Origin: Sneathiella marina
Lineage (GTDB): Bacteria; Pseudomonadota; Alphaproteobacteria; Sneathiellales; Sneathiellaceae
DNA: 64,000 bases
Assembly (NCBI RefSeq): GCF_023746535.1
Contig: NZ_CP098747.1
Span: 2,192,501 to 2,256,500 of the forward strand
Reading direction: 5' to 3'
Below, piece after piece: positions 1-64,000 of the stretch. The notes under the pieces are model-generated. The model was not told the origin of the DNA and did no database searches. It saw only the letters and a list, made by a program, of their open reading frames with translations. How positions within the stretch are numbered: the stretch's first letter is position 1; each line of letters begins with the position of its first letter. The position numbers were made by a program, and so were the translations under genes.

Positions 1-2
1 AT

Positions 3-104
3 GACAATGGGGCACCCTTTGCGTTTCGCTTGAAAAGGATTTTCGCCTGGGGGTTACCTCTTGCCGGATTACTTTTTTTCGCTGGCGCGTGGTACCTGGG
101 ATAG
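3..104 (+). CDS. C-terminal end of an unidentified membrane protein (partial)
   Basis: An open frame enters from the left edge and stops with TAG at 102-104. The 33 visible residues begin with a basic stretch (FRLKR) and then run through a hydrophobic segment of about 18 residues ending WYLG, which looks like a C-terminal membrane helix preceded by cytoplasmic positive charges. It converges on the glyoxalase gene, whose stop lies one base further on; such tight tail-to-tail packing suits two real genes. The fragment is too short to assign a family, and it could be chance. Confidence 0.4.
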   Translation, partial: DNGAPFAFRLKRIFAWGLPLAGLLFFAGAWYLG

Positions 105-105
105 G

Positions 106-513
106 CTAGCGCTCTACCAGTTCTATCAGGTATCCATCTGGATCTTTAATGAACGCAATGACGGATTTTCCATGTTTCATGGGCCCGGCAGGGCGGGGTA
201 TGTCAACACCTTGTGCTTCTAGTTTTTCGCAAATTCCATAGATATCTTTCACACCCAATGCGAGATGCCCAAACCCATTGCCAAGATCGTAAGGTTCTGC
301 CTGATCCCAATTGTGGGTAAGTTCAATGACTGTCGTGTCTTTTTCATCTCCATAGCCAACAAAGGCCAATGTAAATTTTCCACCCGGAAAATCGGTTTTC
401 CGCAAAAGTTTCATTTCCAGATTATTCACATAGAAATCTATTGATTTATCCAAATCTTTTACGCGAATCATCGTGTGTAACATTCTGAAATTACTGACAT
501 TTTCCTCGTTCAT
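106..513 (-). CDS. gloA: Lactoylglutathione lyase (glyoxalase I), VOC superfamily
   Basis: This cytoplasmic metalloenzyme converts the hemithioacetal of methylglyoxal and glutathione to S-lactoylglutathione. At 135 residues it has the usual bacterial length and the two-halved VOC fold. The four expected metal ligands are visible: His13 (LHTMIRV), Glu64 (VIELTHNW), His83 (GFGHLALGV) and Glu131 (GYLIELVE). The Asn-Trp after VIELTH and the C-terminal DPDGY motif are typical of GloA rather than general dioxygenases. The ATG lies one base past the stop of lpxB, so it is the last gene of the lipid A cluster transcript. Its role there is probably detoxification unrelated to lipid A. Confidence 0.9.
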   Translation of the reverse strand: MNEENVSNFRMLHTMIRVKDLDKSIDFYVNNLEMKLLRKTDFPGGKFTLAFVGYGDEKDTTVIELTHNWDQAEPYDLGNGFGHLALGVKDIYGICEKLEAQGVDIPRPAGPMKHGKSVIAFIKDPDGYLIELVER

Positions 514-514
514 T

Positions 515-1684
515 TTATTCTTTCTCAGTGATTAGTTTCAATATTACGTCTGCTGCCCGCGCCCCTGGAGCTTCACCGCCTTGTCCCAGTAGTATCATAG
601 CCTCATGAAATTGATCAATCTGCGCCTGTCTTTTTTGATCTGAGCTGAATAGTTCGGTTAAGGACCGATGCAAATTTTCGACCGTGCAGAATTCCAGAAT
701 ATGTTCAGGTACAATATCTTTCTTCAGAAGGATATTAATCAGATTCACATGCCTGATTTTAATCAACCGTCGCGCAACCCATGATGTTAGTGGGTTCATT
801 TTATATCCTATGACATTTGGCAAACCGGCAAGCGCCAATTCCAAGCCAACGGTTCCGGACGCGGCAAGTGCGACGTCCGCTGCCGCCATGGCGTCATACT
901 TCTCTTGATTGCCGTCGACGACAATACATTTGAAAGGCCAAGATTTCAGGGCTTCGCCAACAATAGACCCAGATGGACCGATAACAGGAGCCACAACCGT
1001 AAAATCCCCGACATCCGTCTTTACCTTTTCCAACGCTTTTTCAAAAATAGGCAAATGTCGGGTTACTTCGCCGCGGCGGCTGCCAGCAAGAAGAAGAAGT
1101 ATTTTCTCTTCCGGCGAGATCTGATGAGCGGCTTTGAAAGCATCCGCGTTTCCAGTATCCGCACCCGTTTCCACCACTGAATGGCCGACAAATGTTGCAG
1201 GCAGGCCAACAGCAGTAAAATACGGTGGTTCGAAGGGCAGGACGGTTAGTAGATGATCGTATAAACCTGCAATTTTTTGCGCCCGGCCTGGCCGCCATAC
1301 CCACACAGACGGCGCCACATAGTGAACCTTCGGGATCGTAGATCCATGCAGTTTTTTGGCCACACGAAAACTAAAGTCCGGGGCATCTATGGAAATAAAG
1401 ATATCGGATTTCAATTCCGAAACTTTTTTTGCAGTTTCGGAAATTCGCTTCAGGATACGCCGGAGTCTTGGAAGGACTTCAAAAATCCCCATGACAGTCA
1501 GTTCGTCCATGGGAAATAATGTATGCAAGCCTTCTGCACACATTAAAGGTCCGCCCACACCATAAAACTCCACTTGATCGGGCAGTTTTTCCTTCAAACC
1601 CTGCATAAGTTTGACACCCAGGGCATCGCCTGATGGTTCACCAGCAGTCAGGAATATTCTATATTTCTTTTTGATCTCAATCAC
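515..1684 (-). CDS. lpxB: Lipid-A-disaccharide synthase
   Basis: This GT19 glycosyltransferase condenses UDP-2,3-diacylglucosamine with lipid X to form the tetraacyl disaccharide 1-phosphate on the cytoplasmic face of the inner membrane. At 389 residues it has family length. The N-terminal AGEPSGD motif (residues 14-20) and the late sugar-nucleotide segment ASGTVGLELALAGLP (about 275-290) are characteristic. Its start overlaps the stop of lpxI by four bases (ATGA), which implies translational coupling to the gene that makes its acceptor, lipid X. Confidence 0.97.
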   Translation of the reverse strand: MIEIKKKYRIFLTAGEPSGDALGVKLMQGLKEKLPDQVEFYGVGGPLMCAEGLHTLFPMDELTVMGIFEVLPRLRRILKRISETAKKVSELKSDIFISIDAPDFSFRVAKKLHGSTIPKVHYVAPSVWVWRPGRAQKIAGLYDHLLTVLPFEPPYFTAVGLPATFVGHSVVETGADTGNADAFKAAHQISPEEKILLLLAGSRRGEVTRHLPIFEKALEKVKTDVGDFTVVAPVIGPSGSIVGEALKSWPFKCIVVDGNQEKYDAMAAADVALAASGTVGLELALAGLPNVIGYKMNPLTSWVARRLIKIRHVNLINILLKKDIVPEHILEFCTVENLHRSLTELFSSDQKRQAQIDQFHEAMILLGQGGEAPGARAADVILKLITEKE

Positions 1685-2553
1685 GGTGTAAAACTGTCGC
1701 TGACACCCACGATAAAGATACCTCCTTCATCTGCACGACGAGTGACCTCTGTCTTGTCGAGAACAAGCGTTAGTCCGGCTTCTACAGCAATGCCCCGCAA
1801 ATTGGCGTTAATGGCTTCAGTGACGGTTTCCGGGCCGATTGTCGGCATATCTGCCTGAAGATCCTGCCCAGGTTTGGACAACTTAACCAGAACGCCCGCC
1901 GGCTTGCTCCAGGAAAAACTATTGGCGCGCTGGAGCAGGCCATCAGTTCCTTCTGCAGCTTCCACAGCTAACACGTAGCCATCCCGGATAATTGCCGCCT
2001 GCCCGATATCCAACTCGCCTATAGCCTTGACGATGCGGATACCTTCTTTGATATCCTGTCGATCCTGTTCCGATGGGCTTGAATTCCCGAGCTGTTCTTT
2101 ACCTATGGACATACTGCCGGTTATTTCATGAGCGCCAATAATGTCAAAGCCCTTGTCCTTGATAAAGGTTGTAATGGCCGTCATCAGTCCATCATCACCT
2201 TTGCTCAATGCACCACTTATCTTCGCTAAAAGTTTTATACCTTCAAAATCAGGGACAAGCTTTTTAAAGTCCGGACGATTAACTGGTCCGGCTAAAGTTA
2301 TATGCGTACATTTTTCCGCAGCCAGAGTTTTTAAAAACTGTCCGATTTTGGCAATTCTGATGACTTTATGCGGGAAATCAAGGTAGTGATCCGGATCCGC
2401 CTCGCCTTCTATTAAAAGCAAAAAGGGCGTCTCTCCGTCTGCACGTAAAGACCTTGCCAAGGCTATTGGCAAATTTCCACGTCCTGCAATAATGCCGATG
2501 CGACGTGTCTGTATCTTAGTTTGCTTGGCAGAATCCACGTTTTGATTCTTCAT
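1681..2553 (-). CDS. lpxI: UDP-2,3-diacylglucosamine pyrophosphatase LpxI
   Basis: This enzyme hydrolyses UDP-2,3-diacylglucosamine to lipid X and UMP, the step done by LpxH in E. coli. It is recognised from the N-terminal GIIAGRGNLPIALARS segment (about residues 19-34) and the C-terminal catalytic domain with GADEGGIFIVG-like residues (RRADEGGIF). The length of 290 fits the LpxI (DUF1009) family, which replaces LpxH in most Alphaproteobacteria. The ATG at 2553 lies 38 bases inside the 3' end of lpxA; a GTG at 2538 is an alternative. It sits between lpxA and lpxB, as in Caulobacter. Confidence 0.95.
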   Translation of the reverse strand: MKNQNVDSAKQTKIQTRRIGIIAGRGNLPIALARSLRADGETPFLLLIEGEADPDHYLDFPHKVIRIAKIGQFLKTLAAEKCTHITLAGPVNRPDFKKLVPDFEGIKLLAKISGALSKGDDGLMTAITTFIKDKGFDIIGAHEITGSMSIGKEQLGNSSPSEQDRQDIKEGIRIVKAIGELDIGQAAIIRDGYVLAVEAAEGTDGLLQRANSFSWSKPAGVLVKLSKPGQDLQADMPTIGPETVTEAINANLRGIAVEAGLTLVLDKTEVTRRADEGGIFIVGVSDSFTP

Positions 2554-3301
2554 TTAAAAACTTGTGAACAATTTTTACGGAAGCTGAGTCTTGATATTTG
2601 TCAGCCAATTCACTTGCACGCTCAGAGAAGGTCCCGTCTTCCGAAAACAAGTACTTGTAAGCGCTACGTAAAATATGAATGTCTTCGCGCTCAAAACCAC
2701 GCCGCTTCATACCGGTCAGGTTCAAACCATTGATGTTTGCCCGATTTCCTGTCGCCGAACCGAATGGAATAACGTCCGTTTCTACGCCTGACGCCCCTCC
2801 TATCATCGCATGCTCGCCAATGCGGACAAATTGGTGCACGGCAGACAAACCACCAATGATGGCATAGTTTCCTATTTCTACATGTCCACCCAATGTGGCA
2901 TTATTAACAAGGATAACGTCATTTCCAATTAAACAATCATGGGCGACATGGGCTCCAATCATAAACAAGCAATTGTCCCCTATGCGCGTCAACATTCCGC
3001 CACTCGTTGTCCCGGGATTGATTGTTACATGTTCGCGGATCGTGCAGTTCTTTCCGATAACCAATTCTGAATTTTCGCCTTGATACTTCAAATCCTGTGG
3101 CGCATGACCTACAGATGCAAAAGGGAAAATGGTTGTTCCGCTGCCTACTGACGTATTTCCAGACACGGCTACATGAGATTTAAGCGTTACGCTGGCTGCA
3201 AGAGTTACATCTTTTCCGACTACGCAAAAAGGACCAACCGTCGCTTCAGGGTGAACGACAGCTCCGTCTTCAATGATCGAAGTCTCATGAATCCTGGTCA
3301 T
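2516..3301 (-). CDS. lpxA: UDP-N-acetylglucosamine acyltransferase
   Basis: This enzyme performs the first committed step of lipid A synthesis, moving a 3-hydroxyacyl chain from ACP to the 3-OH of UDP-GlcNAc. The protein of 261 residues is a left-handed parallel beta-helix of hexapeptide repeats with an alpha-helical C-terminal domain (about 195-261). The catalytic histidine is His121 in HVAHDCLIG. The ATG at 3301 is chosen because it gives MTRIHETSII, aligns with the family and has AAGG seven bases upstream; an upstream in-frame TTG at 3322 is less likely. It is followed directly by lpxI. Confidence 0.96.
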   Translation of the reverse strand: MTRIHETSIIEDGAVVHPEATVGPFCVVGKDVTLAASVTLKSHVAVSGNTSVGSGTTIFPFASVGHAPQDLKYQGENSELVIGKNCTIREHVTINPGTTSGGMLTRIGDNCLFMIGAHVAHDCLIGNDVILVNNATLGGHVEIGNYAIIGGLSAVHQFVRIGEHAMIGGASGVETDVIPFGSATGNRANINGLNLTGMKRRGFEREDIHILRSAYKYLFSEDGTFSERASELADKYQDSASVKIVHKFLNEESKRGFCQAN

Positions 3302-3406
3302 AAAACACCTTGCTACCTGCAAATATTACTACTGATTTAATTTTCTATAGCTAACAAGGAACGTAAGAATGCTCAAATCAAGCTATGTTACAGCGGGTTA
3401 CCGGCC

Positions 3407-3871
3407 CTAATCGACAATCATTGCGGAAAAATCTGCTTCCGCAACTTTTTTCCCGTCGACCAAAACAACACCGGAAAACCGCCAGACAGGTCCTCTTTGC
3501 TGCATAATTTCAACATTTACATGCATTGTGTCGCCTGGAACCACGGGTTTGCGGAATTTCGCGTTATCAATGGACATAAATAAAACATGTTTACCCTGGG
3601 ATTCAGCGCCAAGTGTTTTAATGACCAATACGCCCGCTGTCTGCGCCATTGATTCAACAATCATTACGCCGGGCATAATTGGCCTACCGGGAAAATGGCC
3701 CTGAAATTGCGGCTCGTTCATGGTGACATTTTTTACGCCAGTCGCCGACTTACCGGGAATGATGTTTATGAGTCTATCCACCAACAGTAATGGATATCTA
3801 TGCGGTATCATTTCCAGTATATCTTGAATATCAAGGGCTTCGACCGTTTCAGTCTGAGATTCATCAGTCAT
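3407..3871 (-). CDS. fabZ: 3-hydroxyacyl-ACP dehydratase FabZ
   Basis: This hot-dog fold enzyme dehydrates 3-hydroxyacyl-ACP in fatty acid elongation and competes with LpxA and LpxD for hydroxyacyl-ACP. At 154 residues it matches the family. The catalytic pair is His59 (FQGHFPGRPIMPG) and Glu73 (MIVESMAQ). The N-terminal IPHRYPLLLVDR segment is diagnostic. Its ATG overlaps the lpxD stop by four bases. A gap of about 105 bases separates it from lpxA, longer than other gaps in the cluster, so an extra promoter could lie there, though none is convincing. Confidence 0.97.
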   Translation of the reverse strand: MTDESQTETVEALDIQDILEMIPHRYPLLLVDRLINIIPGKSATGVKNVTMNEPQFQGHFPGRPIMPGVMIVESMAQTAGVLVIKTLGAESQGKHVLFMSIDNAKFRKPVVPGDTMHVNVEIMQQRGPVWRFSGVVLVDGKKVAEADFSAMIVD

Positions 3872-4896
3872 TTCTTTGCCCCTTTACCTTTCGATAATTT
3901 GTTTAAAGTCGCCAGCTGGCGGAAAAACTGCTTAATTGGCCGCGCCGGAAATCCCGCAAATACCTCACCAGCAGGTACATCTGTCGTCACACCGGCTCTT
4001 GCAGATATCTTAGCGCCTGTTCCAACCGTTGCATGCCCTGCCATTCCGGCCTGACCGCCAAATATGACATAGTCACCGATTTTGGAGCTTCCAGCAATTC
4101 CGACTTGGGCAACTAAAATACAGCCTTTTCCAATAACAACATTATGGCCAATCTGAACAAGGTTATCGATCCAGGTATTGTCCCCAATCACTGTATCCGG
4201 GCCGGCACCTCGATCTATCGTAGAATTGGCGCCGATTTCAACGCTTGAGCCGATAATAACCCGACCCAATTGCGGCACTTTTACATGGCCCACTGCATCT
4301 GGAGCAAACCCGAAACCGTCCTGTCCAATTTTTACACCATTGTAAATGGAAACATTATCCCCTAGAAAGCAATGGCTTAACACTGCGCCCGTTCCAAGTC
4401 TGCAGTCATTCCCGACCTTGATGTTTTTCCCAAGATGACAAAGCGGTCCAATAACCCCGTTATCACCTATTTCGACATTTTCTTCTATGATGCTATATGG
4501 GCCAACAGAAACATTTACCCCGAGCTTGGCGGAGGGCGATATAATAGCTGTTGAATCAACTTTTCCAGATCCTGGAACTGGTGGATAAAATTTGGTAGCA
4601 ATATGCGCATAGGCTTTATACGGATCCTGGGAAATTAATAACGACATTCCCTTAGGGTGGGTTCCCCGCGCTTTTTCCGGCGCCACACAAGCAGTTGCAT
4701 TGGTTTCCAGGAATGCCTGTCCGTATTTAGGATTGCTTAGAAAGGTCAAATCTCCTTCACCAGCCAGATCAAGAGGTTTTACATCCATTATCATCGTATT
4801 CGGGTCTGCGTCAGGATCCAATTCGATTCCCGGCAACTGCGCAAGTTCCCCGAGCGAGAACGGGCCCTCTGACTTAAAAAAAACTGGATCTGGCAT
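3868..4896 (-). CDS. lpxD: UDP-3-O-(3-hydroxyacyl)glucosamine N-acyltransferase
   Basis: LpxD adds the second hydroxyacyl chain, on nitrogen, to UDP-3-O-acylglucosamine. The 342-residue protein has the N-terminal uridine-binding domain (about 1-105), a long hexapeptide-repeat beta-helix (about 110-310) and a short helical tail. The catalytic histidine is His251 in QIGHNVVIG. Its ATG shares one base with the stop of ompH (TAATG), so translation is likely coupled. The gene order bamA-ompH-lpxD-fabZ-lpxA is the classic proteobacterial outer-membrane biogenesis cluster. Confidence 0.97.
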   Translation of the reverse strand: MPDPVFFKSEGPFSLGELAQLPGIELDPDADPNTMIMDVKPLDLAGEGDLTFLSNPKYGQAFLETNATACVAPEKARGTHPKGMSLLISQDPYKAYAHIATKFYPPVPGSGKVDSTAIISPSAKLGVNVSVGPYSIIEENVEIGDNGVIGPLCHLGKNIKVGNDCRLGTGAVLSHCFLGDNVSIYNGVKIGQDGFGFAPDAVGHVKVPQLGRVIIGSSVEIGANSTIDRGAGPDTVIGDNTWIDNLVQIGHNVVIGKGCILVAQVGIAGSSKIGDYVIFGGQAGMAGHATVGTGAKISARAGVTTDVPAGEVFAGFPARPIKQFFRQLATLNKLSKGKGAKK

Positions 4897-5462
4897 TAGC
4901 TTTTCTTTAAAGGCAGCATCTTAACAACCACCTTACTTAATTTCTTGTTCAGCTCTTCAATAACTTCTGGCGTAAGGTCCAAGGACTGGTCTGCAAATAA
5001 AATTTCGTTTTGATCAAACACGACTGTCGCACCGTATTTATTCATAATAACCTGAGCTAGTGGAATCATACTCTCGCGAACATCCGTCAATGCAATTGCA
5101 CGCGCTTGTTGCAAACGCCGGGATTTCTCGTCAATCTCGCGGCGGAAACCTTTGGCTTTCAGATTAAATTCTTTTTGTTTTTGCGCATAAATTTTGGGAG
5201 TAACAAGAACCTTTTGCCGTTCAATCTGATCTTTTTCGGTTTTTAATTTACTTTCTCTTTCTTTGAACTCAGCTTTAATTTTTTCTTCGAGAGATTTAAC
5301 TTGAACGTTGATGTCCTGAACAACAGAAAGTTTTTGCATGATAAGACGAATATCAATAATACCGATGACATCATTCCGGGTCGATTGACTACTTGCATAT
5401 TGTACGAAAAATATGCTCATGATTGCGCTGAAAAGAAACAAGCGAACTATTTTTGCTTTCAT
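4896..5462 (-). CDS. OmpH/Skp-family periplasmic chaperone
   Basis: Skp-like trimeric chaperones hold unfolded outer-membrane proteins in the periplasm on their way to the BAM complex. The 188-residue protein begins with a signal peptide (positive KAK, then a hydrophobic run to about residue 22, with likely cleavage after YASS-Q). The body is helical and rich in Lys, Glu and Gln (about 50-130), as expected for the Skp tentacles. It ends with a Lys-rich tail. It follows bamA by 11 bases, which supports a shared job. The family is clear; the exact client set is inferred. Confidence 0.9.
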   Translation of the reverse strand: MKAKIVRLFLFSAIMSIFFVQYASSQSTRNDVIGIIDIRLIMQKLSVVQDINVQVKSLEEKIKAEFKERESKLKTEKDQIERQKVLVTPKIYAQKQKEFNLKAKGFRREIDEKSRRLQQARAIALTDVRESMIPLAQVIMNKYGATVVFDQNEILFADQSLDLTPEVIEELNKKLSKVVVKMLPLKKS

Positions 5463-5473
5463 CTTTTGATCTC

Positions 5474-7756
5474 CTAAAACCGAGTTCCAAAATCAAGTGC
5501 GAAAATTTCGTCTTTATCATACTCTTCTTTCAGGAATGGATAGGCAATATTAATTTGAATCGGACCGAAAGGTGATACCCAGTTCAGGCCAAAGCCGGCC
5601 GAAGCGCGGATGCTCCCACTGTCCGCAATTCCTGGGTCATTATCATCGATTCCGGTTAACGTTCCCACATCAACAAAAGTTCTACCTAAAACACCATATT
5701 CCTGTGGGAGACCGAGCGGAAAGCGAAGCTCTGCTGACCCGATGACATATATATTTCCTCCGAGGGCATCACTACTTGCTAAATCACGAGGTCCAATACC
5801 GCGGTTTTCAAACCCTCTAAAATTTCGTCCACCGGCGTTAAATCGCTGCAAAATTATAACGTCTTCACCCAAGCCTACAATGTGGCCACCACTCACCCCA
5901 GTGCTAAATACGACATCATTTTCATAGACCGGGAAAAATCGTATGTAACTTGCCGTTGTCTCGAGTGAACGTACATCCCCACCGAGTCCAGAAAGCCTAT
6001 TGCCGAATACCCACTTGCTACCAGTCGTTGGAAACAATGTATCATCCAAATCACTTATTGTTATATCATACCCGATGGAGGAGATAAGATATTCACCTTC
6101 TGATTTTCGAATTACAGTCGATGCTCCGCCGGTCAAATTATCAATTTTCTCATTTACCAGGCTGTAACTGATATTACCTCGAATATTTTCTTTTATTGGA
6201 AAACCTGTGCGCAGGATGAGTCCAAGCCTTTCAAGATCATAGCCACTTTCATCCTGTAGATCTCGCTTAGTACTGAATATATCGAATCCCGCGCTTAAAT
6301 CACGATCAAGAAAATAGGGTTCTGTAAACCCAAGGTCAATTTGTTGACTGGAGGCGCCGAACGAAATACCCAGTCGCAAATCCTGACCTTTACCTAGCAA
6401 GTTTCGCTCGCGAATTTGCAAATCAGCAGAGACGGAATCCGTGGTCGAGAAACCCGCACCAACACTAAGCTCACCTGTCGATTTTTCCTGAACATCTACA
6501 TTAATGATGGTCTTGTCTGGCGCGGACCCTTCTTCTTGCGAAACTTCCGCTTTTTCAAAGAAATTCAAGCCTCGAATGCGCGAACGCGACTTTTGCAACA
6601 AAGCTGTGTTAAAGGCATCCCCTTCCGCCAGTTCAAACTCCCGACGAATAACATAGTCAAGAGTACGTACATTGCCTGTGATGTTTATTTTTTCGACGTA
6701 AACACGCGGGCTTTTTCGAATTTCATACACAAGTCCAATTGTTAGCGCTTCTCGATTGCGCGAAACCTGTGGACGTACATTTACAAAGGCATAACCAAGT
6801 TTTCCGAGTTCAAAACTGAGTTTCTGGACACTGGTTTCAATTTTGTCGGCATTGTAAGACTCGCCTTCAATGGTTGTGACAAACTCCATCAAAATTTCCG
6901 GCTGTATGTCCTTGATTTCAGATTTGATTTCAATTTTGCCAAAATCATATCTAGGGCCCTCTTCAACCGCGAAAGTAATGAAGAATCCATCCCGATCAGG
7001 AGTAAGTTCGGCAATAGCAGAAACAACTCTAAAATCTGCATATCCTTTCGACAGATAATATTTCCGGAGCAACTCCCTATCAAAAGTCAAGCGATCAGGG
7101 TCATACGTATCGGAATCTGAAAGAAAATTATACCAGCGTGTTTCTTCCGTCGAAATCTGACTTAGAAGTTTGCTATCGCTATAAATCTTGTTACCCAGGA
7201 ACCGTATTTTCTTAATGCCCGTCTGTTCCCCTTCATTTATCTCAAAAACCAAATCAACGCGATTTTCCGGAAGTAAAATCACTTTTGGCTCAACTGTCGC
7301 TGCAAATCGACCGCTCCGACGATATACCGTGATAAGTCGCTGAACATCATTTTGGACGCGCGCGCGGGTATATACTATACGTGGCCTAAGCTGGATTTCC
7401 GCAGAAAGCACATCGTCTTCAAGACTTCGGTTTCCCTCGAACGCCAGACGATTAATAATGGGGTTTTCAACAACATCCACAATCAATACCGAGCCTTCTT
7501 GCCGAATGGAGACATCAGCAAACAAGCCAGTATTAAACAGAGACTTTAAGGACTTATCCACACGCCCCCGGTCATAAGGGTTTCCTTCTGTCACTAAAAG
7601 ATAGGACTTCACGGTGCTGTCTTCTATTCGCTGGTTACCATTTATACGAATTTCAGAGATGATAGAAGACGATTGAGCGTGCGTCACTTTTCCCGTTGTT
7701 GCTGCAACCGTCAACGTCGTCAACGCAAACAGCGCAATTAATAAGATCACACGCAA
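5474..7756 (-). CDS. bamA: Outer membrane protein assembly factor BamA
   Basis: BamA is the Omp85 insertase that folds beta-barrel proteins into the outer membrane. The 760-residue protein has a signal peptide (about 1-28), five POTRA domains (about 32-355, beginning ISEIRINGNQRIEDSTV) and a C-terminal 16-stranded barrel (about 380-760). The conserved loop 6 region is seen in NFRGFENRGIGPRD, with the VRGF/Y-type motif appearing as NFRGFE. The last residue is Phe, as in outer-membrane barrels. It lies downstream of rseP and upstream of ompH, the standard arrangement. Confidence 0.97.
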   Translation of the reverse strand: MRVILLIALFALTTLTVAATTGKVTHAQSSSIISEIRINGNQRIEDSTVKSYLLVTEGNPYDRGRVDKSLKSLFNTGLFADVSIRQEGSVLIVDVVENPIINRLAFEGNRSLEDDVLSAEIQLRPRIVYTRARVQNDVQRLITVYRRSGRFAATVEPKVILLPENRVDLVFEINEGEQTGIKKIRFLGNKIYSDSKLLSQISTEETRWYNFLSDSDTYDPDRLTFDRELLRKYYLSKGYADFRVVSAIAELTPDRDGFFITFAVEEGPRYDFGKIEIKSEIKDIQPEILMEFVTTIEGESYNADKIETSVQKLSFELGKLGYAFVNVRPQVSRNREALTIGLVYEIRKSPRVYVEKINITGNVRTLDYVIRREFELAEGDAFNTALLQKSRSRIRGLNFFEKAEVSQEEGSAPDKTIINVDVQEKSTGELSVGAGFSTTDSVSADLQIRERNLLGKGQDLRLGISFGASSQQIDLGFTEPYFLDRDLSAGFDIFSTKRDLQDESGYDLERLGLILRTGFPIKENIRGNISYSLVNEKIDNLTGGASTVIRKSEGEYLISSIGYDITISDLDDTLFPTTGSKWVFGNRLSGLGGDVRSLETTASYIRFFPVYENDVVFSTGVSGGHIVGLGEDVIILQRFNAGGRNFRGFENRGIGPRDLASSDALGGNIYVIGSAELRFPLGLPQEYGVLGRTFVDVGTLTGIDDNDPGIADSGSIRASAGFGLNWVSPFGPIQINIAYPFLKEEYDKDEIFALDFGTRF

Positions 7757-7819
7757 ATTCTTAACCCCGGAGAGGAAACTCTAGACTAATTTTGCATATG
7801 TTTTATCAGACCTTTGCCT

Positions 7820-8971
7820 CTAGGAAAACAGGCCGGTGAAAAAATCTTTTACCCAAGGTTTGTTAATATCATTCCAGGTCGCAAAAACCATCAGCATTAG
7901 CACGAGTGACAAGCCAATCCTGAAGCTATAATCCATGGCTTTCGGATTCATTGGCTTCCCTACAATCGCTTCATAAATGTAGAAAACCAAATGACCACCA
8001 TCCAACATGGGAATCGGGAACAAATTAATCAGCCCAAGGCTGATGGAAACAAAAATCATGAAGTTAAAAAGAGATAGCGCTTTATCTGTAATGTCTTCAC
8101 CACGTTTTGCGGCATCGCCAGACATTTTGAGAATGCCCAATGGTCCACTAAGTTCAGCAACGTCCCGTGTCCCGCTAATCATCTGACCGACACCCTTGAA
8201 TGTCGCCGTCGTAATAAACAAGGTTTGATCAACCGCACTGACAAGCGCACTTATTGGACCATGCCTTACAAATTCGCGTCCCGTGGATTTAATTCCAAGC
8301 TGTCCGATTTTCTGAACATTTCCATCTGCATCTGTCTGCAACACAATTTTAGGCGTAATCGGGATCGGAATAATTGTGCCGTCACGATCAATCTTCATCT
8401 GTAGTGGTTCATCCAATCCAATGACAACCGTGCGTCGAAGCTGTTCGAAGCTGTCAATTTCGACTCCATCAACAGAAATTACTCTATCACCGGGCTCCAT
8501 ACCTGCTGCTGCTGCTGCGCTATCTGGTACGATTTCGCCGGCAACGGGCGGCGTTTGGGCCTGACCTAAAGCCATAAAGAGAATTGCAAGAGCGGCGATA
8601 GCGAAAAGAAAATTCGCGGCAGGTCCGGCGATTACAACAGCGGCCCTTTGATAGAGTGGCTTATGGTGAAAACTTACATTCTTTTCTTCTTCAGAAATTT
8701 CTTCAACATCAGATGCGGCGTTGCTTGCAACACCCGCATCACCATGAAATTTGACATACCCACCAAACGGGATGTAGCCAACCTTCCAGCGACATCCATT
8801 TTTATCAACTCTGCCAAATATTTCAGGGCCAAAACCGATCGAAAATTCGTCTACTTTGACGCCGCAAATGCGCGCAATTTTATAATGGCCATATTCATGA
8901 ACGAAAACGAGAACTGTTATCACGACAACAAAGGCCGGAATATAAATCCAATTATCAATGATGAAATTCAT
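7820..8971 (-). CDS. rseP: Site-2 intramembrane zinc metalloprotease RseP/MmpA
   Basis: This inner-membrane protease cuts transmembrane substrates such as anti-sigma factors; the Caulobacter orthologue MmpA cleaves PodJ. The 383-residue protein has the zinc motif HEYGH at residues 25-29 in the first membrane helix, a single PDZ domain (about 125-210), and the third-ligand motif with MLDGGHL near residue 330, followed by C-terminal helices. E. coli RseP has two PDZ domains; here one full PDZ is clear. It sits between dxr and bamA, as in most Proteobacteria. Confidence 0.95.
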   Translation of the reverse strand: MNFIIDNWIYIPAFVVVITVLVFVHEYGHYKIARICGVKVDEFSIGFGPEIFGRVDKNGCRWKVGYIPFGGYVKFHGDAGVASNAASDVEEISEEEKNVSFHHKPLYQRAAVVIAGPAANFLFAIAALAILFMALGQAQTPPVAGEIVPDSAAAAAGMEPGDRVISVDGVEIDSFEQLRRTVVIGLDEPLQMKIDRDGTIIPIPITPKIVLQTDADGNVQKIGQLGIKSTGREFVRHGPISALVSAVDQTLFITTATFKGVGQMISGTRDVAELSGPLGILKMSGDAAKRGEDITDKALSLFNFMIFVSISLGLINLFPIPMLDGGHLVFYIYEAIVGKPMNPKAMDYSFRIGLSLVLMLMVFATWNDINKPWVKDFFTGLFS

Positions 8972-8999
8972 AATGCTTTACCGTGTATCCGTTCGTTTA

Positions 9000-10205
9000 T
9001 TACGCAAATTGTTTGACAATCGAGCGCGCCAGTGCCCTGCCTGATCGATCAGCGTCAATTATTTCTTCAATGGAATTAAGCTCAATAATCTTACTTTGTT
9101 GCAAAGTTTCTTCGACCACGGAACAAATATCCAAAAACCCAAGTTTTCCCTCAAGAAACCCCTCTACTGCTAACTCGTTAGCTGCATTTAGTATCGTTGG
9201 TGCAGATTTTCCAGTTTTCAACGCATTTCTTGCCAGATTCAATGCTGGAAATCTTATTGGATCTGGATTAAGAAAAGTTAAAGACCCTATTTTTGCGAGA
9301 TCTAGCCGATCTGCTGTGAATGGATGGCGGTCCGGCCAACCTAAAGTGTAAGAGATTGGTGTCTTCATATCGGGTGAGCCCATTTGAGACAAAACGGATC
9401 CATCTTTATATTCTACCATGCTATGGATAATTGATTGAGGGTGCACCAATATGTCAATCTGATCTGGCGGAATGGGAAATAAATGGGCAGCCTCTATGAG
9501 CTCAAGACCTTTGTTCATCATCGTAGCGCTATCAATTGAAATTTTCGCTCCCATATCCCAATTTGGATGTGCCAGAGCCTGTTCCCGGGAAACAAGCCTC
9601 ATCTCTTCATAATCGAGATCGAGAAAAGGACCGCCAGAAGCAGTCAAAATTAGCCGACTGACATTATTGAGTTGATTAAAATCAAGAACCTGGAATATCG
9701 CGTTATGTTCACTATCTACAGGTAGGAGTGTCGCTCCATATTTTCTAACATTATCCAGAACAAGCGCACCACCGCAAACCAATGATTCCTTATTTGCAAG
9801 CGCGATAATGGCTCCTGTTTGAATAGCAGCTAAGGTCGGCGCCAGCCCTGCGGCACCAACGATGGCGGCCATTACCCAGTCCACTTCTCTGGACCCAGCC
9901 AAAGTTAGTGCATCTTGTCCCGCCGCAATTTCAATCTCAGTGTCGTCCAGCAGATCTTTCAATTGCCCATAGTAAGCTTCGTTAGCAACGACTGCTAATT
10001 TTGCTCCCACTGCTCTTGCTTGCTCTGCTAGTAAGGAAACGTTTTCATTCGCGGTAAGTACTTCCACCTGAAATTCTTCAATAGAATCCGATATTAATTC
10101 AAGTGTGTTAATCCCTACGGACCCTGTCGAGCCAAATATACTTACACGCCGAGGCCCATTTTTTGGCTTTCGAGAGAATTCCTTGGCACTCATACTTGAG
10201 ATCAT
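9000..10205 (-). CDS. dxr: 1-deoxy-D-xylulose 5-phosphate reductoisomerase
   Basis: Dxr makes 2-C-methyl-D-erythritol 4-phosphate in the non-mevalonate isoprenoid pathway, using NADPH and a divalent metal. The nucleotide-binding motif GSTGSVG is near residue 26, and the metal and substrate segments DSEHNAIFQ and ASGGPFL are present. The protein is 401 residues from the ATG at 10205, which falls one base past the cdsA stop; a GTG at 10217, overlapping cdsA, and an ATG at 10193 are alternatives. It feeds UppS and other prenyl transferases and precedes rseP. Confidence 0.96.
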   Translation of the reverse strand: MISSMSAKEFSRKPKNGPRRVSIFGSTGSVGINTLELISDSIEEFQVEVLTANENVSLLAEQARAVGAKLAVVANEAYYGQLKDLLDDTEIEIAAGQDALTLAGSREVDWVMAAIVGAAGLAPTLAAIQTGAIIALANKESLVCGGALVLDNVRKYGATLLPVDSEHNAIFQVLDFNQLNNVSRLILTASGGPFLDLDYEEMRLVSREQALAHPNWDMGAKISIDSATMMNKGLELIEAAHLFPIPPDQIDILVHPQSIIHSMVEYKDGSVLSQMGSPDMKTPISYTLGWPDRHPFTADRLDLAKIGSLTFLNPDPIRFPALNLARNALKTGKSAPTILNAANELAVEGFLEGKLGFLDICSVVEETLQQSKIIELNSIEEIIDADRSGRALARSIVKQFA

Positions 10206-10206
10206 T

Positions 10207-11019
10207 TTAATTTCCACTCGTAAGAAGCAACAATATCATCAGGCCAGGCGCAACGAACAAAACACCATCCAGCCGATCGAGAACGCCGCCATGGCCTGGA
10301 ATTAAGTTGCTCGCATCCTTTATCCCAAATTTCCTTTTCCACGCTGACTCGGAAAAATCTCCGGCTTGGGCAAGAATAGCGGAAGCGCCTCCAAGTAATA
10401 ATATTCCAAATGGGGCAATTTCGGCATTAATCAAGAAATACACCATTCCGTAGGCCGTTATCATGGCCGCTATCATTCCGCCGAAGAGGCCCGCCCAAGT
10501 TTTATTAGGGCTGATCGAAGGCGCGATTTTCGGACCACCAATGGTTTTTCCAGAAAAGTAGGCTCCAATATCAGTTGCCCAAATAACAAAAAACAATGTC
10601 ATTGCAAGCGCAAAGCCCACATCTGGTTCATTACGTATGATTAGAAGTGACGCCACCGGCAGGCCAATACAAAAAGGGCCTAAAGAGAGCCATATCAGAT
10701 CTGCACCTTGTTTGAATACTGACCCCATAAGCGCCATTACAGCCGCACCGCAAATAAGTGCCGTAATCGCTTGAGATAAAGCGGAATAGTAGGAGAACCA
10801 GAGTGACACCAACACCGTTATGACCATTACAATAGTAAAAAGAACCTGCCGTGCTGATATTGATGCCATGCACCACTCATAGCTCATGGCAATCGACGCC
10901 AATCCTAGAAAAACAGCAAAATATAATCCACCAAAGTAAAGAGCGCCAATTGCAATTGGCGCCAGAACACACGCAGACATCACCCGCAGCTGCAATGAAG
11001 AATATCTGCTATCGGGCAC
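10207..11019 (-). CDS. cdsA: Phosphatidate cytidylyltransferase
   Basis: CdsA forms CDP-diacylglycerol from phosphatidate and CTP, the branch point for membrane phospholipids. The 270-residue protein is strongly hydrophobic with about seven or eight membrane segments. It carries the family signature near the C terminus: SPNKTWAGLFGG, then GDFSESAWKRKFGIKD and GHGGVLDRLDG. The start is a GTG that overlaps the stop of uppS by one base (TAGTG), which implies coupled translation. The order uppS-cdsA-dxr-rseP is widely conserved. Confidence 0.96.
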   Translation of the reverse strand: MPDSRYSSLQLRVMSACVLAPIAIGALYFGGLYFAVFLGLASIAMSYEWCMASISARQVLFTIVMVITVLVSLWFSYYSALSQAITALICGAAVMALMGSVFKQGADLIWLSLGPFCIGLPVASLLIIRNEPDVGFALAMTLFFVIWATDIGAYFSGKTIGGPKIAPSISPNKTWAGLFGGMIAAMITAYGMVYFLINAEIAPFGILLLGGASAILAQAGDFSESAWKRKFGIKDASNLIPGHGGVLDRLDGVLFVAPGLMILLLLTSGN

Positions 11020-11750
11020 TACAGCGCCCCGAAACGACGACAGCGGCCTGCATATTCGGCGACAGCGTCTTCAAGATCACTTCGCGTAAAATCCGGCCAT
11101 AGCACATCGAGGAATATCAACTCAGTATAAGCACTCTGCCACAATAAAAAGTTACTCAGTCTTTTCTCACCGCTTGTCCGAATGAGCAAATCTGGATCAG
11201 GAGTATCAGCTGTATCCAGATTTTGATGGATCAGATCTTCCGTAACGTCGGCAGGCTTCAACTCGCCCGCCTCCACTCTTTCAGAAATTTTCCGAACAGC
11301 GGCGGCTATCTCAGACTGGCTGCCGTAACTCAGAGCGATTGTTAGGACAAGCTCTGTATTCAACTTGCTATCTTCCACAACCTGGTTAGCAAGTTGTTGA
11401 ATATCTTCGGGTAATTTTTGAATATTACCGATAAATTTTACACGAATACCGGTTTCCAGCAGCGTCTTTAATTCTTTTTTGAAAAAATACCGAAACAGCC
11501 CCATCAAATGGCTTATTTCTTCGGGAGGCCTGCTCCAGTTCTCTGAAGAGAATGCAAATAGAGTAAGGTATTGTATCCCGAGATCCTTGCAGCCTTTCAG
11601 GGCTTCACGAACAGCTTCCGCACCTTTTTCGTGGCCTTTTAACCGACCAAGTGCTCTTTTTTTCGCCCATCGCCCATTGCCATCCATGATAATGGCAACG
11701 TGAGTCGGAACCTTGGGGTCGGCTATTTGTTGGGTGGTTGCGGCGTCCAT
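11019..11750 (-). CDS. uppS: Isoprenyl transferase (undecaprenyl diphosphate synthase)
   Basis: UppS adds isopentenyl units in cis to farnesyl diphosphate to make the C55 lipid carrier for peptidoglycan and O-antigen precursors. The catalytic Asp23 lies in the signature IMDGNGRWAKKR (residues 21-32). The C-terminal motif DLLIRTSGEKRLSNFLLWQ binds diphosphate and the homoallylic substrate. The length of 243 residues fits bacterial UppS. It starts three bases past the frr stop. Confidence 0.97.
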   Translation of the reverse strand: MDAATTQQIADPKVPTHVAIIMDGNGRWAKKRALGRLKGHEKGAEAVREALKGCKDLGIQYLTLFAFSSENWSRPPEEISHLMGLFRYFFKKELKTLLETGIRVKFIGNIQKLPEDIQQLANQVVEDSKLNTELVLTIALSYGSQSEIAAAVRKISERVEAGELKPADVTEDLIHQNLDTADTPDPDLLIRTSGEKRLSNFLLWQSAYTELIFLDVLWPDFTRSDLEDAVAEYAGRCRRFGAL

Positions 11751-11753
11751 TTA

Positions 11754-12311
11754 TCAGACCTGCATAATTTCCGCTTGTTTTTCGCTGAGCAGGCTATCTG
11801 CAGAGGCGACATAGTCGTCAGTTAGTTTTTGGATTTCGTCTTCGGATTTTTTAAGTTCGTCCTTAGAAACTTCCCCATCTTTTTCCGCTTTTTTCGCATC
11901 ATCCATGCCGTGACGACGAACGTTTCTAATAGCAATTTTTGCGTTTTCCGAGTAAGTACCGGCAACTTTAGCCAAATCCGCACGCCTTTCTTCGGTGAGT
12001 TCGGGAATGGGGACACGCACCGTTGTACCATCCACTACCGGGTTCAAGCCAAGCCCTGCATTTCGAATGCCTTTTTCAGCGGCTTTTACGTTCGATTTAT
12101 CCCAAACCTGAACCGATAACGAGCGAGGTTCTGGGGCACTAACAGTAGCAATTTGAATAATTGGCATTTGCGCGCCATAGCTTTCGACCATCACGGAATC
12201 AAGCAAGCTCACATGGGCGCGGCCCGTTCGCAGGCCTGCAAATTCATGCTTTAACGCGTCTAACGCACCTTGCATGCGTTTTTCCAAATCTTTCATATTT
12301 GCAGCGGCCAT
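11754..12311 (-). CDS. frr: Ribosome recycling factor
   Basis: RRF acts with EF-G to split the post-termination ribosome. The 185-residue protein has the two RRF domains: a three-helix bundle (N- and C-terminal thirds) and a beta domain (about 30-105). The signature segments LRTGRA (residues 27-32) and [12 protein letters not shown] are present. It follows pyrH by about 70 bases, in the order rpsB-tsf-pyrH-frr-uppS common in bacteria. Confidence 0.98.
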
Positions 12312-12382
12312 ATTTTTTCTCCCTCACTATTGAAGAACAATCTTCAATAAAACGCTTCTTCGTCTGGCAGACTTTATACCCT

Positions 12383-13099
12383 TTAGATCACTTCAGTGAA
12401 ACAACCTTCTTTTTTCAAGACCCGCGCAAAAGATCCCTCTTCCTGAATGGAAAAAACCAGAATAGGAATAGCATTTTCCCGGGCGAGCGAAATTGCAGCG
12501 GCGTCCATTACCTTAAGATCCTGCGCGAGAACTTCAAGATGAGAAAGTGTCTCATACCTTTTCGCATCTTCATGTTTTTGCGGGTCTTTGTCATATACAC
12601 CATCAACATTTGTCCCCTTTAGCAATGCATTGCATTTCATCTCGGCCGCGCGAAGTGCCGCCGCAGTGTCCGTTGTGAAATAAGGGTTTCCCGTACCAGC
12701 TGCAAAGATAACAACACGTCCTTTTTCGAGGTGCCGTTCTGCCCGTCTACGGATGTAAGGTTCGCAGACAGCGGACATAGGAATAGCTGAAAGTACCCGG
12801 CTATCCATGCCTTGCTGTTCAATAGCATTTTGCAGCGCAAGAGCATTCATTACCGTCGCCATCATTCCCATGTAGTCGGCACTTGAGCGATCCATACCTT
12901 GTGCTGTACCGGACACACCGCGAAAGATATTACCACCCCCGACTACGACACAAACCTCCACACCCATATCATGGGCTTCTTTTATATCTGCAGCAATCCG
13001 TGTAACTGTCTCTACATCAATCCCGTATTGCTGATTTCCTAAAAGCGCTTCTCCTGAACATTTTAGCAAAACCCGGCGATACTGAGGTGTGTTCGACAT
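12383..13099 (-). CDS. pyrH: UMP kinase
   Basis: PyrH phosphorylates UMP to UDP for nucleotide supply and belongs to the amino-acid kinase fold. The N-terminal [11 protein letters not shown] and glycine-rich [11 protein letters not shown] (about 55-65) bind phosphates; [17 protein letters not shown] is the UMP-binding signature. The ATG at 13099 gives 238 residues and has TTTGGGGA seven bases upstream, so it is preferred to an in-frame TTG at 13111. It stands downstream of the tsf terminator, so it should have its own promoter between 13100 and 13220, but none is compelling. Confidence 0.97.
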
Positions 13100-13220
13100 T
13101 TTATTCCCCAAAGAATACTGTTGGTAATCTGGCGTCGGAATGACAGCATACAGAAAAAGTAGAATTTTAAAAGGCGAACGATTTTATCTTCAAAATTCGG
13201 TCGCACTCATTCATTTAGAC

Positions 13221-13258
13221 ATAAAAATATGGCGGCCTCGTGGTCGGGGCCGCCATAT
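13221..13258 (-). terminator. Intrinsic terminator of the rpsB-tsf operon
   Basis: On the minus strand an 11-base-pair perfect stem (ATATGGCGGCC pairing with GGCCGCCATAT, 13227-13258) with a 10-base loop is followed by a TTTTTAT tract. It begins about 18 bases past the tsf stop and separates rpsB-tsf from pyrH. Confidence 0.92.
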
Positions 13259-13275
13259 CAATACTGCTTTCGGTT

Positions 13276-14199
13276 TTAGCTGACTGCTGCGGCCACTTCT
13301 GCTGCAAAATCAGTTTCTTCCTTCTCAATGCCTTCGCCCACAGAGTAGCGAACCATTCCGGCAACTTCGATCGGGCTACCAATTTCCTTGGCGACAAGAT
13401 CAATTGCTGCTTTCACAGAATTTTCGCCATCAACGACAAAAGTCTGTTCCAGAAGAACAACGTCTTTGTAGAATTTGCTCAAACGGCCTTCAACCATTTT
13501 GCCGATAATTTCTTCCGGCTTTCCTGATTCCCGTGCCTGTTGAGATAGCACAGCCCGCTCACGCTCAACAGCTGCCGGGTCAAGGTCATTAACACTGATT
13601 GACTGCGGGCTTGTTGCCGCTACATGCATGGCTATCTGTTTTCCCAGCACCGCAAGAGCTGCCGAATCGCCAGCACTTTCCAGGGCCACCAAAATACCGA
13701 TTTTCCCTAATCCGTCCGCAACTGAATTGTGCACATAAGACGCCACAATACCGCTTTCGACAGAAAGCCTTTCTGCACGGCGCAGATTCATGTTTTCGCC
13801 AATTGTTGAGATGGCAGATGTCAGTTTTTCTTCAACAGTGTTTGAAGATCCTGGGTAATTCGCAGCTTTAATCGCATCGATGTCGCTTCCGGTATCAGCA
13901 GCTACTTGTGCAATATTCGTAACAAGGCTCTGAAAGTCCTCATTCCGGCCAACAAAGTCTGTTTCTGCATTCACTTCAACTACAGCGCCTGATGCTCCGC
14001 TGGAGACAACCGCGACAAGCCCTTCAGCCGCGACGCGGCCAGATTTCTTGGCAGCCGTTGCCAGACCTTTGGTCCGTAGCCAATCAATGGCAGCATCAAC
14101 ATCGCCGTCTGTTTCAGTCAGTGCTTTTTTACAATCCATCATGCCCGCACCTGACTTGATGCGGAGTTCTTTCACTAGTCCAGCTGTAATAGCAGCCAT
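13276..14199 (-). CDS. tsf: Translation elongation factor Ts
   Basis: EF-Ts recycles EF-Tu from GDP to GTP form. The 307-residue protein starts with a UBA-like domain containing [16 protein letters not shown] (about 11-27), and has the core motif [10 protein letters not shown] (about 80-90) followed by two core repeats. The length is typical of Alphaproteobacteria. It lies 77 bases downstream of rpsB and is followed by a strong terminator. Confidence 0.98.
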
Positions 14200-14276
14200 A
14201 ACTCAGTCCTCACGTAATAAGAATGTGATAAAGGCAATTGCCCCGATCCCATGACGGGTCCGGAGCAACAGATTAT

Positions 14277-15125
14277 TTAGGAAGCTTTTGCGTCCGTTTC
14301 AACGGCTTCCGTTTCCTCGGCTGCCGCGACAACAACTTCTTCCGCTGCCACTTCTTCAGTTGCAGCTTCTTCCGCCGGAATTTCTTCTTCCATGATCGGT
14401 GTCTCAGCAGCGCCAAGATCTTCACCTTGATCAGCCATTTCGACAGAAATTCCATCGATTACAGCTTGCTTAAACAGATCGCAGTACAAGTTGATCGCCC
14501 GCAAAGCGTCGTCATTTCCCGGGATCGGGTACGTAATGCCATCAGGATTTGAATTGCTATCCAGAATGCCAATTACCGGTATACCGAGTTTGTTTGCTTC
14601 CTGAACCGCGAGCTCTTCCTTATTGGTATCGATCACGACGATAACATTCGGCAAGCCGCCCATTTCCTTAATACCACCCAACGCGCGTTCAAGTTTGTCG
14701 CGCTGACGTGTCATCCTCAGGATTTCTTTTTTGGTCAACCCACTGGCGTCGCCAGAGAGCTGCTCTTCCAGCTTCCGAAGCTGTTTGATTGAGTTTGAAA
14801 CAGTTTTCCAGTTGGTCAACATGCCGCCGAGCCAGCGGTGATTGACATAGAACTGGGCGCATTGTTTTGCGCTGTCTGCAACAATTTCTGATGCCTGGCG
14901 TTTCGTACCAACAAACAACACACGGCCGCCGCCAGCAACCGTATCACGAACGACTTTAAGCGCCTGATACAACAAGGGGACTGTTTGCTGCAAATCGAGA
15001 ATGTGGATTTTATTACGAGACCCGAAAATATAGGGACCCATTTTCGGATTCCAGCGACGGGATTGGTGACCAAAATGTACACCAGCTTCCAAAAGCTGAC
15101 GCATAGTAAAAGTAGGCAGAGCCAT
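14277..15125 (-). CDS. rpsB: 30S ribosomal protein S2
   Basis: S2 binds the head-body junction of the small subunit and recruits S1. The protein is 282 residues from the ATG at 15125 ([20 protein letters not shown]); upstream in-frame starts would add a non-homologous tail. The signature [13 protein letters not shown] is at about 16-28. After the globular domain it carries an acidic Ala/Glu/Val-rich extension of about 40 residues, common in Alphaproteobacteria. It is the first gene of the rpsB-tsf operon. Confidence 0.98.
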
Positions 15126-15248
15126 TCTGCTATCTCCTTTTCCGGTTGAGCCTCCGTGAGTAGTGGTCCTGAGCATCATTGCCCGAACACCGGATGGGAA
15201 TTATCAACACAATAATACCCGAACCCACGTGCGAATTTAACAGAATGG

Positions 15249-15277
15249 TGATTACGCTTCTAAAACAGGGATTGCAA
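15249..15277 (-). promoter_or_regulatory. Candidate promoter for rpsB-tsf
   Basis: In the 192-base gap between dnaE and rpsB, the minus strand shows TTGCAA (15277-15272), 17 bases, then TAATCA (15254-15249). A second weaker pair, TTAAAT and TATTAT, lies nearer the gene. The match is moderate and chosen by eye. Confidence 0.3.
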
Positions 15278-15317
15278 GCGAAAACGTACGGAAATTAGAG
15301 CAATTCAGAAAATTTCC

Positions 15318-18300
15318 CTAAATATCATGAACATCAATGACTCCCGGCACAAATTTCAATGCCTGCCTCACCTCGGGAGAAATATTAAAGTGACTGGAAA
15401 GATCGATTTCAATCTCCCGTGCTTCAGCCTCAATATTTAGCACTATGGCCACGCGTCCTCGTCCCTTGCCCCCTTCATTTAAAACTGAAGCAAGCTGTTC
15501 AATGGGTTTATCGTCATCCACGAAAATCCGAACACCATCTGTTATATTGGCGGCCATCGTTTCAAGCCGCTGGATACCCTGAACTGTAAGTCTCGGTTGT
15601 TCGTTATCAAGGTTACCTGTCACATTCAGAACCAGAGACTGCCCAACAACCAAAAGTTCACGGCTTCTTTCCAGCGTTTCAGCAAACATTGTTACTTCAT
15701 AAGCTCCGCTGCTGTCGGATAATTGAACAAAAGCGAGAGGTTTGCCCTTGCGGGTTCGTAATTCTCGTTTTCCCATTACTGTGCCAGCGAGCTTAGCCGC
15801 ACTTTCCGAAACGCCCAAACTTGCAACATATGCCGCAGAATTTCGTACACCTACTTTATCCAATGTCTTCGCCCAGGCATCCAGGGGGTGACCGGATAAG
15901 TAAAAGCCAACCGCATCGAACTCCTGCTTTAACTGTTCCATGGTGGTCCAGCGTGACACAATTGGGAGTAACGGTGTCGCCACAACGCTTTCAGTCTCGC
16001 CGCCAAATAAATTAACTTGGCCGGAATCTCGTTCCTGTTCCGCTTGCTGTGCTTGCCGAAGCAGCATTTCTATTGACGCAAATACCTGTGCCCGATCACC
16101 GGACAGTGCATCAAACGCCCCTGCCCGGCATAAGTTTTCTGCCTGTCGTTTATTCATATGTCTCGGGTTAAGACGGTTCGAAAAATCGAACAGATCTTTG
16201 TACTGCCCGTTTTTCTGACGATCACTAATAATACCCGCCATGGCTTCACGGCCAACATTCTTGACAGCCGCCAAAGCGTAACGCACTGCGCCGACGTCGC
16301 CTTCAAACTCCACAGAAAATTCAACCTCAGAGTTATTCAGGCAAGGGGGATGCACCGGGATCTTCATGCGATCCAGATCTTGCCGGAATATATTCAGTTT
16401 GTCGGTATTGTTTAAATCCAGACTCATGGACGCCGCCATGAATTCCACCGGATAATTCGCCTTCAAATATGCAGTGTGATAAGAGACAAGTGCATAGGCC
16501 GCTGCGTGGGATTTATTGAAACCATAATTGGCAAATTTCGCCACGAGATCAAAGATATGACTGGCATCCTTCGTCGTCACACCCTTTTCTTTCGCGCCTT
16601 TGGCAAAAATAGAACGTTGCTCATCCATTTCGGATTGGATTTTCTTACCCATGGCCCGGCGCAGCAAATCTGCATCGCCAAGACTATATCCTGCCAGGGT
16701 CCTGGCAATTTCCATCACCTGTTCCTGATAGATGATGACACCATAAGTTTCTTCCAATACGGATTTGAGCTGCGGATGTAAGTAATCCGGCTTTTCTTCC
16801 CCATGTTTCCGGCGGATATAAGTTGGAATGTTCTCCATCGGTCCCGGACGATAGAGTGCGACGATCGCAATGATATCCTCGAAAGCGTCAGGGCGCATTT
16901 TACGCAGCATGTCGCGCATGCCCGAACTTTCAAGCTGGAAAACGCCGATTGTATTTCCGGTTGAAAGTAGATCAAAGGTTGCCGGGTCATCCAGCGGGAC
17001 TTTGGCATAATCAATTTCAATACCCCGCTTGGCCAGCAAATCCTTCGCCCTATCCAGGACGGTCAGTGTCTTCAGGCCCAGGAAGTCAAACTTAACCAAT
17101 CCGGCCGCTTCTGCGTATTTCATGGAAAACTGTGTCACCGGCATATCGGAACGCGGATCCCGATAAAGCGGTACCAGCTCATCCAGTTCCCGATCCCCAA
17201 TGACCACGCCCGCCGCATGCGTGGAGGCATGCCGGTACAAGCCTTCCAGCTGCAAAGCAATTTCGATCAAGCGGGCAACTTCCGGATCTCCAGCACGCTC
17301 TTCACGCAGGCGGGGTTCCGTATCCAATGCTTCTTGCAATGTGACAGGGTTTGCAGGATTGGCAGGAATCATCTTACTAATCCTGTCAACCTGGCCATAG
17401 GGCATCTGCAGGACACGCCCAACATCCCGGATAGCGGCTTTCGCCTGCAACTTTCCGAATGTGATAATTTGAGCCACTTGCTGGTGACCGTATTTATCCT
17501 GAACATAACGGATAACTTTTTCCCGCTTGTCCTGACAGAAATCGATATCAAAATCCGGCATGGACACCCGTTCAGGGTTTAGAAACCGTTCAAACAGCAA
17601 TCCAAATCTTAAAGGGTCAAGATCAGTGATGGTAAGTGCCCATGCGACAACAGAGCCAGCACCCGAACCACGCCCCGGCCCAACCGGGACATTATGTTCC
17701 TTAGACCATTGGATAAAGTCCGAAACAATAAGGAAATATCCCGGAAACCCCATCTCATTGATGACACCAATTTCGTAATTCAAACGATCAAAATATTCCG
17801 TACTCTTCTCGGCCCTTTCATCTTCCGACATTTCGGCTGTAAAAACTTCGTTTTCCATCCGAATGTGCAATCCCTTATTGGCAAGGGCCTCCAGCTCCGC
17901 TGCCTCATCGCGTCCATCCGCAGACGAAAAAGTCGGCAGAATGGGATCATGCCTTTTCGACGCAACGGCACATCTTTGTGCAATAACAATTGTGTTATAA
18001 ACAGCTTCAGGTAAATCCTCGAACAAGGACGCCATATCAGCCTGTGACTTAAAGAAATGTTCAGGTGTTCTTTTGATACGATCTGAATCACCGACATATT
18101 TTCCGTCAGCAATACATATCAATGCATCATGGGCGCTGTACATTTCCTTATTTGGGAAAAACACCTCGTTTGTTGCAACTAACGGGATATCCATTTCGTA
18201 GGCCAATTTCAGAAAACCCGGCTCCGTCTTCCGCTCAACGGCTAAACCGTGGCGTTGAATTTCAACGTATAAGCGGTTATCGAAGATGTCCTGTAAGTTG

Positions 18301-18845
18301 CCAACATATTTCTCGGCATCTTCGATTTGATCGTTTGCCAGAAGCCGCCCAATTGGGCCTTCAGCACCGCCTGTAAGACAGATGACGCCTTCTGCATGCC
18401 TGGTTAATACTGAAATGTCGACTTGTGCTGTATCGCCCGCATCAGTTTTCAAAAAAGCATGAGACGTTAATTTCAGAAGATTATGATAACCCGTTTCGTT
18501 TTGCGCCAACAAAACAACCGGATCCGGTTCTGGTCTACGACCAGATCTATCTGCCGCATCCTTTCGGGTAAGAGCGATTTGGCATCCAAGAATGGGCTGA
18601 ACACCCCCCGCTTGCATTGCCAGTGAAAACTCCAATGCCCCAAACATATTGTTGGTGTCCGTTATTGCAGCGGCGGGCATATTGTTCGTTTTGCACAGCT
18701 TAACAATATCTTTTACCGGCACAGCCCCTTCCGAGAGAGAATACGCGGAATGCAATCGCAAATGAACAAAATTGTGAGGAGCATTGGGTGCAGACCCAGT
18801 TTGAGGCACGGGCAAATTCTCCAGTAGTGATTTCAGCCGTCCCAC
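15318..18845 (-). CDS. dnaE: DNA polymerase III alpha subunit
   Basis: This is the replicative C-family polymerase. The 1175-residue protein has an N-terminal PHP domain (HLRLHSAYSLSEG, about 27-40), the palm with catalytic aspartates in PDFDIDFCQD (about 427-436), the fingers, a helix-hairpin-helix region (about 840-880), an OB-fold (about 1000-1075) and a C-terminal tau-binding part. The length and its place next to lolDC match DnaE1 rather than the error-prone ImuC/DnaE2. The start is GTG with AAGGG about 11 bases upstream. Its 5' region is unusual: an SOS-type promoter with a micropeptide gene and a DnaA box lie directly upstream, with no terminator visible. Confidence 0.97.
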   Translation of the reverse strand: MGRLKSLLENLPVPQTGSAPNAPHNFVHLRLHSAYSLSEGAVPVKDIVKLCKTNNMPAAAITDTNNMFGALEFSLAMQAGGVQPILGCQIALTRKDAADRSGRRPEPDPVVLLAQNETGYHNLLKLTSHAFLKTDAGDTAQVDISVLTRHAEGVICLTGGAEGPIGRLLANDQIEDAEKYVGNLQDIFDNRLYVEIQRHGLAVERKTEPGFLKLAYEMDIPLVATNEVFFPNKEMYSAHDALICIADGKYVGDSDRIKRTPEHFFKSQADMASLFEDLPEAVYNTIVIAQRCAVASKRHDPILPTFSSADGRDEAAELEALANKGLHIRMENEVFTAEMSEDERAEKSTEYFDRLNYEIGVINEMGFPGYFLIVSDFIQWSKEHNVPVGPGRGSGAGSVVAWALTITDLDPLRFGLLFERFLNPERVSMPDFDIDFCQDKREKVIRYVQDKYGHQQVAQIITFGKLQAKAAIRDVGRVLQMPYGQVDRISKMIPANPANPVTLQEALDTEPRLREERAGDPEVARLIEIALQLEGLYRHASTHAAGVVIGDRELDELVPLYRDPRSDMPVTQFSMKYAEAAGLVKFDFLGLKTLTVLDRAKDLLAKRGIEIDYAKVPLDDPATFDLLSTGNTIGVFQLESSGMRDMLRKMRPDAFEDIIAIVALYRPGPMENIPTYIRRKHGEEKPDYLHPQLKSVLEETYGVIIYQEQVMEIARTLAGYSLGDADLLRRAMGKKIQSEMDEQRSIFAKGAKEKGVTTKDASHIFDLVAKFANYGFNKSHAAAYALVSYHTAYLKANYPVEFMAASMSLDLNNTDKLNIFRQDLDRMKIPVHPPCLNNSEVEFSVEFEGDVGAVRYALAAVKNVGREAMAGIISDRQKNGQYKDLFDFSNRLNPRHMNKRQAENLCRAGAFDALSGDRAQVFASIEMLLRQAQQAEQERDSGQVNLFGGETESVVATPLLPIVSRWTTMEQLKQEFDAVGFYLSGHPLDAWAKTLDKVGVRNSAAYVASLGVSESAAKLAGTVMGKRELRTRKGKPLAFVQLSDSSGAYEVTMFAETLERSRELLVVGQSLVLNVTGNLDNEQPRLTVQGIQRLETMAANITDGVRIFVDDDKPIEQLASVLNEGGKGRGRVAIVLNIEAEAREIEIDLSSHFNISPEVRQALKFVPGVIDVHDI

Positions 18846-18901
18846 TATTGCACACCCTTCACCAAAGGTCAGGGCCTCACATGCGCCTTACCTCAAAATC
18901 T

Positions 18902-18910
18902 TGTGGATAA
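18902..18910 (-). promoter_or_regulatory. Perfect DnaA box upstream of dnaE
   Basis: The minus strand reads TTATCCACA, the consensus DnaA 9-mer, 57 bases before the dnaE start and 33 bases after the stop of the micropeptide gene. A single box can occur by chance, but its place in the dnaE leader suggests control by DnaA. No second box was seen nearby. Confidence 0.5.
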
Positions 18911-18942
18911 CTTCCTGCCATGGAATTTTGCATCGCCGTATT

Positions 18943-19050
18943 TCAGCTCGTAAAACTCGAAACGATTTCCGCCCAAAAAAACATCGTGCCTAGAGCACTA
19001 CCAAATGCTGCCGTTTCAAATCCGCTTTTTATCATCTGGTATATGTTCAT
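18943..19050 (-). CDS. SOS-type micropeptide, 35 residues, probably membrane-inserted
   Basis: A 36-codon frame starts with ATG at 19050-19048 and ends with TGA. AAAGGAG lies six bases before the ATG, one of the best Shine-Dalgarno sequences in the window. The product has a short N-terminal arm (MNIYQMIKSG, with Lys8), then a largely hydrophobic stretch from about Phe11 to Phe33 broken by Glu12 and Glu28, with a GxxxG motif at Gly17-Gly21 and the cluster MFFW at 23-26; it ends SFTS. Directly upstream is a promoter with an embedded alphaproteobacterial LexA box. By size, likely topology and regulation it resembles the 29-residue Caulobacter SOS division inhibitor SidA, but homology is not shown. 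I infer a DNA-damage-induced membrane peptide. It is too short for standard gene callers. Confidence 0.72.
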   Translation of the reverse strand: MNIYQMIKSGFETAAFGSALGTMFFWAEIVSSFTS

Positions 19051-19075
19051 CACTCGCTCCTTTATGGTTGAGCTT

Positions 19076-19104
19076 ATAATGTTCTTGTTTTGTTCTTTTG
19101 TCAA
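19076..19104 (-). promoter_or_regulatory. SOS promoter with LexA box (GTTC-N7-GTTC)
   Basis: The minus strand shows TTGACA (19104-19099), a 17-base spacer and CATTAT (19081-19076). The spacer and first base of the -10 contain GAACAAAACAAGAAC, that is GAAC-N7-GAAC at 19095-19081, exactly the direct-repeat LexA site known for Alphaproteobacteria. LexA bound here would block RNA polymerase. The predicted start, near 19069, leaves a leader of about 19 bases before the micropeptide ATG. Confidence 0.8.
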
Positions 19105-19168
19105 TGAGCAGAATAATATTTTTTATTCGAGCAAGAAAACCTACTATTTTTATGAGCTTGAATTCTGT

Positions 19169-19864
19169 CTATGAGATCGAAGATTCGTCTTCAATAAGAT
19201 GATGATCCCGAACATGGATAACTCTATCCATTCGCGCAGCCAGTTCAGTATTATGGGTTGCAACCAAGGCCCCGACATTTTGATCCCGTACCAAATCTAA
19301 GAATTGCTGAAATACTAACTCCGCTGTTTGCTCATCAAGATTTCCCGTTGGCTCATCAGCGAGCAGGAGCACAGGGTCGTTTGCTAACGCACGTGCAATA
19401 GCAACACGTTGTTGCTCTCCACCAGACAGCTTTGCGGGACGATGAGATAATCTGTCCTGTAACCCCATGCGGGTCAGCAGCTTCGTCCCTTTTTCCCGAG
19501 CGAGCGATTTAGGCACTCCGGCAATCAGGTTTGGCATCATGACATTTTCAAGGGCGGAAAACTCGGGCAGCAAATGATGAAACTGATATACGAACCCAAT
19601 TTGATTGCGTCTCACTTCTGTACGTTTACTGTCATTGGAGTTGCTGCAATCAACACCAGTAATCCAGACAGATCCTGTCGTCGGCGGTTCTAACAGGCCG
19701 GCAATCTGAAGCAAGGTAGATTTTCCTGAGCCGGATTGGCCCAACAGTGCAACGATTTCTCCGGGTGCAATTTCCAATGCCACATGATCAAGCACCAGAA
19801 GGTCTTCATGCCCTTGTGAGAACACGCGCCCAACGTCAACAAGTTTCAAGACAGCATCACTCAT
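19169..19864 (-). CDS. lolD: Lipoprotein-releasing ABC transporter ATP-binding protein
   Basis: LolD powers release of lipoproteins from the inner membrane to the LolA carrier. The 231-residue ATPase has Walker [10 protein letters not shown] (residues 42-50), signature [15 protein letters not shown], Walker [13 protein letters not shown] and the switch histidine in ATHN. The H-loop and Q-loop ([17 protein letters not shown]) match the MacB/LolD subfamily. It starts eight bases inside the 3' end of lolC, so the two are translated together. It is the last gene of the run that begins with proS. Confidence 0.95.
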
Positions 19865-21101
19865 AACGAAGCGCCTCTACTGGATCGAGACGAGCCGCCC
19901 GCCAAGAAGGATAAATTGTCGCGAGTAAAGAAAGCGCAAGCGCCATCAGCACAACAGTTGTCACTTCAGTGGGATCAATTTTAGCTGGTAAGTTGGAAAG
20001 GAAATAAATCTCGGCAGAGAATAGCTCTGCCCCCGTTAATCCCTCTATCAGCCCTTTAATACGATCTATGTTCGCACAGAAGCCTAGTCCAAGGGCAAAA
20101 CCAAACGCAGTACCGATAACCCCGATACTGGCCCCTGCAATAAAGAATACCCGCATTATCATTCCACGCGTCGCTCCCATGGTGCGTAAAATGGCAACAT
20201 CCCTACCCTTGTCTTTAACAAGCATAATAAGGCTGGAAATAATATTGAAAGCGGCAACGAGGATGATCAATGTCAGGATCAAAAACATAACGTTCCGTTC
20301 GACTTGCAGTGCATTGAAGAAACTTGCCCGCGATTGCTGCCAATCGTAAATATACGCCCTTATATTGACCGCATTAATGATCTCGCGTCGCGCCTCGAGT
20401 GCACTATCCGGATCAGACGCAAATACCTCAAGTGCCGTGACGCCGTCGCCCAATCGAAAATAGGTCTGGGCCGCATTGAGCGACATGTAAATATAGCCAT
20501 TGTCGTATTCATACATGCCTGTTTCAAACAAGCCACCAACAATGAAGGTTTTTACCCGCGGCATTGTCCCGAAGGCGGTCGCTGTTCCCTGCGCCGAAAT
20601 GAGTTTCAGCTTATCTCCGGCTTTGACCCCTAATGTACGGGCCAAGCGATACCCAATTAACAACGAGTTATTGTCACTGAAGCTATCCAGAGATCCATCT
20701 ATGATATTCGAGGACAGGACATCCAGGTTTTCCAACTGTTCTGGCGCCATGCCGCGCACCAATGCTCCGCTGGCCTGTTTGCCCGAAGCCATAACCTGCC
20801 CTTCAACAATAGGCGCAACCCGCACAACTTCGGGAACATCTTTCAGCCGGGCAATAACGCCATCAAAATCAACAAGTGGTGCTTCTTCAGGAGCTCGAAT
20901 TTCATAATGTCCATTCAGCCCGAGTATTCTGTCCAGAAGCTCTGCCCGAAAACCGTTCATGACAGACATCACAATGATCAAGGTTGCAACGCCCAGGCCA
21001 ATGCCCAACAAAGAGAACAGAGCAATAACCGAGATAAACCCTTCTTGCCGGCGGGCTCTCAAATACCGCAATGCCATTGTCCATTCAAATCGGGAAAACA
21101 C
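19857..21101 (-). CDS. lolC: Lipoprotein-releasing ABC transporter permease LolC/LolE
   Basis: This inner-membrane subunit partners LolD and opens the lipoprotein to LolA. The 414-residue protein has one N-terminal membrane helix (about 25-48), a large periplasmic domain (about 50-270) and three C-terminal helices (about 275-400) of the FtsX type. The start is GTG five bases past the proS stop. Only one permease gene is present, as in other Alphaproteobacteria, so it probably acts as a homodimer doing the work of both LolC and LolE. Confidence 0.93.
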   Translation of the reverse strand: MFSRFEWTMALRYLRARRQEGFISVIALFSLLGIGLGVATLIIVMSVMNGFRAELLDRILGLNGHYEIRAPEEAPLVDFDGVIARLKDVPEVVRVAPIVEGQVMASGKQASGALVRGMAPEQLENLDVLSSNIIDGSLDSFSDNNSLLIGYRLARTLGVKAGDKLKLISAQGTATAFGTMPRVKTFIVGGLFETGMYEYDNGYIYMSLNAAQTYFRLGDGVTALEVFASDPDSALEARREIINAVNIRAYIYDWQQSRASFFNALQVERNVMFLILTLIILVAAFNIISSLIMLVKDKGRDVAILRTMGATRGMIMRVFFIAGASIGVIGTAFGFALGLGFCANIDRIKGLIEGLTGAELFSAEIYFLSNLPAKIDPTEVTTVVLMALALSLLATIYPSWRAARLDPVEALRYE

Positions 21102-21106
21102 TGAGC

Positions 21107-22420
21107 CTAGCCCACCAACAGTTTTAATGCGTCATCAAGGGAAAGTTCCTGTTTTTCGCCGGAAGCACGATTTTTAACTTCGACAACCCCTGATTTTACC
21201 CCACGCGGGCCGATTGTTGCCTGCCAGGGCAGTCCAATCAGGTCCATCTTCGCAAATTTTTCACCAGCTCGTCCGGAAGTGTCATCATACAATACATCAA
21301 CACCCGCATTGGTGAGTTTTCCATAAAATTCCGTACATGCTGTATCGCAAGCCTCATCCCCACTTTTCAGGTTAATCAAGCCAACATCAAATGGCGCCAC
21401 GGAAGCTGGCCATATAATACCGTTTTCGTCATGACTTGCTTCAATGATCCCGCCAACCAGCCGAGACACCCCAATTCCATATGACCCCATTGAAACAACG
21501 GCTTCTTTCCCATCTGGGCCCGCAACAGAGGCGCCCAAGGGTTTCGAATATTTATCCCCAAAATGGAATATATGGCCGACTTCAATACCCCGCCGGGTTA
21601 TCAGGTCACTCTCCGCGACGTCACAAGCCTCCGCGTCATGCATATCGTCGGCCGCAGCGTAATATCCCGTCCATTCATCGACAATGGATTGCAATTGTTC
21701 TGGCGAATATTCGGCTTGCGTGGGTGTTTCCAAGCCAAGTAAATCTTTATGATAGAAAACTTCACTTTCGCCTGTATCCGCTAACACGATAAATTCATGG
21801 GACAGGTCCCCGCCTATGGGGCCCGTATCCGCACGAAGTGGAATTGCTTTCACACCAAGCCGTGCAAAGGTCTTCAAATAGGCAACGAACATATTGTTGT
21901 AAGCGATTTTAGCGCCTTCATAATCCAGATCAAAGGAATAGGCATCCTTCATCAGAAATTCACGCCCCCTCATAATACCAAACCTAGGGCGAACTTCATC
22001 TCGAAACTTCCATTGGATATGATAGAGATTTAGAGGCAGGTTTTTATAGCTTTTCACATGGGATCTGAAAATATCCGTAACCTGTTCCTCATTGGTCGGG
22101 CCATATAGCATATCCCGGTCGTGACGATCCGTAATCCGCAGCATTTCTTTACCGTAATCGTCATACCGCCCGGACTCACGCCATAAATCTGCCGGCTGCA
22201 ATGTCGGCATCAGGATCTCCAAGGCTCCGGCGCGATTTTGCTCTTCACGGACTATATTTTCGATATTTTTCAAAACCCTATGGCCAAGTGGTAACCAGGA
22301 ATAGATACCCGCGGAGGACTGCTGGATCATACCGGCACGCAGCATTAACCGATGCGAGACAATCTGCGCTTCCTTGGGATCTTCTTTAAGGGTAGGTAAA
22401 AAAAACTGTGATAGGCGCAT
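21107..22420 (-). CDS. proS: Prolyl-tRNA synthetase, short alphaproteobacterial type
   Basis: This class II synthetase charges tRNA-Pro. At 437 residues it is far shorter than E. coli ProRS (about 570) because it lacks the insertion domain that edits Ala-tRNA-Pro between motifs 2 and 3; motif 2 ([21 protein letters not shown] at about 138-158) is followed closely by the rest of the catalytic core and the anticodon-binding domain. Editing in such organisms is supplied in trans by free-standing ProX-type proteins. It precedes lolC-lolD, a conserved alphaproteobacterial order. Confidence 0.96.
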
Positions 22421-22530
22421 GGATAAAGCCTTAAAACTGTTATACGCGAGGACTAAGCCTCAGATAGGTTACTGGCGAAGTATTTTCCAGACTTTTAACG
22501 GGATTCCCGCAGATTGCAAGGAATAGCCGG

Positions 22531-22926
22531 TCATTGGTATCTTTTCTGACATTCCTGTGCAATTGCATTTAGCGCCGGATCAGAGAGCTCCTGTCCATTA
22601 TAGAGCATTTTACCACTGCTGATATTATACTCGATCAGCCCAACATATACTTCTGCATTTTTAAGTTTAGGGTTATAATTGTTGAGCAAATCTTTGAATG
22701 GTAACGCTAAATTTATAAATATCGTATCCGGTATCTTGACCTGAGTTCCATCGAGATCAGCAGGAACGACAGGTTTACCATGAACATCGACACCCGGCTT
22801 GAAATTCACATCCTGCTCTGCGACATATTTCGTAATGCGGGAACAATTCTCTTTGGATACTTCCAGTTCAACATCTTCTGCATATGCCTGAAATGCCACT
22901 AAAAAAAATGCTGAAACAATTGTCAT
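22531..22926 (-). CDS. Secreted protein of unknown function
   Basis: I do not recognise this family. From the ATG at 22926 the protein is 131 residues, with a signal peptide (MTIVSAFFLVAFQAYA, cleavage probably before Glu-Asp). The mature part is mixed alpha/beta with two cysteines, one about 12 residues into the mature chain (ENCSR) and one six residues from the end (QECQKRYQ), which could form a disulphide linking the ends. An upstream TTG at 22941 would add five residues. It lies 31 bases after a DUF1467 gene in the same direction, so it probably belongs to that transcript and acts in the periplasm. Confidence 0.75.
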   Translation of the reverse strand: MTIVSAFFLVAFQAYAEDVELEVSKENCSRITKYVAEQDVNFKPGVDVHGKPVVPADLDGTQVKIPDTIFINLALPFKDLLNNYNPKLKNAEVYVGLIEYNISSGKMLYNGQELSDPALNAIAQECQKRYQ

Positions 22927-22957
22927 CCGCAAGAATATCAAACCTCACTCCTCTTCC

Positions 22958-23218
22958 TTATGTGTTTTGGAAAAATGCCCTTAAATCAATAAGTTCAAGC
23001 TCAATTATCGTCCATATTATAACAAAAAGACAAACTGTAATCCCGGTTGTTATAGCAAATTTCATCCATATCCGCGGATTTACCGGGGCACTTTCAACGG
23101 TTCCTGGTTCCACGCCTTCATCTGATTCCTCCTGCGTCCGCACCCCCCAAGGCAGCACCATGAATAGGACGAGTAGCCAGGTCACGACAAAAATTACAAT
23201 TCCGCCTACGATAGACAT
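22958..23218 (-). CDS. DUF1467-family small inner-membrane protein
   Basis: The 86-residue protein has two membrane helices (about 4-24 and 53-75) joined by an acidic loop (EESDEGVEPG). The sequence TWLLVLFMVLPWGVRTQEE is characteristic of DUF1467, a family found in Alphaproteobacteria next to methylmalonyl-CoA epimerase and prolyl-tRNA synthetase genes. No function is known. It follows mce by 12 bases. Confidence 0.88.
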   Translation of the reverse strand: MSIVGGIVIFVVTWLLVLFMVLPWGVRTQEESDEGVEPGTVESAPVNPRIWMKFAITTGITVCLFVIIWTIIELELIDLRAFFQNT

Positions 23219-23230
23219 ATAAGTCAGCCT

Positions 23231-23635
23231 TTATACTTGTTCCAGCTCGACAAGTGTTCCCGAGAAGTCTTTGGGATGTAGGAATAAAACAGGTTTCTTG
23301 TGAGCACCAATTTTCGGCTCTCCATCTCCGAGAATCCGGGCGCCTTTTTCAACCAGCTGGTCTCGCGCCGCAATAATATCTTCAACCTCATAACAAACAT
23401 GATGCATGCCCCCTGAGGTGTTTTTTGCAAGAAACCCTGCAATAGGTGAATTTTCACCCAATGGATACAGTAATTCAATTTTAGTATTGTCCAACTCAAC
23501 GAACACCACTGTGACACCATTGTCAGGCTCATCTTGCGGTGCGCTGACTGTCGCTCCCAATGTATCTTTGTATACGGTGGCGGCAGCTTCCAAATCCGGT
23601 ACTGCGATAGCCACATGGTTTAACCGTCCTATCAT
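23231..23635 (-). CDS. mce: Methylmalonyl-CoA epimerase
   Basis: This VOC-fold enzyme interconverts the (S) and (R) forms of methylmalonyl-CoA in propionyl-CoA breakdown to succinyl-CoA. At 134 residues it has family length. Metal-ligand candidates are His7 (LNHVAIAV), Glu54 (KIELLYP), His78 or His79 (GMHHVCYEV) and Glu130 (GTLVELEQ). The HHxCYEV and HPKDFSGTLVELEQ segments separate it from glyoxalases. It starts 14 bases past the RNase J stop. The mutase and carboxylase genes it works with are not in this window. Confidence 0.94.
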   Translation of the reverse strand: MIGRLNHVAIAVPDLEAAATVYKDTLGATVSAPQDEPDNGVTVVFVELDNTKIELLYPLGENSPIAGFLAKNTSGGMHHVCYEVEDIIAARDQLVEKGARILGDGEPKIGAHKKPVLFLHPKDFSGTLVELEQV

Positions 23636-23649
23636 CTTCTTAATCTTTC

Positions 23650-25329
23650 CTATTCATCTTCAAATCTAATCACATAAATATCGGTTATCGGCCGGCGCCC
23701 AGCAATTCGTCGGAAAACACGACGTACAGCCTGCCGTGCTGACTCTTCTATGTCTCCATCCGACAAACGCTGTTTTTTCGTCAGTTTAGCATGTTTGTCG
23801 AAAATTTCCCGGCGCAACTCCGTTTGCAACTTGGGAAAAAGACCTTCATCTACCACGCCACGCAAACGAATTTCCGGATCTTCCGTTATTTTCCCCTCTT
23901 CATTGACAATAACGATCCCACTGATTGCACCATTATAGACAAGCCGGCGCCGGGTGCTCAAAAAATCACCGTCAAGTGCCGTTAGACCACCGGCATCCAC
24001 TGCAAATCGACCGAAAGGGACCGATCCAATAATTTTTGCATCTCCCGGTGCCAGTTTCAGCAAATTACCGTTTGTAATCTCGATAGCTGATTTTACGCCT
24101 AAAGACAGGGCAAGATCACAATGAGATCTTATGTGCCGAGCCTCGCCATGCACCGGAACAGCTATTTCCGGTTTTACAATATTATACATATCCGTCAATT
24201 CACCACGTGCCGGATGACCCGAAACATGAACAAATTCATCAGCTTCCGTAACAACATTAACACCGGATTCAGTCAGTTTATTATGTAAGGCATAGAGTGT
24301 TTTCTCATTGCCGGGTATGACCTTCGATGAAAAAATAACAGTATCACCGGAGGAAAGCGAGATATGAGAATGCTCATCACGGGCTATACGCGCCATTGCC
24401 CCACGAGGCTCGCCTTGACTTCCAGTGCATAAAAGCAAAATTTTATCTCGCGGAATATGGCCCGCATCTTTTTCATCAAGAAAAGGTGGTAAATCATTAA
24501 GGTAACCCGCTTTTTTAGCCGCCTGCGTCATCCTGTGCAACGATCGGCCAACAAGCACAACATGTCTGTCATGTCGCTCAGCTACACTGGCAATGGTCAT
24601 TAGCCGGGCGATATTGGATGCAAATGTCGTCACGGCGATGCGACCAGAAGTGATGGTTCCAAGCAATTTATCCAGATTAACCTGAACATCCAGCTCTGAA
24701 CCGGACACGCCTTCCTTAAAAACATTGGTTGAATCGCAGATCATCGCAAGAACGCCTTGCTTCGAAACAGCCGCCATCTTTGTCAAGTTGCTCGCAGGGC
24801 CAACAACGGGATCTGGATCCAGTTTCCAATCCCCACTATGAAGAACGCGGCCATGGGGAGTTGTAATCATCAGCGCCTGCATTTCCGGTATCGAATGAGT
24901 CAAATCGACAAAATCGATGTGAAATTCACCAATCGAGACAGAACTTCCCGCGGCAACGACATTGACCTCAACGTCCTTCTCAAGCCCCTCTTCCGCTAAC
25001 TTTAAAGATAGAATCTCTGCTGTGAATGGACTGGTATATACAGGACATTGAAAGGATGGCCAAAGGCGCGCAACTGCGCCAACGTGATCTTCATGAGCAT
25101 GGGTCACAATTATCGCGAGGAGATCCTCTTTTCGTTCGGCAATCCAGGAGGCATCGGGAACAATTACATCAATTCCGGGGGCACGATCATCTGCGAATGA
25201 TATACCGCAATCAACCATCAACCATTTGCCGTTGCAGCAATATAAATTGAGATTCATGCCAATCTCCCCGCTACCCCCTAACGGTAAGAATATGAGGGAG
25301 TCTTTCAAATCACTTTCAAAATCAGTCAT
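23650..25329 (-). CDS. rnj: Ribonuclease J
   Basis: RNase J is a metallo-beta-lactamase/beta-CASP nuclease with 5'-to-3' exo- and endonuclease activity in RNA maturation and decay. The 559-residue protein has the metal motif THAHEDHVG (His77, His79, Asp81, His82), a beta-CASP domain (about 210-350) with the SGHPARGEL motif, and a C-terminal domain (about 450-559). Alphaproteobacteria such as Sinorhizobium carry RNase J together with RNase E. It begins eight bases past the coaX stop. Confidence 0.95.
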   Translation of the reverse strand: MTDFESDLKDSLIFLPLGGSGEIGMNLNLYCCNGKWLMVDCGISFADDRAPGIDVIVPDASWIAERKEDLLAIIVTHAHEDHVGAVARLWPSFQCPVYTSPFTAEILSLKLAEEGLEKDVEVNVVAAGSSVSIGEFHIDFVDLTHSIPEMQALMITTPHGRVLHSGDWKLDPDPVVGPASNLTKMAAVSKQGVLAMICDSTNVFKEGVSGSELDVQVNLDKLLGTITSGRIAVTTFASNIARLMTIASVAERHDRHVVLVGRSLHRMTQAAKKAGYLNDLPPFLDEKDAGHIPRDKILLLCTGSQGEPRGAMARIARDEHSHISLSSGDTVIFSSKVIPGNEKTLYALHNKLTESGVNVVTEADEFVHVSGHPARGELTDMYNIVKPEIAVPVHGEARHIRSHCDLALSLGVKSAIEITNGNLLKLAPGDAKIIGSVPFGRFAVDAGGLTALDGDFLSTRRRLVYNGAISGIVIVNEEGKITEDPEIRLRGVVDEGLFPKLQTELRREIFDKHAKLTKKQRLSDGDIEESARQAVRRVFRRIAGRRPITDIYVIRFEDE

Positions 25330-25337
25330 CAGCGGGT

Positions 25338-26105
25338 TCAGTTATTCCTGTAAAATATTTCGACCAGACCAGTTAGCGTTAAATCGCCGTCCACATGATC
25401 AATAATGTCAGTTCCTTTGTGGTACAATGGTGCCAATCCACCTGTTGCGACGGTTTTAATGTTCTGTCCATATTCCGAACGGATGCGCATTACTAGACCT
25501 TCAGTCATTGCTAAATAGCCGCAATAAATACCAGCTTGCATACATTCCACTGTATTTTTACCTATCACCCGTTCGGGGCGGTCAATTGCAATACGCGGTA
25601 ATTTTGCTGCGGCCTTATGTAAAGCATCGAGGCTCAGATTAACACCCGGCGCAATAACACCGCCAATATAGTTCCCTTCACCGTCGACAACATCAAAATT
25701 TGTGGCCGTACCAAAATCAATCACCACTAACGGTCCGCCATAAATTACATGGGCGCCGACCGCGTTCACTAGCCGATCCGCACCGGCTTCTTTAGGATTG
25801 TCGATTAGCGGCTTCATGCCAAGATCCACACCCTCTTCCCCAATTACCATAGGGGAAACGCCAAAATATCGTCGACAGAAACCCTTGATATTAAACGTTG
25901 CCTCGGGAACAACAGTGGCCACAATGACATTCTTGATTTCACTCAGCACAAGACCATCAAGTGCCATGGCCTGACTGAGCCAGACACCATATTCTTCTGC
26001 TGTTCGAGAGCTGGATGTCGCGATCCGCCACTCGTTTACTAAGTCACGGCCACTATATGCCGCGCAGGTAATATTTGTGTTTCCAACATCCACTGCCAGT
26101 AACAT
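25338..26105 (-). CDS. coaX: Type III pantothenate kinase
   Basis: CoaX performs the first step of CoA synthesis, phosphorylating pantothenate; type III enzymes are insensitive to CoA feedback. From the ATG at 26105 the protein has 255 residues and opens with the ASKHA phosphate-binding motif MLLAVDVGNTN (Asp6). A second motif, ADRLVNAVGA, and DFGTATNFDVVD are diagnostic. GGAG lies six bases before this ATG; an in-frame TTG at 26117 is less likely. It follows birA by 22 bases. Confidence 0.96.
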   Translation of the reverse strand: MLLAVDVGNTNITCAAYSGRDLVNEWRIATSSSRTAEEYGVWLSQAMALDGLVLSEIKNVIVATVVPEATFNIKGFCRRYFGVSPMVIGEEGVDLGMKPLIDNPKEAGADRLVNAVGAHVIYGGPLVVIDFGTATNFDVVDGEGNYIGGVIAPGVNLSLDALHKAAAKLPRIAIDRPERVIGKNTVECMQAGIYCGYLAMTEGLVMRIRSEYGQNIKTVATGGLAPLYHKGTDIIDHVDGDLTLTGLVEIFYRNN

Positions 26106-26127
26106 CTCTGTCTCCAATCCATAACGC

Positions 26128-26892
26128 TCACGGGACTATAAACACTTCTCCCGCAGTTATCAGTTTTTCTTCTCCAGTGTCCAACCGAAGAACAAGCGCT
26201 CCGTCCATATCCAAATCGGAAAATATACCCATTAGCATCTGATCACTTAATTTAACTGTAATTTGTTGACCAATTCCTACGGCTCTTTCAAGCCACTGCT
26301 CTCGAATTGGAGCAAATCCTGAGTGTTTCCATATCATGTATAGCTCAAGGAAATTATGAAGATATGCGGACAGAAGTGTTTCAAGCTTGGGCTGAGCTCC
26401 TTGATATTTCAATGACGTCGCAGGCAAACCGTCCGTAATATCCGGGAAGGACACCACATTCACACCCGTGCCAACAATTACGTAATCGAGTATGCCGTCG
26501 GGACGCGTTTTACTTTCGAGCAATATACCGGATATTTTATGCCCCTTGACAAGAACATCATTGGGCCATTTGACTTTGACATCCGAATCTGTTGGTAATT
26601 CCGCCGCAATGGCTTTTTGCAATGCAACAGCAATCAGGAAGGAAAGCCGGGCTCCGGCCAGAGGGTCGCATTCAGGGCGAAGCAACAGCGAGCAGTACAA
26701 ATTTCCGGTTGGGCTTGACCAATCACGTCCCCGCCTACCCACACCTTGTTCCTGACGCTTGGACCAGACAACCCGTCCTTCGAGATTTCCTTCTTCCGCA
26801 AGTCTTCTGGCTTCGATATTCGTGCTTCCGATTGTCTCGAAAACCGTAACATCAAAAAACGGAGGTAGATTTAACCCGCCACCAACAGACAT
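26128..26892 (-). CDS. birA: Biotin--[acetyl-CoA-carboxylase] ligase
   Basis: BirA activates biotin as biotinyl-AMP and attaches it to carboxylase carrier lysines. The protein of about 254 residues has the catalytic loop VGRRGRDWSSPTGNLY (about 51-66), the KWPNDV motif (about 107-112) and KISGILLE. There is no N-terminal helix-turn-helix, so it cannot act as a repressor of biotin synthesis as in E. coli. Its ATG overlaps the nuoN stop (TGATG); a GTG one codon upstream is possible. It sits at the end of the nuo run. Confidence 0.95.
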   Translation of the reverse strand: MSVGGGLNLPPFFDVTVFETIGSTNIEARRLAEEGNLEGRVVWSKRQEQGVGRRGRDWSSPTGNLYCSLLLRPECDPLAGARLSFLIAVALQKAIAAELPTDSDVKVKWPNDVLVKGHKISGILLESKTRPDGILDYVIVGTGVNVVSFPDITDGLPATSLKYQGAQPKLETLLSAYLHNFLELYMIWKHSGFAPIREQWLERAVGIGQQITVKLSDQMLMGIFSDLDMDGALVLRLDTGEEKLITAGEVFIVP

Positions 26893-28331
26893 CACGAAAA
26901 GAGAACAGCCGCCGCCGCTTTCGCACCGTCCAGTAAGGGGCCCGGGAAAATCACAAAGAAGGCAACAAAGATCGCAGATAATGTCATGATGACAGACAAT
27001 GTCCTGCTCGTCGGCTCAAAGCCTTCCGCTTCATCATCGAAATACATGATTTTGACGATGCGAAGATAGTAAACCGCACCTATTACCGAAGTTACCAACC
27101 CGATAACTGCCAAGGGGACCAGACCAGCGTTAATAGCAGCAACAAATATGTAAAACTTGCCGAAGAAACCAGCAAGTGGCGGAACACCAGCAAGACTGAA
27201 CATGAACACCAGCAAGAAAAAGGCCATCCAGGGGCGGCTTTTACTCAGACCGGCAAGTTCCGAAATATCTTCAACCATACCGTCCCGCTGACGCATAGAC
27301 AGAATACATGCGAAGGTTCCGATATTCATGATCACATATATGGTCATGTAAATAAGGACGCCGCGGACCCCCTCCTCGGTTCCCGCAGCCAGCCCGACAA
27401 GGGCATAGCCAATATGACCAATTGAAGAATAGGCCATCAAACGCTTAATGTTTTTCTGATTGATCGCCGCAAAGGCACCGAGAACCATTGAGGCTATGGA
27501 AATAAAGACAATGATCTGCTGCCATTGATCAACCAACTCACCAAAGGGTGTAATGAAGACACGGAGGAACAAGGCGATCGCTGCAACCTTGGGAGCTGCT
27601 GCAAAAAAAGCTGTAACAGGCGTTGGAACCCCTTCATAGACATCTGGCGCCCACATATGAAACGGTACCGCAGACACTTTAAATGCCAGCCCGGCAATCA
27701 AGAAGACTAGGCCGATTAACAAGCCAATTTCGGAATGAGCTTCACCGGTTGTGAATATCTGTGCCAGCAAATCGAAATTCGTTGTGCCCGTAAATCCGTA
27801 AATCAACGAAGCGCCATATAACAGCATGCCCGATGAAAGGGCTCCCAGCACAAAATACTTCAACCCTGCTTCTGTCGATCGCACACTATCCCGCCGGAAA
27901 GCTGCAGTGACATAGAGCGAGAGGCTCATCAGCTCGATGCCCAGATAAAGTGACATCAGGTCATTGGCTGATATCATTACCAACATACCCAAAGTCGCAA
28001 TGACGATCAGGATCGGAAATTCAAAGCGATCCAGCTTCTCCCGCTTGTTAAAATCAAGCGACATGATAATCGCGAGAGCGGAGGCGCCAAGACACAGTGT
28101 TTTCATGAAAACGCCAAAGGCGTCATCCCGGTACAATCCGTTAAACGTGACGAATGTCTCCCGCGCCTCATATTGTATCATCAAGGCTGCCACAATCAGG
28201 GAAATGACTGCCAGCCAGGATACCAGTGTCGTTGACTTATTGCCACGAAAGGCACCAATCATCAATAAAGCCATAGCGGCACAGGCTAAGAAAATTTCCG
28301 CAAGTGCGATTGAAAAATCAGGCATTACCAT
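26892..28331 (-). CDS. nuoN: NADH-quinone oxidoreductase subunit N
   Basis: NuoN is one of three antiporter-like proton-channel subunits of complex I. The 479-residue protein has about 14 membrane helices and the proton antiporter core (about 125-415), with the helix containing [17 protein letters not shown] that supplies a channel lysine and histidine. It is the last nuo gene and its stop overlaps birA. An internal ATG two codons downstream (28325) is an alternative start. Confidence 0.97.
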
Positions 28332-28345
28332 ATCTTAGAACCTAC

Positions 28346-29857
28346 CTACTTAGCCGCGTTTAGAATTGATTTAGTTGCTTCCATTGCCGCCTGATGTTGA
28401 TCCATCAAATTCGTGACAGAAGCATGCATAACATCCAGGAATGGTGTGGGATAAACCCCCATCCATAGAGCGATGACAATAAGCGGAGCGAAAATAGCGA
28501 TTTCCCGCTTTCCCACATCCATAATATTTTTCAGATCATCTTTCACCAACTCGCCAAAGACAACCCGTCGATAGAGCCACAAACTATAAGCTGCGCCCAA
28601 TATCACCCCAATGGTGGCAAAGAAGGCAACGAACGTGCTGACTTGATATGCACCGACGAGGATAAGGAATTCGCCGACAAATCCGCTGGTTCCCGGCAAG
28701 CCAATAGTTGCCATGGTGAAAACCATGAAAATAACAGCATAGCGTGGCATGCGATGGACAAGGCCGCCATAGCGGGCAATTTCCCGCGTATGGATACGAT
28801 CATATATGACACCTACGCACAGGAAGAGCGCACCGGAGACGATCCCGTGACTCAGCATTTGCAGGATCCCGCCTTCCAAGCCTTGTGAAGTAAAGGTGAA
28901 AATACCAATGGTAATAAAGCCCATATGTGCGACTGAGGAATAAGCGATTAGCTTTTTCATATCTTTTTGAACAAGGGCGACCAATGACGTATAGATAATT
29001 GCAACAACACTCAGGCCGAATACCAATGGCGCAAAATAATCTGACGCCGCCGGAAACATGGGAATTGAGAAGCGCAAAAATCCGTATCCGCCCATTTTCA
29101 GCAAGACACCGGCAAGGATCACTGAGCCCGCCGTCGGTGCCTGCACATGGGCATCGGGTAGCCATGTATGAACAGGCCACATTGGAACTTTCACGGCGAA
29201 GGATGCAAAAAATGCAAGCCACAGCCAATATTGCAAACTGACATCGAAATCATAGGCGAGTAAGGTCGGGATATCGGTTGTACCGGCAATCAAGTACATG
29301 GCGATCATTGCCGCCAGCATCAGAACTGAGCCGATCAAGGTGTACAGGAAAAACTTAAAGCTGGCATAGACCCGCTGTGCACCGCCCCAGATCCCGATAA
29401 TCAGGAACATCGGGATAAGGCCCGCTTCGAAGAATAGGTAGAACAACACCATATCCAGAGCACAGAAGACACCTATCATCAGTGTTTCCATAATCAGGAA
29501 GGCGATCATATATTCCCGAACACGTACAGTAATAGCTTCCCAACTCGCCAGAATACAAAGCGGCATCAGGAATGTGGTCAGAATTATAAACAGCACGGAA
29601 ATGCCATCGACACCCATATGGTAATTGATGCCACCGCCTAACCATTCATCCTTTTCAACGAACTGAAAAGCAGCTGTACTGTTGTCAAAATTAATCCAGA
29701 TAAACAAGGACACAATGAAAGTGAATAATGTCGTCCAGATCGCAACCCACCGGGCATTACGTGCAGAGGACTCTTCTTTCCCACTGGTCAACAGGATCAG
29801 CAACACCCCGACAAGAGGTAGAAATGTCACCGTTGATAAGATTGGCCAATCAAGCAT
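28346..29857 (-). CDS. nuoM: NADH-quinone oxidoreductase subunit M
   Basis: NuoM is an antiporter-like membrane subunit of complex I. The 503-residue protein has about 14 helices. The channel segments are [20 protein letters not shown] (about 225-245) and the glutamate-bearing helix [16 protein letters not shown] upstream. It lies between nuoL and nuoN with short gaps of 3 and 14 bases, consistent with a single transcript. Confidence 0.98.
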
Positions 29858-29860
29858 GAC

Positions 29861-31795
29861 TTACTGTCCACCCGCAAAGAAGAAATAAGATACGAACGCT
29901 GCCACGCCTAACAACATGGCAAACGCATAATGATAGACATAACCGCTTTGCAATTGCGAGGCACGCTGCGCCAAAGCAATCACCCGCGCGGAAATACCAT
30001 CCGGTCCAAGGCCGTCAATGATCTTTCCATCCCCAAAGGTCCAGAGGAAGGATCCGATCCGTTTCGCCGGGCGAACGAACAAAAAGTCGTAAAGTTCGTC
30101 AAAATACCATTTATTGAGCAGGAACTGATACAAGGCAGAATGTGTTTTCGCCAAAGTAACCGGGATATCGGTACGGCGAATATACATTTGAACGGTCAGC
30201 AGCAAACCGCCGACAGCCAGGATAAGTGGGAGCAATACGACCCAGGTTGGCACGTGATGCGCATCAAACATGGACCGGCTATTTTCCAGAAGAAGAACGG
30301 AATCTCCCCAGAAATCCTTGTAGTTTTCACCGGTCATCGGTCCGACAAAAAGCATTCCCGCAAAAATGGCACCTAATGCCAGTACGCCCAAGGGAATAAG
30401 CATTACCGGTGGGCTTTCATGAATATGTGCCATCACTTCTTTTGGCGCTCGAGGTTTGCCGTGGAATGTCATGAAGATGAGGCGTCCAGAATAAAATGCT
30501 GTCAACGCGGCGGCCGCCACACCAGCCCAGAAGGCATACATTCCGGCACCAGTTCCCGCCGCATATGCGCTTTCAATGATCAGGTCCTTGGAGTAATAAC
30601 CGGCAAAGAAGGGTATCCCGGCGAGAGCCAGTGATCCAATCCACATCATCGCATAAGTAATTTTAATATGTGGCGCCAAACCGCCCATTTTTCTCATATC
30701 CTGCTCATCACCTACAGCATGAATGACTGAACCAGAACCTAAGAAAAGAAGTGCCTTGAAGAAGGCATGTGTGAAGAGGTGAAATATCGCAACCGGGTAC
30801 GCACCAATGCCAAGGGCAAAGAACATATAGCCGAGCTGCGAACAGGTTGAATAGGCAATCACCCGCTTGATATCATTCTGAACCAGCCCAATCGTTGCCG
30901 CGAAGAAGCAGGTTGTCCCGCCGACGACGGTCACAACCATCAGGGCCGTCGGTGAATACTCAAAAATTGGGGAGCAACGGGCAACCATAAATACCCCGGC
31001 CGTCACCATGGTCGCCGCATGGATTAATGCGGAAACAGGTGTGGGGCCTTCCATGGCATCAGGGAGCCAGGTATGCAATCCGATTTGCGCCGATTTACCC
31101 ATGGCACCAACGAACAGTAGAAGGCAGATGGTCGTGAGTATATCAACTTGATAGCCAAGGAATTCGAAGGATTGGCCAACCTGATCGGGAGCAGCTGCAA
31201 AAACCACGCTGAAGCTGACCGAGTCGAACACCAGATATATTGCCATGATACCGAGCGCAAACCCAAAGTCGCCCACACGGTTGACAACAAAAGCCTTGAT
31301 TGCAGCGGCGTTGGCAGACGGTTTCTTGTACCAGAACCCGATGAGGAGGTAGCTGGCCAGCCCGACGCCTTCCCAGCCAAAATAAAGCTGAACAAAGTTA
31401 TCGGATGTAACAAGCATCAACATGGCGAAGGTGAAAAGTGACAAATAGGCCATAAAGCGCTGTTTATGCGGGTCATGCGCCATATAGCCAATGGAATATA
31501 CATGGACAACCGCTGAAACAGTATTGACCACCACCAGCATAACTGCTGTCAAACTATCTATGCGAAGCGCCCAGGAAACATCAAAACTTCCTGAAGAGAT
31601 CCAGGTAAAAAGCTCAACCATTTCCGGTGACTGATTGAAGGCAACCTGATAGAGCGAGACCCATGAAAGGATGGCGCTGAAAATCACAGCACCGGAAGTC
31701 ACCAACTGGCTCCCTCGATCACCAATGAACCGGCCAAACAAGCCGGCAATTAATGCGGCGAGTAGCGGTAAAAATACAAGGAGGACGTACATCAT
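29861..31795 (-). CDS. nuoL: NADH-quinone oxidoreductase subunit L
   Basis: NuoL is the most distal antiporter subunit of complex I and carries the long lateral helix that clamps NuoM and NuoN. The 644-residue protein has an antiporter core (about 60-430) with FVGAMGKSAQIGLHTWLPDA (about 230-250) and a C-terminal lateral helix region (about 520-600). Its final residues form another membrane helix. It sits between nuoK and nuoM. Confidence 0.98.
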   Translation of the reverse strand: MMYVLLVFLPLLAALIAGLFGRFIGDRGSQLVTSGAVIFSAILSWVSLYQVAFNQSPEMVELFTWISSGSFDVSWALRIDSLTAVMLVVVNTVSAVVHVYSIGYMAHDPHKQRFMAYLSLFTFAMLMLVTSDNFVQLYFGWEGVGLASYLLIGFWYKKPSANAAAIKAFVVNRVGDFGFALGIMAIYLVFDSVSFSVVFAAAPDQVGQSFEFLGYQVDILTTICLLLFVGAMGKSAQIGLHTWLPDAMEGPTPVSALIHAATMVTAGVFMVARCSPIFEYSPTALMVVTVVGGTTCFFAATIGLVQNDIKRVIAYSTCSQLGYMFFALGIGAYPVAIFHLFTHAFFKALLFLGSGSVIHAVGDEQDMRKMGGLAPHIKITYAMMWIGSLALAGIPFFAGYYSKDLIIESAYAAGTGAGMYAFWAGVAAAALTAFYSGRLIFMTFHGKPRAPKEVMAHIHESPPVMLIPLGVLALGAIFAGMLFVGPMTGENYKDFWGDSVLLLENSRSMFDAHHVPTWVVLLPLILAVGGLLLTVQMYIRRTDIPVTLAKTHSALYQFLLNKWYFDELYDFLFVRPAKRIGSFLWTFGDGKIIDGLGPDGISARVIALAQRASQLQSGYVYHYAFAMLLGVAAFVSYFFFAGGQ

Positions 31796-31805
31796 GATTT
31801 TTGCG

Positions 31806-32114
31806 TTAACCCTTCATGTGATGAATGTCCTCAACCGCGATGGACCCGCGGTTTCGGAAATAAACGACAAGTATTGCCAAGCCAATTGCCGCTTCGCCTG
31901 CAGCGACCGTCAACACAAAGAGCGCGAAAACCTGACCTACGAGATCACCTAGGAACGATGAAAACGCAACAAGATTAATATTCACGGCGAGTAGCATCAG
32001 CTCAACGGACATTAAAATAACGATGACATTCTTCCGGTTCAGGAAAATGCCGAAAATACCTAACGTCAGCAAAATAGCTGAAACTGTCAGGTAATGTGCG
32101 AGACCAATTTCCAT
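31806..32114 (-). CDS. nuoK: NADH-quinone oxidoreductase subunit K
   Basis: NuoK is a small three-helix subunit in the proton path of complex I. The 102-residue protein has the conserved glutamates within helix 2 ([13 protein letters not shown]) and helix 3 ([12 protein letters not shown]), both known to be important for pumping in the family. It follows nuoJ by 9 bases. Confidence 0.98.
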
Positions 32115-32123
32115 CTGTTCCCC

Positions 32124-32738
32124 CTACACTCCCTGTCCTGGTTCAACTTTACGAACTTCCATTGATTCTTCACGGGTCCGATATACCTGAGTTGCAATAA
32201 CCTGCTTCTTGACACCTGGCCGCTGCCGATGGGTCAGAACAATTGCGCCAATCATCGCGACCAGCAGGATCATGCCTGCAATCTGGAACAAATAGGCATA
32301 TTGAGTATAAATTACCTGCCCCAATTGTTCCGTATTCGTGACGCCTTCAACAACAGGTGCCGCTTGCTTTCCAACCATGATGGCGTCCGGCGACAGAACC
32401 CAGCCACTGACAACAAGAATAAGCTCGATCAACAGGATTATCCCAACGAGGCCACCAATTGGTAGATACTGCAAAAACCCCTGACGAAGCTCGGCAAAAT
32501 TAATATCGAGCATCATAACGACGAACAGGAACAGTACAGCAACTGCCCCCACATAAACGACGATTAGGATCATCGCCAGGAATTCAGCACCTAGCAAAAC
32601 GAACAATGCCGCGGAATTAAAAAACGCGAGGATCAGATAAAGAACGGAATGAACCGGGTTCCTAGCCGATATTACCATGAAGGCGGACGCGATAGTCATC
32701 GCCGCGAACACGTAAAAAGAGATCGTCGCAATAATCAT
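32124..32738 (-). CDS. nuoJ: NADH-quinone oxidoreductase subunit J
   Basis: NuoJ is a five-helix membrane subunit of complex I whose third helix carries the pi-bulge implicated in coupling. The 204-residue protein shows the ARNPVHSVLYLILAFFNSAA segment and the conserved helix 3 LIVVYVGAVAVLFLFVVMML. The hydrophilic C terminus is typical. It lies 65 bases downstream of nuoI. Confidence 0.97.
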   Translation of the reverse strand: MIIATISFYVFAAMTIASAFMVISARNPVHSVLYLILAFFNSAALFVLLGAEFLAMILIVVYVGAVAVLFLFVVMMLDINFAELRQGFLQYLPIGGLVGIILLIELILVVSGWVLSPDAIMVGKQAAPVVEGVTNTEQLGQVIYTQYAYLFQIAGMILLVAMIGAIVLTHRQRPGVKKQVIATQVYRTREESMEVRKVEPGQGV

Positions 32739-32803
32739 CGCGTCTGTCCTTCTACCAAGCTCAAAATCTGTTTCTGCATGGGCTTCACAATCACAATTCC
32801 CAA

Positions 32804-33295
32804 TTATCTATAAGGCGCGTCGGCTACGAGGTTCTGAGCAATTTCTTGCTCCCAACGATCACCGTTATCAAGTAACTTAGCTTTGTCATAAAATAGCTCT
32901 TCACGAGTTTCAGTCGCAAACTCGAAATTCGGCCCCTGTACAATGGCATCAACCGGACAGGCTTCCTGACAAAATCCACAATAAATGCACTTTGTCATAT
33001 CAATGTCATAGCGCGTTGTCCTGCGGCTGTTATCATCTCCGCGCGGTTCCGCTTCGATTGTAATGGCAAGGGCTGGACAAGCAGCTTCACAAAGCTTACA
33101 GGCTATACAACGTTCTTCCCCGTTCGGGTATCGGCGCAAGACATGTTCCCCCCGAAAGCGCGGGCTCAACGGCCCTTTTTCATAAGGGTAATTGATAGTG
33201 GCTTTGGTCTTGAACATATAACGAAAAGTTGTCGCCAGACCGGTAACAATCTCCGTCAGCAGCAGACTTCGCGCTTGTTTATCAATGTAACCCAT
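32804..33295 (-). CDS. nuoI: NADH-quinone oxidoreductase subunit I (2 x 4Fe-4S)
   Basis: NuoI carries clusters N6a and N6b that pass electrons towards N2. The 163-residue protein has two ferredoxin motifs: Cys63, 66, 69 and 73 ([12 protein letters not shown]) and Cys103, 106, 109 and 113 ([12 protein letters not shown]). The N terminus has the amphipathic helix that attaches it to the membrane arm. It lies between nuoH and nuoJ. Confidence 0.98.
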
Positions 33296-33371
33296 AGTGA
33301 AACAGCCTTTTACCTATTCCAATTCTTTGTCGCTGCCATATTGGCAACCTAATCGCGTAAACTTACTTGTC

Positions 33372-34397
33372 TTATGCCGGTATCTTGTCGAAATAGACCA
33401 AGAAACCCGCTGTTACCACAACCCACAACAAGGAGAAGGGCAAAAATACTTTCCAACCCAACCGCATCAACTGATCATATCGGTAGCGAGGCAGTGTCGC
33501 CCGAACCCAAATGAATACGAACAGCAAAATGGCAATTTTAATTCCGAACCAGATAATTCCAGGTATCCAGGTAAAAATTGCAATATCCGCTGGCGGCAGC
33601 CATCCGCCGAGAAACAAAATAGTACAAATCGCACTCATCAGGATCATGTTCGCATATTCACCCAGAAAGAAGAGCGCGAAGGCCATGGATGAATATTCCG
33701 TTTGATATCCGGCAACCAGCTCAGCTTCTGCTTCCGGCAAATCGAAGGGATGACGGTTTGTTTCCGCCAGTATGGAAATGAAAAAGATGATAAACATGGG
33801 AAACAGAGGCACAAAATACCAGCTGAACATACCCAGATCGCCCTTTTGCGCCATCACGATACCAGACAGGTTTAAGGTTCCCGCGCACAGCAACACCGTG
33901 ACGATGACAAACCCAATGGACACCTCATATGAAACCATCTGCGCTGCAGAGCGAAGCGCTCCCAGGAACGGATATCGAGAATTCGACGCCCAGCCAGCGA
34001 CAATAATGCCATAAACACCAAGCGATGAAATTGCGAACAGATACAAGCCGCCTACGTTGATATTCGCCAGCACCATATTCTCATCAAAAGGAATAACGGC
34101 CCAGGCAATCAAGCTCAATATAAAGGTTACCATTGGCGCCAACAAGAAAAGCGTCTTATTTGCGCCGGAGGGAACGACTGTTTCCTTAAAGAAAAGCTTT
34201 GCGCCATCCGCAAGAGGCTGCAACAGGCCAAACGGACCGACGACATTTGGTCCCTTGCGCAGCTGCATCACCGCCATGACTTTTCGCTCATAGAGAGTGA
34301 GATAGGCAACAGCGACCAACAAGGGAACGACTATCAGCAAAATATAGCCAATAATTATCAAGGCCGGCAGAAGGTATATATTCCAAAATTCAGCCAT
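33372..34397 (-). CDS. nuoH: NADH-quinone oxidoreductase subunit H
   Basis: NuoH forms most of the quinone chamber and links the peripheral and membrane arms. The protein has 341 residues and eight predicted helices, with the conserved [16 protein letters not shown] (about 37-52) and [19 protein letters not shown] segment rich in acidic residues facing the quinone. The ATG at 34397 overlaps the 3' end of nuoG by eight bases; an upstream in-frame TTG at 34415 is less likely. Confidence 0.98.
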
Positions 34398-36441
34398 TTG
34401 TACCAGTTCCCTCAACCTTTACCTGAGAAAAAGTGCCACTGCATTCCGCCATGATCTTACTGGATCTTGAAATGACATTGGTTAAATAATAGTCCGTGAT
34501 GGGATTAATGAAAGCTGTCTCATCCACAGATCCACCGGCACTGCTTTCACCCCAAGGCGTATTTGCAATAACATCAATATCTGCAAAATGCGGTGCATCC
34601 TCTACCATTTTCGTACGCAATTCTTGCAGGGAATTATAAGGTAACGTGTTTCCCAGTCTCTCAGAAAGTGCCCGTAAGATTGTCCAGTCTTCTTTCGCCT
34701 CTCCGGGAGGGAAGATTGCCCGTCGACCCAACTGAGGACGTCCCTCGGTATTAACCCAAATCGCGTCTTTTTCCGTATAGGCGGCGCCCGGCAATATTAC
34801 GTCTGCGGCCGCTGCGCCGACATCTCCATGGCTCCCCTGATACACAACAAAGCTGTTTCCAAGATTTGATGTATCAATTTCATCAGCCCCCAACAGGAAT
34901 AGAACATCGAGCGAGCCGGAAAGCATTGAAGCTGTATCCAAGCCGCTTTCACCCGGAACCAAGCCCAGATCCAATCCTGCAACACGACCGGCTGCAGTAT
35001 GAAGAATATTGAAACCATTCCAGTCTTCGGTCACCAGGCCAAAATCAGCAGAAATTTTCCGCGCCAGATCCATCACAGCCGAGCCATCGGTTCGCGTCAA
35101 TGCGCCCTGCCCCACAATAATCATTGGCCGCTCGGCCTTTTTCAGAACATCGGCAAAAGAATTATTCCCCTCTGCCACATCCTTCAATGTTGCCGGACCG
35201 GCGCCAAGATAATCATGGTCATAGCCGAGATCCACTTGCTCACCAATAAGCGCGATTGGGAAATTTCCCATTTTCCAGCGTTTACGAATACGGGCGTTGA
35301 TAAGTGCGGCTTCGTGGCGAGGATTACTGCCAATAATGAGCAGGGCGTCCGCCTCTTCAATCCCGGCGATCCCGGAGTTGAAGAGATAGTTACTCCGTGC
35401 CTCTGTTGTCAAAGCTGCGCCATCCTGACGACAATCCAGATTAACAGAGCCCAGTAAACCCATCAAATCTTTAAGAGCTTTCTGGCTTTCAGCGCAAGCC
35501 AAATCTCCAGCAATTGCACCGACTTTCGCGCCATCCATGTCTTGAAGCTTTTCGGCGATTGCATCAAAAGCCTCCGTCCAGCCAACAGCAACCAAATTTC
35601 CGTCTTTGCGGATGTAGGGCGTATCAAGCCGTTGTGTTTTCAATCCGTCATATGAAAAACGCGACCGGTCAGACAGCCATTCTTCGTTCACATCTTCATG
35701 CAGGCGCGGCAATATCCGCATGACTTCCTGTCCCCGGCTATCGATACGAATATTCGCGCCAACGGCGTCCAGAACATCGATGCTTTCAGTTTTGCTGAGT
35801 TCCCAGGGGCGTGCCGTAAAGGCATAAGGCTTAGACGTCAAAGCGCCAACAGGGCATAAGTCAATGATATTACCCGATAATTCACTATCTAACGCCTGCT
35901 CGAGATAGGTTGCTATTTCCATATTCTCACCGCGGTTCAAGGCGCCAAGATCATCGACCCCCGCCACTTCCGTGGCGAAACGAACGCAGCGCGTACAGTG
36001 AATACAACGGGTCATTGTTGTCTTGATCAAGGGCCCCATGTTTTTCTCGGCAACGGCGCGTTTTAATTCGTCATACCGGCTGCTGCCGGATCCATATGCC
36101 ATGGATTGGTCTTGCAAATCGCACTCACCGCCCTGATCGCAAATCGGGCAATCGAGCGGGTGATTGATCAGAAGAAACTCCATCGCTCCTTCTCGTCCCT
36201 GCTTCACAATCTCAGAATTGGTATGGATAACCATTCCATCGGCTGCGGGCATCGCACAAGAAGCAATCAATTTCGGTGCTTTTTCCATCTCCACGAGACA
36301 CATGCGGCAATTTCCTGCGATAGAAAGCCGTTCATGATAGCAGAAACGCGGAATTTCGGCTCCGGCCTCTTCACAGGCCTGCAGAACCGTTGTCCCCGGA
36401 TCGACAGTAACTTCTACACCATCTACGTTAAGTGTCGGCAT
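34390..36441 (-). CDS. nuoG: NADH-quinone oxidoreductase subunit G
   Basis: NuoG is the largest peripheral-arm subunit and holds several iron-sulphur clusters. The 683-residue protein has an N-terminal 2Fe-2S domain (Cys34, 45, 48 and 62), the His-Cys3 cluster motif [18 protein letters not shown] (about 103-120) and a 4Fe-4S motif [10 protein letters not shown] (about 146-155). The remainder is a molybdopterin-oxidoreductase-like domain without cofactor. The size suits the alphaproteobacterial and mitochondrial type. Confidence 0.98.
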
Positions 36442-36467
36442 TCTTCGCTCCCCGTGCGAGACATCCC

Positions 36468-37748
36468 TTAGGCTGCCTTGTCGGCCTTCCGTGATTTAAT
36501 TCGTTCTTCGATAACTGGACGGAAATGACGTACCAACCCCTGTATCGGCCATGCGGCCGCATCCCCAAGGGCACAAATGGTATGTCCTTCAATCCGTTTT
36601 GACACATTGATCAGCATGTCGATTTCTTCGATTTCAGCTTCACCTGATACCATGCGCTGCATAACGCGCCACATCCAACCCGTTCCCTCACGGCACGGTG
36701 TGCATTGGCCACAACTTTCATGCTTATAGAAATGCGAAAGCCGTTCAATGGCGCGAATAACGTCTGTAGATTTATCCATGACGATTACCGCAGCCGTTCC
36801 CAGGCCACTTTGCACGTCACGCAAGCTGTCAAAATCCATGAGAACTGTATCGCAAATATTTTTTGGCAGAAGCGGTACTGAAGAGCCGCCTGGAATAATC
36901 GCAAGCAGGTTATCCCAGCCACCCCGTACGCCGCCGGCATGTTTCTCAATCAGTTCTTTGAGCGGTATACCCATTTCTTCTTCAACATTGCAGGGTTTAT
37001 TTACATGCCCTGAAATGCAGAAAAGCTTCGTACCCGTATTATTCGGACGACCCAGGCCTGAAAACCAGCCTTCGCCGCGACGCAGAATTTCCGGTGCGAC
37101 GGCAATGCTTTCAACATTGTTGACTGTCGAGGGACAACCCCATACGCCGACATTCGCCGGAAAGGGCGGTTTCAGCCGTGGCTGCCCTTTGTTGCCTTCA
37201 AGGCTTTCGATCAGCGCCGTTTCCTCGCCGCAAATATATGCGCCGGCACCGCGATGCAGATAAATATCAAAATCATATCCGGAACCGGCCGCATTCTTGC
37301 CAATCAGACCGTCGTCATAGGCTTCCTTGATCGCGATTTCGAGATTAATTGCTTCTTGGACAAACTCACCGCGAATATAAATGTAAGCCGCAATTGCCCG
37401 CATGGCGAACCCTGCAACCAGGCACCCTTCGAGCAACCGATGCGGATCAAAGCGCATAATTTCACGGTCTTTACAAGTGCCAGGTTCTGATTCGTCCGCA
37501 TTCACAACAAGATAGCTCGGACGGCCATCTGATTCCTTCGGCATAAAGGACCATTTAAGGCCGGTTGGAAAACCGGCGCCGCCCCGGCCCCGCAAACCAC
37601 TTTCTTTCATACCGTCAATTAGGCCGTCATTCCCCATTTCGATAAGGGCTTTCGTGTTATCCCAAACACCGCGGCTTTTTGCGCCGGCAAGCTTCCAATC
37701 ATGGAGACCATAGAGGTTCGTGAAAATACGATCTTGATCTTTCAGCAT
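36468..37748 (-). CDS. nuoF: NADH-quinone oxidoreductase subunit F
   Basis: NuoF binds NADH and FMN and holds cluster N3. The protein has 426 residues from the ATG at 37748, which overlaps the nuoE stop (TGATG). Seen are the FMN loop [13 protein letters not shown] (about 53-65), the NADH-binding [19 protein letters not shown] and the cluster motif [12 protein letters not shown] with a distal cysteine in HTICALGD. It lies between nuoE and nuoG. Confidence 0.98.
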
Positions 37749-38350
37749 CACGCGCCCCCCGCTTTTTCTAGTAATGTGGTCGCACCACCTTCAGGCGCCG
37801 AATTGACACGGTCAATTTGCGGTCCCTTGGCCGGCGTCTCCCCTTTCGCCAGGGCATCAAGGACAACCTCAAAATTTTCGGCATCGAGATCTTCATAAAA
37901 ATCGTCATTGATCTGGACTACGGGAGCATTCACACATGCGCCCAGGCATTCGACTTCCAAAAGACTGAATTGGCCGTCTTCTGTCGTCTCGCCGTTGCCA
38001 ATCCCAAGTTTGCTCTTGCAGACTGCCTCAAGATCATCGCTTCCGCGCAGCCAACAGGGCGTCGTCCGGCACAGCTGTAGAAAATGTTTCCCCACAGGCT
38101 TCAAATTATACATCGTATAAAATGTCGCAACTTCCAAAACCCGCATATACGGAACGCTTAACAAATTGCCGACATATTCCAGGCATTCCCTGGATAACCA
38201 GTTTTCGTGTTGTCGCTGGGCTAAATCCAGCAAAGGCATCACTGCACTTTGCTGGCGACCTTCAGGGTACCGCGCGATATACATCTTCGCTTTTTCAGTA
38301 TTCTCGGGCGTAAATTCAAACGCCTTGCCTGTTTCTATGACCTGACTCAC
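37748..38350 (-). CDS. nuoE: NADH-quinone oxidoreductase subunit E
   Basis: NuoE carries the 2Fe-2S cluster N1a beside NuoF. The 200-residue protein has the four ligands Cys94, Cys99, Cys135 and Cys139 in a thioredoxin-like fold (about 85-165). The start is a GTG that overlaps the nuoD stop by four bases. A Pro/Ala/Gly-rich tail of about 35 residues follows the fold, as in related Alphaproteobacteria. Confidence 0.97.
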
Positions 38351-39525
38351 CGATCTACCTCACCAAAAACGATATCCAAACTGCCTAAAATAGCCGACGC
38401 ATCTGCGAGCATATGACCCTTTGTCAGAAAATCCATTCCCTGAAGATGGGCAAAACCAGGGGCCCGTATTTTACAGCGATAAGGCTTGCTGGATCCATCT
38501 GAAACCAAATAAACGCCAAACTCCCCCTTCGGTGCTTCCACCGCTGTATAAGTCTCACCAGCTGGAATCTTCACGCCTTCTGTATAATGCTTGAAATGAT
38601 TAATCAGCGCTTCCATTGATGTTTTCATTTCGGATCTGCGAGGCGGCGCAATTTTCGGGTCCTTCGACAATACCGGTCCTTTCGGCATCTGGTCGAGACA
38701 TTGTGTCATAATCTTCAAGGATTGATGCATCTCTTCAAGGCGCATCAAATACCGATCATAACAATCTCCGTTCAAGCCAACAGGGATATCAAAATCCATT
38801 TTTGCGTAAACATCATAGGGCTCTGATTTTCGTAAATCCCAAGCCAGACCGGTGGAGCGCAACATAACACCGGAAAAGCCCCAAGCCATTGCGTCTTCCT
38901 GACTGACAATCCCAATATCAACATTTCGTTGCTTGAAAATCCTGTTATCAGTCAACAGTGCCTCAACGTCATCAAGAACCGAAGGCAAATGCTCAATGAA
39001 GGCCCGAATATCTCTTTCGAGTTCCGGAGTAATATCCTGATGAACGCCGCCAATACGAAAATAAGCCGCGTGCATCCGCGCGCCACTGGCACGCTCGTAA
39101 AACTCCATAAGTGTTTCACGTTCAACAAACGCCCAAAGCATCGGTGTTGTTGCGCCAACATCCATCGCCTGAGCACAGACATTCATGATATGATTGAGAA
39201 TGCGCGAAATCTCGCAAAACAAGACGCGGATATACTGAGCACGTTCGGGTACTTCACAGCCTAGTAATTTTTCAGCAGCCAGCACGAAAGCATGCTCCTG
39301 GCTCATCGCTGCGACATAGTCGAGCCGGTCAAAATATGGCATCGCCTGCATATAGGTTTTATGCTCGATCAGTTTTTCAGTACCACGATGCAACAATCCG
39401 ATATGTGGATCGATCCGCTCAACAATCTCTCCGTCAAGCTCCATGACCATGCGAAGAACACCATGGGCAGCCGGATGCTGCGGACCAAAATTCAAGGTAT
39501 AATTTTTAATCTGGACTTCAGCCAT
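38347..39525 (-). CDS. nuoD: NADH-quinone oxidoreductase subunit D
   Basis: NuoD forms the quinone-binding pocket with NuoB and is related to the large subunit of NiFe hydrogenases. The 392-residue protein begins with [13 protein letters not shown] (about 13-25), whose histidines face quinone, and has the conserved [12 protein letters not shown]. It is separate from nuoC here, unlike the E. coli NuoCD fusion. Its ATG shares one base with the nuoC stop. Confidence 0.98.
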
Positions 39526-40133
39526 TAGCTTTGCCCCTCCGCTTTTTCATCGCCGGGCAGGATATATTCTGTTCCCTCCCAAGGGCTCTCGAAATCAAAT
39601 TTGCGGAATTCTTGTGTCAAGTTTACGGGTTCGTACATGACCCGCTTTTCGTCTTCGCTGTAGCGTACTTCGACGTAGCCTGTAAGTGGAAAATCTTTTC
39701 TCAATGGATGACCTTCAAAGCCATAATCAGTCAGCATCCGGCGTAAATCCGGATGGCCGGCGAACATAATGCCATACATATCCCAGGCTTCACGCTCAAA
39801 CCAGTTTGCCGCCGGAAAAATAGAAACAACCGATGGAACCGGTGTTCGTTCATCCGTTTGCGCCTTTACAATAATCCGATGGTTATGTTTCAAGCTGAGA
39901 AGGTTATAAATCACATCAAATCTTTTAGCGCGGCCAGGATAGTCAACCCCGCACACGTCGCAAAGGACTTGGAATTTACAGTTAGAATCATTTCGCAGGA
40001 ACAACAGAACGTCATCAACAGACTCCGCTCGGACATCTACCGTAAGCTCGTTCAGCGCAACTTTGGTTGACAGAACAGCCGTTGAGAGTTCCGCAGTGAT
40101 ATGCTCGCCCAGCTCTATAAGCGCTTCATCCAT
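39525..40133 (-). CDS. nuoC: NADH-quinone oxidoreductase subunit C
   Basis: NuoC is a cluster-free peripheral-arm subunit (30-kDa subunit in mitochondria). From the ATG at 40133 the protein has 202 residues. The signature ERETWDMYGI appears as [20 protein letters not shown] (about 115-134), followed by [20 protein letters not shown]. Longer upstream in-frame starts give a non-homologous extension that runs into the gap before nuoB. Confidence 0.97.
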
Positions 40134-40152
40134 TTTACTGACTACCTTCTCC

Positions 40153-40698
40153 CTAGCGCAAAAATGTGCCGGTGCGGCGGATTTTTTTCTGCAACTGGAA
40201 AACGCCATAAATCAGCGCTTCAGCTGTTGGTGGACATCCAGGAACATAGATGTCCACGGGGACGATTCGATCGCACCCACGGACAACTGAGTAGGAATAG
40301 TGGTAATAGCCACCGCCATTAGCACAGGATCCCATGGAGATAACATAGCGTGGCTCTGCCATCTGATCATAAACCTTGCGTAAAGCAGGTGCCATTTTAT
40401 TTGTAAGGGTCCCCGCAACAATCATGACGTCGGACTGACGGGGTGACCCCCGAGGCACAACACCTAGCCGCTCCATATCGTACCGGGGCTGCCAGGCATG
40501 CATCATCTCGACGGCACAACAGGCCAAGCCAAAGGTCATCGGCCATAGCGACCCGGTACGCGCCCAATTAACGAGCTTATCAACATTCGTGACAACAAAA
40601 CCCTTGTCATCAAGTTCTTCACCAAGATCACGGAAAAAGTCATCTTGATTTCCATCGACATTCATCGCCTTAACAGATGGTTCCGGATTTACTCCCAT
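40153..40698 (-). CDS. nuoB: NADH-quinone oxidoreductase subunit B
   Basis: NuoB holds cluster N2, the last electron donor to quinone. The protein of 181 residues has the tandem Cys60-Cys61 ligands ([10 protein letters not shown]), Cys125 ([10 protein letters not shown]) and Cys155 (VPGCPPTAE). The ATG at 40698 has GGGAG eight bases upstream and overlaps nuoA by ten bases; an ATG at 40719 is possible but less well supported. Confidence 0.98.
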
Positions 40699-41054
40699 TC
40701 CAGGGCTCCCTTTTTCCATTCATAGATAAAGCCGATGGTTAGAATTCCCAGGAACACCATCATTGACCAAAATCCGTATACACCGACATCTCCCAGTGAA
40801 ATGGACCAAGGAAAGAGGAATGCCACTTCAAGATCAAAAATGATAAATAGAATTGCAACCAGATAAAATCGAACATCGAACTGGTTTCGTGCATCGTCAA
40901 AAGGTTCAAATCCGCATTCATACGGAGATAGCTTTTCGGCATCCGGATGCTGGGCAGCGACGATAATCGAGGCAATGACAATTACTGCCGATAGGCCAAC
41001 CGCCAATCCCAAGAAAATCAGGATGGGTAAATATTCTATGAGTAAGGCTTCCAT
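40689..41054 (-). CDS. nuoA: NADH-quinone oxidoreductase subunit A
   Basis: NuoA is a three-helix membrane subunit next to NuoH. From the ATG at 41054 the protein has 121 residues. The loop between helices 1 and 2 has the conserved [15 protein letters not shown] segment, whose cysteine is accessible in one conformational state of complex I. It is the first gene of the nuo operon, with a promoter candidate about 80 bases upstream. Confidence 0.97.
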
Positions 41055-41132
41055 AATACTGACGCTTACCAAATTTCAACAAAATAACGAATAGTCAAAA
41101 TTCAGCATCCCCTCCTACTTTGTATAGAACAC

Positions 41133-41161
41133 ATTATAGTGTCGGGTTATAAGGAAGAAAA
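41133..41161 (-). promoter_or_regulatory. Candidate promoter of the nuo operon
   Basis: The minus strand carries a perfect TATAAT (41138-41133) about 80 bases before the nuoA start. The -35 region 17 bases upstream reads TTTTCT, a weak match. The -10 lies in the imperfect palindrome ACACTATAATGTG, which might be an operator. Nothing else in the 41055-41261 gap looks like a start site. Confidence 0.45.
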
Positions 41162-41261
41162 CCTATTTAGCAACAAAATTCCGCCATAATTTCAATAAGG
41201 GTTCTCACGGCGCTAACTCTGGCGGCATGACCCTTTGTGGCAGATAATATTTGCAGGAAAA

Positions 41262-41338
<77 letters not shown>

Positions 41339-41351
41339 GCTGTGAGGCCGT

Positions 41352-41380
41352 GTTTTATTGGACGTACCCTGCCCTGTCAA
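41352..41380 (-). promoter_or_regulatory. Candidate promoter of tRNA-Asp
   Basis: The minus strand has a perfect TTGACA (41380-41375), 17 bases, then TAAAAC (41357-41352), ending 13 bases before the mature tRNA 5' end. The distance suits a tRNA promoter. Confidence 0.55.
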
Positions 41381-41732
41381 GCAACATAAATAGTTTTTCG
41401 CAATTAAATTCGCCGGGTCAGAAACTCGCAGCCCAAATCAGTTTTTTAAGGGGATTATTGTTCTTGAGAATCTCGCCTGAATACATCCACATAGCTTAAA
41501 AAAACAGAAATTCTGCCTTGCTTGACCGTGTCGAGCAGTAACCAGCATTGAAATTTGGCCTGCCAGGTAAAGCCGCCTTCAAAGCCCGTGCTCTTCCAGC
41601 TCCTTACATTTTACATCTCTCAATATTACAGATCGCCAGAAATTGGGTCATCATCTTAAATAATCGAGAATCAAAATATACAGACAAATAGTCAAACGTA
41701 AAAATACGACAACAGAAAACGGAAGGAATTAT
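41381..41732. other. Gene-free stretch between tRNA-Asp and the SDR gene
   Basis: This AT-rich stretch of about 350 bases shows no convincing open frame, integrase remnant or terminator. Besides the flanking tRNA promoter and a possible SDR leader it holds nothing I can name. Confidence 0.5.
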
Positions 41733-41819
41733 ATGCTCTTAGTCTGCTTTGTTCATTTCAGCCAACATTCGGCACAGACTGTAAAAATGAAGGAAATGAA
41801 CCATGCAACTCGAAAATAA
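41733..41819 (+). CDS. Possible 28-residue leader peptide overlapping the SDR start
   Basis: An ATG preceded by GGAAGGA (six bases upstream) opens a 28-codon frame that stops 17 bases inside the following dehydrogenase gene. The peptide is not hydrophobic overall and contains four histidines and three lysines. The good ribosome site and the overlap suggest translational coupling or a regulatory leader, but a chance frame cannot be excluded. Confidence 0.28.
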   Translation: MLLVCFVHFSQHSAQTVKMKEMNHATRK

Positions 41820-42564
41820 AACTATCCTGATTACCGGAGCAACGTCAGGGATTGGCCTATCGGCTGCCCGGCTTTTTGCCCAGCAAGGCGCAGCATTAAT
41901 ATTGGGCGCCAGACGCCAGCCAGAACTGAACGCAATATGTGAAAGTATCAATAATGCAGGTGGTCGCGCAGTTTCAGTACCAGGTGATGTCGGGGAGGAA
42001 GAGTACGCGAAAAAACTGGTCGACACCGCAATGGAAAGATTTGGGAAACTTGACGGTAGTTTTAACAATGCCGGAATTTTGGGGGACCTGGGCTCAATTA
42101 CTGAATTATCCACGGAAGGATGGGAAGCTGTCATAAAAACGAATCTGACGGCGGCTTTTTTTGGCGCGAAGTATCAAATTCCTGCATTGCTGGAGCAACC
42201 CGCTTCATCAATGATATTTACGTCCAGTTTCGTCGGCTATACAACCGGCATTTCCGGGATGGCAGCCTATGCGGCCAGCAAAGCCGGCCTCATAGGCCTC
42301 ACCCAGACTTTAGCGGCGGAATACGGGGCCCAAGGGTTACGTGTCAACGCACTCCTACCAGGTGGTACTGAAACGCCAATGGGAGATGTTGTCATGACAA
42401 CGACGGAGATAAAATCCTATTTCGATGGTCTACATTCACTCAAGCGACAAGCAATGCCGATTGAGATTGCTCAATCTGCTTTATATCTTGCCTCTGATGC
42501 GTCGAGCTTTGTAACGGGGACTGCCCATTTGGCCGATGGTGGTATTTCCATTTTCAAAGCCTGA
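41803..42564 (+). CDS. Short-chain dehydrogenase/reductase
   Basis: This is a classical SDR oxidoreductase with an NAD(P)-binding Rossmann fold. The 253-residue protein has TGATSGIG (residues 11-18), NNAG (88-91), Asn114, a catalytic serine at 141 or 142, and the YxxxK pair Tyr156 and Lys160. Arg37-Arg38 after the second strand suggest NADP(H). The substrate cannot be told from sequence. AAGGA lies nine bases before the ATG. It is the only plus-strand gene among minus-strand genes here and splits tRNA-Asp from tRNA-Val, so it is probably a later insertion. Confidence 0.93.
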   Translation: MQLENKTILITGATSGIGLSAARLFAQQGAALILGARRQPELNAICESINNAGGRAVSVPGDVGEEEYAKKLVDTAMERFGKLDGSFNNAGILGDLGSITELSTEGWEAVIKTNLTAAFFGAKYQIPALLEQPASSMIFTSSFVGYTTGISGMAAYAASKAGLIGLTQTLAAEYGAQGLRVNALLPGGTETPMGDVVMTTTEIKSYFDGLHSLKRQAMPIEIAQSALYLASDASSFVTGTAHLADGGISIFKA

Positions 42565-42599
42565 ACGTTCGTTGGAGATCACATAAAGGCTATAGATAC

Positions 42600-42623
42600 A
42601 AAAAAATCCCGTAACCGGGATTT
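42600..42623 (-). terminator. Terminator after tRNA-Val (possibly bidirectional)
   Basis: A perfect 8-base-pair stem (AAATCCCG/CGGGATTT, 42604-42623) with a four-base loop is followed on the minus strand by TTTTTTTG. It sits 11 bases past the tRNA-Val CCA. On the plus strand it could also end the SDR transcript, though the U tract there is weak. Confidence 0.8.
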
Positions 42624-42634
42624 GACATTGAAAA

Positions 42635-42711
42635 TGGTGGGTGATGAGAGATTCGAACTCCCGACCCTCTCGGTGTAAACGAGATGCTCTAACCAGCTGA
42701 GCTAATCACCC
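42635..42711 (-). tRNA. tRNA-Val (TAC)
   Basis: A 77-base cloverleaf with acceptor GGGTGAT/ATCACCC, D arm TAGCTCAGCTGG, anticodon stem TCTCG/CGAGA with loop TTTACAC (anticodon TAC), T arm GGAGTTCGAATCTC and an encoded CCA. A terminator follows directly. Confidence 0.97.
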
Positions 42712-42761
42712 GTATTTCAGTGGAGCCCGTGTATATCAATCTCCACCGGCAAAGGGAAGAC

Positions 42762-42800
42762 AAAAACGAAGCCAGATTCATTTTTTTGAACCTGGCTTCG
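42762..42800 (-). terminator. Intrinsic terminator of hupB
   Basis: The minus strand forms a stem of about 13 pairs with one mismatch (CGAAGCCAGGTTC and its partner, 42767-42800) around an A-rich loop, followed by TTTTTG. It starts 24 bases after the hupB stop. Confidence 0.88.
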
Positions 42801-42823
42801 AAATAATTTAAAAACGTCCGTGA

Positions 42824-43099
42824 TTATTTGTTCACAGAGTCTTTCAATGCTTTACCAGCCTTGAATTTTGGCTGCTTGGAAGCCTTGATTTGGATAGTTT
42901 CGCCCGTACGTGGATTACGGCCTTCAGAAGCCTTACGATCAGCAACACTGAACGTTCCAAAACCGACAAGACGAACTTCATCGCCACCGCTCAACGCATT
43001 TGAAACAGCTTCTAAAACTGCGTCGACACTTTTACCTGCTTCGGATTTCCCCAGACCTGAAATGTCAGCTACTGCGGCAACGAGATCGTTCTTATTCAC
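42824..43099 (-). CDS. hupB: DNA-binding protein HU
   Basis: HU is a small dimeric nucleoid protein that bends DNA. The 91-residue protein has the two N-terminal helices (about 3-38), the beta-arm with GRNPRTGETIQIKASK (about 61-76; the Pro at the arm tip intercalates in DNA) and the GFGTFSV core strand. It is monocistronic, with its own promoter and terminator, downstream of lon. Confidence 0.97.
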   Translation of the reverse strand: MNKNDLVAAVADISGLGKSEAGKSVDAVLEAVSNALSGGDEVRLVGFGTFSVADRKASEGRNPRTGETIQIKASKQPKFKAGKALKDSVNK

Positions 43100-43162
43100 T
43101 ATAAGCCCCCTTCAATTTAGACTTGCACATATCTTTTCAGAAATTTCGTTTAAGACGTTCGA

Positions 43163-43191
43163 AGTCTAGATTGTCAGCGGCTTCCGGTCAA
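43163..43191 (-). promoter_or_regulatory. Candidate promoter of hupB
   Basis: The minus strand shows TTGACC (43191-43186), 17 bases, then TAGACT (43168-43163), in the lon-hupB gap about 65 bases before the hupB ATG. Confidence 0.5.
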
Positions 43192-43250
43192 AGGGAAAAA
43201 TGAAGATATCCCCAACTTTTCTGCGGGTTTGAGCTAGTTTTCCCAAAATT

Positions 43251-45662
43251 TTAGTGAGTCGTCACTCCATCTTCTACTTTTTGCGAAGATGAAGCCCCGG
43301 AAAGTTCTTTTGCAAGCTCTTCTTCCGTCCAGTCAAGGGCAACGAGAGGCTTGGTCAAGGCGATTTCCAACACCTCTGTAACCTCGGAAACTGGTATAAT
43401 TTCCATGCCTGATTTCACATTGTCGGGAATCTCGGCCAGATCTTTTTCATTTTCTTTTGGAATAAGAACTGTGGTGATTCCGCCCCGGAGCGCTGCCAGC
43501 AATTTCTCTTTCAAGCCGCCAATCGGGAGAACCCGACCTCGCAAGGTTACTTCTCCTGTCATTGCGACATCCTTTCGCACCGGAATGTCTGTTAAAACAG
43601 AAATAATAGATGTAACCATAGCCACACCAGCAGATGGGCCGTCTTTAGGTGTCGCTCCCTCGGGAACATGAATATGGATATCATGTTTATCAAAGTCGGA
43701 AGGTTTAACACCCATATCCAAACAACGCGATTGAACAAAGCTACGGGCTGCCTGCACTGATTCCTGCATGACATCTCCTAGCTTACCGGTAATTTTCATC
43801 CGACCCTTGCCATATAGTTTAACAGCTTCAATGGTCAGCAATTCACCGCCAACTTCAGTCCAGGCCAGACCTGTTGTCAAACCAATCTGGTCCTCTTCTT
43901 CAACTTCTCCGAAGCGATGACGCCTTACACCGGCGTAATCTTCAAGATTTTCTGAGGTAATTGAAATGGTTGTTACACCATCTGTAATAATTTCCTTTAC
44001 GGATTTCCGTGCAAGTTTCGCAATCTCGCGTTCCAGGCTACGAACACCAGCCTCACGGCAATAATACCGGATCAAGTCCCGGATCGCTTCATCCGTAACG
44101 GACCATTCCTCTTTCTTCAATCCATGGGATTTCATTTGCTTGGCGACCAAGTGACGTTTCGCGATCTCAACCTTTTCATCTTCGGTGTAGCCGGACAGAT
44201 GGATTATTTCCATACGATCCCGCAAGGGGCCCGGCATATTCAAGGAGTTTGCCGTGCAAATGAACATAACCTCGGAAAGATCATACTCAACTTCAAGATA
44301 GTGATCGGCAAATGTGGTGTTCTGCTCCGGATCCAGGACTTCGAGCAAGGCAGAAGACGGATCCCCGCGGAAATCATTACCAAGCTTGTCGATTTCATCG
44401 AATAAAAACAAAGGGTTAATCGACTTAGCCTTTTTCATGGATTGAACGACTTTACCGGGCATGGATCCGATATATGTACGGCGATGTCCTCGGATTTCGG
44501 CTTCGTCACGTACACCACCTAAGGCAACGCGCACAAAATGTCGGCCTGTCGCCCGAGCAACAGATTGACCCAGCGAGGTTTTGCCGACGCCTGGAGGTCC
44601 AACAAGGCATAAAATAGAGCCGCGAATTTTCTTCATCCGTTGCTGAACGGCAAGATATTCAAGAATCCGCTCTTTTACTTTCTCGAGTCCATAATGATCG
44701 TCATTCAGGATTTTTTCGGCAAGGACAAGGTCTTTCTTGATCCGGGTCCGTTTATTCCATGGCAGACTTAAAATCCAGTCGAGATAATTTCGGACGACTG
44801 TCGCCTCTGCTGACATCGGACTCATGTTCCGGAGTTTTTTCATCTCCTGATTACATTTTTCAAGTGCCTCTTTGGACAGCTTGGTTTCCGCGATCTTTTC
44901 TTCAAGTTCGCCGAGTTCGTCTTTGCCGTCTTCACCTTCACCGAGTTCTTTTTGAATAGCTTTCATTTGCTCATTCAAATAATACTCGCGTTGAGTTTTC
45001 TCCATTTGCCGCTTAACACGGCTGCGGATTTTCTTCTCTACTTGAAGAACACCAATTTCATCTTCCATAAGAGCATAAACACGCTCCAATCGATCCGTTG
45101 CGGTTTCGATTTCAAGCAGTTCCTGCTTCTCGGAAATTTTGAGCGCCATATGAGACGCCATTGTATCCGCGAGCTTGGAAGGCTCGTCTATCTGATTAAG
45201 CGAAACCAGAACTTCCGGCGGAACTTTTCTGTTCAGTTTCACATATTGTTCAAACTGCGCAATGACGGATCTTGCCAACGCCTCCAATTCAGGAGTTTCC
45301 GTTTCCGCTTCTTCCATAACTTCGGCATGAGCCTGGAAGAAGTCAGGATTATCAACAAATTCTTCGATTTTCGCCCGCTCGCTGCCCTCAACAAGAACCT
45401 TAACGGTCCCGTCTGGAAGTTTTAGAAGCTGAAGAACGGAGGCAATTGTACCCACGCGATGAATATCTTCTTCACCAGGATCATCCTGTCCCGCATCCTT
45501 TTGAGCAACCAAGAGAATTTGCTTGTCATCCTTCATGACATCTTCCAATGCCCGTACGGACTTATCCCGACCAACGAACAGGGGAACAATCATATGCGGA
45601 AAAACCACAATATCCCGAAGGGGAAGAACTGGGAAAACTTGGGTACGAGGTGTATCAATCAT
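43251..45662 (-). CDS. lon: ATP-dependent protease Lon
   Basis: Lon degrades damaged and short-lived regulatory proteins. The 803-residue protein has the N-terminal substrate-binding domain (about 8-300), the AAA+ module with Walker A GPPGVGKT (about 355) and LFDEIDKLG, and the C-terminal protease domain with catalytic Ser677 in DGPSAGVAM and a lysine about 43 residues later in GGLKEKLLAA. The ATG at 45662 (MIDTPRTQVFPVLPLRD) is chosen over a TTG seven codons upstream because it fits the family start. Confidence 0.97.
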   Translation of the reverse strand: MIDTPRTQVFPVLPLRDIVVFPHMIVPLFVGRDKSVRALEDVMKDDKQILLVAQKDAGQDDPGEEDIHRVGTIASVLQLLKLPDGTVKVLVEGSERAKIEEFVDNPDFFQAHAEVMEEAETETPELEALARSVIAQFEQYVKLNRKVPPEVLVSLNQIDEPSKLADTMASHMALKISEKQELLEIETATDRLERVYALMEDEIGVLQVEKKIRSRVKRQMEKTQREYYLNEQMKAIQKELGEGEDGKDELGELEEKIAETKLSKEALEKCNQEMKKLRNMSPMSAEATVVRNYLDWILSLPWNKRTRIKKDLVLAEKILNDDHYGLEKVKERILEYLAVQQRMKKIRGSILCLVGPPGVGKTSLGQSVARATGRHFVRVALGGVRDEAEIRGHRRTYIGSMPGKVVQSMKKAKSINPLFLFDEIDKLGNDFRGDPSSALLEVLDPEQNTTFADHYLEVEYDLSEVMFICTANSLNMPGPLRDRMEIIHLSGYTEDEKVEIAKRHLVAKQMKSHGLKKEEWSVTDEAIRDLIRYYCREAGVRSLEREIAKLARKSVKEIITDGVTTISITSENLEDYAGVRRHRFGEVEEEDQIGLTTGLAWTEVGGELLTIEAVKLYGKGRMKITGKLGDVMQESVQAARSFVQSRCLDMGVKPSDFDKHDIHIHVPEGATPKDGPSAGVAMVTSIISVLTDIPVRKDVAMTGEVTLRGRVLPIGGLKEKLLAALRGGITTVLIPKENEKDLAEIPDNVKSGMEIIPVSEVTEVLEIALTKPLVALDWTEEELAKELSGASSSQKVEDGVTTH

Positions 45663-45776
45663 GTATAAGCCTTTTTGGACCAACTAAACGCACTCCCCTT
45701 AGGTAAGCGGGAGGGGTTCAGATCCTGACATAGTAAATATCTGCGGGCGATCAATAGCCGCCCTTTCATATTAGAA

Positions 45777-47039
45777 TTAAGCGCTGCTCGTTGCGTCTTG
45801 ACGATCAGAATAGATATGGAGAGGCTGAGTGCCGCCGTCAACCACCTCACCGTTAATTACTATCTCTTCCACGCCTTCAAGAGCAGGAAGATCATACATG
45901 GAGTCAAGAAGTATGCCTTCCATGATGGATCTTAGGCCCCGAGCACCGGTTTTGCGCTCAATTGCTTTTTTCGCGATGGCTGACAAAGCATCATCCGTGA
46001 AAGTCAGACCAACTTCTTCCATGTCGAATAACCGCTGATACTGCTTCACCAACGCATTTTTTGGCGATGTTAGAATTTCGATGAGCGCATCTTCATCCAG
46101 ATCTTCCAGCGTTGCGACAACGGGAAGCCGGCCGACAAACTCAGGAATGAGACCAAACTTCAGCAAATCCTCAGGTTCGACATCTTTCAGCAACTCACCA
46201 ATCTTACGATCTTCCTCAGCCTGAACATCAGCACCAAAGCCGATAGAGGTATCTTTACCACGTGAGGCAATAATCTTATCAAGGCCTGCAAATGCACCCC
46301 CGCAAATAAACAGGATGTTTGTTGTATCTACTTGCAGGAATTCCTGCTGAGGATGCTTCCGTCCACCTTGCGGGGGAACTGACGCGACAGTCCCTTCCAT
46401 GATTTTCAATAGTGCTTGCTGGACACCTTCACCCGAGACATCCCGTGTTATGGATGGGTTGTCTGATTTTCGGCTAATTTTGTCGACTTCATCGATATAA
46501 ACAATTCCGCGCTGTGCACGTTCGACATTATAATCAGCTGATTGAAGCAGTTTAAGAATGATGTTTTCAACATCTTCCCCAACATAACCGGCTTCGGTCA
46601 GTGTCGTTGCATCAGCCATCGTGAAGGGAACATCGAGAATACGTGCCAGTGTTTGTGCCAACAGTGTCTTACCGCAGCCGGTCGGACCGACAAGCAATAT
46701 ATTCGATTTGGCCAATTCCACATCGTCGGATTTCGTACTGTGGTGCAATCTTTTGTAATGGTTATGCACTGCAACGGACAGAACACGCTTTGCATGAAAC
46801 TGTCCAATGACATAGTCATCAAGAACATTACAAATTTCCATCGGTGTTGGCACACCGTCATTTGTTTTTACCAGAGTGCTTTTATGCTCTTCTCGAATAA
46901 TATCCATGCAGAGTTCAACGCATTCATCACAGATGAAAACTGTTGGACCTGCAATTAGCTTCCTGACTTCATGCTGGCTCTTACCGCAGAAGGAGCAATA
47001 CAGGGTATTTTTCGAATCTCCGCCACTCAATTTGGTCAT
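45777..47039 (-). CDS. clpX: ATP-dependent Clp protease ATP-binding subunit ClpX
   Basis: ClpX unfolds substrates and feeds them to ClpP; in Caulobacter it drives cell-cycle proteolysis. From the ATG at 47039 (GGAG nine bases upstream) it has 420 residues. The N-terminal zinc domain has Cys15, 18, 37 and 40. The AAA+ core has Walker A GPTGCGKT (about 120), Walker [10 protein letters not shown], and the pore and IGF-type loop region. It is separated from clpP by about 220 bases, so it may also have its own promoter. Confidence 0.97.
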
Positions 47040-47068
47040 AAATACTCCAATAATCCGTTCGACATCGC

Positions 47069-47097
47069 ATATTAGCGACCGAGGCAACAGCCGACAA
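47069..47097 (-). promoter_or_regulatory. Candidate promoter of clpX
   Basis: In the clpP-clpX gap the minus strand shows TTGTCG (47097-47092), 17 bases, then TAATAT (47074-47069), about 30 bases before the clpX ATG. The match is fair. Confidence 0.35.
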
Positions 47098-47262
47098 CAA
47101 GAATGTTATCCAAATCGCCCATAATTCACGCAAATCAAATTTATGCGCTTTGAGCATGTAAAATAGCGATATGGACTCAACTTTTCGTTAACATGACGCA
47201 TTTCCTGCGCCAGTTACGAACACTCTTTACAAAAAACTCAAGAATTTATACCCATCGGATGT

Positions 47263-47898
47263 TTATTCGACGTCTGGATCCAGGTCAGATGGACGCTTAT
47301 CAACAACATTATCAACAAGACCAAAATCTTTTGCCTCGTCCGCCGTCATAAAGTTATCCCGCTCCATGGACGCCTCTATGACTTTAAGAGTCTTACCTGT
47401 GTGCCGAGCATAAATTTCATTTAGACGAGACCGGACCTTCAGTATTTCCTCAGCCTGAATTTGTATGTCAGTCGCCTGTCCTTGTGCACCGCCAGAAGGT
47501 TGATGGATCATTATACGCGCATTTGGCAATGCGTAACGATGACCGGCTGAACCTGCCGCCAGCAGGAAAGATCCCATCGATGCCGCCTGCCCGACGCACA
47601 CGGTTGCAATATCAGGCTTCACATATTGCATTGTATCGTAAATTGCCAATCCGGAAGTTACGACACCACCCGGCGAATTGATGTACATGGAAATTGGCTT
47701 ATTTGGATTTTCAGCTTCCAGAAACAAGAGTTGCGCTGTAATCAGTCCAGCCATACCGTCCTGAACCTGTCCGGTCACAAAGATAATGCGTTCTTTCAGA
47801 AGACGGGAGAAAATGTCATATGACCGTTCTCCCCGTGCAGTCTGTTCCACGACCATCGGAACCAGATTGTTCATATAGGTGTCGATTACATCAACCAT
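47263..47898 (-). CDS. clpP: ATP-dependent Clp protease proteolytic subunit
   Basis: ClpP forms the barrel-shaped serine protease that works with ClpX and ClpA. The 211-residue protein has the catalytic Ser107 (GQAASMGS) and His132 ([11 protein letters not shown]); the aspartate follows about 50 residues later. The N-terminal segment [21 protein letters not shown] lines the axial entry. It lies between tig and clpX, the standard order. Confidence 0.98.
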
Positions 47899-47938
47899 TC
47901 TTAGTTTTCCTCATACAAAAGCGTTTGGTGTCTGTCAG

Positions 47939-47966
47939 CATATATGATCCCATGCCGCAACTTCAA
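47939..47966 (-). promoter_or_regulatory. Candidate promoter of clpP
   Basis: In the 84-base tig-clpP gap the minus strand shows TTGAAG (47966-47961), 16 bases, then TATATG (47944-47939). The -35 also resembles the heat-shock sigma-32 element of Alphaproteobacteria (CTTGAA-like), but the -10 does not clearly fit. Confidence 0.35.
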
Positions 47967-47982
47967 ACCCGTAAATCTGGAA

Positions 47983-49443
47983 TCAGTCTTTTTTCTTGGC
48001 CGCTGGTTTCTTTGCAGCAGGTTTTTTCGCGGCCGGCTTTTTAGGAGCCGCCTTTTTCGCGGCTGCTTTTTTTGCCGGAGCCTTCTTTGCTGCCGCTTTT
48101 TTCTTCGGTTTTTCTGTTTCCTCTTCGTCAGGATCTTTCATCAGATCATCGACACTGACTGTTTTCTCAGTGACCGTTGCAAGTTCTGCAATAAAATCAA
48201 CGACCTTATCTTCGAAGATTGGCGCACGAAGCTGGGCTTGCATTTCAGGACGTTCCTGGAACATTTGGAAAATTTGCTGTTCCTGACCTGGATAAGCCCG
48301 AGCTTGCGTCAGCATCGCCTGGTTCACCTCGTCTTGCGATACCTCAATATTATTAATCCGTCCGACTTCCGCCAACAGGAGACCCAAACGGACCCGACGG
48401 TCAGCTATGTCTCCATATTCAGACCGTAACTCTTCTTCTGACTGATCCTGGTCTTCCAGCTTCTGGTCAGACTGCTCCAATTCTTTGACGAACTGTTCCC
48501 AAATGCTGTTGAACTCACCTTCCTTCATTCCCGGAGGAATTTCGAAATGGTGTTCATCAGCCAAGGCATCCAGCATGCTGCGTTTCATTGATTGACGTGA
48601 CATCTGCGTATATTCGTCCGTAATCCGGCCGCGAACTGCTTCTTTCAACGCATCCAGGTTTTCCAATCCGAGTTTGGCGGCGAAATCATCGTCAATCTTG
48701 ACGGGCGCAGCCTCCTGGATTTCATGAACCTTAACGTCGAAGACAGCGTCTTTTCCAGCAAGTTCCGAAGAACCGTAATTTTCCGGGAATGTAACTTTGA
48801 CTGCGATTTCGTCACCGGCTTTTGTCTCGATGAGTTGCTCTTCGAAACCTGGAATAAAGGTATTGGAGCCCAACTCTAACTGATGGCCTTCTGCGGCACC
48901 TCCGTCAAAGGCCACGCCATCCACCTTGCCCAGGAAATCAATTAGCAAGGCATCTCCGGATTTTGACTTACGGCTACCACTAATCTTTTCGAAGGATTTT
49001 TGCTGGCTGGCTATCTGCCCCAAGGCTTCAGCAACCTTGTCTTCTTCGACTTCGGCAACCAGTTTTTCCAGCTTTAGTTTGGTAAAATCCATTGGTTCGA
49101 TATCTGGCATAATTTCGACTTCGAGCGTGAATTCCAGATCCTCGCCTTCATCAAATTTAGTGATCTCGATTTTAGGTTGCTGGGCCGGACGCAGATCGTT
49201 TTCATCAAGCGCTTTCTGACTTGTTTCATTAACTGTCTGCTCGAGAACCTCGCCCATGACAGATTTGCCAAACCGCTGACGCAGAATACCCATTGGTACT
49301 TTACCGGGGCGGAATCCTGGAAGTTTGATATCGGCACCAACTGTCGTCAGTCTGTCTGTCACTCTTGTTTCGATTTCAGCGGCGTCAACGACAACTGTAA
49401 AATCGCGCTTTAATCCATCAGAGTTTGTTTGAGTTATTTGCAT
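47983..49443 (-). CDS. tig: Trigger factor with a histone-like lysine/alanine tail
   Basis: Trigger factor binds the ribosome exit and shields nascent chains. The 486-residue protein has the ribosome-binding domain with the GFRPGKVP loop (about 43-50), the FKBP-type prolyl isomerase domain (about 150-245) and the C-terminal chaperone arms. Residues 445-486 form a tail of Lys, Ala and Pro only, except the last Asp, built on repeats of KKPAA and KKAAA, after an acidic linker (DPDEEETE). E. coli trigger factor, about 432 residues long, lacks it. The tail might strengthen contact with rRNA or bind nucleic acid; this is inference. Confidence 0.96.
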   Translation of the reverse strand: MQITQTNSDGLKRDFTVVVDAAEIETRVTDRLTTVGADIKLPGFRPGKVPMGILRQRFGKSVMGEVLEQTVNETSQKALDENDLRPAQQPKIEITKFDEGEDLEFTLEVEIMPDIEPMDFTKLKLEKLVAEVEEDKVAEALGQIASQQKSFEKISGSRKSKSGDALLIDFLGKVDGVAFDGGAAEGHQLELGSNTFIPGFEEQLIETKAGDEIAVKVTFPENYGSSELAGKDAVFDVKVHEIQEAAPVKIDDDFAAKLGLENLDALKEAVRGRITDEYTQMSRQSMKRSMLDALADEHHFEIPPGMKEGEFNSIWEQFVKELEQSDQKLEDQDQSEEELRSEYGDIADRRVRLGLLLAEVGRINNIEVSQDEVNQAMLTQARAYPGQEQQIFQMFQERPEMQAQLRAPIFEDKVVDFIAELATVTEKTVSVDDLMKDPDEEETEKPKKKAAAKKAPAKKAAAKKAAPKKPAAKKPAAKKPAAKKKD

Positions 49444-49536
49444 GAACGATTGTCCGTCAATTGTAGTAATTCATTGATTTCATCCCGACGATACCTCTCG
49501 CCGAAATGCCATAGCTGTTAAGCCATCCTTAAAAAT

Positions 49537-49621
49537 TGGTGCGGGTGGAGGGAATCGAACCCCCACTTCATAAGAAACTGGTACCTAAAACCAGCGCGTC
49601 TACCAATTCCGCCACACCCGC
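49537..49621 (-). tRNA. tRNA-Leu (TAG)
   Basis: An 85-base class II tRNA: acceptor GCGGGTG/CACCCGC with discriminator A, anticodon stem CTGGT/ACCAG with loop TTTAGGT (anticodon TAG), a long variable arm and an encoded CCA. It lies upstream of tig on the same strand. Confidence 0.96.
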
Positions 49622-49859
49622 AATCCCCCTGCCAACCGTATAAAAAGGCGGTCTAGTCGACATGGAGCGGCTGTCTATAGCATATGACTTCTCAATATGC
49701 ATAGGGGAATTACCAATAAAAATGAAGAAAAATGGAGAAGGGAGAAATAGTTCGGCGAAATCAGTTTTAAGGACAGCCTGATTTGGCGTAAGGCTTGGGA
49801 ACACAAGTCACCACAAACCTGAATGAGTTTGAGCTCAAGACACGCGGAAAATCTGAGTT

Positions 49860-50096
49860 TTAGTGGGCAAGATTAAAGTCGCGTGCAAATATCGCGAGAG
49901 CAAGAACATGGGGGCCAGCATGTTCCTGGTATCCGGTCCGAAGAACTGTTTTTTCATAATGAACATGGGGAATTCCCTGGTCATCATCTTCAACCCGAAG
50001 GACTTTCGCTTGTTCTTGCAAGCTCAGCATCAAATGGCGGTAAAATACATCGCCCGACACAACTGTGTCCCGTAGACTTTCTTTTTTAAAGAACAT
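49860..50096 (-). CDS. Small conserved-looking protein of unknown function
   Basis: I do not recognise this 78-residue protein. It is soluble, slightly acidic in the middle (RVEDDDQGIPHVHYEK) and rich in histidine (HVHY, EHAGPHV). AGGTG lies about six bases before the ATG. The composition and lack of low complexity suggest a real gene rather than a chance frame. The opposite strand also has an open frame of 70 residues, but it has no ribosome site. It lies between nnr and tRNA-Leu. The histidine spacing might bind a metal; this is only a thought. Confidence 0.65.
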   Translation of the reverse strand: MFFKKESLRDTVVSGDVFYRHLMLSLQEQAKVLRVEDDDQGIPHVHYEKTVLRTGYQEHAGPHVLALAIFARDFNLAH

Positions 50097-50193
50097 TTTT
50101 CACCTGAGTAATAAATTTTATATTCCTAGCTGTTCCCCTTTTAACGCTAATTCGTAAAAAAACTGTTGAATAATATCTCGCATTTTAGGCAAT

Positions 50194-51672
50194 TTACAGC
50201 AAATCATGGAGGTCAGACAATATGGCTGGAATGACTTCTTCGATATCTTCTGCAATAAGTCCTGGACCGACCGATGTCCCGGCTTCGCCATGCATCCATG
50301 CAGCGGCGGCGGCGGCATAGAATACTGACATTTTTGCGGACACCAACCCGGCAATTATCCCTGCAAGCGCATCACCTGATCCTGCTGTGGCGAGATTAGC
50401 CGGGGCATTGTGATTAATAACCACTTGTCCGTGAGGTGATGCAATGACGGTATCAGCACCTTTCAACAAAATGATTGCATTTGACCGATCGGCCGCCTGA
50501 CGCGCTCTGTCCATTTTTGACCCATCGAAAGAGAATAGTCTGGCGAATTCTGCTTCATGCGGCGTCATGATACAATTGCCGTGCTTCTTGTTTCTTATCA
50601 ACTCAAACAGTGAGTCCGGGTTATCTTTAAAGACTGTTAGCGCATCCGCATCCAAAATGACATCTGCCGGGCTGTTCAGCGCCGCTATTACAAGCTCAAC
50701 CGTTCGATCGGAAAGCCCGCACCCAGGCCCGATCAAAATTGTGCCAATCCGTTTTCCCTCAACCCATTCCAAAAATTCTTCAGCAGTGGAACAGGCGCGT
50801 ACCATAACCGCCTCCAACGCCACGGCGTATGTGGTAAGTGCCGATGGTGGACTGATTACGGTCACCGCCCCTGCTCCCGCGCGCAAACTGCAACGTGAGG
50901 CAATTCGAGCGGCCCCTGTCGACGCAATGCCACCTCCAACAACGACCAGATGCCCTCGGCTGTACTTGTGATCTGATGGTTGCAAGATGTGTAAATTGCT
51001 TTTCCAGATTTCCGGCGTATTCGTAAAGATATCAGGAGAAATAGTTTCCAGATATTCATCCTTGATACCAATATCGATGACTTCAAGTTGCCCGCACGAC
51101 GCCCGTGCGGGATAGAGATAGTGCCCCGGTTTCGCACGATAGAAAGTCACCGTCATGGCCGCGTTCAATGATCCCGGATCGATCGCACCGGTATTACCAT
51201 TAACCCCGCTTGGAACATCAACAGCAACCACTGGAATTTTCGCTGCCTTAACTGTGGCAAACAGGGAAACGATGTCCGGCGCCAGAGTACCGGAAAATCC
51301 CGCGCCAAAGACGGCATCCACGACGAGATCGATCTTTAGCGGGTCCGCTGCAATTGATTGAGTTGGCCCTTCCCAGCGCGATCTCATAATTGCTGCATCT
51401 CCTGACAGTTTCTCAGGATCGCATGTGGACAAAAGAATGACTCTCCAGCCTTCTTCCTGAAGGTGCCGGGCGATGACATAGCCATCGCCACCGTTATTGC
51501 CCGGGCCGCAGATCACCAGGCAGGAGCCGGTCTCCCAATAATCTTGAATTGTCTCGGCAACACCGCGGCCAGCAGCCTCCATCAAGATAATACCCGGAAC
51601 CCCGCCCTCAATCGCCAGGCGATCCGCCTGATACATCTGCGTTGTTGTTAGAAGTTCGATGCCCGCCGTCAT
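50194..51672 (-). CDS. nnr: Bifunctional NAD(P)H-hydrate epimerase/dehydratase
   Basis: Nnr repairs NAD(P)H damaged by hydration: the N-terminal domain (about 1-210) epimerises R-NAD(P)HX, and the C-terminal ribokinase-like domain (about 225-492) dehydrates S-NAD(P)HX with ADP. From the ATG at 51672 it has 492 residues. Seen are the epimerase motif NNGGDGYVIARHL and the dehydratase motifs LIGPGCG and ATAGSGDALAGIIAGL. AGGAACA lies just before the ATG. In many Alphaproteobacteria this gene lies beside glnB-glnA; here the two are separated by about 6.7 kb of other genes. Confidence 0.95.
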   Translation of the reverse strand: MTAGIELLTTTQMYQADRLAIEGGVPGIILMEAAGRGVAETIQDYWETGSCLVICGPGNNGGDGYVIARHLQEEGWRVILLSTCDPEKLSGDAAIMRSRWEGPTQSIAADPLKIDLVVDAVFGAGFSGTLAPDIVSLFATVKAAKIPVVAVDVPSGVNGNTGAIDPGSLNAAMTVTFYRAKPGHYLYPARASCGQLEVIDIGIKDEYLETISPDIFTNTPEIWKSNLHILQPSDHKYSRGHLVVVGGGIASTGAARIASRCSLRAGAGAVTVISPPSALTTYAVALEAVMVRACSTAEEFLEWVEGKRIGTILIGPGCGLSDRTVELVIAALNSPADVILDADALTVFKDNPDSLFELIRNKKHGNCIMTPHEAEFARLFSFDGSKMDRARQAADRSNAIILLKGADTVIASPHGQVVINHNAPANLATAGSGDALAGIIAGLVSAKMSVFYAAAAAAWMHGEAGTSVGPGLIAEDIEEVIPAILSDLHDLL

Positions 51673-51700
51673 TGTTCCTGCTTGTCTGTTACCTCTATAC

Positions 51701-53116
51701 CTAAACCAGCTTCGATAAATCCGGCCGGGCCGTCGCAACCGGCGATACGCTTTCATAGGCATTGGCCGCCATCAGAACACCTTCATCATCATGCATTGCC
51801 CCTACAATCTGAAGTCCAATAGGCAGACCGTCTTCCGTCAATCCGCAGGGAATTGAACAGGCCGGCTGTTGCGTGAGATTGAAGGGGTATGAGAAGGGAG
51901 TCCAATCCACCCAGGCCCCAACCTCTTCCATCTCCTTGGGAGCTAGCTTGCCAACCTCAAAGGCCGGGACCGACAATGTTGGAGTTACAAGGAAATCATA
52001 TTGCTCATGAAATTTGTTCATGCGTATTCCAAGCTCGCCGCGGGCCTGCGTTGCTTCCATATAGTCTGTGAGTGTAATTTTCGCACCTTCGATAAAGACA
52101 TCACGAAGACCAGGATCAAGCTCATTGATTTGTTTGTCCGTAAAATTACGTAAGGCGAAATGTGCGCCGGACCACCATAAGGTATTAAATATGGGCAACG
52201 GATTCTCGAAACCCGGGTCAACTTCATCAATGATGGCACCCAATGCCTCCAATTGCTGAACCGCCTTTTGAACCGCCGCCGCGACTTCCGGATGGACGCT
52301 GGCATAGCCAAGGTTGGGACTATAGGCGATCCTCTTTCCCTTGATGGATTGGGTTAAAGCCTCAAGATAATCCACGCTGGACGGCGGGAGTGCAGCCCAA
52401 TCACGTGAATCACTTCCGGACAGAACCTGCAGCATCAATGCTGCGTCGCCAACGCTTCGTGTCATGGGGCCAATATGCGCAACCGTCCCAAAGGGCGATA
52501 ACGGCCAAGCTGGCACCCGGCCAAAGCTTGGTTTATGGCCAAATATACCGGTAAAGCCAGAGGGAATTCGAATAGACCCACCGCCATCAGTACCAAGATG
52601 CAACGCCCCCATTCCCGCCGCACAGGCCGATGACGCGCCGCCACTGGATCCGCCAGAAGTCATGCCGGGGTTCCAGGGATTACGGGTAATGCCGGTACGC
52701 GGGCTATCTGTCACCCCTTTCCAGCCAAATTCCGGTGTCGTTGTTTTACCAAGTAGAACCGCGCCATTTTCTTTCAAGCGCGCAACCACTGGTGCATCAT
52801 CTTCCCAGGGTCCCGCCGCATCGACAGATTTCGAACCCCGCAATGTTGGCCAGCCTTTCGTGAGAAGGATATCCTTCACTGTTGTTGGCACACCATCGAC
52901 AAGCCCCATGGGCGTACCGGCCTGCCACCGTGCTTCGGAGGCACGCGCCTGTTCAAGGGCAGATTTTTCATCTACCAGGACGAAAGCATTCAAGACACCA
53001 TCATATTTTTCTATTTGATCGAGAGCCGCCTGTGTGACTTCAACCGGAGAGATCGCTTTTTCCCGATACCATTTCAGCAAATCAAGTGCTGATGCATAAA
53101 CCAGATCTTCGCTCAT
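51701..53116 (-). CDS. Amidase-signature family hydrolase
   Basis: This is an amidase of the Ser-cisSer-Lys type, related to aryl-acylamidases and to GatA. The 471-residue protein has Lys81 (VPTTVKD), the cis-serine in GGSSGG (Ser157 or 158) and the nucleophile Ser181 in GTDGGGSIRIPS. The substrate cannot be told. It is not GatA, because no gatB or gatC lies nearby. Its stop is 28 bases before the nnr start, so it may be co-transcribed with nnr. Confidence 0.92.
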   Translation of the reverse strand: MSEDLVYASALDLLKWYREKAISPVEVTQAALDQIEKYDGVLNAFVLVDEKSALEQARASEARWQAGTPMGLVDGVPTTVKDILLTKGWPTLRGSKSVDAAGPWEDDAPVVARLKENGAVLLGKTTTPEFGWKGVTDSPRTGITRNPWNPGMTSGGSSGGASSACAAGMGALHLGTDGGGSIRIPSGFTGIFGHKPSFGRVPAWPLSPFGTVAHIGPMTRSVGDAALMLQVLSGSDSRDWAALPPSSVDYLEALTQSIKGKRIAYSPNLGYASVHPEVAAAVQKAVQQLEALGAIIDEVDPGFENPLPIFNTLWWSGAHFALRNFTDKQINELDPGLRDVFIEGAKITLTDYMEATQARGELGIRMNKFHEQYDFLVTPTLSVPAFEVGKLAPKEMEEVGAWVDWTPFSYPFNLTQQPACSIPCGLTEDGLPIGLQIVGAMHDDEGVLMAANAYESVSPVATARPDLSKLV

Positions 53117-53239
53117 TACCGCCTTACCTCTCCATTTATTTTTTTCCAGACTAGGATTTCCTCATCGAAGGAGCAACAATCAATATTCAGCCATCGCAAA
53201 TATGTCGGCAGCACAACCAGACAGCTCTGACTTTTAATT

Positions 53240-53268
53240 GACGCGAGCTGTATCACCGGCCATATGAA
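53240..53268 (+). promoter_or_regulatory. Candidate promoter for the small membrane protein gene
   Basis: TTGACG (53240-53245), 17 bases and CATATG (53263-53268) lie about 30 bases before the ATG at 53301. Confidence 0.42.
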
Positions 53269-53300
53269 GCAGGCAGTTTGCTCAATTCAAGGACGACTAC

Positions 53301-53534
53301 ATGCCAAAAAAAATATTCCGCGTGCCGAAAAGCAAGATAGGGCGTCAGCTTCTTGGCTGGTCCCTGGTTGTTGGTGGGATATTCGGTTTTTTGCCTGTTC
53401 TCGGCTTCTGGATGATACCACTCGGTGTCATAATCCTGTCCGCAGACAGCCCTTATATGAGACGACTCCGCCGACGAGTGGAAGTCTGGATAGGCCGGAA
53501 GCGAAGAAAAAAAGCCACTGGTTCAGTTAAGTAA
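53301..53534 (+). CDS. Small membrane protein with PGPGW-like motif
   Basis: The 77-residue protein has a hydrophobic hairpin (about 17-47) with GWSLVVGGIFGFLPVLGFWMIPLGVIIL, resembling putative transmembrane proteins of the PGPGW group, written here in part only as GWSLVVGG and GFWMIPLG. Both ends are strongly basic (PKSKIGRQ; RRLRRRVEVWIGRKRRKK). AAGGA lies eight bases before the ATG. It converges on the PhyH gene. Function is unknown. Confidence 0.8.
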   Translation: MPKKIFRVPKSKIGRQLLGWSLVVGGIFGFLPVLGFWMIPLGVIILSADSPYMRRLRRRVEVWIGRKRRKKATGSVK

Positions 53535-53592
53535 TAGGGCTAGGTTAAAACCGATTAAGGACATGTATTGTCAAAAGCGCCTCCGCGCGCTC

Positions 53593-54756
53593 CTATATGT
53601 AAATGTCTCGCAAATTATAATTTAGGAGACAATTGCGCCTCGTATCTTCGGACCAGCTATTTTCTAACTCCGCACCTTTCAGTGGCTGATATGAATACCG
53701 ATGCTCTTGCGGAAATTTCTGCTGGCGCGCATCACTTGCAATGGCGATTGTCCGGCTTCTTTCATTAATCCGATCAGCATCATATGCCTCTTCCGTTCCA
53801 TCAAGCTGGCTGGTTTTTACGCCCAGGACCCTGCGCCTTGGGAAAAATCCGGCATTCAATGTTATGCGACGATCCGCAGAAGAGTTGGCAAAAGATCCAT
53901 GAACCATTTGCCGATTGACCATAAAAACATCTCCTGCTTTACAAACCAGTGGGACGGCACCGTCAATTCTTTCTGAGCCGCTTTCTTCCACAAGCTTGCT
54001 GATATTGACTTTTCCTGATTTCTGGCTCCCCGGAAGCACCCAAACGCCATTGCCCGGCGTACTCGGGTAAAGTTGAGCCATAAAATTAAAGCCATGTGCA
54101 AATTGATCCCAATCAGGCGCGTCCCAATGTGTCGTCCCATCCTGATGCCAGGCCACTGACGGTCCTAGTCCCGGTTCCTTGATAAATGTGACTTCATTAT
54201 AGGGCACAAAATCAGGTCCATTTACAGCTTCAGCTGCGGCCAGAAGTTTGGGGTGGCCATATAAGCGAAGACACGAATCCATAAGATGCAAATTGCCCAG
54301 TAGTAATTCGATGGTCCAGTCTGGCGCTGATTTATTCGGTGCCGGATTGCGCATCTTTACTGGATGACGCCCCTTATTCTTATCCGTGCCGCCCAACGGA
54401 TCACTCAGTGGTTTGGCAAAGCGAAAGGGGTATCGACTATACTCAGGACCAAGTGCTGCCCGACCTTGACTGTCTTTTGTAGCTTCCGGTGTTACGGGTG
54501 CACGGGACAGAACCTGCTCCACATCCGACCGAAGCTCCTCAAGTTCTTTATCATCGATAACGCTCTCGAATACATAAAACCCATATGTCTCATAGGCTTG
54601 CAGGATATCCGCTGCGAGTTTTCCATTTTCATCAAGCCTGATGGGCCCGCGGTTTTCCAGGCCATGGGCCAGCTTCTCGCCCTTGGCAATATAGTCGGCC
54701 ATTTCGCGAGCATGCTCGTCGGCGGAGAGAGTTTCTGAAGTTTGCTGCACAGTCAT
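53593..54756 (-). CDS. Phytanoyl-CoA dioxygenase (PhyH) family protein
   Basis: This is a non-haem iron, 2-oxoglutarate-dependent oxygenase. The 387-residue protein has the iron facial triad His204 and Asp206 (WHQDG) and His286 (MVHGSF), with Arg296 or Arg297 (DRRITL) placed to bind 2-oxoglutarate. The family includes phytanoyl-CoA, ectoine and many secondary-metabolite hydroxylases; the substrate here is unknown. No ectoine or halogenase genes lie nearby. It is isolated between a small membrane protein gene and tRNA-His and may be an acquired gene. Confidence 0.92.
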   Translation of the reverse strand: MTVQQTSETLSADEHAREMADYIAKGEKLAHGLENRGPIRLDENGKLAADILQAYETYGFYVFESVIDDKELEELRSDVEQVLSRAPVTPEATKDSQGRAALGPEYSRYPFRFAKPLSDPLGGTDKNKGRHPVKMRNPAPNKSAPDWTIELLLGNLHLMDSCLRLYGHPKLLAAAEAVNGPDFVPYNEVTFIKEPGLGPSVAWHQDGTTHWDAPDWDQFAHGFNFMAQLYPSTPGNGVWVLPGSQKSGKVNISKLVEESGSERIDGAVPLVCKAGDVFMVNRQMVHGSFANSSADRRITLNAGFFPRRRVLGVKTSQLDGTEEAYDADRINERSRTIAIASDARQQKFPQEHRYSYQPLKGAELENSWSEDTRRNCLLNYNLRDIYI

Positions 54757-54857
54757 TGTTATTATTCCTTTTGATGATCTGACGGCGATTATTTATCTTT
54801 ATTTCTTACAAGCATTTTTTACCGTTGGGGGGTAATTGTCAAATTGCAGACACGGAC

Positions 54858-54894
54858 AAAGAAAAAGCCCCGGAATCCCAGATCCCGAGGCTTT
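54858..54894 (-). terminator. Terminator of tRNA-His
   Basis: On the minus strand AAAGCCTCGG pairs with CCGGGGCTTT (one G-T pair; 54864-54894) and a TTTTTCTTT tract follows. It starts seven bases after the tRNA-His CCA. Confidence 0.85.
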
Positions 54895-54901
54895 TATAAT
54901 T

Positions 54902-54979
54902 TGGGGCGAACGAGGGGTCTTGAACCCCCGACCTCCTGAGTCACAGTCAGGCGCTCTAACCAACTGAGCTACGTTCGCC
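54902..54979 (-). tRNA. tRNA-His (GTG) with canonical G-1:C73
   Basis: A cloverleaf with acceptor GCGAACG/CGTTCGC, anticodon stem CCTGA/TCAGG and loop CTGTGAC (anticodon GTG), T arm GGGGTTCAAGACCCC and an encoded CCA. The genome encodes a G before position 1 and C at position 73, so the usual histidine identity pair is kept. Several alphaproteobacterial orders have lost it. Confidence 0.95.
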
Positions 54980-55038
54980 ATAAGAGGCGACCTGTTTAGC
55001 GATCCTCTCCAAACCGGTCAAGGAAACTTTATCCTATT

Positions 55039-56199
55039 TTACGAAAAAAATCGTCCCAGCTTTTCAATGGCCGCTTCAAGGACTTCCGGCTTCTTGCAAA
55101 AACAGAAGCGAGCGAAATTTGTCATTGCTCCCTCAGACTGGTAGAAGGCACTGACTGGAACCGCCGCAACCCCCGCTTCCGTTGTAATAAGGCGGCAGAA
55201 TTCTTCATCTGTGCCGTCGAAACCAATTGAGTTGATATCCGCGTTGAGGAAATAGGTCCCGTCGCATTGTGCTGTGGAAAATCCGATACCTTGCAGGCCG
55301 TCCCTGAACAGATCACGTTTTGATTGCATGGAATATTTAAGGTCTTCAAAAAACCTGTCATCCTGCTTCAAACCATAAGCGACGCCTTTTTGCAGGTTCG
55401 GCGGTGTCGTGAATACCAGGAATTGATGCGCTTTAGCGATCCGCGCGATCATGGGTGCAGCTGCTGTCACATAACCGACTTTCCAACCCGTCAGGGAAAA
55501 AGTTTTACCAGCAGAGGCAATACGGGCCGTCCGCTCTCCCATTTCCGGGAAGGTCAACAACGAGACATGTTTTTTGTCACCAAAGACAATATGCTCATAG
55601 ACTTCATCGCAGATGGCATAAGCATCGTACTTCAGAACCAGAGCTGCGATTTTCTCCAGCTCTTCCACTGTAAAAACCTTGCCTGTCGGGTTCATGGGGC
55701 TATTCAACAACACGAGTTTGGTTTTCTCGCTAAACGCTGCGTTAAGCCGATCTTCATCAAGTTCCCAGTGCGGCGGATCCAGCCGAACATATTTCGGGAT
55801 ACCGCCGGCCAGCTTCACCAAGGGGAGATAGCAATCATATAGCGGCTCGAACAGGACAACTTCATCACCCGGATTAATCAGTCCAAACAGGCTTGCGGCG
55901 ATGGCTTCAGTAGCGCCGGACGTAACCAAAGTATCTGTTTGCCAGTTACCGCTGATGCCGTAGAAACGAAAGTCATGCTCGGCAACGGCAACGCGCAGTT
56001 CTGGCAGGCCCATCATGGGTGGATACTGGTTGGGTCCATCCTTTACCGCCTCGGCTGCTTTGGCAAGAATATCCGCTGGGCCGTCTTCATCGGGAAAACC
56101 CTGTCCAAGATTGATCGCTTCATGGTCAATCGCCAGTTTGGACATGACTTCAAAAATTGTCGTCCCGAATTCCCCCAACACGTCACTTGAATTTTTCAC
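55039..56199 (-). CDS. PLP-dependent class I/II aminotransferase
   Basis: This fold-type I enzyme has its PLP lysine at Lys232 (SAGKTFSLTGWK), Asp198 and Tyr201 (CDEVYEH) and Asn170 (PMNPTGK). The 386-residue sequence resembles the group that includes kynurenine/glutamine transaminases, methionine aminotransferase YbdL and N-succinyl-diaminopimelate aminotransferases (GFPDEDGP, NQYPPMMGLPELR). The start is a GTG with AGG five bases upstream. It is divergent from another aminotransferase. The exact amino acid cannot be told. Confidence 0.92.
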   Translation of the reverse strand: MKNSSDVLGEFGTTIFEVMSKLAIDHEAINLGQGFPDEDGPADILAKAAEAVKDGPNQYPPMMGLPELRVAVAEHDFRFYGISGNWQTDTLVTSGATEAIAASLFGLINPGDEVVLFEPLYDCYLPLVKLAGGIPKYVRLDPPHWELDEDRLNAAFSEKTKLVLLNSPMNPTGKVFTVEELEKIAALVLKYDAYAICDEVYEHIVFGDKKHVSLLTFPEMGERTARIASAGKTFSLTGWKVGYVTAAAPMIARIAKAHQFLVFTTPPNLQKGVAYGLKQDDRFFEDLKYSMQSKRDLFRDGLQGIGFSTAQCDGTYFLNADINSIGFDGTDEEFCRLITTEAGVAAVPVSAFYQSEGAMTNFARFCFCKKPEVLEAAIEKLGRFFS

Positions 56200-56371
56200 G
56201 GCGCCTGCTTTCCTCAGCTAAACATACTATCCCGGCGGTAAGTTATGCATCGACGCCTCCAGAATACAAGTGAAACCATTTGAATTCTGTTCCGTTTCGT
56301 TCTTTTGCTTGCCCAATGGACTGAACAAAGGCATATCTGAAAAAGAAGATCTCCTGATCAAAGGAATACGG

Positions 56372-57544
56372 ATGACAGTCTCGACAAAAATGTTCCGCCT
56401 TGGGACAGAAACCGCATTTGATGTGTTGGCTCGGGCTAACTCCCTGGCGGCTGAAGGAATGGATGTAATCAATCTCGGGATTGGCCAACCGGATTTCCCG
56501 ACACCGGATAATATCGTCGAGGCCGGTGTCAAGGCATTACGCGACGGCCATCATGGCTACACCGCAGCCAATGGTATCCCAGAGCTTCGCGCGATCGTCG
56601 CTGCAGATATAGCAAAATACCGTCATGTCTCGGTTAATCCTGACAACATCGTCGTTGTCCCCGGCGGTAAAGTAACGATGGCCTTCGCAATTGAAATGTT
56701 TGGCGAGGCCGGTGCGGAAATCATGTATCCCAACCCCGGCTTTCCAATATATGAAAGCATGATCCGCTACTCCGGCGCGACACCTGTTCCAATCCGCCTG
56801 ATTGAGGAAAACGGTTTTTCCTTCGATGCACAGACGGTGCTGGGGCAGATCACCGACAGAACCAGGCTGATCATCCTTAACACACCGGCTAACCCGACGG
56901 GCGGCGTGGTGCCTGTTGACCAGCTGCAGAAGCTGGCCGAGGGGCTGGAGGCTTTCCCCCATGTGCATGTTCTGTCCGACGAGATCTACAGCCGCATGAC
57001 CTATGACGGTGAAGGCCATACCAGCATGCTCGCCTTCGATAACATAAGGGATCGCCTGATCGTTTTGGATGGCTGGTCAAAAACCTACGCTATGACCGGT
57101 TGGCGCATGGGTTGGGGTCTCTGGCCCGATGAGCTGACTCCCCACGCACAACGGCTCTGTGTCAATTACCATTCCTGTGTCAATGCCGCAGCACAATATG
57201 CGGGTATCGAGGCCCTAATTGGGGATCAAAGCCCGGTTGACATAATGATGTCTGCTTTCGACGAACGTCGTCATATCATCCACCGCCGTCTCAATGCCCT
57301 TCCCGGGGTTTCCTGTATCATGCCCAATGGCGCTTTCTACGCTTTTCCGAACATCAGCGGCACCGGTTTCACGTCGAAGGAGCTGCAGGACCAGCTGCTC
57401 TCAAGTAAAGGCGTGGCAGCCATAGCCGGGACCAGTTTCGGAGCGGAGGGTGAAGGATATATCCGATTTTCCTATGCCAGCTCCGTAAAAAATATCGAGC
57501 AGGCCATGGATCGCTTTGAACAATTCCTTCAACAAGGCAAGTAA
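56372..57544 (+). CDS. PLP-dependent aminotransferase (aspartate aminotransferase-like)
   Basis: The 390-residue enzyme has Lys237 (DGWSKTYAMTGWR), Asp203 and Tyr206 (LSDEIYS), Asn174 (ANPTGG) and a C-terminal arginine in YIRFSYA. The start at the ATG 56372 has AAGGA seven bases upstream; in-frame codons further upstream give an unrelated extension. It heads an apparent unit with slyX and a DUF3253 gene. Its codon use is richer in GC than the lpx block at the other end of the window. The substrate is uncertain. Confidence 0.92.
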   Translation: MTVSTKMFRLGTETAFDVLARANSLAAEGMDVINLGIGQPDFPTPDNIVEAGVKALRDGHHGYTAANGIPELRAIVAADIAKYRHVSVNPDNIVVVPGGKVTMAFAIEMFGEAGAEIMYPNPGFPIYESMIRYSGATPVPIRLIEENGFSFDAQTVLGQITDRTRLIILNTPANPTGGVVPVDQLQKLAEGLEAFPHVHVLSDEIYSRMTYDGEGHTSMLAFDNIRDRLIVLDGWSKTYAMTGWRMGWGLWPDELTPHAQRLCVNYHSCVNAAAQYAGIEALIGDQSPVDIMMSAFDERRHIIHRRLNALPGVSCIMPNGAFYAFPNISGTGFTSKELQDQLLSSKGVAAIAGTSFGAEGEGYIRFSYASSVKNIEQAMDRFEQFLQQGK

Positions 57545-57546
57545 CC

Positions 57547-57750
57547 ATGACCGACCAACGCCTCAACGATCTTGAACTTAAGTTCATGGAACAGGAGCAG
57601 TCTCTGAACGATCTCAGTGATATCGTCAACAAACAATGGGAAGAGATTGAAAAACTGCAGCGACAGCTCTCGCGCGCGGGAGATCGTATTGAGACCCTGG
57701 AGGAAGCTCTACCTGATGGAGCGCCTGTCGAAAAACCACCCCACTACTGA
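57547..57750 (+). CDS. slyX: SlyX family protein
   Basis: The 67-residue protein is a coiled coil over most of its length (about 5-52, heptads of Leu, Ile and Val) and ends with the family hallmark KPPHY. The role is unknown; in E. coli the gene lies beside slyD. It starts two bases after the aminotransferase stop, so the two are translated together. Confidence 0.92.
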   Translation: MTDQRLNDLELKFMEQEQSLNDLSDIVNKQWEEIEKLQRQLSRAGDRIETLEEALPDGAPVEKPPHY

Positions 57751-57846
57751 CGCAGAGCATCAGGATGCTTGCCTTTTTGTGCAAGGCTACCTACAACCAG
57801 CTTTTAAAGAAGGACCCGATGTCTTTCTGTTCGCAATGGTGAAAAA

Positions 57847-58155
57847 ATGACAGACGAGAATGAACAAGCCACCGACGCGCCCGAAGCCGTCATTGTCGAA
57901 GATGATCCCGTGGCAACCTATATCCTGAATGCGGTAAGCGAAGGAAAAGATGTCTCGCCCCAGGATATCGCTAAGCAAATAGCTGCCGACCGGGCGAAGG
58001 ATACAGCGCCTGCAGATATTTGGCGGAAATATATGACCGCAGTACGCCAACAGTCCATATCCCTCGCCCGCAAGGAACGACTGTTGATTATCCGTAAAGG
58101 CAAAGTTGCCGATCCCAATGATTTTAAAGGACTGTATAAGCTTCGCAAAATATAG
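57847..58155 (+). CDS. DUF3253 domain protein
   Basis: The 102-residue protein has an acidic N terminus (about 1-22) and a compact helical domain with VSPQDIAKQIA, WRKYMTAVRQQSISLARK and RKGKVADPNDFKGLYKLR, which match DUF3253. The layout resembles a small winged-helix fold, but no function is known. It follows slyX by about 96 bases in the same direction. Confidence 0.88.
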   Translation: MTDENEQATDAPEAVIVEDDPVATYILNAVSEGKDVSPQDIAKQIAADRAKDTAPADIWRKYMTAVRQQSISLARKERLLIIRKGKVADPNDFKGLYKLRKI

Positions 58156-58289
58156 GTGATTAAACAATAGGCAACTGCCTAAATTTTAAGCGCACATTTT
58201 TTAACCACATTTGTTTCCTTTATAGTCAGATGAGCTGAAACAGCCATATTTCCGGGAGTTCCCGAGACTGTTTTGCATGCCCCCAATTC

Positions 58290-58305
58290 TGGCACAGCTC
58301 ATGCT
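58290..58305 (+). promoter_or_regulatory. Sigma-54 type promoter of glnB-glnA
   Basis: TGGCAC at -24 and ATGCT at -12 are spaced so that the invariant GG and GC are ten bases apart, as RpoN requires. The site ends 54 bases before glnB, so start would be near 58316. A palindrome CGGGA-GT-TCCCG lies about 30 bases upstream (58253-58264). Dependence on NtrC is expected but no clear NtrC site pair was seen. Confidence 0.7.
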
Positions 58306-58329
58306 ATAGAGAAGTCAAAGATATCTTAG

Positions 58330-58698
<369 letters not shown>

Positions 58699-58764
58699 AC
58701 GCCGCATCCTTATACGGACAGGCAAATAAATTAAGTTTTAACGGTTAAACAGAGAGACATTGTC

Positions 58765-60168
58765 ATGGTTGCTAAAGTATTGGAAATGATCAAGGAAAAC
58801 GAAGTCGAATATGTAGACCTTCGTTTTACCGACCCTAAAGGAAAATGGCAGCATCTTGCCATGCATGTTGATGTTGTCGACGAAGACATGTTTGAAGACG
58901 GTGTTATGTTTGATGGATCGTCCATCACCGGCTGGAAAGCCATTAACGAATCTGACATGACATTGATGCCTGACGCCTCCTCTGCTGTCATGGATGCCTT
59001 CGCGGCACGTTCAACACTCATTGTTTTTTGCGACATTCTGGACCCTTTGAGCGGCGAAAGTTACGAACGCGACCCGCGCTCTGTCGCCAAGAAAGCAGAA
59101 GCTTTCCTCGCCAGCACCGGCGTTGGGGACACCATCAACATGGGCCCGGAAATGGAATTCTTCATGTTTGATGATGTCCAGTTTGCAAATGACAGTCACC
59201 ATACTTTCTACAAATTGGGCGACAGCGAAGCACCACATATGACCGGCGAAGACATGGAAGGTGGCAATCATGGTCACCGTCCGCGCGTAAAAGGCGGGTA
59301 TTTCCCAGTACAGCCTGTTGATAGTGGCGCTGACATTCGCGGTGAAATGGTTTCTGTCTGTAAGGAAATGGGCATCGGCGTTGAAAAACACCATCACGAA
59401 GTTGCCCCAAGCCAGCATGAACTGGGTATGAAATTCAACACCTTGGTATCTGCTGCCGATGAAATCCAAATTCAGAAATATGTCGTGCATAATGTAGCCC
59501 ATGCATATGGCAAGACGGCAACCTTTATGCCAAAACCTGTCTCAGGTGATAACGGCTCCGGCATGCATACCCATCAGTCAATCTGGAAAGACGGCAAACC
59601 CGTCTTCGCCGGTTCCGGATATGCGGACCTGTCCGAAACTGCCCTGTTTTATATCGGCGGGATCATCAAGCATGCGAAAGCGATCAACGCCTTCACAAAT
59701 GCTGGAACAAACTCCTACAAGCGTTTGATCCCGGGATTTGAAGCGCCTGTGCTTCTGGCATATTCCGCCCGCAACCGGTCCGCCTCTTGCCGGATCCCCT
59801 ACTCCCCAAGCCCGAACGGCAAGCGCGTTGAAATCCGCTTCCCCGATTGCACGGCAAATCCTTATCTGGCTTTCGCGGCCATGATGATGGCAGGCATGGA
59901 TGGCATCCAGAATAAAATCCACCCGGGCGATGCCATGGACAAGGATTTGTATGATCTGCCGCCGGAGGAACTCAAAGACATTCCAACAGTTTGCGGATCG
60001 CTTCGCGAAGCATTGGAATCCCTTGATGCCGACCGGGAATTCCTGAAAAAGGGCGGCGTCTTCACAGAAGACATGATCGACGCGTATCTAGCCATGAAAT
60101 GGGAAGAAGTTTTCGCCTTCGAACATGCACCGCACCCGGTTGAGTTCGACATGTATTTCAGTGTCTAG
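58765..60168 (+). CDS. glnA: Glutamine synthetase type I
   Basis: GlnA makes glutamine from glutamate, ammonia and ATP as a dodecamer. The 467-residue protein has DGSSITGW (about 51-58), the metal-binding MGPEMEFF and the ATP-binding [16 protein letters not shown]. The adenylylation site is Tyr396 in [10 protein letters not shown], so activity should be controlled by GlnE. GTT-AAA-rich spacer and AGAGAGA precede the ATG. It is followed by a strong terminator. Confidence 0.98.
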
Positions 60169-60192
60169 TCACAAATACCTATAACAAAGAAG

Positions 60193-60221
60193 AGGCCGCA
60201 TTCAGTATGCGGCCTTTTTTT
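60193..60221 (+). terminator. Intrinsic terminator of glnA
   Basis: A perfect 9-base-pair stem (AGGCCGCAT/ATGCGGCCT) with a five-base loop is followed by seven T residues, 24 bases past the glnA stop. Confidence 0.93.
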
Positions 60222-60275
60222 GTCCGAAAGACGTTTTCTTTGAAATCGCCTTCAAGAAACACAACCCGTATTTTA

Positions 60276-60647
60276 TTATTCAATCACGCGGGGACGACCC
60301 TCATCGTCAATGGCGACAAAAACATAGGTCCCTTCCGTAACTTTTATTTCCTCTGAATCCAGCTTACGGGCGACAATGGTTGTTAGTTTGACGGCCACGG
60401 ATGTGCGGCCGACACGCTCTATTTCCCCATAAATACTGACGATATCCCCAACTTTAATCGGTTGATGAAATGTCATTGCCTCGACTGCGACCGTGACCGC
60501 CCGTCCTTTAACCTGCCGTGCTGCCATGATGCCGCCGGCGATATCCATTTGCGACAGCACCCAGCCGCCGAAAATATCACCGTTACTGTTGCAATCGCTC
60601 GGTTGCGGTGCGGTACGTATAACTGGGTCACGGAATTCAGGTGTCAT
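60276..60647 (-). CDS. Acyl-CoA thioesterase, YciA-like
   Basis: This hot-dog fold enzyme hydrolyses acyl-CoA. From the ATG at 60647 it has 123 residues. The motif NSNGDIFGGWVLSQMD (about 20-35) with its Asn, Asp and Gly-Gly is typical of YciA and the acyl-CoA hydrolases with a catalytic aspartate. MTFHQPIKVGD supplies the second half of the site. It converges on glnA, with the terminator between, and is divergent from parE. Confidence 0.92.
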   Translation of the reverse strand: MTPEFRDPVIRTAPQPSDCNSNGDIFGGWVLSQMDIAGGIMAARQVKGRAVTVAVEAMTFHQPIKVGDIVSIYGEIERVGRTSVAVKLTTIVARKLDSEEIKVTEGTYVFVAIDDEGRPRVIE

Positions 60648-60765
60648 GATCTTTAAGCTTCCTAATTTCGACAAATTCAGAGTATAACTTATACACTTTC
60701 ATCCTGATGAGAGAATAGAATTTTACATAACCATTTGTTATCCATTTAGTCAGTGAATTGCCTGT

Positions 60766-62727
60766 ATGTCCGATCTTTTTCAGCAACCGAAATCCGAAAG
60801 CACCGATTACTCCGCGAAAGACATTGAAGTCCTTGAAGGGCTTGAGCCGGTTCGCATGCGCCCGGGGATGTATATTGGAGGCACCGATGAGCGGGCGCGC
60901 CATCATTTGGCTGCGGAAGTACTGGATAACTCCATGGACGAAGCTGTCGCGGGGTTTGCTTCACGGATTGATGTGGAGCTGATGGCGGACGGATCGCTGG
61001 CCATTCGCGATAATGGCCGCGGTATTCCCATCGACCGGCATCCCAAATACAAGGATAAATCAGCGTTGGAAGTTATCCTGACAACTCTCCATTCAGGTGG
61101 CAAGTTCTCCAACAAGGTTTATCATACCGCTGGCGGCCTGCATGGTGTGGGTGTGTCTGTGGTTAATGCACTGTCCGATCGTATGACCGTGGAAGTGGCC
61201 CGTGACAAGGAGCTCTGGCGCCAAGAATATTCGCGCGGGATCCCGCAAACCAAGCTGGAAAAAATCGGCGCCGCGCCTAATCGCCGCGGCACAAGCATCC
61301 ATTTTCATCCCGATCCTGAAATCTTTGAGGCGGGAACGGCCTTGCGCCCCGGCAAACTTTATAAACTGGTGCGTTCCAAGGCCTATCTGTTCCGCGGTGT
61401 GGAAATTCGCTGGAAAGCAGCACCCGAGCTGATCAAGGATGAAACCCCGGAAGAAGCGGTTTTGCATTTCCCAGGCGGCCTTCGGGATTTTCTCGACGCC
61501 TCTTTGGATAAACGGCAAACCGTAACCACCGAACCCTTTGCCGGTCGTGTTGAAATCGAAGGCGACCGGGGCCGCGTGGAATGGGCTATCGCCTGGCCTG
61601 CCGATAATCAGTCTTTCCTCAACTCTTATTGTAATACGGTGCCAACCCCCGAAGGTGGAACCCATGAACTGGGATTTCGCGGCGCCATGATGCGGGGCCT
61701 TAAGGCCTATGGAGACCTGATCAATAACAAGAAGGCTGCGCAAATTACCGCCGAAGATATTCTCGCCGGTGCCTGTAGTGTGCTCTCTGTCTTTATTCCT
61801 GATCCGCAATTTCAGGGCCAGACCAAGGAAAAGCTTACAACAACTGAAGCAACCCGGATTGTTGATTTGGCCATCAAGGATCATTTTGACAACTGGCTCG
61901 CCGCCGCGCCGGATCAAGCCAATAATCTGTTAGGCTGGGTGATAGAGAAGTCGGAGGAGCGCCTGCGCCGGCGTCAGGAAAAGGAAACCAGCCGCAAGAC
62001 CGCGACCAGTCGCTTACGCCTGCCCGGAAAGCTTGCCGACTGTAGTCAAAGCGGCAAGGAAGGTACGGAGATATTCATCGTCGAGGGTGATTCCGCGGGC
62101 GGCTCAGCAAAGCAGGGGCGCAACCGGAAAACACAGGCAATCCTGCCATTGCGCGGCAAGATCCTGAACGTCGCCTCAGCCGGGGCTGACAAAATCAAGG
62201 CCAATCAGGAGCTGAAAGATCTTATTCAGGCGCTGGGATGTGGACTACGTGATAAATATCGCGATGAAGATTTGCGCTATGAGAAAGTCATCATCATGAC
62301 TGACGCCGATGTGGACGGGGCACATATCGCTTCCTTGCTCATGACATTCTTTTACCGGGAAATGCGGCAATTGATCACCGATGGACATCTTTATCTGGCG
62401 CAACCGCCCTTGTTCCGTATCTCGCAAGGCGGCAAGACACTCTATGCCATGGATGATGCAGATAAAGACAAGCTGATGGAAACAGAATTTACCGGCCGCG
62501 GAAAAATAGATATCAGCCGCTTCAAGGGGTTGGGAGAAATGCCTCCCGCACAACTTAAAGAAACAACCATGAACCCGGACAAGCGCGTCTTGTTGAAAGT
62601 CGATGTTCCCCTTGAAGAGTTTGGCGAAACCGCCGACCGGGTTGAAAGCCTAATGGGGAAAAAGCCAGAACTGCGGTTTTCCTTTATTCAGGAGAATGCC
62701 CGTTTCGTTGAAGACATCGACGTTTAA
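60766..62727 (+). CDS. parE: DNA topoisomerase IV subunit B
   Basis: ParE is the ATPase subunit that, with ParC, unlinks replicated chromosomes. The 653-residue protein has the GHKL ATPase with Glu51, Asn54 and Asp58 (AEVLDNSMDEA), the TAGGLHGVGVSVVNAL lid, a transducer domain, and a Toprim domain with EGDSAGGSAKQGRNRKTQ (from about 441) and DADVDGAHI. The length fits ParE; GyrB is about 150 residues longer. No strong Shine-Dalgarno sequence is seen before the ATG. parC is not in the window. Confidence 0.95.
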   Translation: MSDLFQQPKSESTDYSAKDIEVLEGLEPVRMRPGMYIGGTDERARHHLAAEVLDNSMDEAVAGFASRIDVELMADGSLAIRDNGRGIPIDRHPKYKDKSALEVILTTLHSGGKFSNKVYHTAGGLHGVGVSVVNALSDRMTVEVARDKELWRQEYSRGIPQTKLEKIGAAPNRRGTSIHFHPDPEIFEAGTALRPGKLYKLVRSKAYLFRGVEIRWKAAPELIKDETPEEAVLHFPGGLRDFLDASLDKRQTVTTEPFAGRVEIEGDRGRVEWAIAWPADNQSFLNSYCNTVPTPEGGTHELGFRGAMMRGLKAYGDLINNKKAAQITAEDILAGACSVLSVFIPDPQFQGQTKEKLTTTEATRIVDLAIKDHFDNWLAAAPDQANNLLGWVIEKSEERLRRRQEKETSRKTATSRLRLPGKLADCSQSGKEGTEIFIVEGDSAGGSAKQGRNRKTQAILPLRGKILNVASAGADKIKANQELKDLIQALGCGLRDKYRDEDLRYEKVIIMTDADVDGAHIASLLMTFFYREMRQLITDGHLYLAQPPLFRISQGGKTLYAMDDADKDKLMETEFTGRGKIDISRFKGLGEMPPAQLKETTMNPDKRVLLKVDVPLEEFGETADRVESLMGKKPELRFSFIQENARFVEDIDV

Positions 62728-62765
62728 ACCTGTAACCGCCGAAAATACGCAACAACCTATTTGCC

Positions 62766-63470
62766 TTATCGAGCCAGCCAGATCCGCATGATTTCCGTCG
62801 TCTTCTCCGGCCTCTCCATGGTCGGCAGATGTCCGCAATCGGGAATTTCAGTATATACAGCGGTTGGGATCTCAATGGCCATCTCCCGCTGGATTTGCGG
62901 CGGGATCAGTGCATCCTGGGCACCCGCCAGAACCAAGGTTGGGCACTGGATATCCTTCAGTATACCGGTCAGCTCCTCGCGTTCCAGCAACGCCTTTTCC
63001 TGTCGAATAAAGGCTTCTTTTCCAATATCTTCGGCCATTTTATAAATGCGTTCAGTTAAAATATCGTCGGTCAGCCGCGACGGATGTATCAGCATGGGCA
63101 GCAGGGTTTCCGTGACCCCCTTGAAGGTCTTCCCCCGTTCCACCAGTTTAATAAAGTCCTGTCGGCGCTGCCGCTCAATGGGGGTGTCATTAATGGGCCG
63201 ACTATCCATTATCGCCAGATGGGTCACCCGTTCCGGTGCCTGTCGCACGATTTCGAGGGCGATATAACCGCCCATGGACAATCCGGCGAGAGCAAAAGTC
63301 GGAGGCGCCGACGCCAGAAACCGGGCGGCAATGGCAGGCATCCGATCATCTTTGGTGTGATCAGCAACCATAATAGAGTACTGATTTTCAAATGCCGAAA
63401 TCTGTTCACGCCATAAATCAGCAGTGCATAACAGGCCGGGAACGAGGACTAACGAAGGTTTTTCTGTCAT
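62766..63470 (-). CDS. Alpha/beta hydrolase
   Basis: The 234-residue protein has the canonical triad: Ser65 in GLSMGG, Asp186 in GAQDALIP and His214 in DCGHLPTMERPE. The oxyanion strand is LVLVPGLLCTADLW. It resembles 3-oxoadipate enol-lactonase and related small esterases, but the substrate is unknown. It converges on parE with a gap of 38 bases and is divergent from the helicase gene. Confidence 0.92.
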   Translation of the reverse strand: MTEKPSLVLVPGLLCTADLWREQISAFENQYSIMVADHTKDDRMPAIAARFLASAPPTFALAGLSMGGYIALEIVRQAPERVTHLAIMDSRPINDTPIERQRRQDFIKLVERGKTFKGVTETLLPMLIHPSRLTDDILTERIYKMAEDIGKEAFIRQEKALLEREELTGILKDIQCPTLVLAGAQDALIPPQIQREMAIEIPTAVYTEIPDCGHLPTMERPEKTTEIMRIWLAR

Positions 63471-63670
63471 TTTCGTCTAATTTGTTGTAATATAATGGAT
63501 GATTCTGCCAATTTTGTTGTTATCACCTGTACAACGGCTGGTGTCGCCTGAGAACAAAATTCTTTAAAATGTGCCATTTAGGCGGAATTTAACCGTTTTA
63601 CACCGGTATTATTAGAAAATACGCAGGAAACGTTTGACAGAGCGCCCCTTTTCACTAAATTGCGCAATGT

Positions 63671-63698
63671 TTTACAGACTTTACACCATTTTTATACG
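63671..63698 (+). promoter_or_regulatory. Candidate promoter of the DEAD-box helicase gene
   Basis: TTTACA (63671-63676), 16 bases and TATACG (63693-63698) would start RNA near 63705, only about eight bases before the ATG. A further pair, TTGACA and TAAATT 16 bases apart (63634-63661), would give a leader of about 45 bases. Either may be used. Confidence 0.38.
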
Positions 63699-63712
63699 GC
63701 AGTTCTTAATAT

Positions 63713-64000
63713 ATGAATTTTGCAGATCTCGGCTTAAGCCCTGAAGTTTTGAAAGCAGTCGGGGATTCCGGATACGACACCCCTACTCCCATCCAAGAAA
63801 AAGCCATCCCTTATGTTCTTATGGGGCGGGATGTGCTTGGTACGGCGCAAACTGGTACTGGTAAGACAGCAAGTTTTACGCTGCCGATGATTGATATCCT
63901 GGCCTCCGGTCAAGCAAAATCCAGAATGCCACGTTCCCTGATCCTAGAACCAACACGTGAGTTGGCCGCCCAGGTAGCGGATAATTTCGAAAATTACGGA
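63713..64000 (+). CDS. DEAD-box RNA helicase, N-terminal part (runs off the window)
   Basis: The 96 visible residues hold the Q motif ([11 protein letters not shown], about 19-29), Walker A AQTGTGKT (about 46-53) and motif Ia PTRELAAQ (about 82-89). They match the RhlE-like group of ATP-dependent RNA helicases, which act in ribosome assembly and RNA decay. The subclass needs the missing C terminus. No Shine-Dalgarno sequence is seen before the ATG, so a short leader or leaderless start is possible. Confidence 0.93.

Follow-up and report, generated by a model that had tools for sequence, protein, structure and literature searches.

A candidate membrane micropeptide gene with a LexA-type promoter box in Sneathiella occupies the same slot upstream of dnaE as sidA

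Background

The closest described system is SidA of Caulobacter crescentus. In the available part of PMC4211646 SidA is presented as an inner-membrane protein of 29 residues with FtsW as an interaction partner and, in two-hybrid assays, FtsN too; its action is suppressed by mutations in FtsW and FtsI. Low-confidence models put SidA on TM7 of FtsW (PMC13396833, accessible sections), and a LexA box in Caulobacter is given as GTTCttgttatGTTC in the available portion of PMC12700426. DidA of Caulobacter is also small, bitopic and damage-induced and inhibits the FtsW/I/N stage, but it has 71 residues, is induced by DriD and not through LexA, and binds FtsN (PMC4211646, same part). The Gram-positive proteins YneA, ChiZ, SosA and DivS are likewise SOS-induced, membrane-anchored division inhibitors, and YneA acts on FtsW (PMC13396833, accessible sections); they are unrelated to the peptide described here and have extracellular C-terminal parts, with LysM in YneA and ChiZ (PMC6851548, available extract). 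The literature searched, apart from the 2011 SidA paper, which may say more, mentions neither a SidA outside Caulobacter nor a place of sidA beside dnaE.

Here we analyze a short frame in a 64,000-nucleotide stretch (the window) of the Sneathiella marina genome, positions 2,192,501 to 2,256,500 of NZ_CP098747.1, the host genome being a single contig of 4.07 Mb. Like SidA, the Sneathiella peptide is short, with a single helix (predicted in Sneathiella), has a GAAC-N7-GAAC box at its promoter, has its gene immediately before dnaE, behind lolD if lolD is nearby, and carries a basic residue before the helix. In contrast to SidA, it has 35 residues instead of 29, lacks the first tryptophan of SidA, has an invariant glutamate (E12), is unmatched by the curated SidA model NF033228 and comes from a lineage distant from that of Caulobacter.

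Results and Discussion

The micropeptide gene and its conservation in Sneathiella

The frame lies between lolD and dnaE on the minus strand of the window. Its ATG is at 19050 and its TGA ends at 18943 (18943..19050, minus strand; MNIYQMIKSGFETAAFGSALGTMFFWAEIVSSFTS, stop included), and the ATG follows six bases after a ribosome site AAAGGAG (19057..19063, minus strand). The downstream neighbour is dnaE (15318..18845, minus strand), which matched DNA polymerase III alpha models with 1500.6 bits, and the upstream neighbour is lolD (19169..19864, minus strand), for which LolD was the best NCBIfam model (2.2e-78, below the strict cut-off). The coordinates and motifs given in the initial annotation, including TTGACA-N17-CATTAT, the box, the ribosome site and the 35-codon frame, were exact when read directly from the window.

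The frame was found in 21/24 Sneathiella genomes, including all 17 with a completeness of 90% or more and a contamination no higher than 5%, and the three genomes without it are assemblies 65, 70 and 84% complete. A single-sequence search of the genus gave the same number as the profile-based count. In all 21 loci the peptide is followed by dnaE. The pN/pS ratio of the frame was 0.32 over all pairs of the 21 sequences and fell to 0.14 among the 41 closest, against 1.57 and 1.36 out of frame, and the two other frames contained stops in 21/21 and 20/21 sequences. Conservation thus follows the codons, a check that the initial annotation had proposed, and the frame is under purifying selection at the codon level. 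We infer translation from this selection, and together with the conservation and the predicted helix it identifies the 35-codon frame, at the level of sequence, as a membrane micropeptide gene.

AlphaFold2, given 12 rows, predicted a single helix from residue 3 to 34 with a mean pLDDT of 93.6. Residues M1, K8, F11, E12, F16, F25, W26 and V30 were invariant in an alignment (A1) of 20 of the 21 Sneathiella peptides, two being identical; two of its rows start at an upstream ATG not chosen by the script and one row has 37 residues. The peptide has no name in Pfam and NCBIfam. The GxxxG motif to which the initial annotation had drawn attention occurs in its strict form in only 3/21 Sneathiella peptides, and was dropped as a defining motif.

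A contig scan for the peptide returned 18 loci, of which 13 were from Sneathiella, one from a contig titled Sneathiellales and four from contigs with uninformative titles. A single-protein search of 16 genomes of other families gave one match, at E 0.48, and the A1 profile run on 385 genomes of the class gave matches at E 0.012-0.085 in 14 non-Sneathiella genomes, which we read as noise by E-value.

Promoter and LexA-type box

Upstream of the frame, on the minus strand, are a -35 hexamer TTGACA (19099..19104) and a -10 hexamer CATTAT (19076..19081), separated by 17 bases, and transcription probably starts near 19069. Both hexamers were recovered in a promoter scan, which is no evidence by itself (2 promoters found against 1.5 expected); across the genus, TTGAC is present in 21/21 loci and the second hexamer starts with CA in 21/21. 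The putative LexA operator GAACAAAACAAGAACA (19080..19095, minus strand) overlaps the -10 hexamer; it comprises GAAC-N7-GAAC at 19095-19081 and takes in the A at 19080. The box lies within the promoter spacer, in one phase, in all 21 genus loci.

The bare GAAC-N7-GAAC pattern was not enriched in the genome (56+50 sites, compared with 64+53 when the pattern was reversed as a control), and for this reason our case does not rest on it. The exact 16-mer GAACAAAACAAGAACA, on the other hand, has five copies in the genome where about 0.002 are expected. One of these identical copies lies upstream of imuA, a gene that matches the ImuA model at 5.7e-11, under the strict cut-off, and has a second dnaE (dnaE2) about 2.4 kb further on. 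GAAC-N7-GAAC was also found 51-59 bases upstream of the ATG of lexA in 23 loci (21 genomes) of the 24 lexA loci taken from 22 genus genomes, and GAAC-N7-GTAC about 50 bases upstream of the script-chosen start of recA (RecA model, 8.1e-160). Because the same 16-mer stands at imuA and such boxes stand at lexA and recA, the promoter box is very likely a LexA site. The variant GAAC-N7-GTAC, besides preceding recA of the same genome, is found upstream of the peptide in two genomes of family f126 (L288 and L289).

A chance alignment of box, promoter and frame would agree with the bare box pattern being as common as its control, but the joint conservation of frame and box, the codon selection and the fixed promoter phase in 21/21 loci leave it a negligible probability. 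Since frame and box are both conserved across the genus, the frame stands out above chance as a real gene, and chance alignment was rejected. The absence of a conserved frame or box in relatives had been named beforehand as an outcome that would refute the proposal; instead, the box and its promoter phase were kept in 21/21 loci and the frame in 21/24 genomes. The earlier proposal of an unnamed membrane micropeptide under a LexA-type box therefore appears sound on the sequence of these 21 loci and of the boxes at imuA, lexA and recA. All four signals that it had called independent are present, but box and promoter overlap, so that they are not fully independent.

The sidA slot in Caulobacteraceae

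In C. crescentus sidA is presumably CC1927. The available parts of two papers list dnaE of strain CB15 as CC1926 (PMC1839093) and sidA as CCNA_02004 (PMC10769358). Genomes of the Caulobacteraceae were located by PopZ and by DnaE, which matched in 198/199 genomes, and 50 gaps of these 198 were read: 30 belonged to the loci whose DnaE is closest to that of Sneathiella, and 20 came from one genus handle. A SidA-type frame was found upstream of dnaE in 49/50 gaps, a count that used a profile (A2) built from 14 of the same 50 gaps. These frames typically encode 29-30 residues from the nearest ATG; strict GAAC-N7-GAAC was present in the gap in 39 of the 49 loci with a frame, and lolD was no more than 900 bases upstream in 12 of the 50 gaps.

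The PopZ of one genome (G580) was 100% identical to the C. crescentus query, and its gap (L186) encodes a 29-residue peptide that matched NF033228 at 2e-20 over 29/29 positions. The model also matched 14/14 aligned relatives from the family. The match of this C. crescentus-like copy and the gap counts together therefore indicate that sidA adjoins dnaE on its upstream side, giving lolD-sidA-dnaE whenever lolD is nearby, and that the Sneathiella peptide gene sits in the same slot as sidA. That the gene of SidA itself occupies the slot upstream of dnaE is new relative to the initial annotation, which had suggested a comparison of the lolD-dnaE gap in other Alphaproteobacteria.

SidA-like peptides in further families

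Gaps were read at 104 loci of other families, from genomes listed by likeness of their DnaE to that of Sneathiella (the top-ranked of 377 matching genomes out of 387, six of the 377 being Sneathiella). A box followed by a membrane peptide was present in 8/104 gaps, in the families with handles f10, f121, f4 and f126. The SidA-like peptides of these families (L276-L289), of 31-47 residues, share with that of Sneathiella the lolD-dnaE slot, the box in the promoter and an ungapped register, and most have a tryptophan near the end of the helix. Among 58 other-family loci examined with a slightly relaxed pattern, 31 had TTGAC followed by the box after 1-6 bases.

When the Caulobacter profile was run on 2667 translated gap fragments, four of the eight peptides ranked first (E 0.0005 to 0.5) and the other four were not among the matches. 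Compared profile to profile, the Caulobacter group and the eight sequences gave E 2.2e-6 (probability 89%), which places these peptides closer to SidA than that of Sneathiella is to either group. The eight-sequence profile, which is blind to position, was then used on 387 genomes of the class and gave 15 matches at E <=0.0015, eight of them the profile's own sources and seven new. The next gene was dnaE in 13 of the 15, while the remaining two directly follow lolD and lack dnaE in the DNA fetched; the ten next-ranked loci had neither dnaE nor lolD adjacent. One new match, in family f63 (Caulobacteraceae; MARWVRDTLSLASCGGFVWVMWQAALLTSAA), bridges the Caulobacter and eight-sequence groups. NF033228 matched 0/8 of the f10, f121, f4 and f126 peptides scanned, and the range of SidA-like peptides thus seems to be wider than that of the NCBIfam model.

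In two f126 genomes (L288 and L289) lolD stands just before the peptide and the fetched DNA holds no dnaE. Eight other-family loci (L098, L199, L202, L204, L212, L237, L241 and L242) carry a box of the opposite orientation, GTTC-N7-GTTC, 67-101 bases ahead of where the dnaE match begins, and at L224 a GAAC box lies inside lolD.

Common descent with SidA or parallel origin

The initial annotation had left open whether the peptide is a relative of SidA or a parallel invention. A link to SidA is now given by the slot, but the sequence comparison did not settle its nature, since NF033228 (cut-off 35 bits) matched 0/20 Sneathiella peptides even at E 10, and hhalign of the Sneathiella profile with the two SidA-like groups gave borderline values (E 0.021 and 0.026). 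All 20 Sneathiella peptides fitted the SidA-family matrix without gaps and in one register. Of 2457 membrane windows, 1.2% scored as high as their mean on this matrix, as did 0/500 column permutations; these percentages are not strict probabilities, as the null windows overlap and the 20 peptides are related. In a separate permutation test, with background frequencies different from those of the first, a score as high was obtained in 2/1000 free permutations and in 32/1000 when hydropathy classes were kept.

In a DnaE tree whose 34 rows were picked for the similarity of their DnaE, four of the 38 entered loci having dropped out (L114, L117, L157 and L280), Sneathiella fell inside a branch with 100/99 support together with 17 rows without the peptide, and apart from the other holders of the peptide. 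At least two changes are needed on this tree, and one origin is still compatible with it. No sequence intermediates were found in the A1 profile search of the 385 class genomes or among the 18 loci of the contig scan.

On balance we consider descent from a common ancestor with SidA the somewhat likelier origin of the Sneathiella peptide. Common descent is favoured by position, while by the curated model the peptide would not be called SidA. A LexA-controlled membrane peptide may instead have arisen separately in Sneathiella, in the same gap, and it might still stop division through the same or another target. Such an origin would account for the failure of NF033228, the borderline profile scores, a likeness that is partly one of hydropathy, the changes and the 17 peptide-less rows on the DnaE tree, and the lack of intermediates. 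We nevertheless regard it as doubtful, because gap, strand, promoter-box design and size are all common to the Sneathiella and SidA types, one ungapped register serves 20/20 peptides, the tree is compatible with one origin, and the choice of the same gap twice seems unlikely a priori.

A bolder and rather unlikely proposal is that the lolD-dnaE gap gave rise to an SOS membrane checkpoint peptide on two or more occasions, in distant alphaproteobacterial lineages, the place before dnaE being useful in itself. If this were true, a single promoter under LexA control would both halt division and drive transcription onward into dnaE, with a conserved DnaA box between peptide and polymerase gene.

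Proposed function

We judge it likely that the frame is a small gene of the SOS response that encodes a SidA-type division inhibitor, and a SidA-like mode of action is probable. What strengthens this reading is that sidA itself is the gene found just before dnaE in Caulobacteraceae. In the undamaged cell, LexA bound to GAACAAAACAAGAACA, between the two promoter hexamers, would block transcription. On DNA damage, RecA would trigger self-cleavage of LexA and the promoter would open; the 35-residue peptide would then be made and inserted as one helix into the inner membrane, where, like SidA, it would hold the late divisome FtsW/FtsI/FtsN inactive and delay septation until repair. The model supposes LexA binding, induction, membrane insertion and a divisome target in Sneathiella.

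TisB is an SOS single-helix peptide that depolarises the membrane. The Sneathiella product could similarly be an SOS membrane peptide with another job, either depolarisation in the manner of TisB or DinQ or modulation of another inner-membrane protein, and the available extracts on DinQ show that such roles are known for other SOS single-helix peptides. Against such a job speak the position of its gene, where Caulobacteraceae have a known division inhibitor, and the few charges of the peptide, and we consider it improbable.

It is very improbable that the promoter serves mainly dnaE, so that SOS transcripts would run through into the gene for the replicative polymerase and the frame would act as a translated leader. 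That dnaE comes next, on the same strand, that a terminator scan from the frame to dnaE gave no convincing site and that the DnaA-box-like TTATCCACA lies between them in 21/21 loci would fit this arrangement, but the selection on the amino acids of the frame exceeds that of a leader, and in the two f126 genomes the DNA fetched around the peptide has lolD before it but lacks dnaE. The view of the frame as a mere dnaE leader was downgraded because of the codon-level selection. A second role of the promoter, for dnaE, may be compatible with the peptide gene.

In the region scanned for terminators, two terminator-like sites were found against 0.7 expected, and a weak terminator-like hairpin with T-rich DNA lies within the peptide frame (18986-18998, minus strand). 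The DnaA-box-like TTATCCACA is at 18902-18910 (minus strand), between the peptide stop and dnaE, and control of dnaE by DnaA through it is possible.

If the preferred reading, a SidA-type division inhibitor, holds, an SOS division brake of this kind may exist well beyond Caulobacter, and so divergent a peptide points to positions that may matter, namely the basic residue before the helix and the tryptophan near its end. Where homology search fails, the slot before dnaE offers a synteny rule to find peptides of this type, and the question of how SOS division inhibitors arose in Alphaproteobacteria can be tested directly.

Other copies of the box in the Sneathiella genome

An identical copy of GAACAAAACAAGAACA (L010 / L041, G000:C1:3036880-3036895) is found some 245 bases ahead of an mraZ-like gene at the head of a division and cell-wall cluster. 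Another copy of the 16-mer (L039, G000:C1:887121-887136) stands between a divergent PA0069-family radical SAM gene and a 216-residue frame, and may serve either of them. At L043, L044 and L050 the 16-mer or near copies of it stand in front of genes that by eye only have a VOC-fold and phosphoenolpyruvate-mutase-type look, at a distance of 26-28 bases measured from within the box; these are possible unusual SOS genes.
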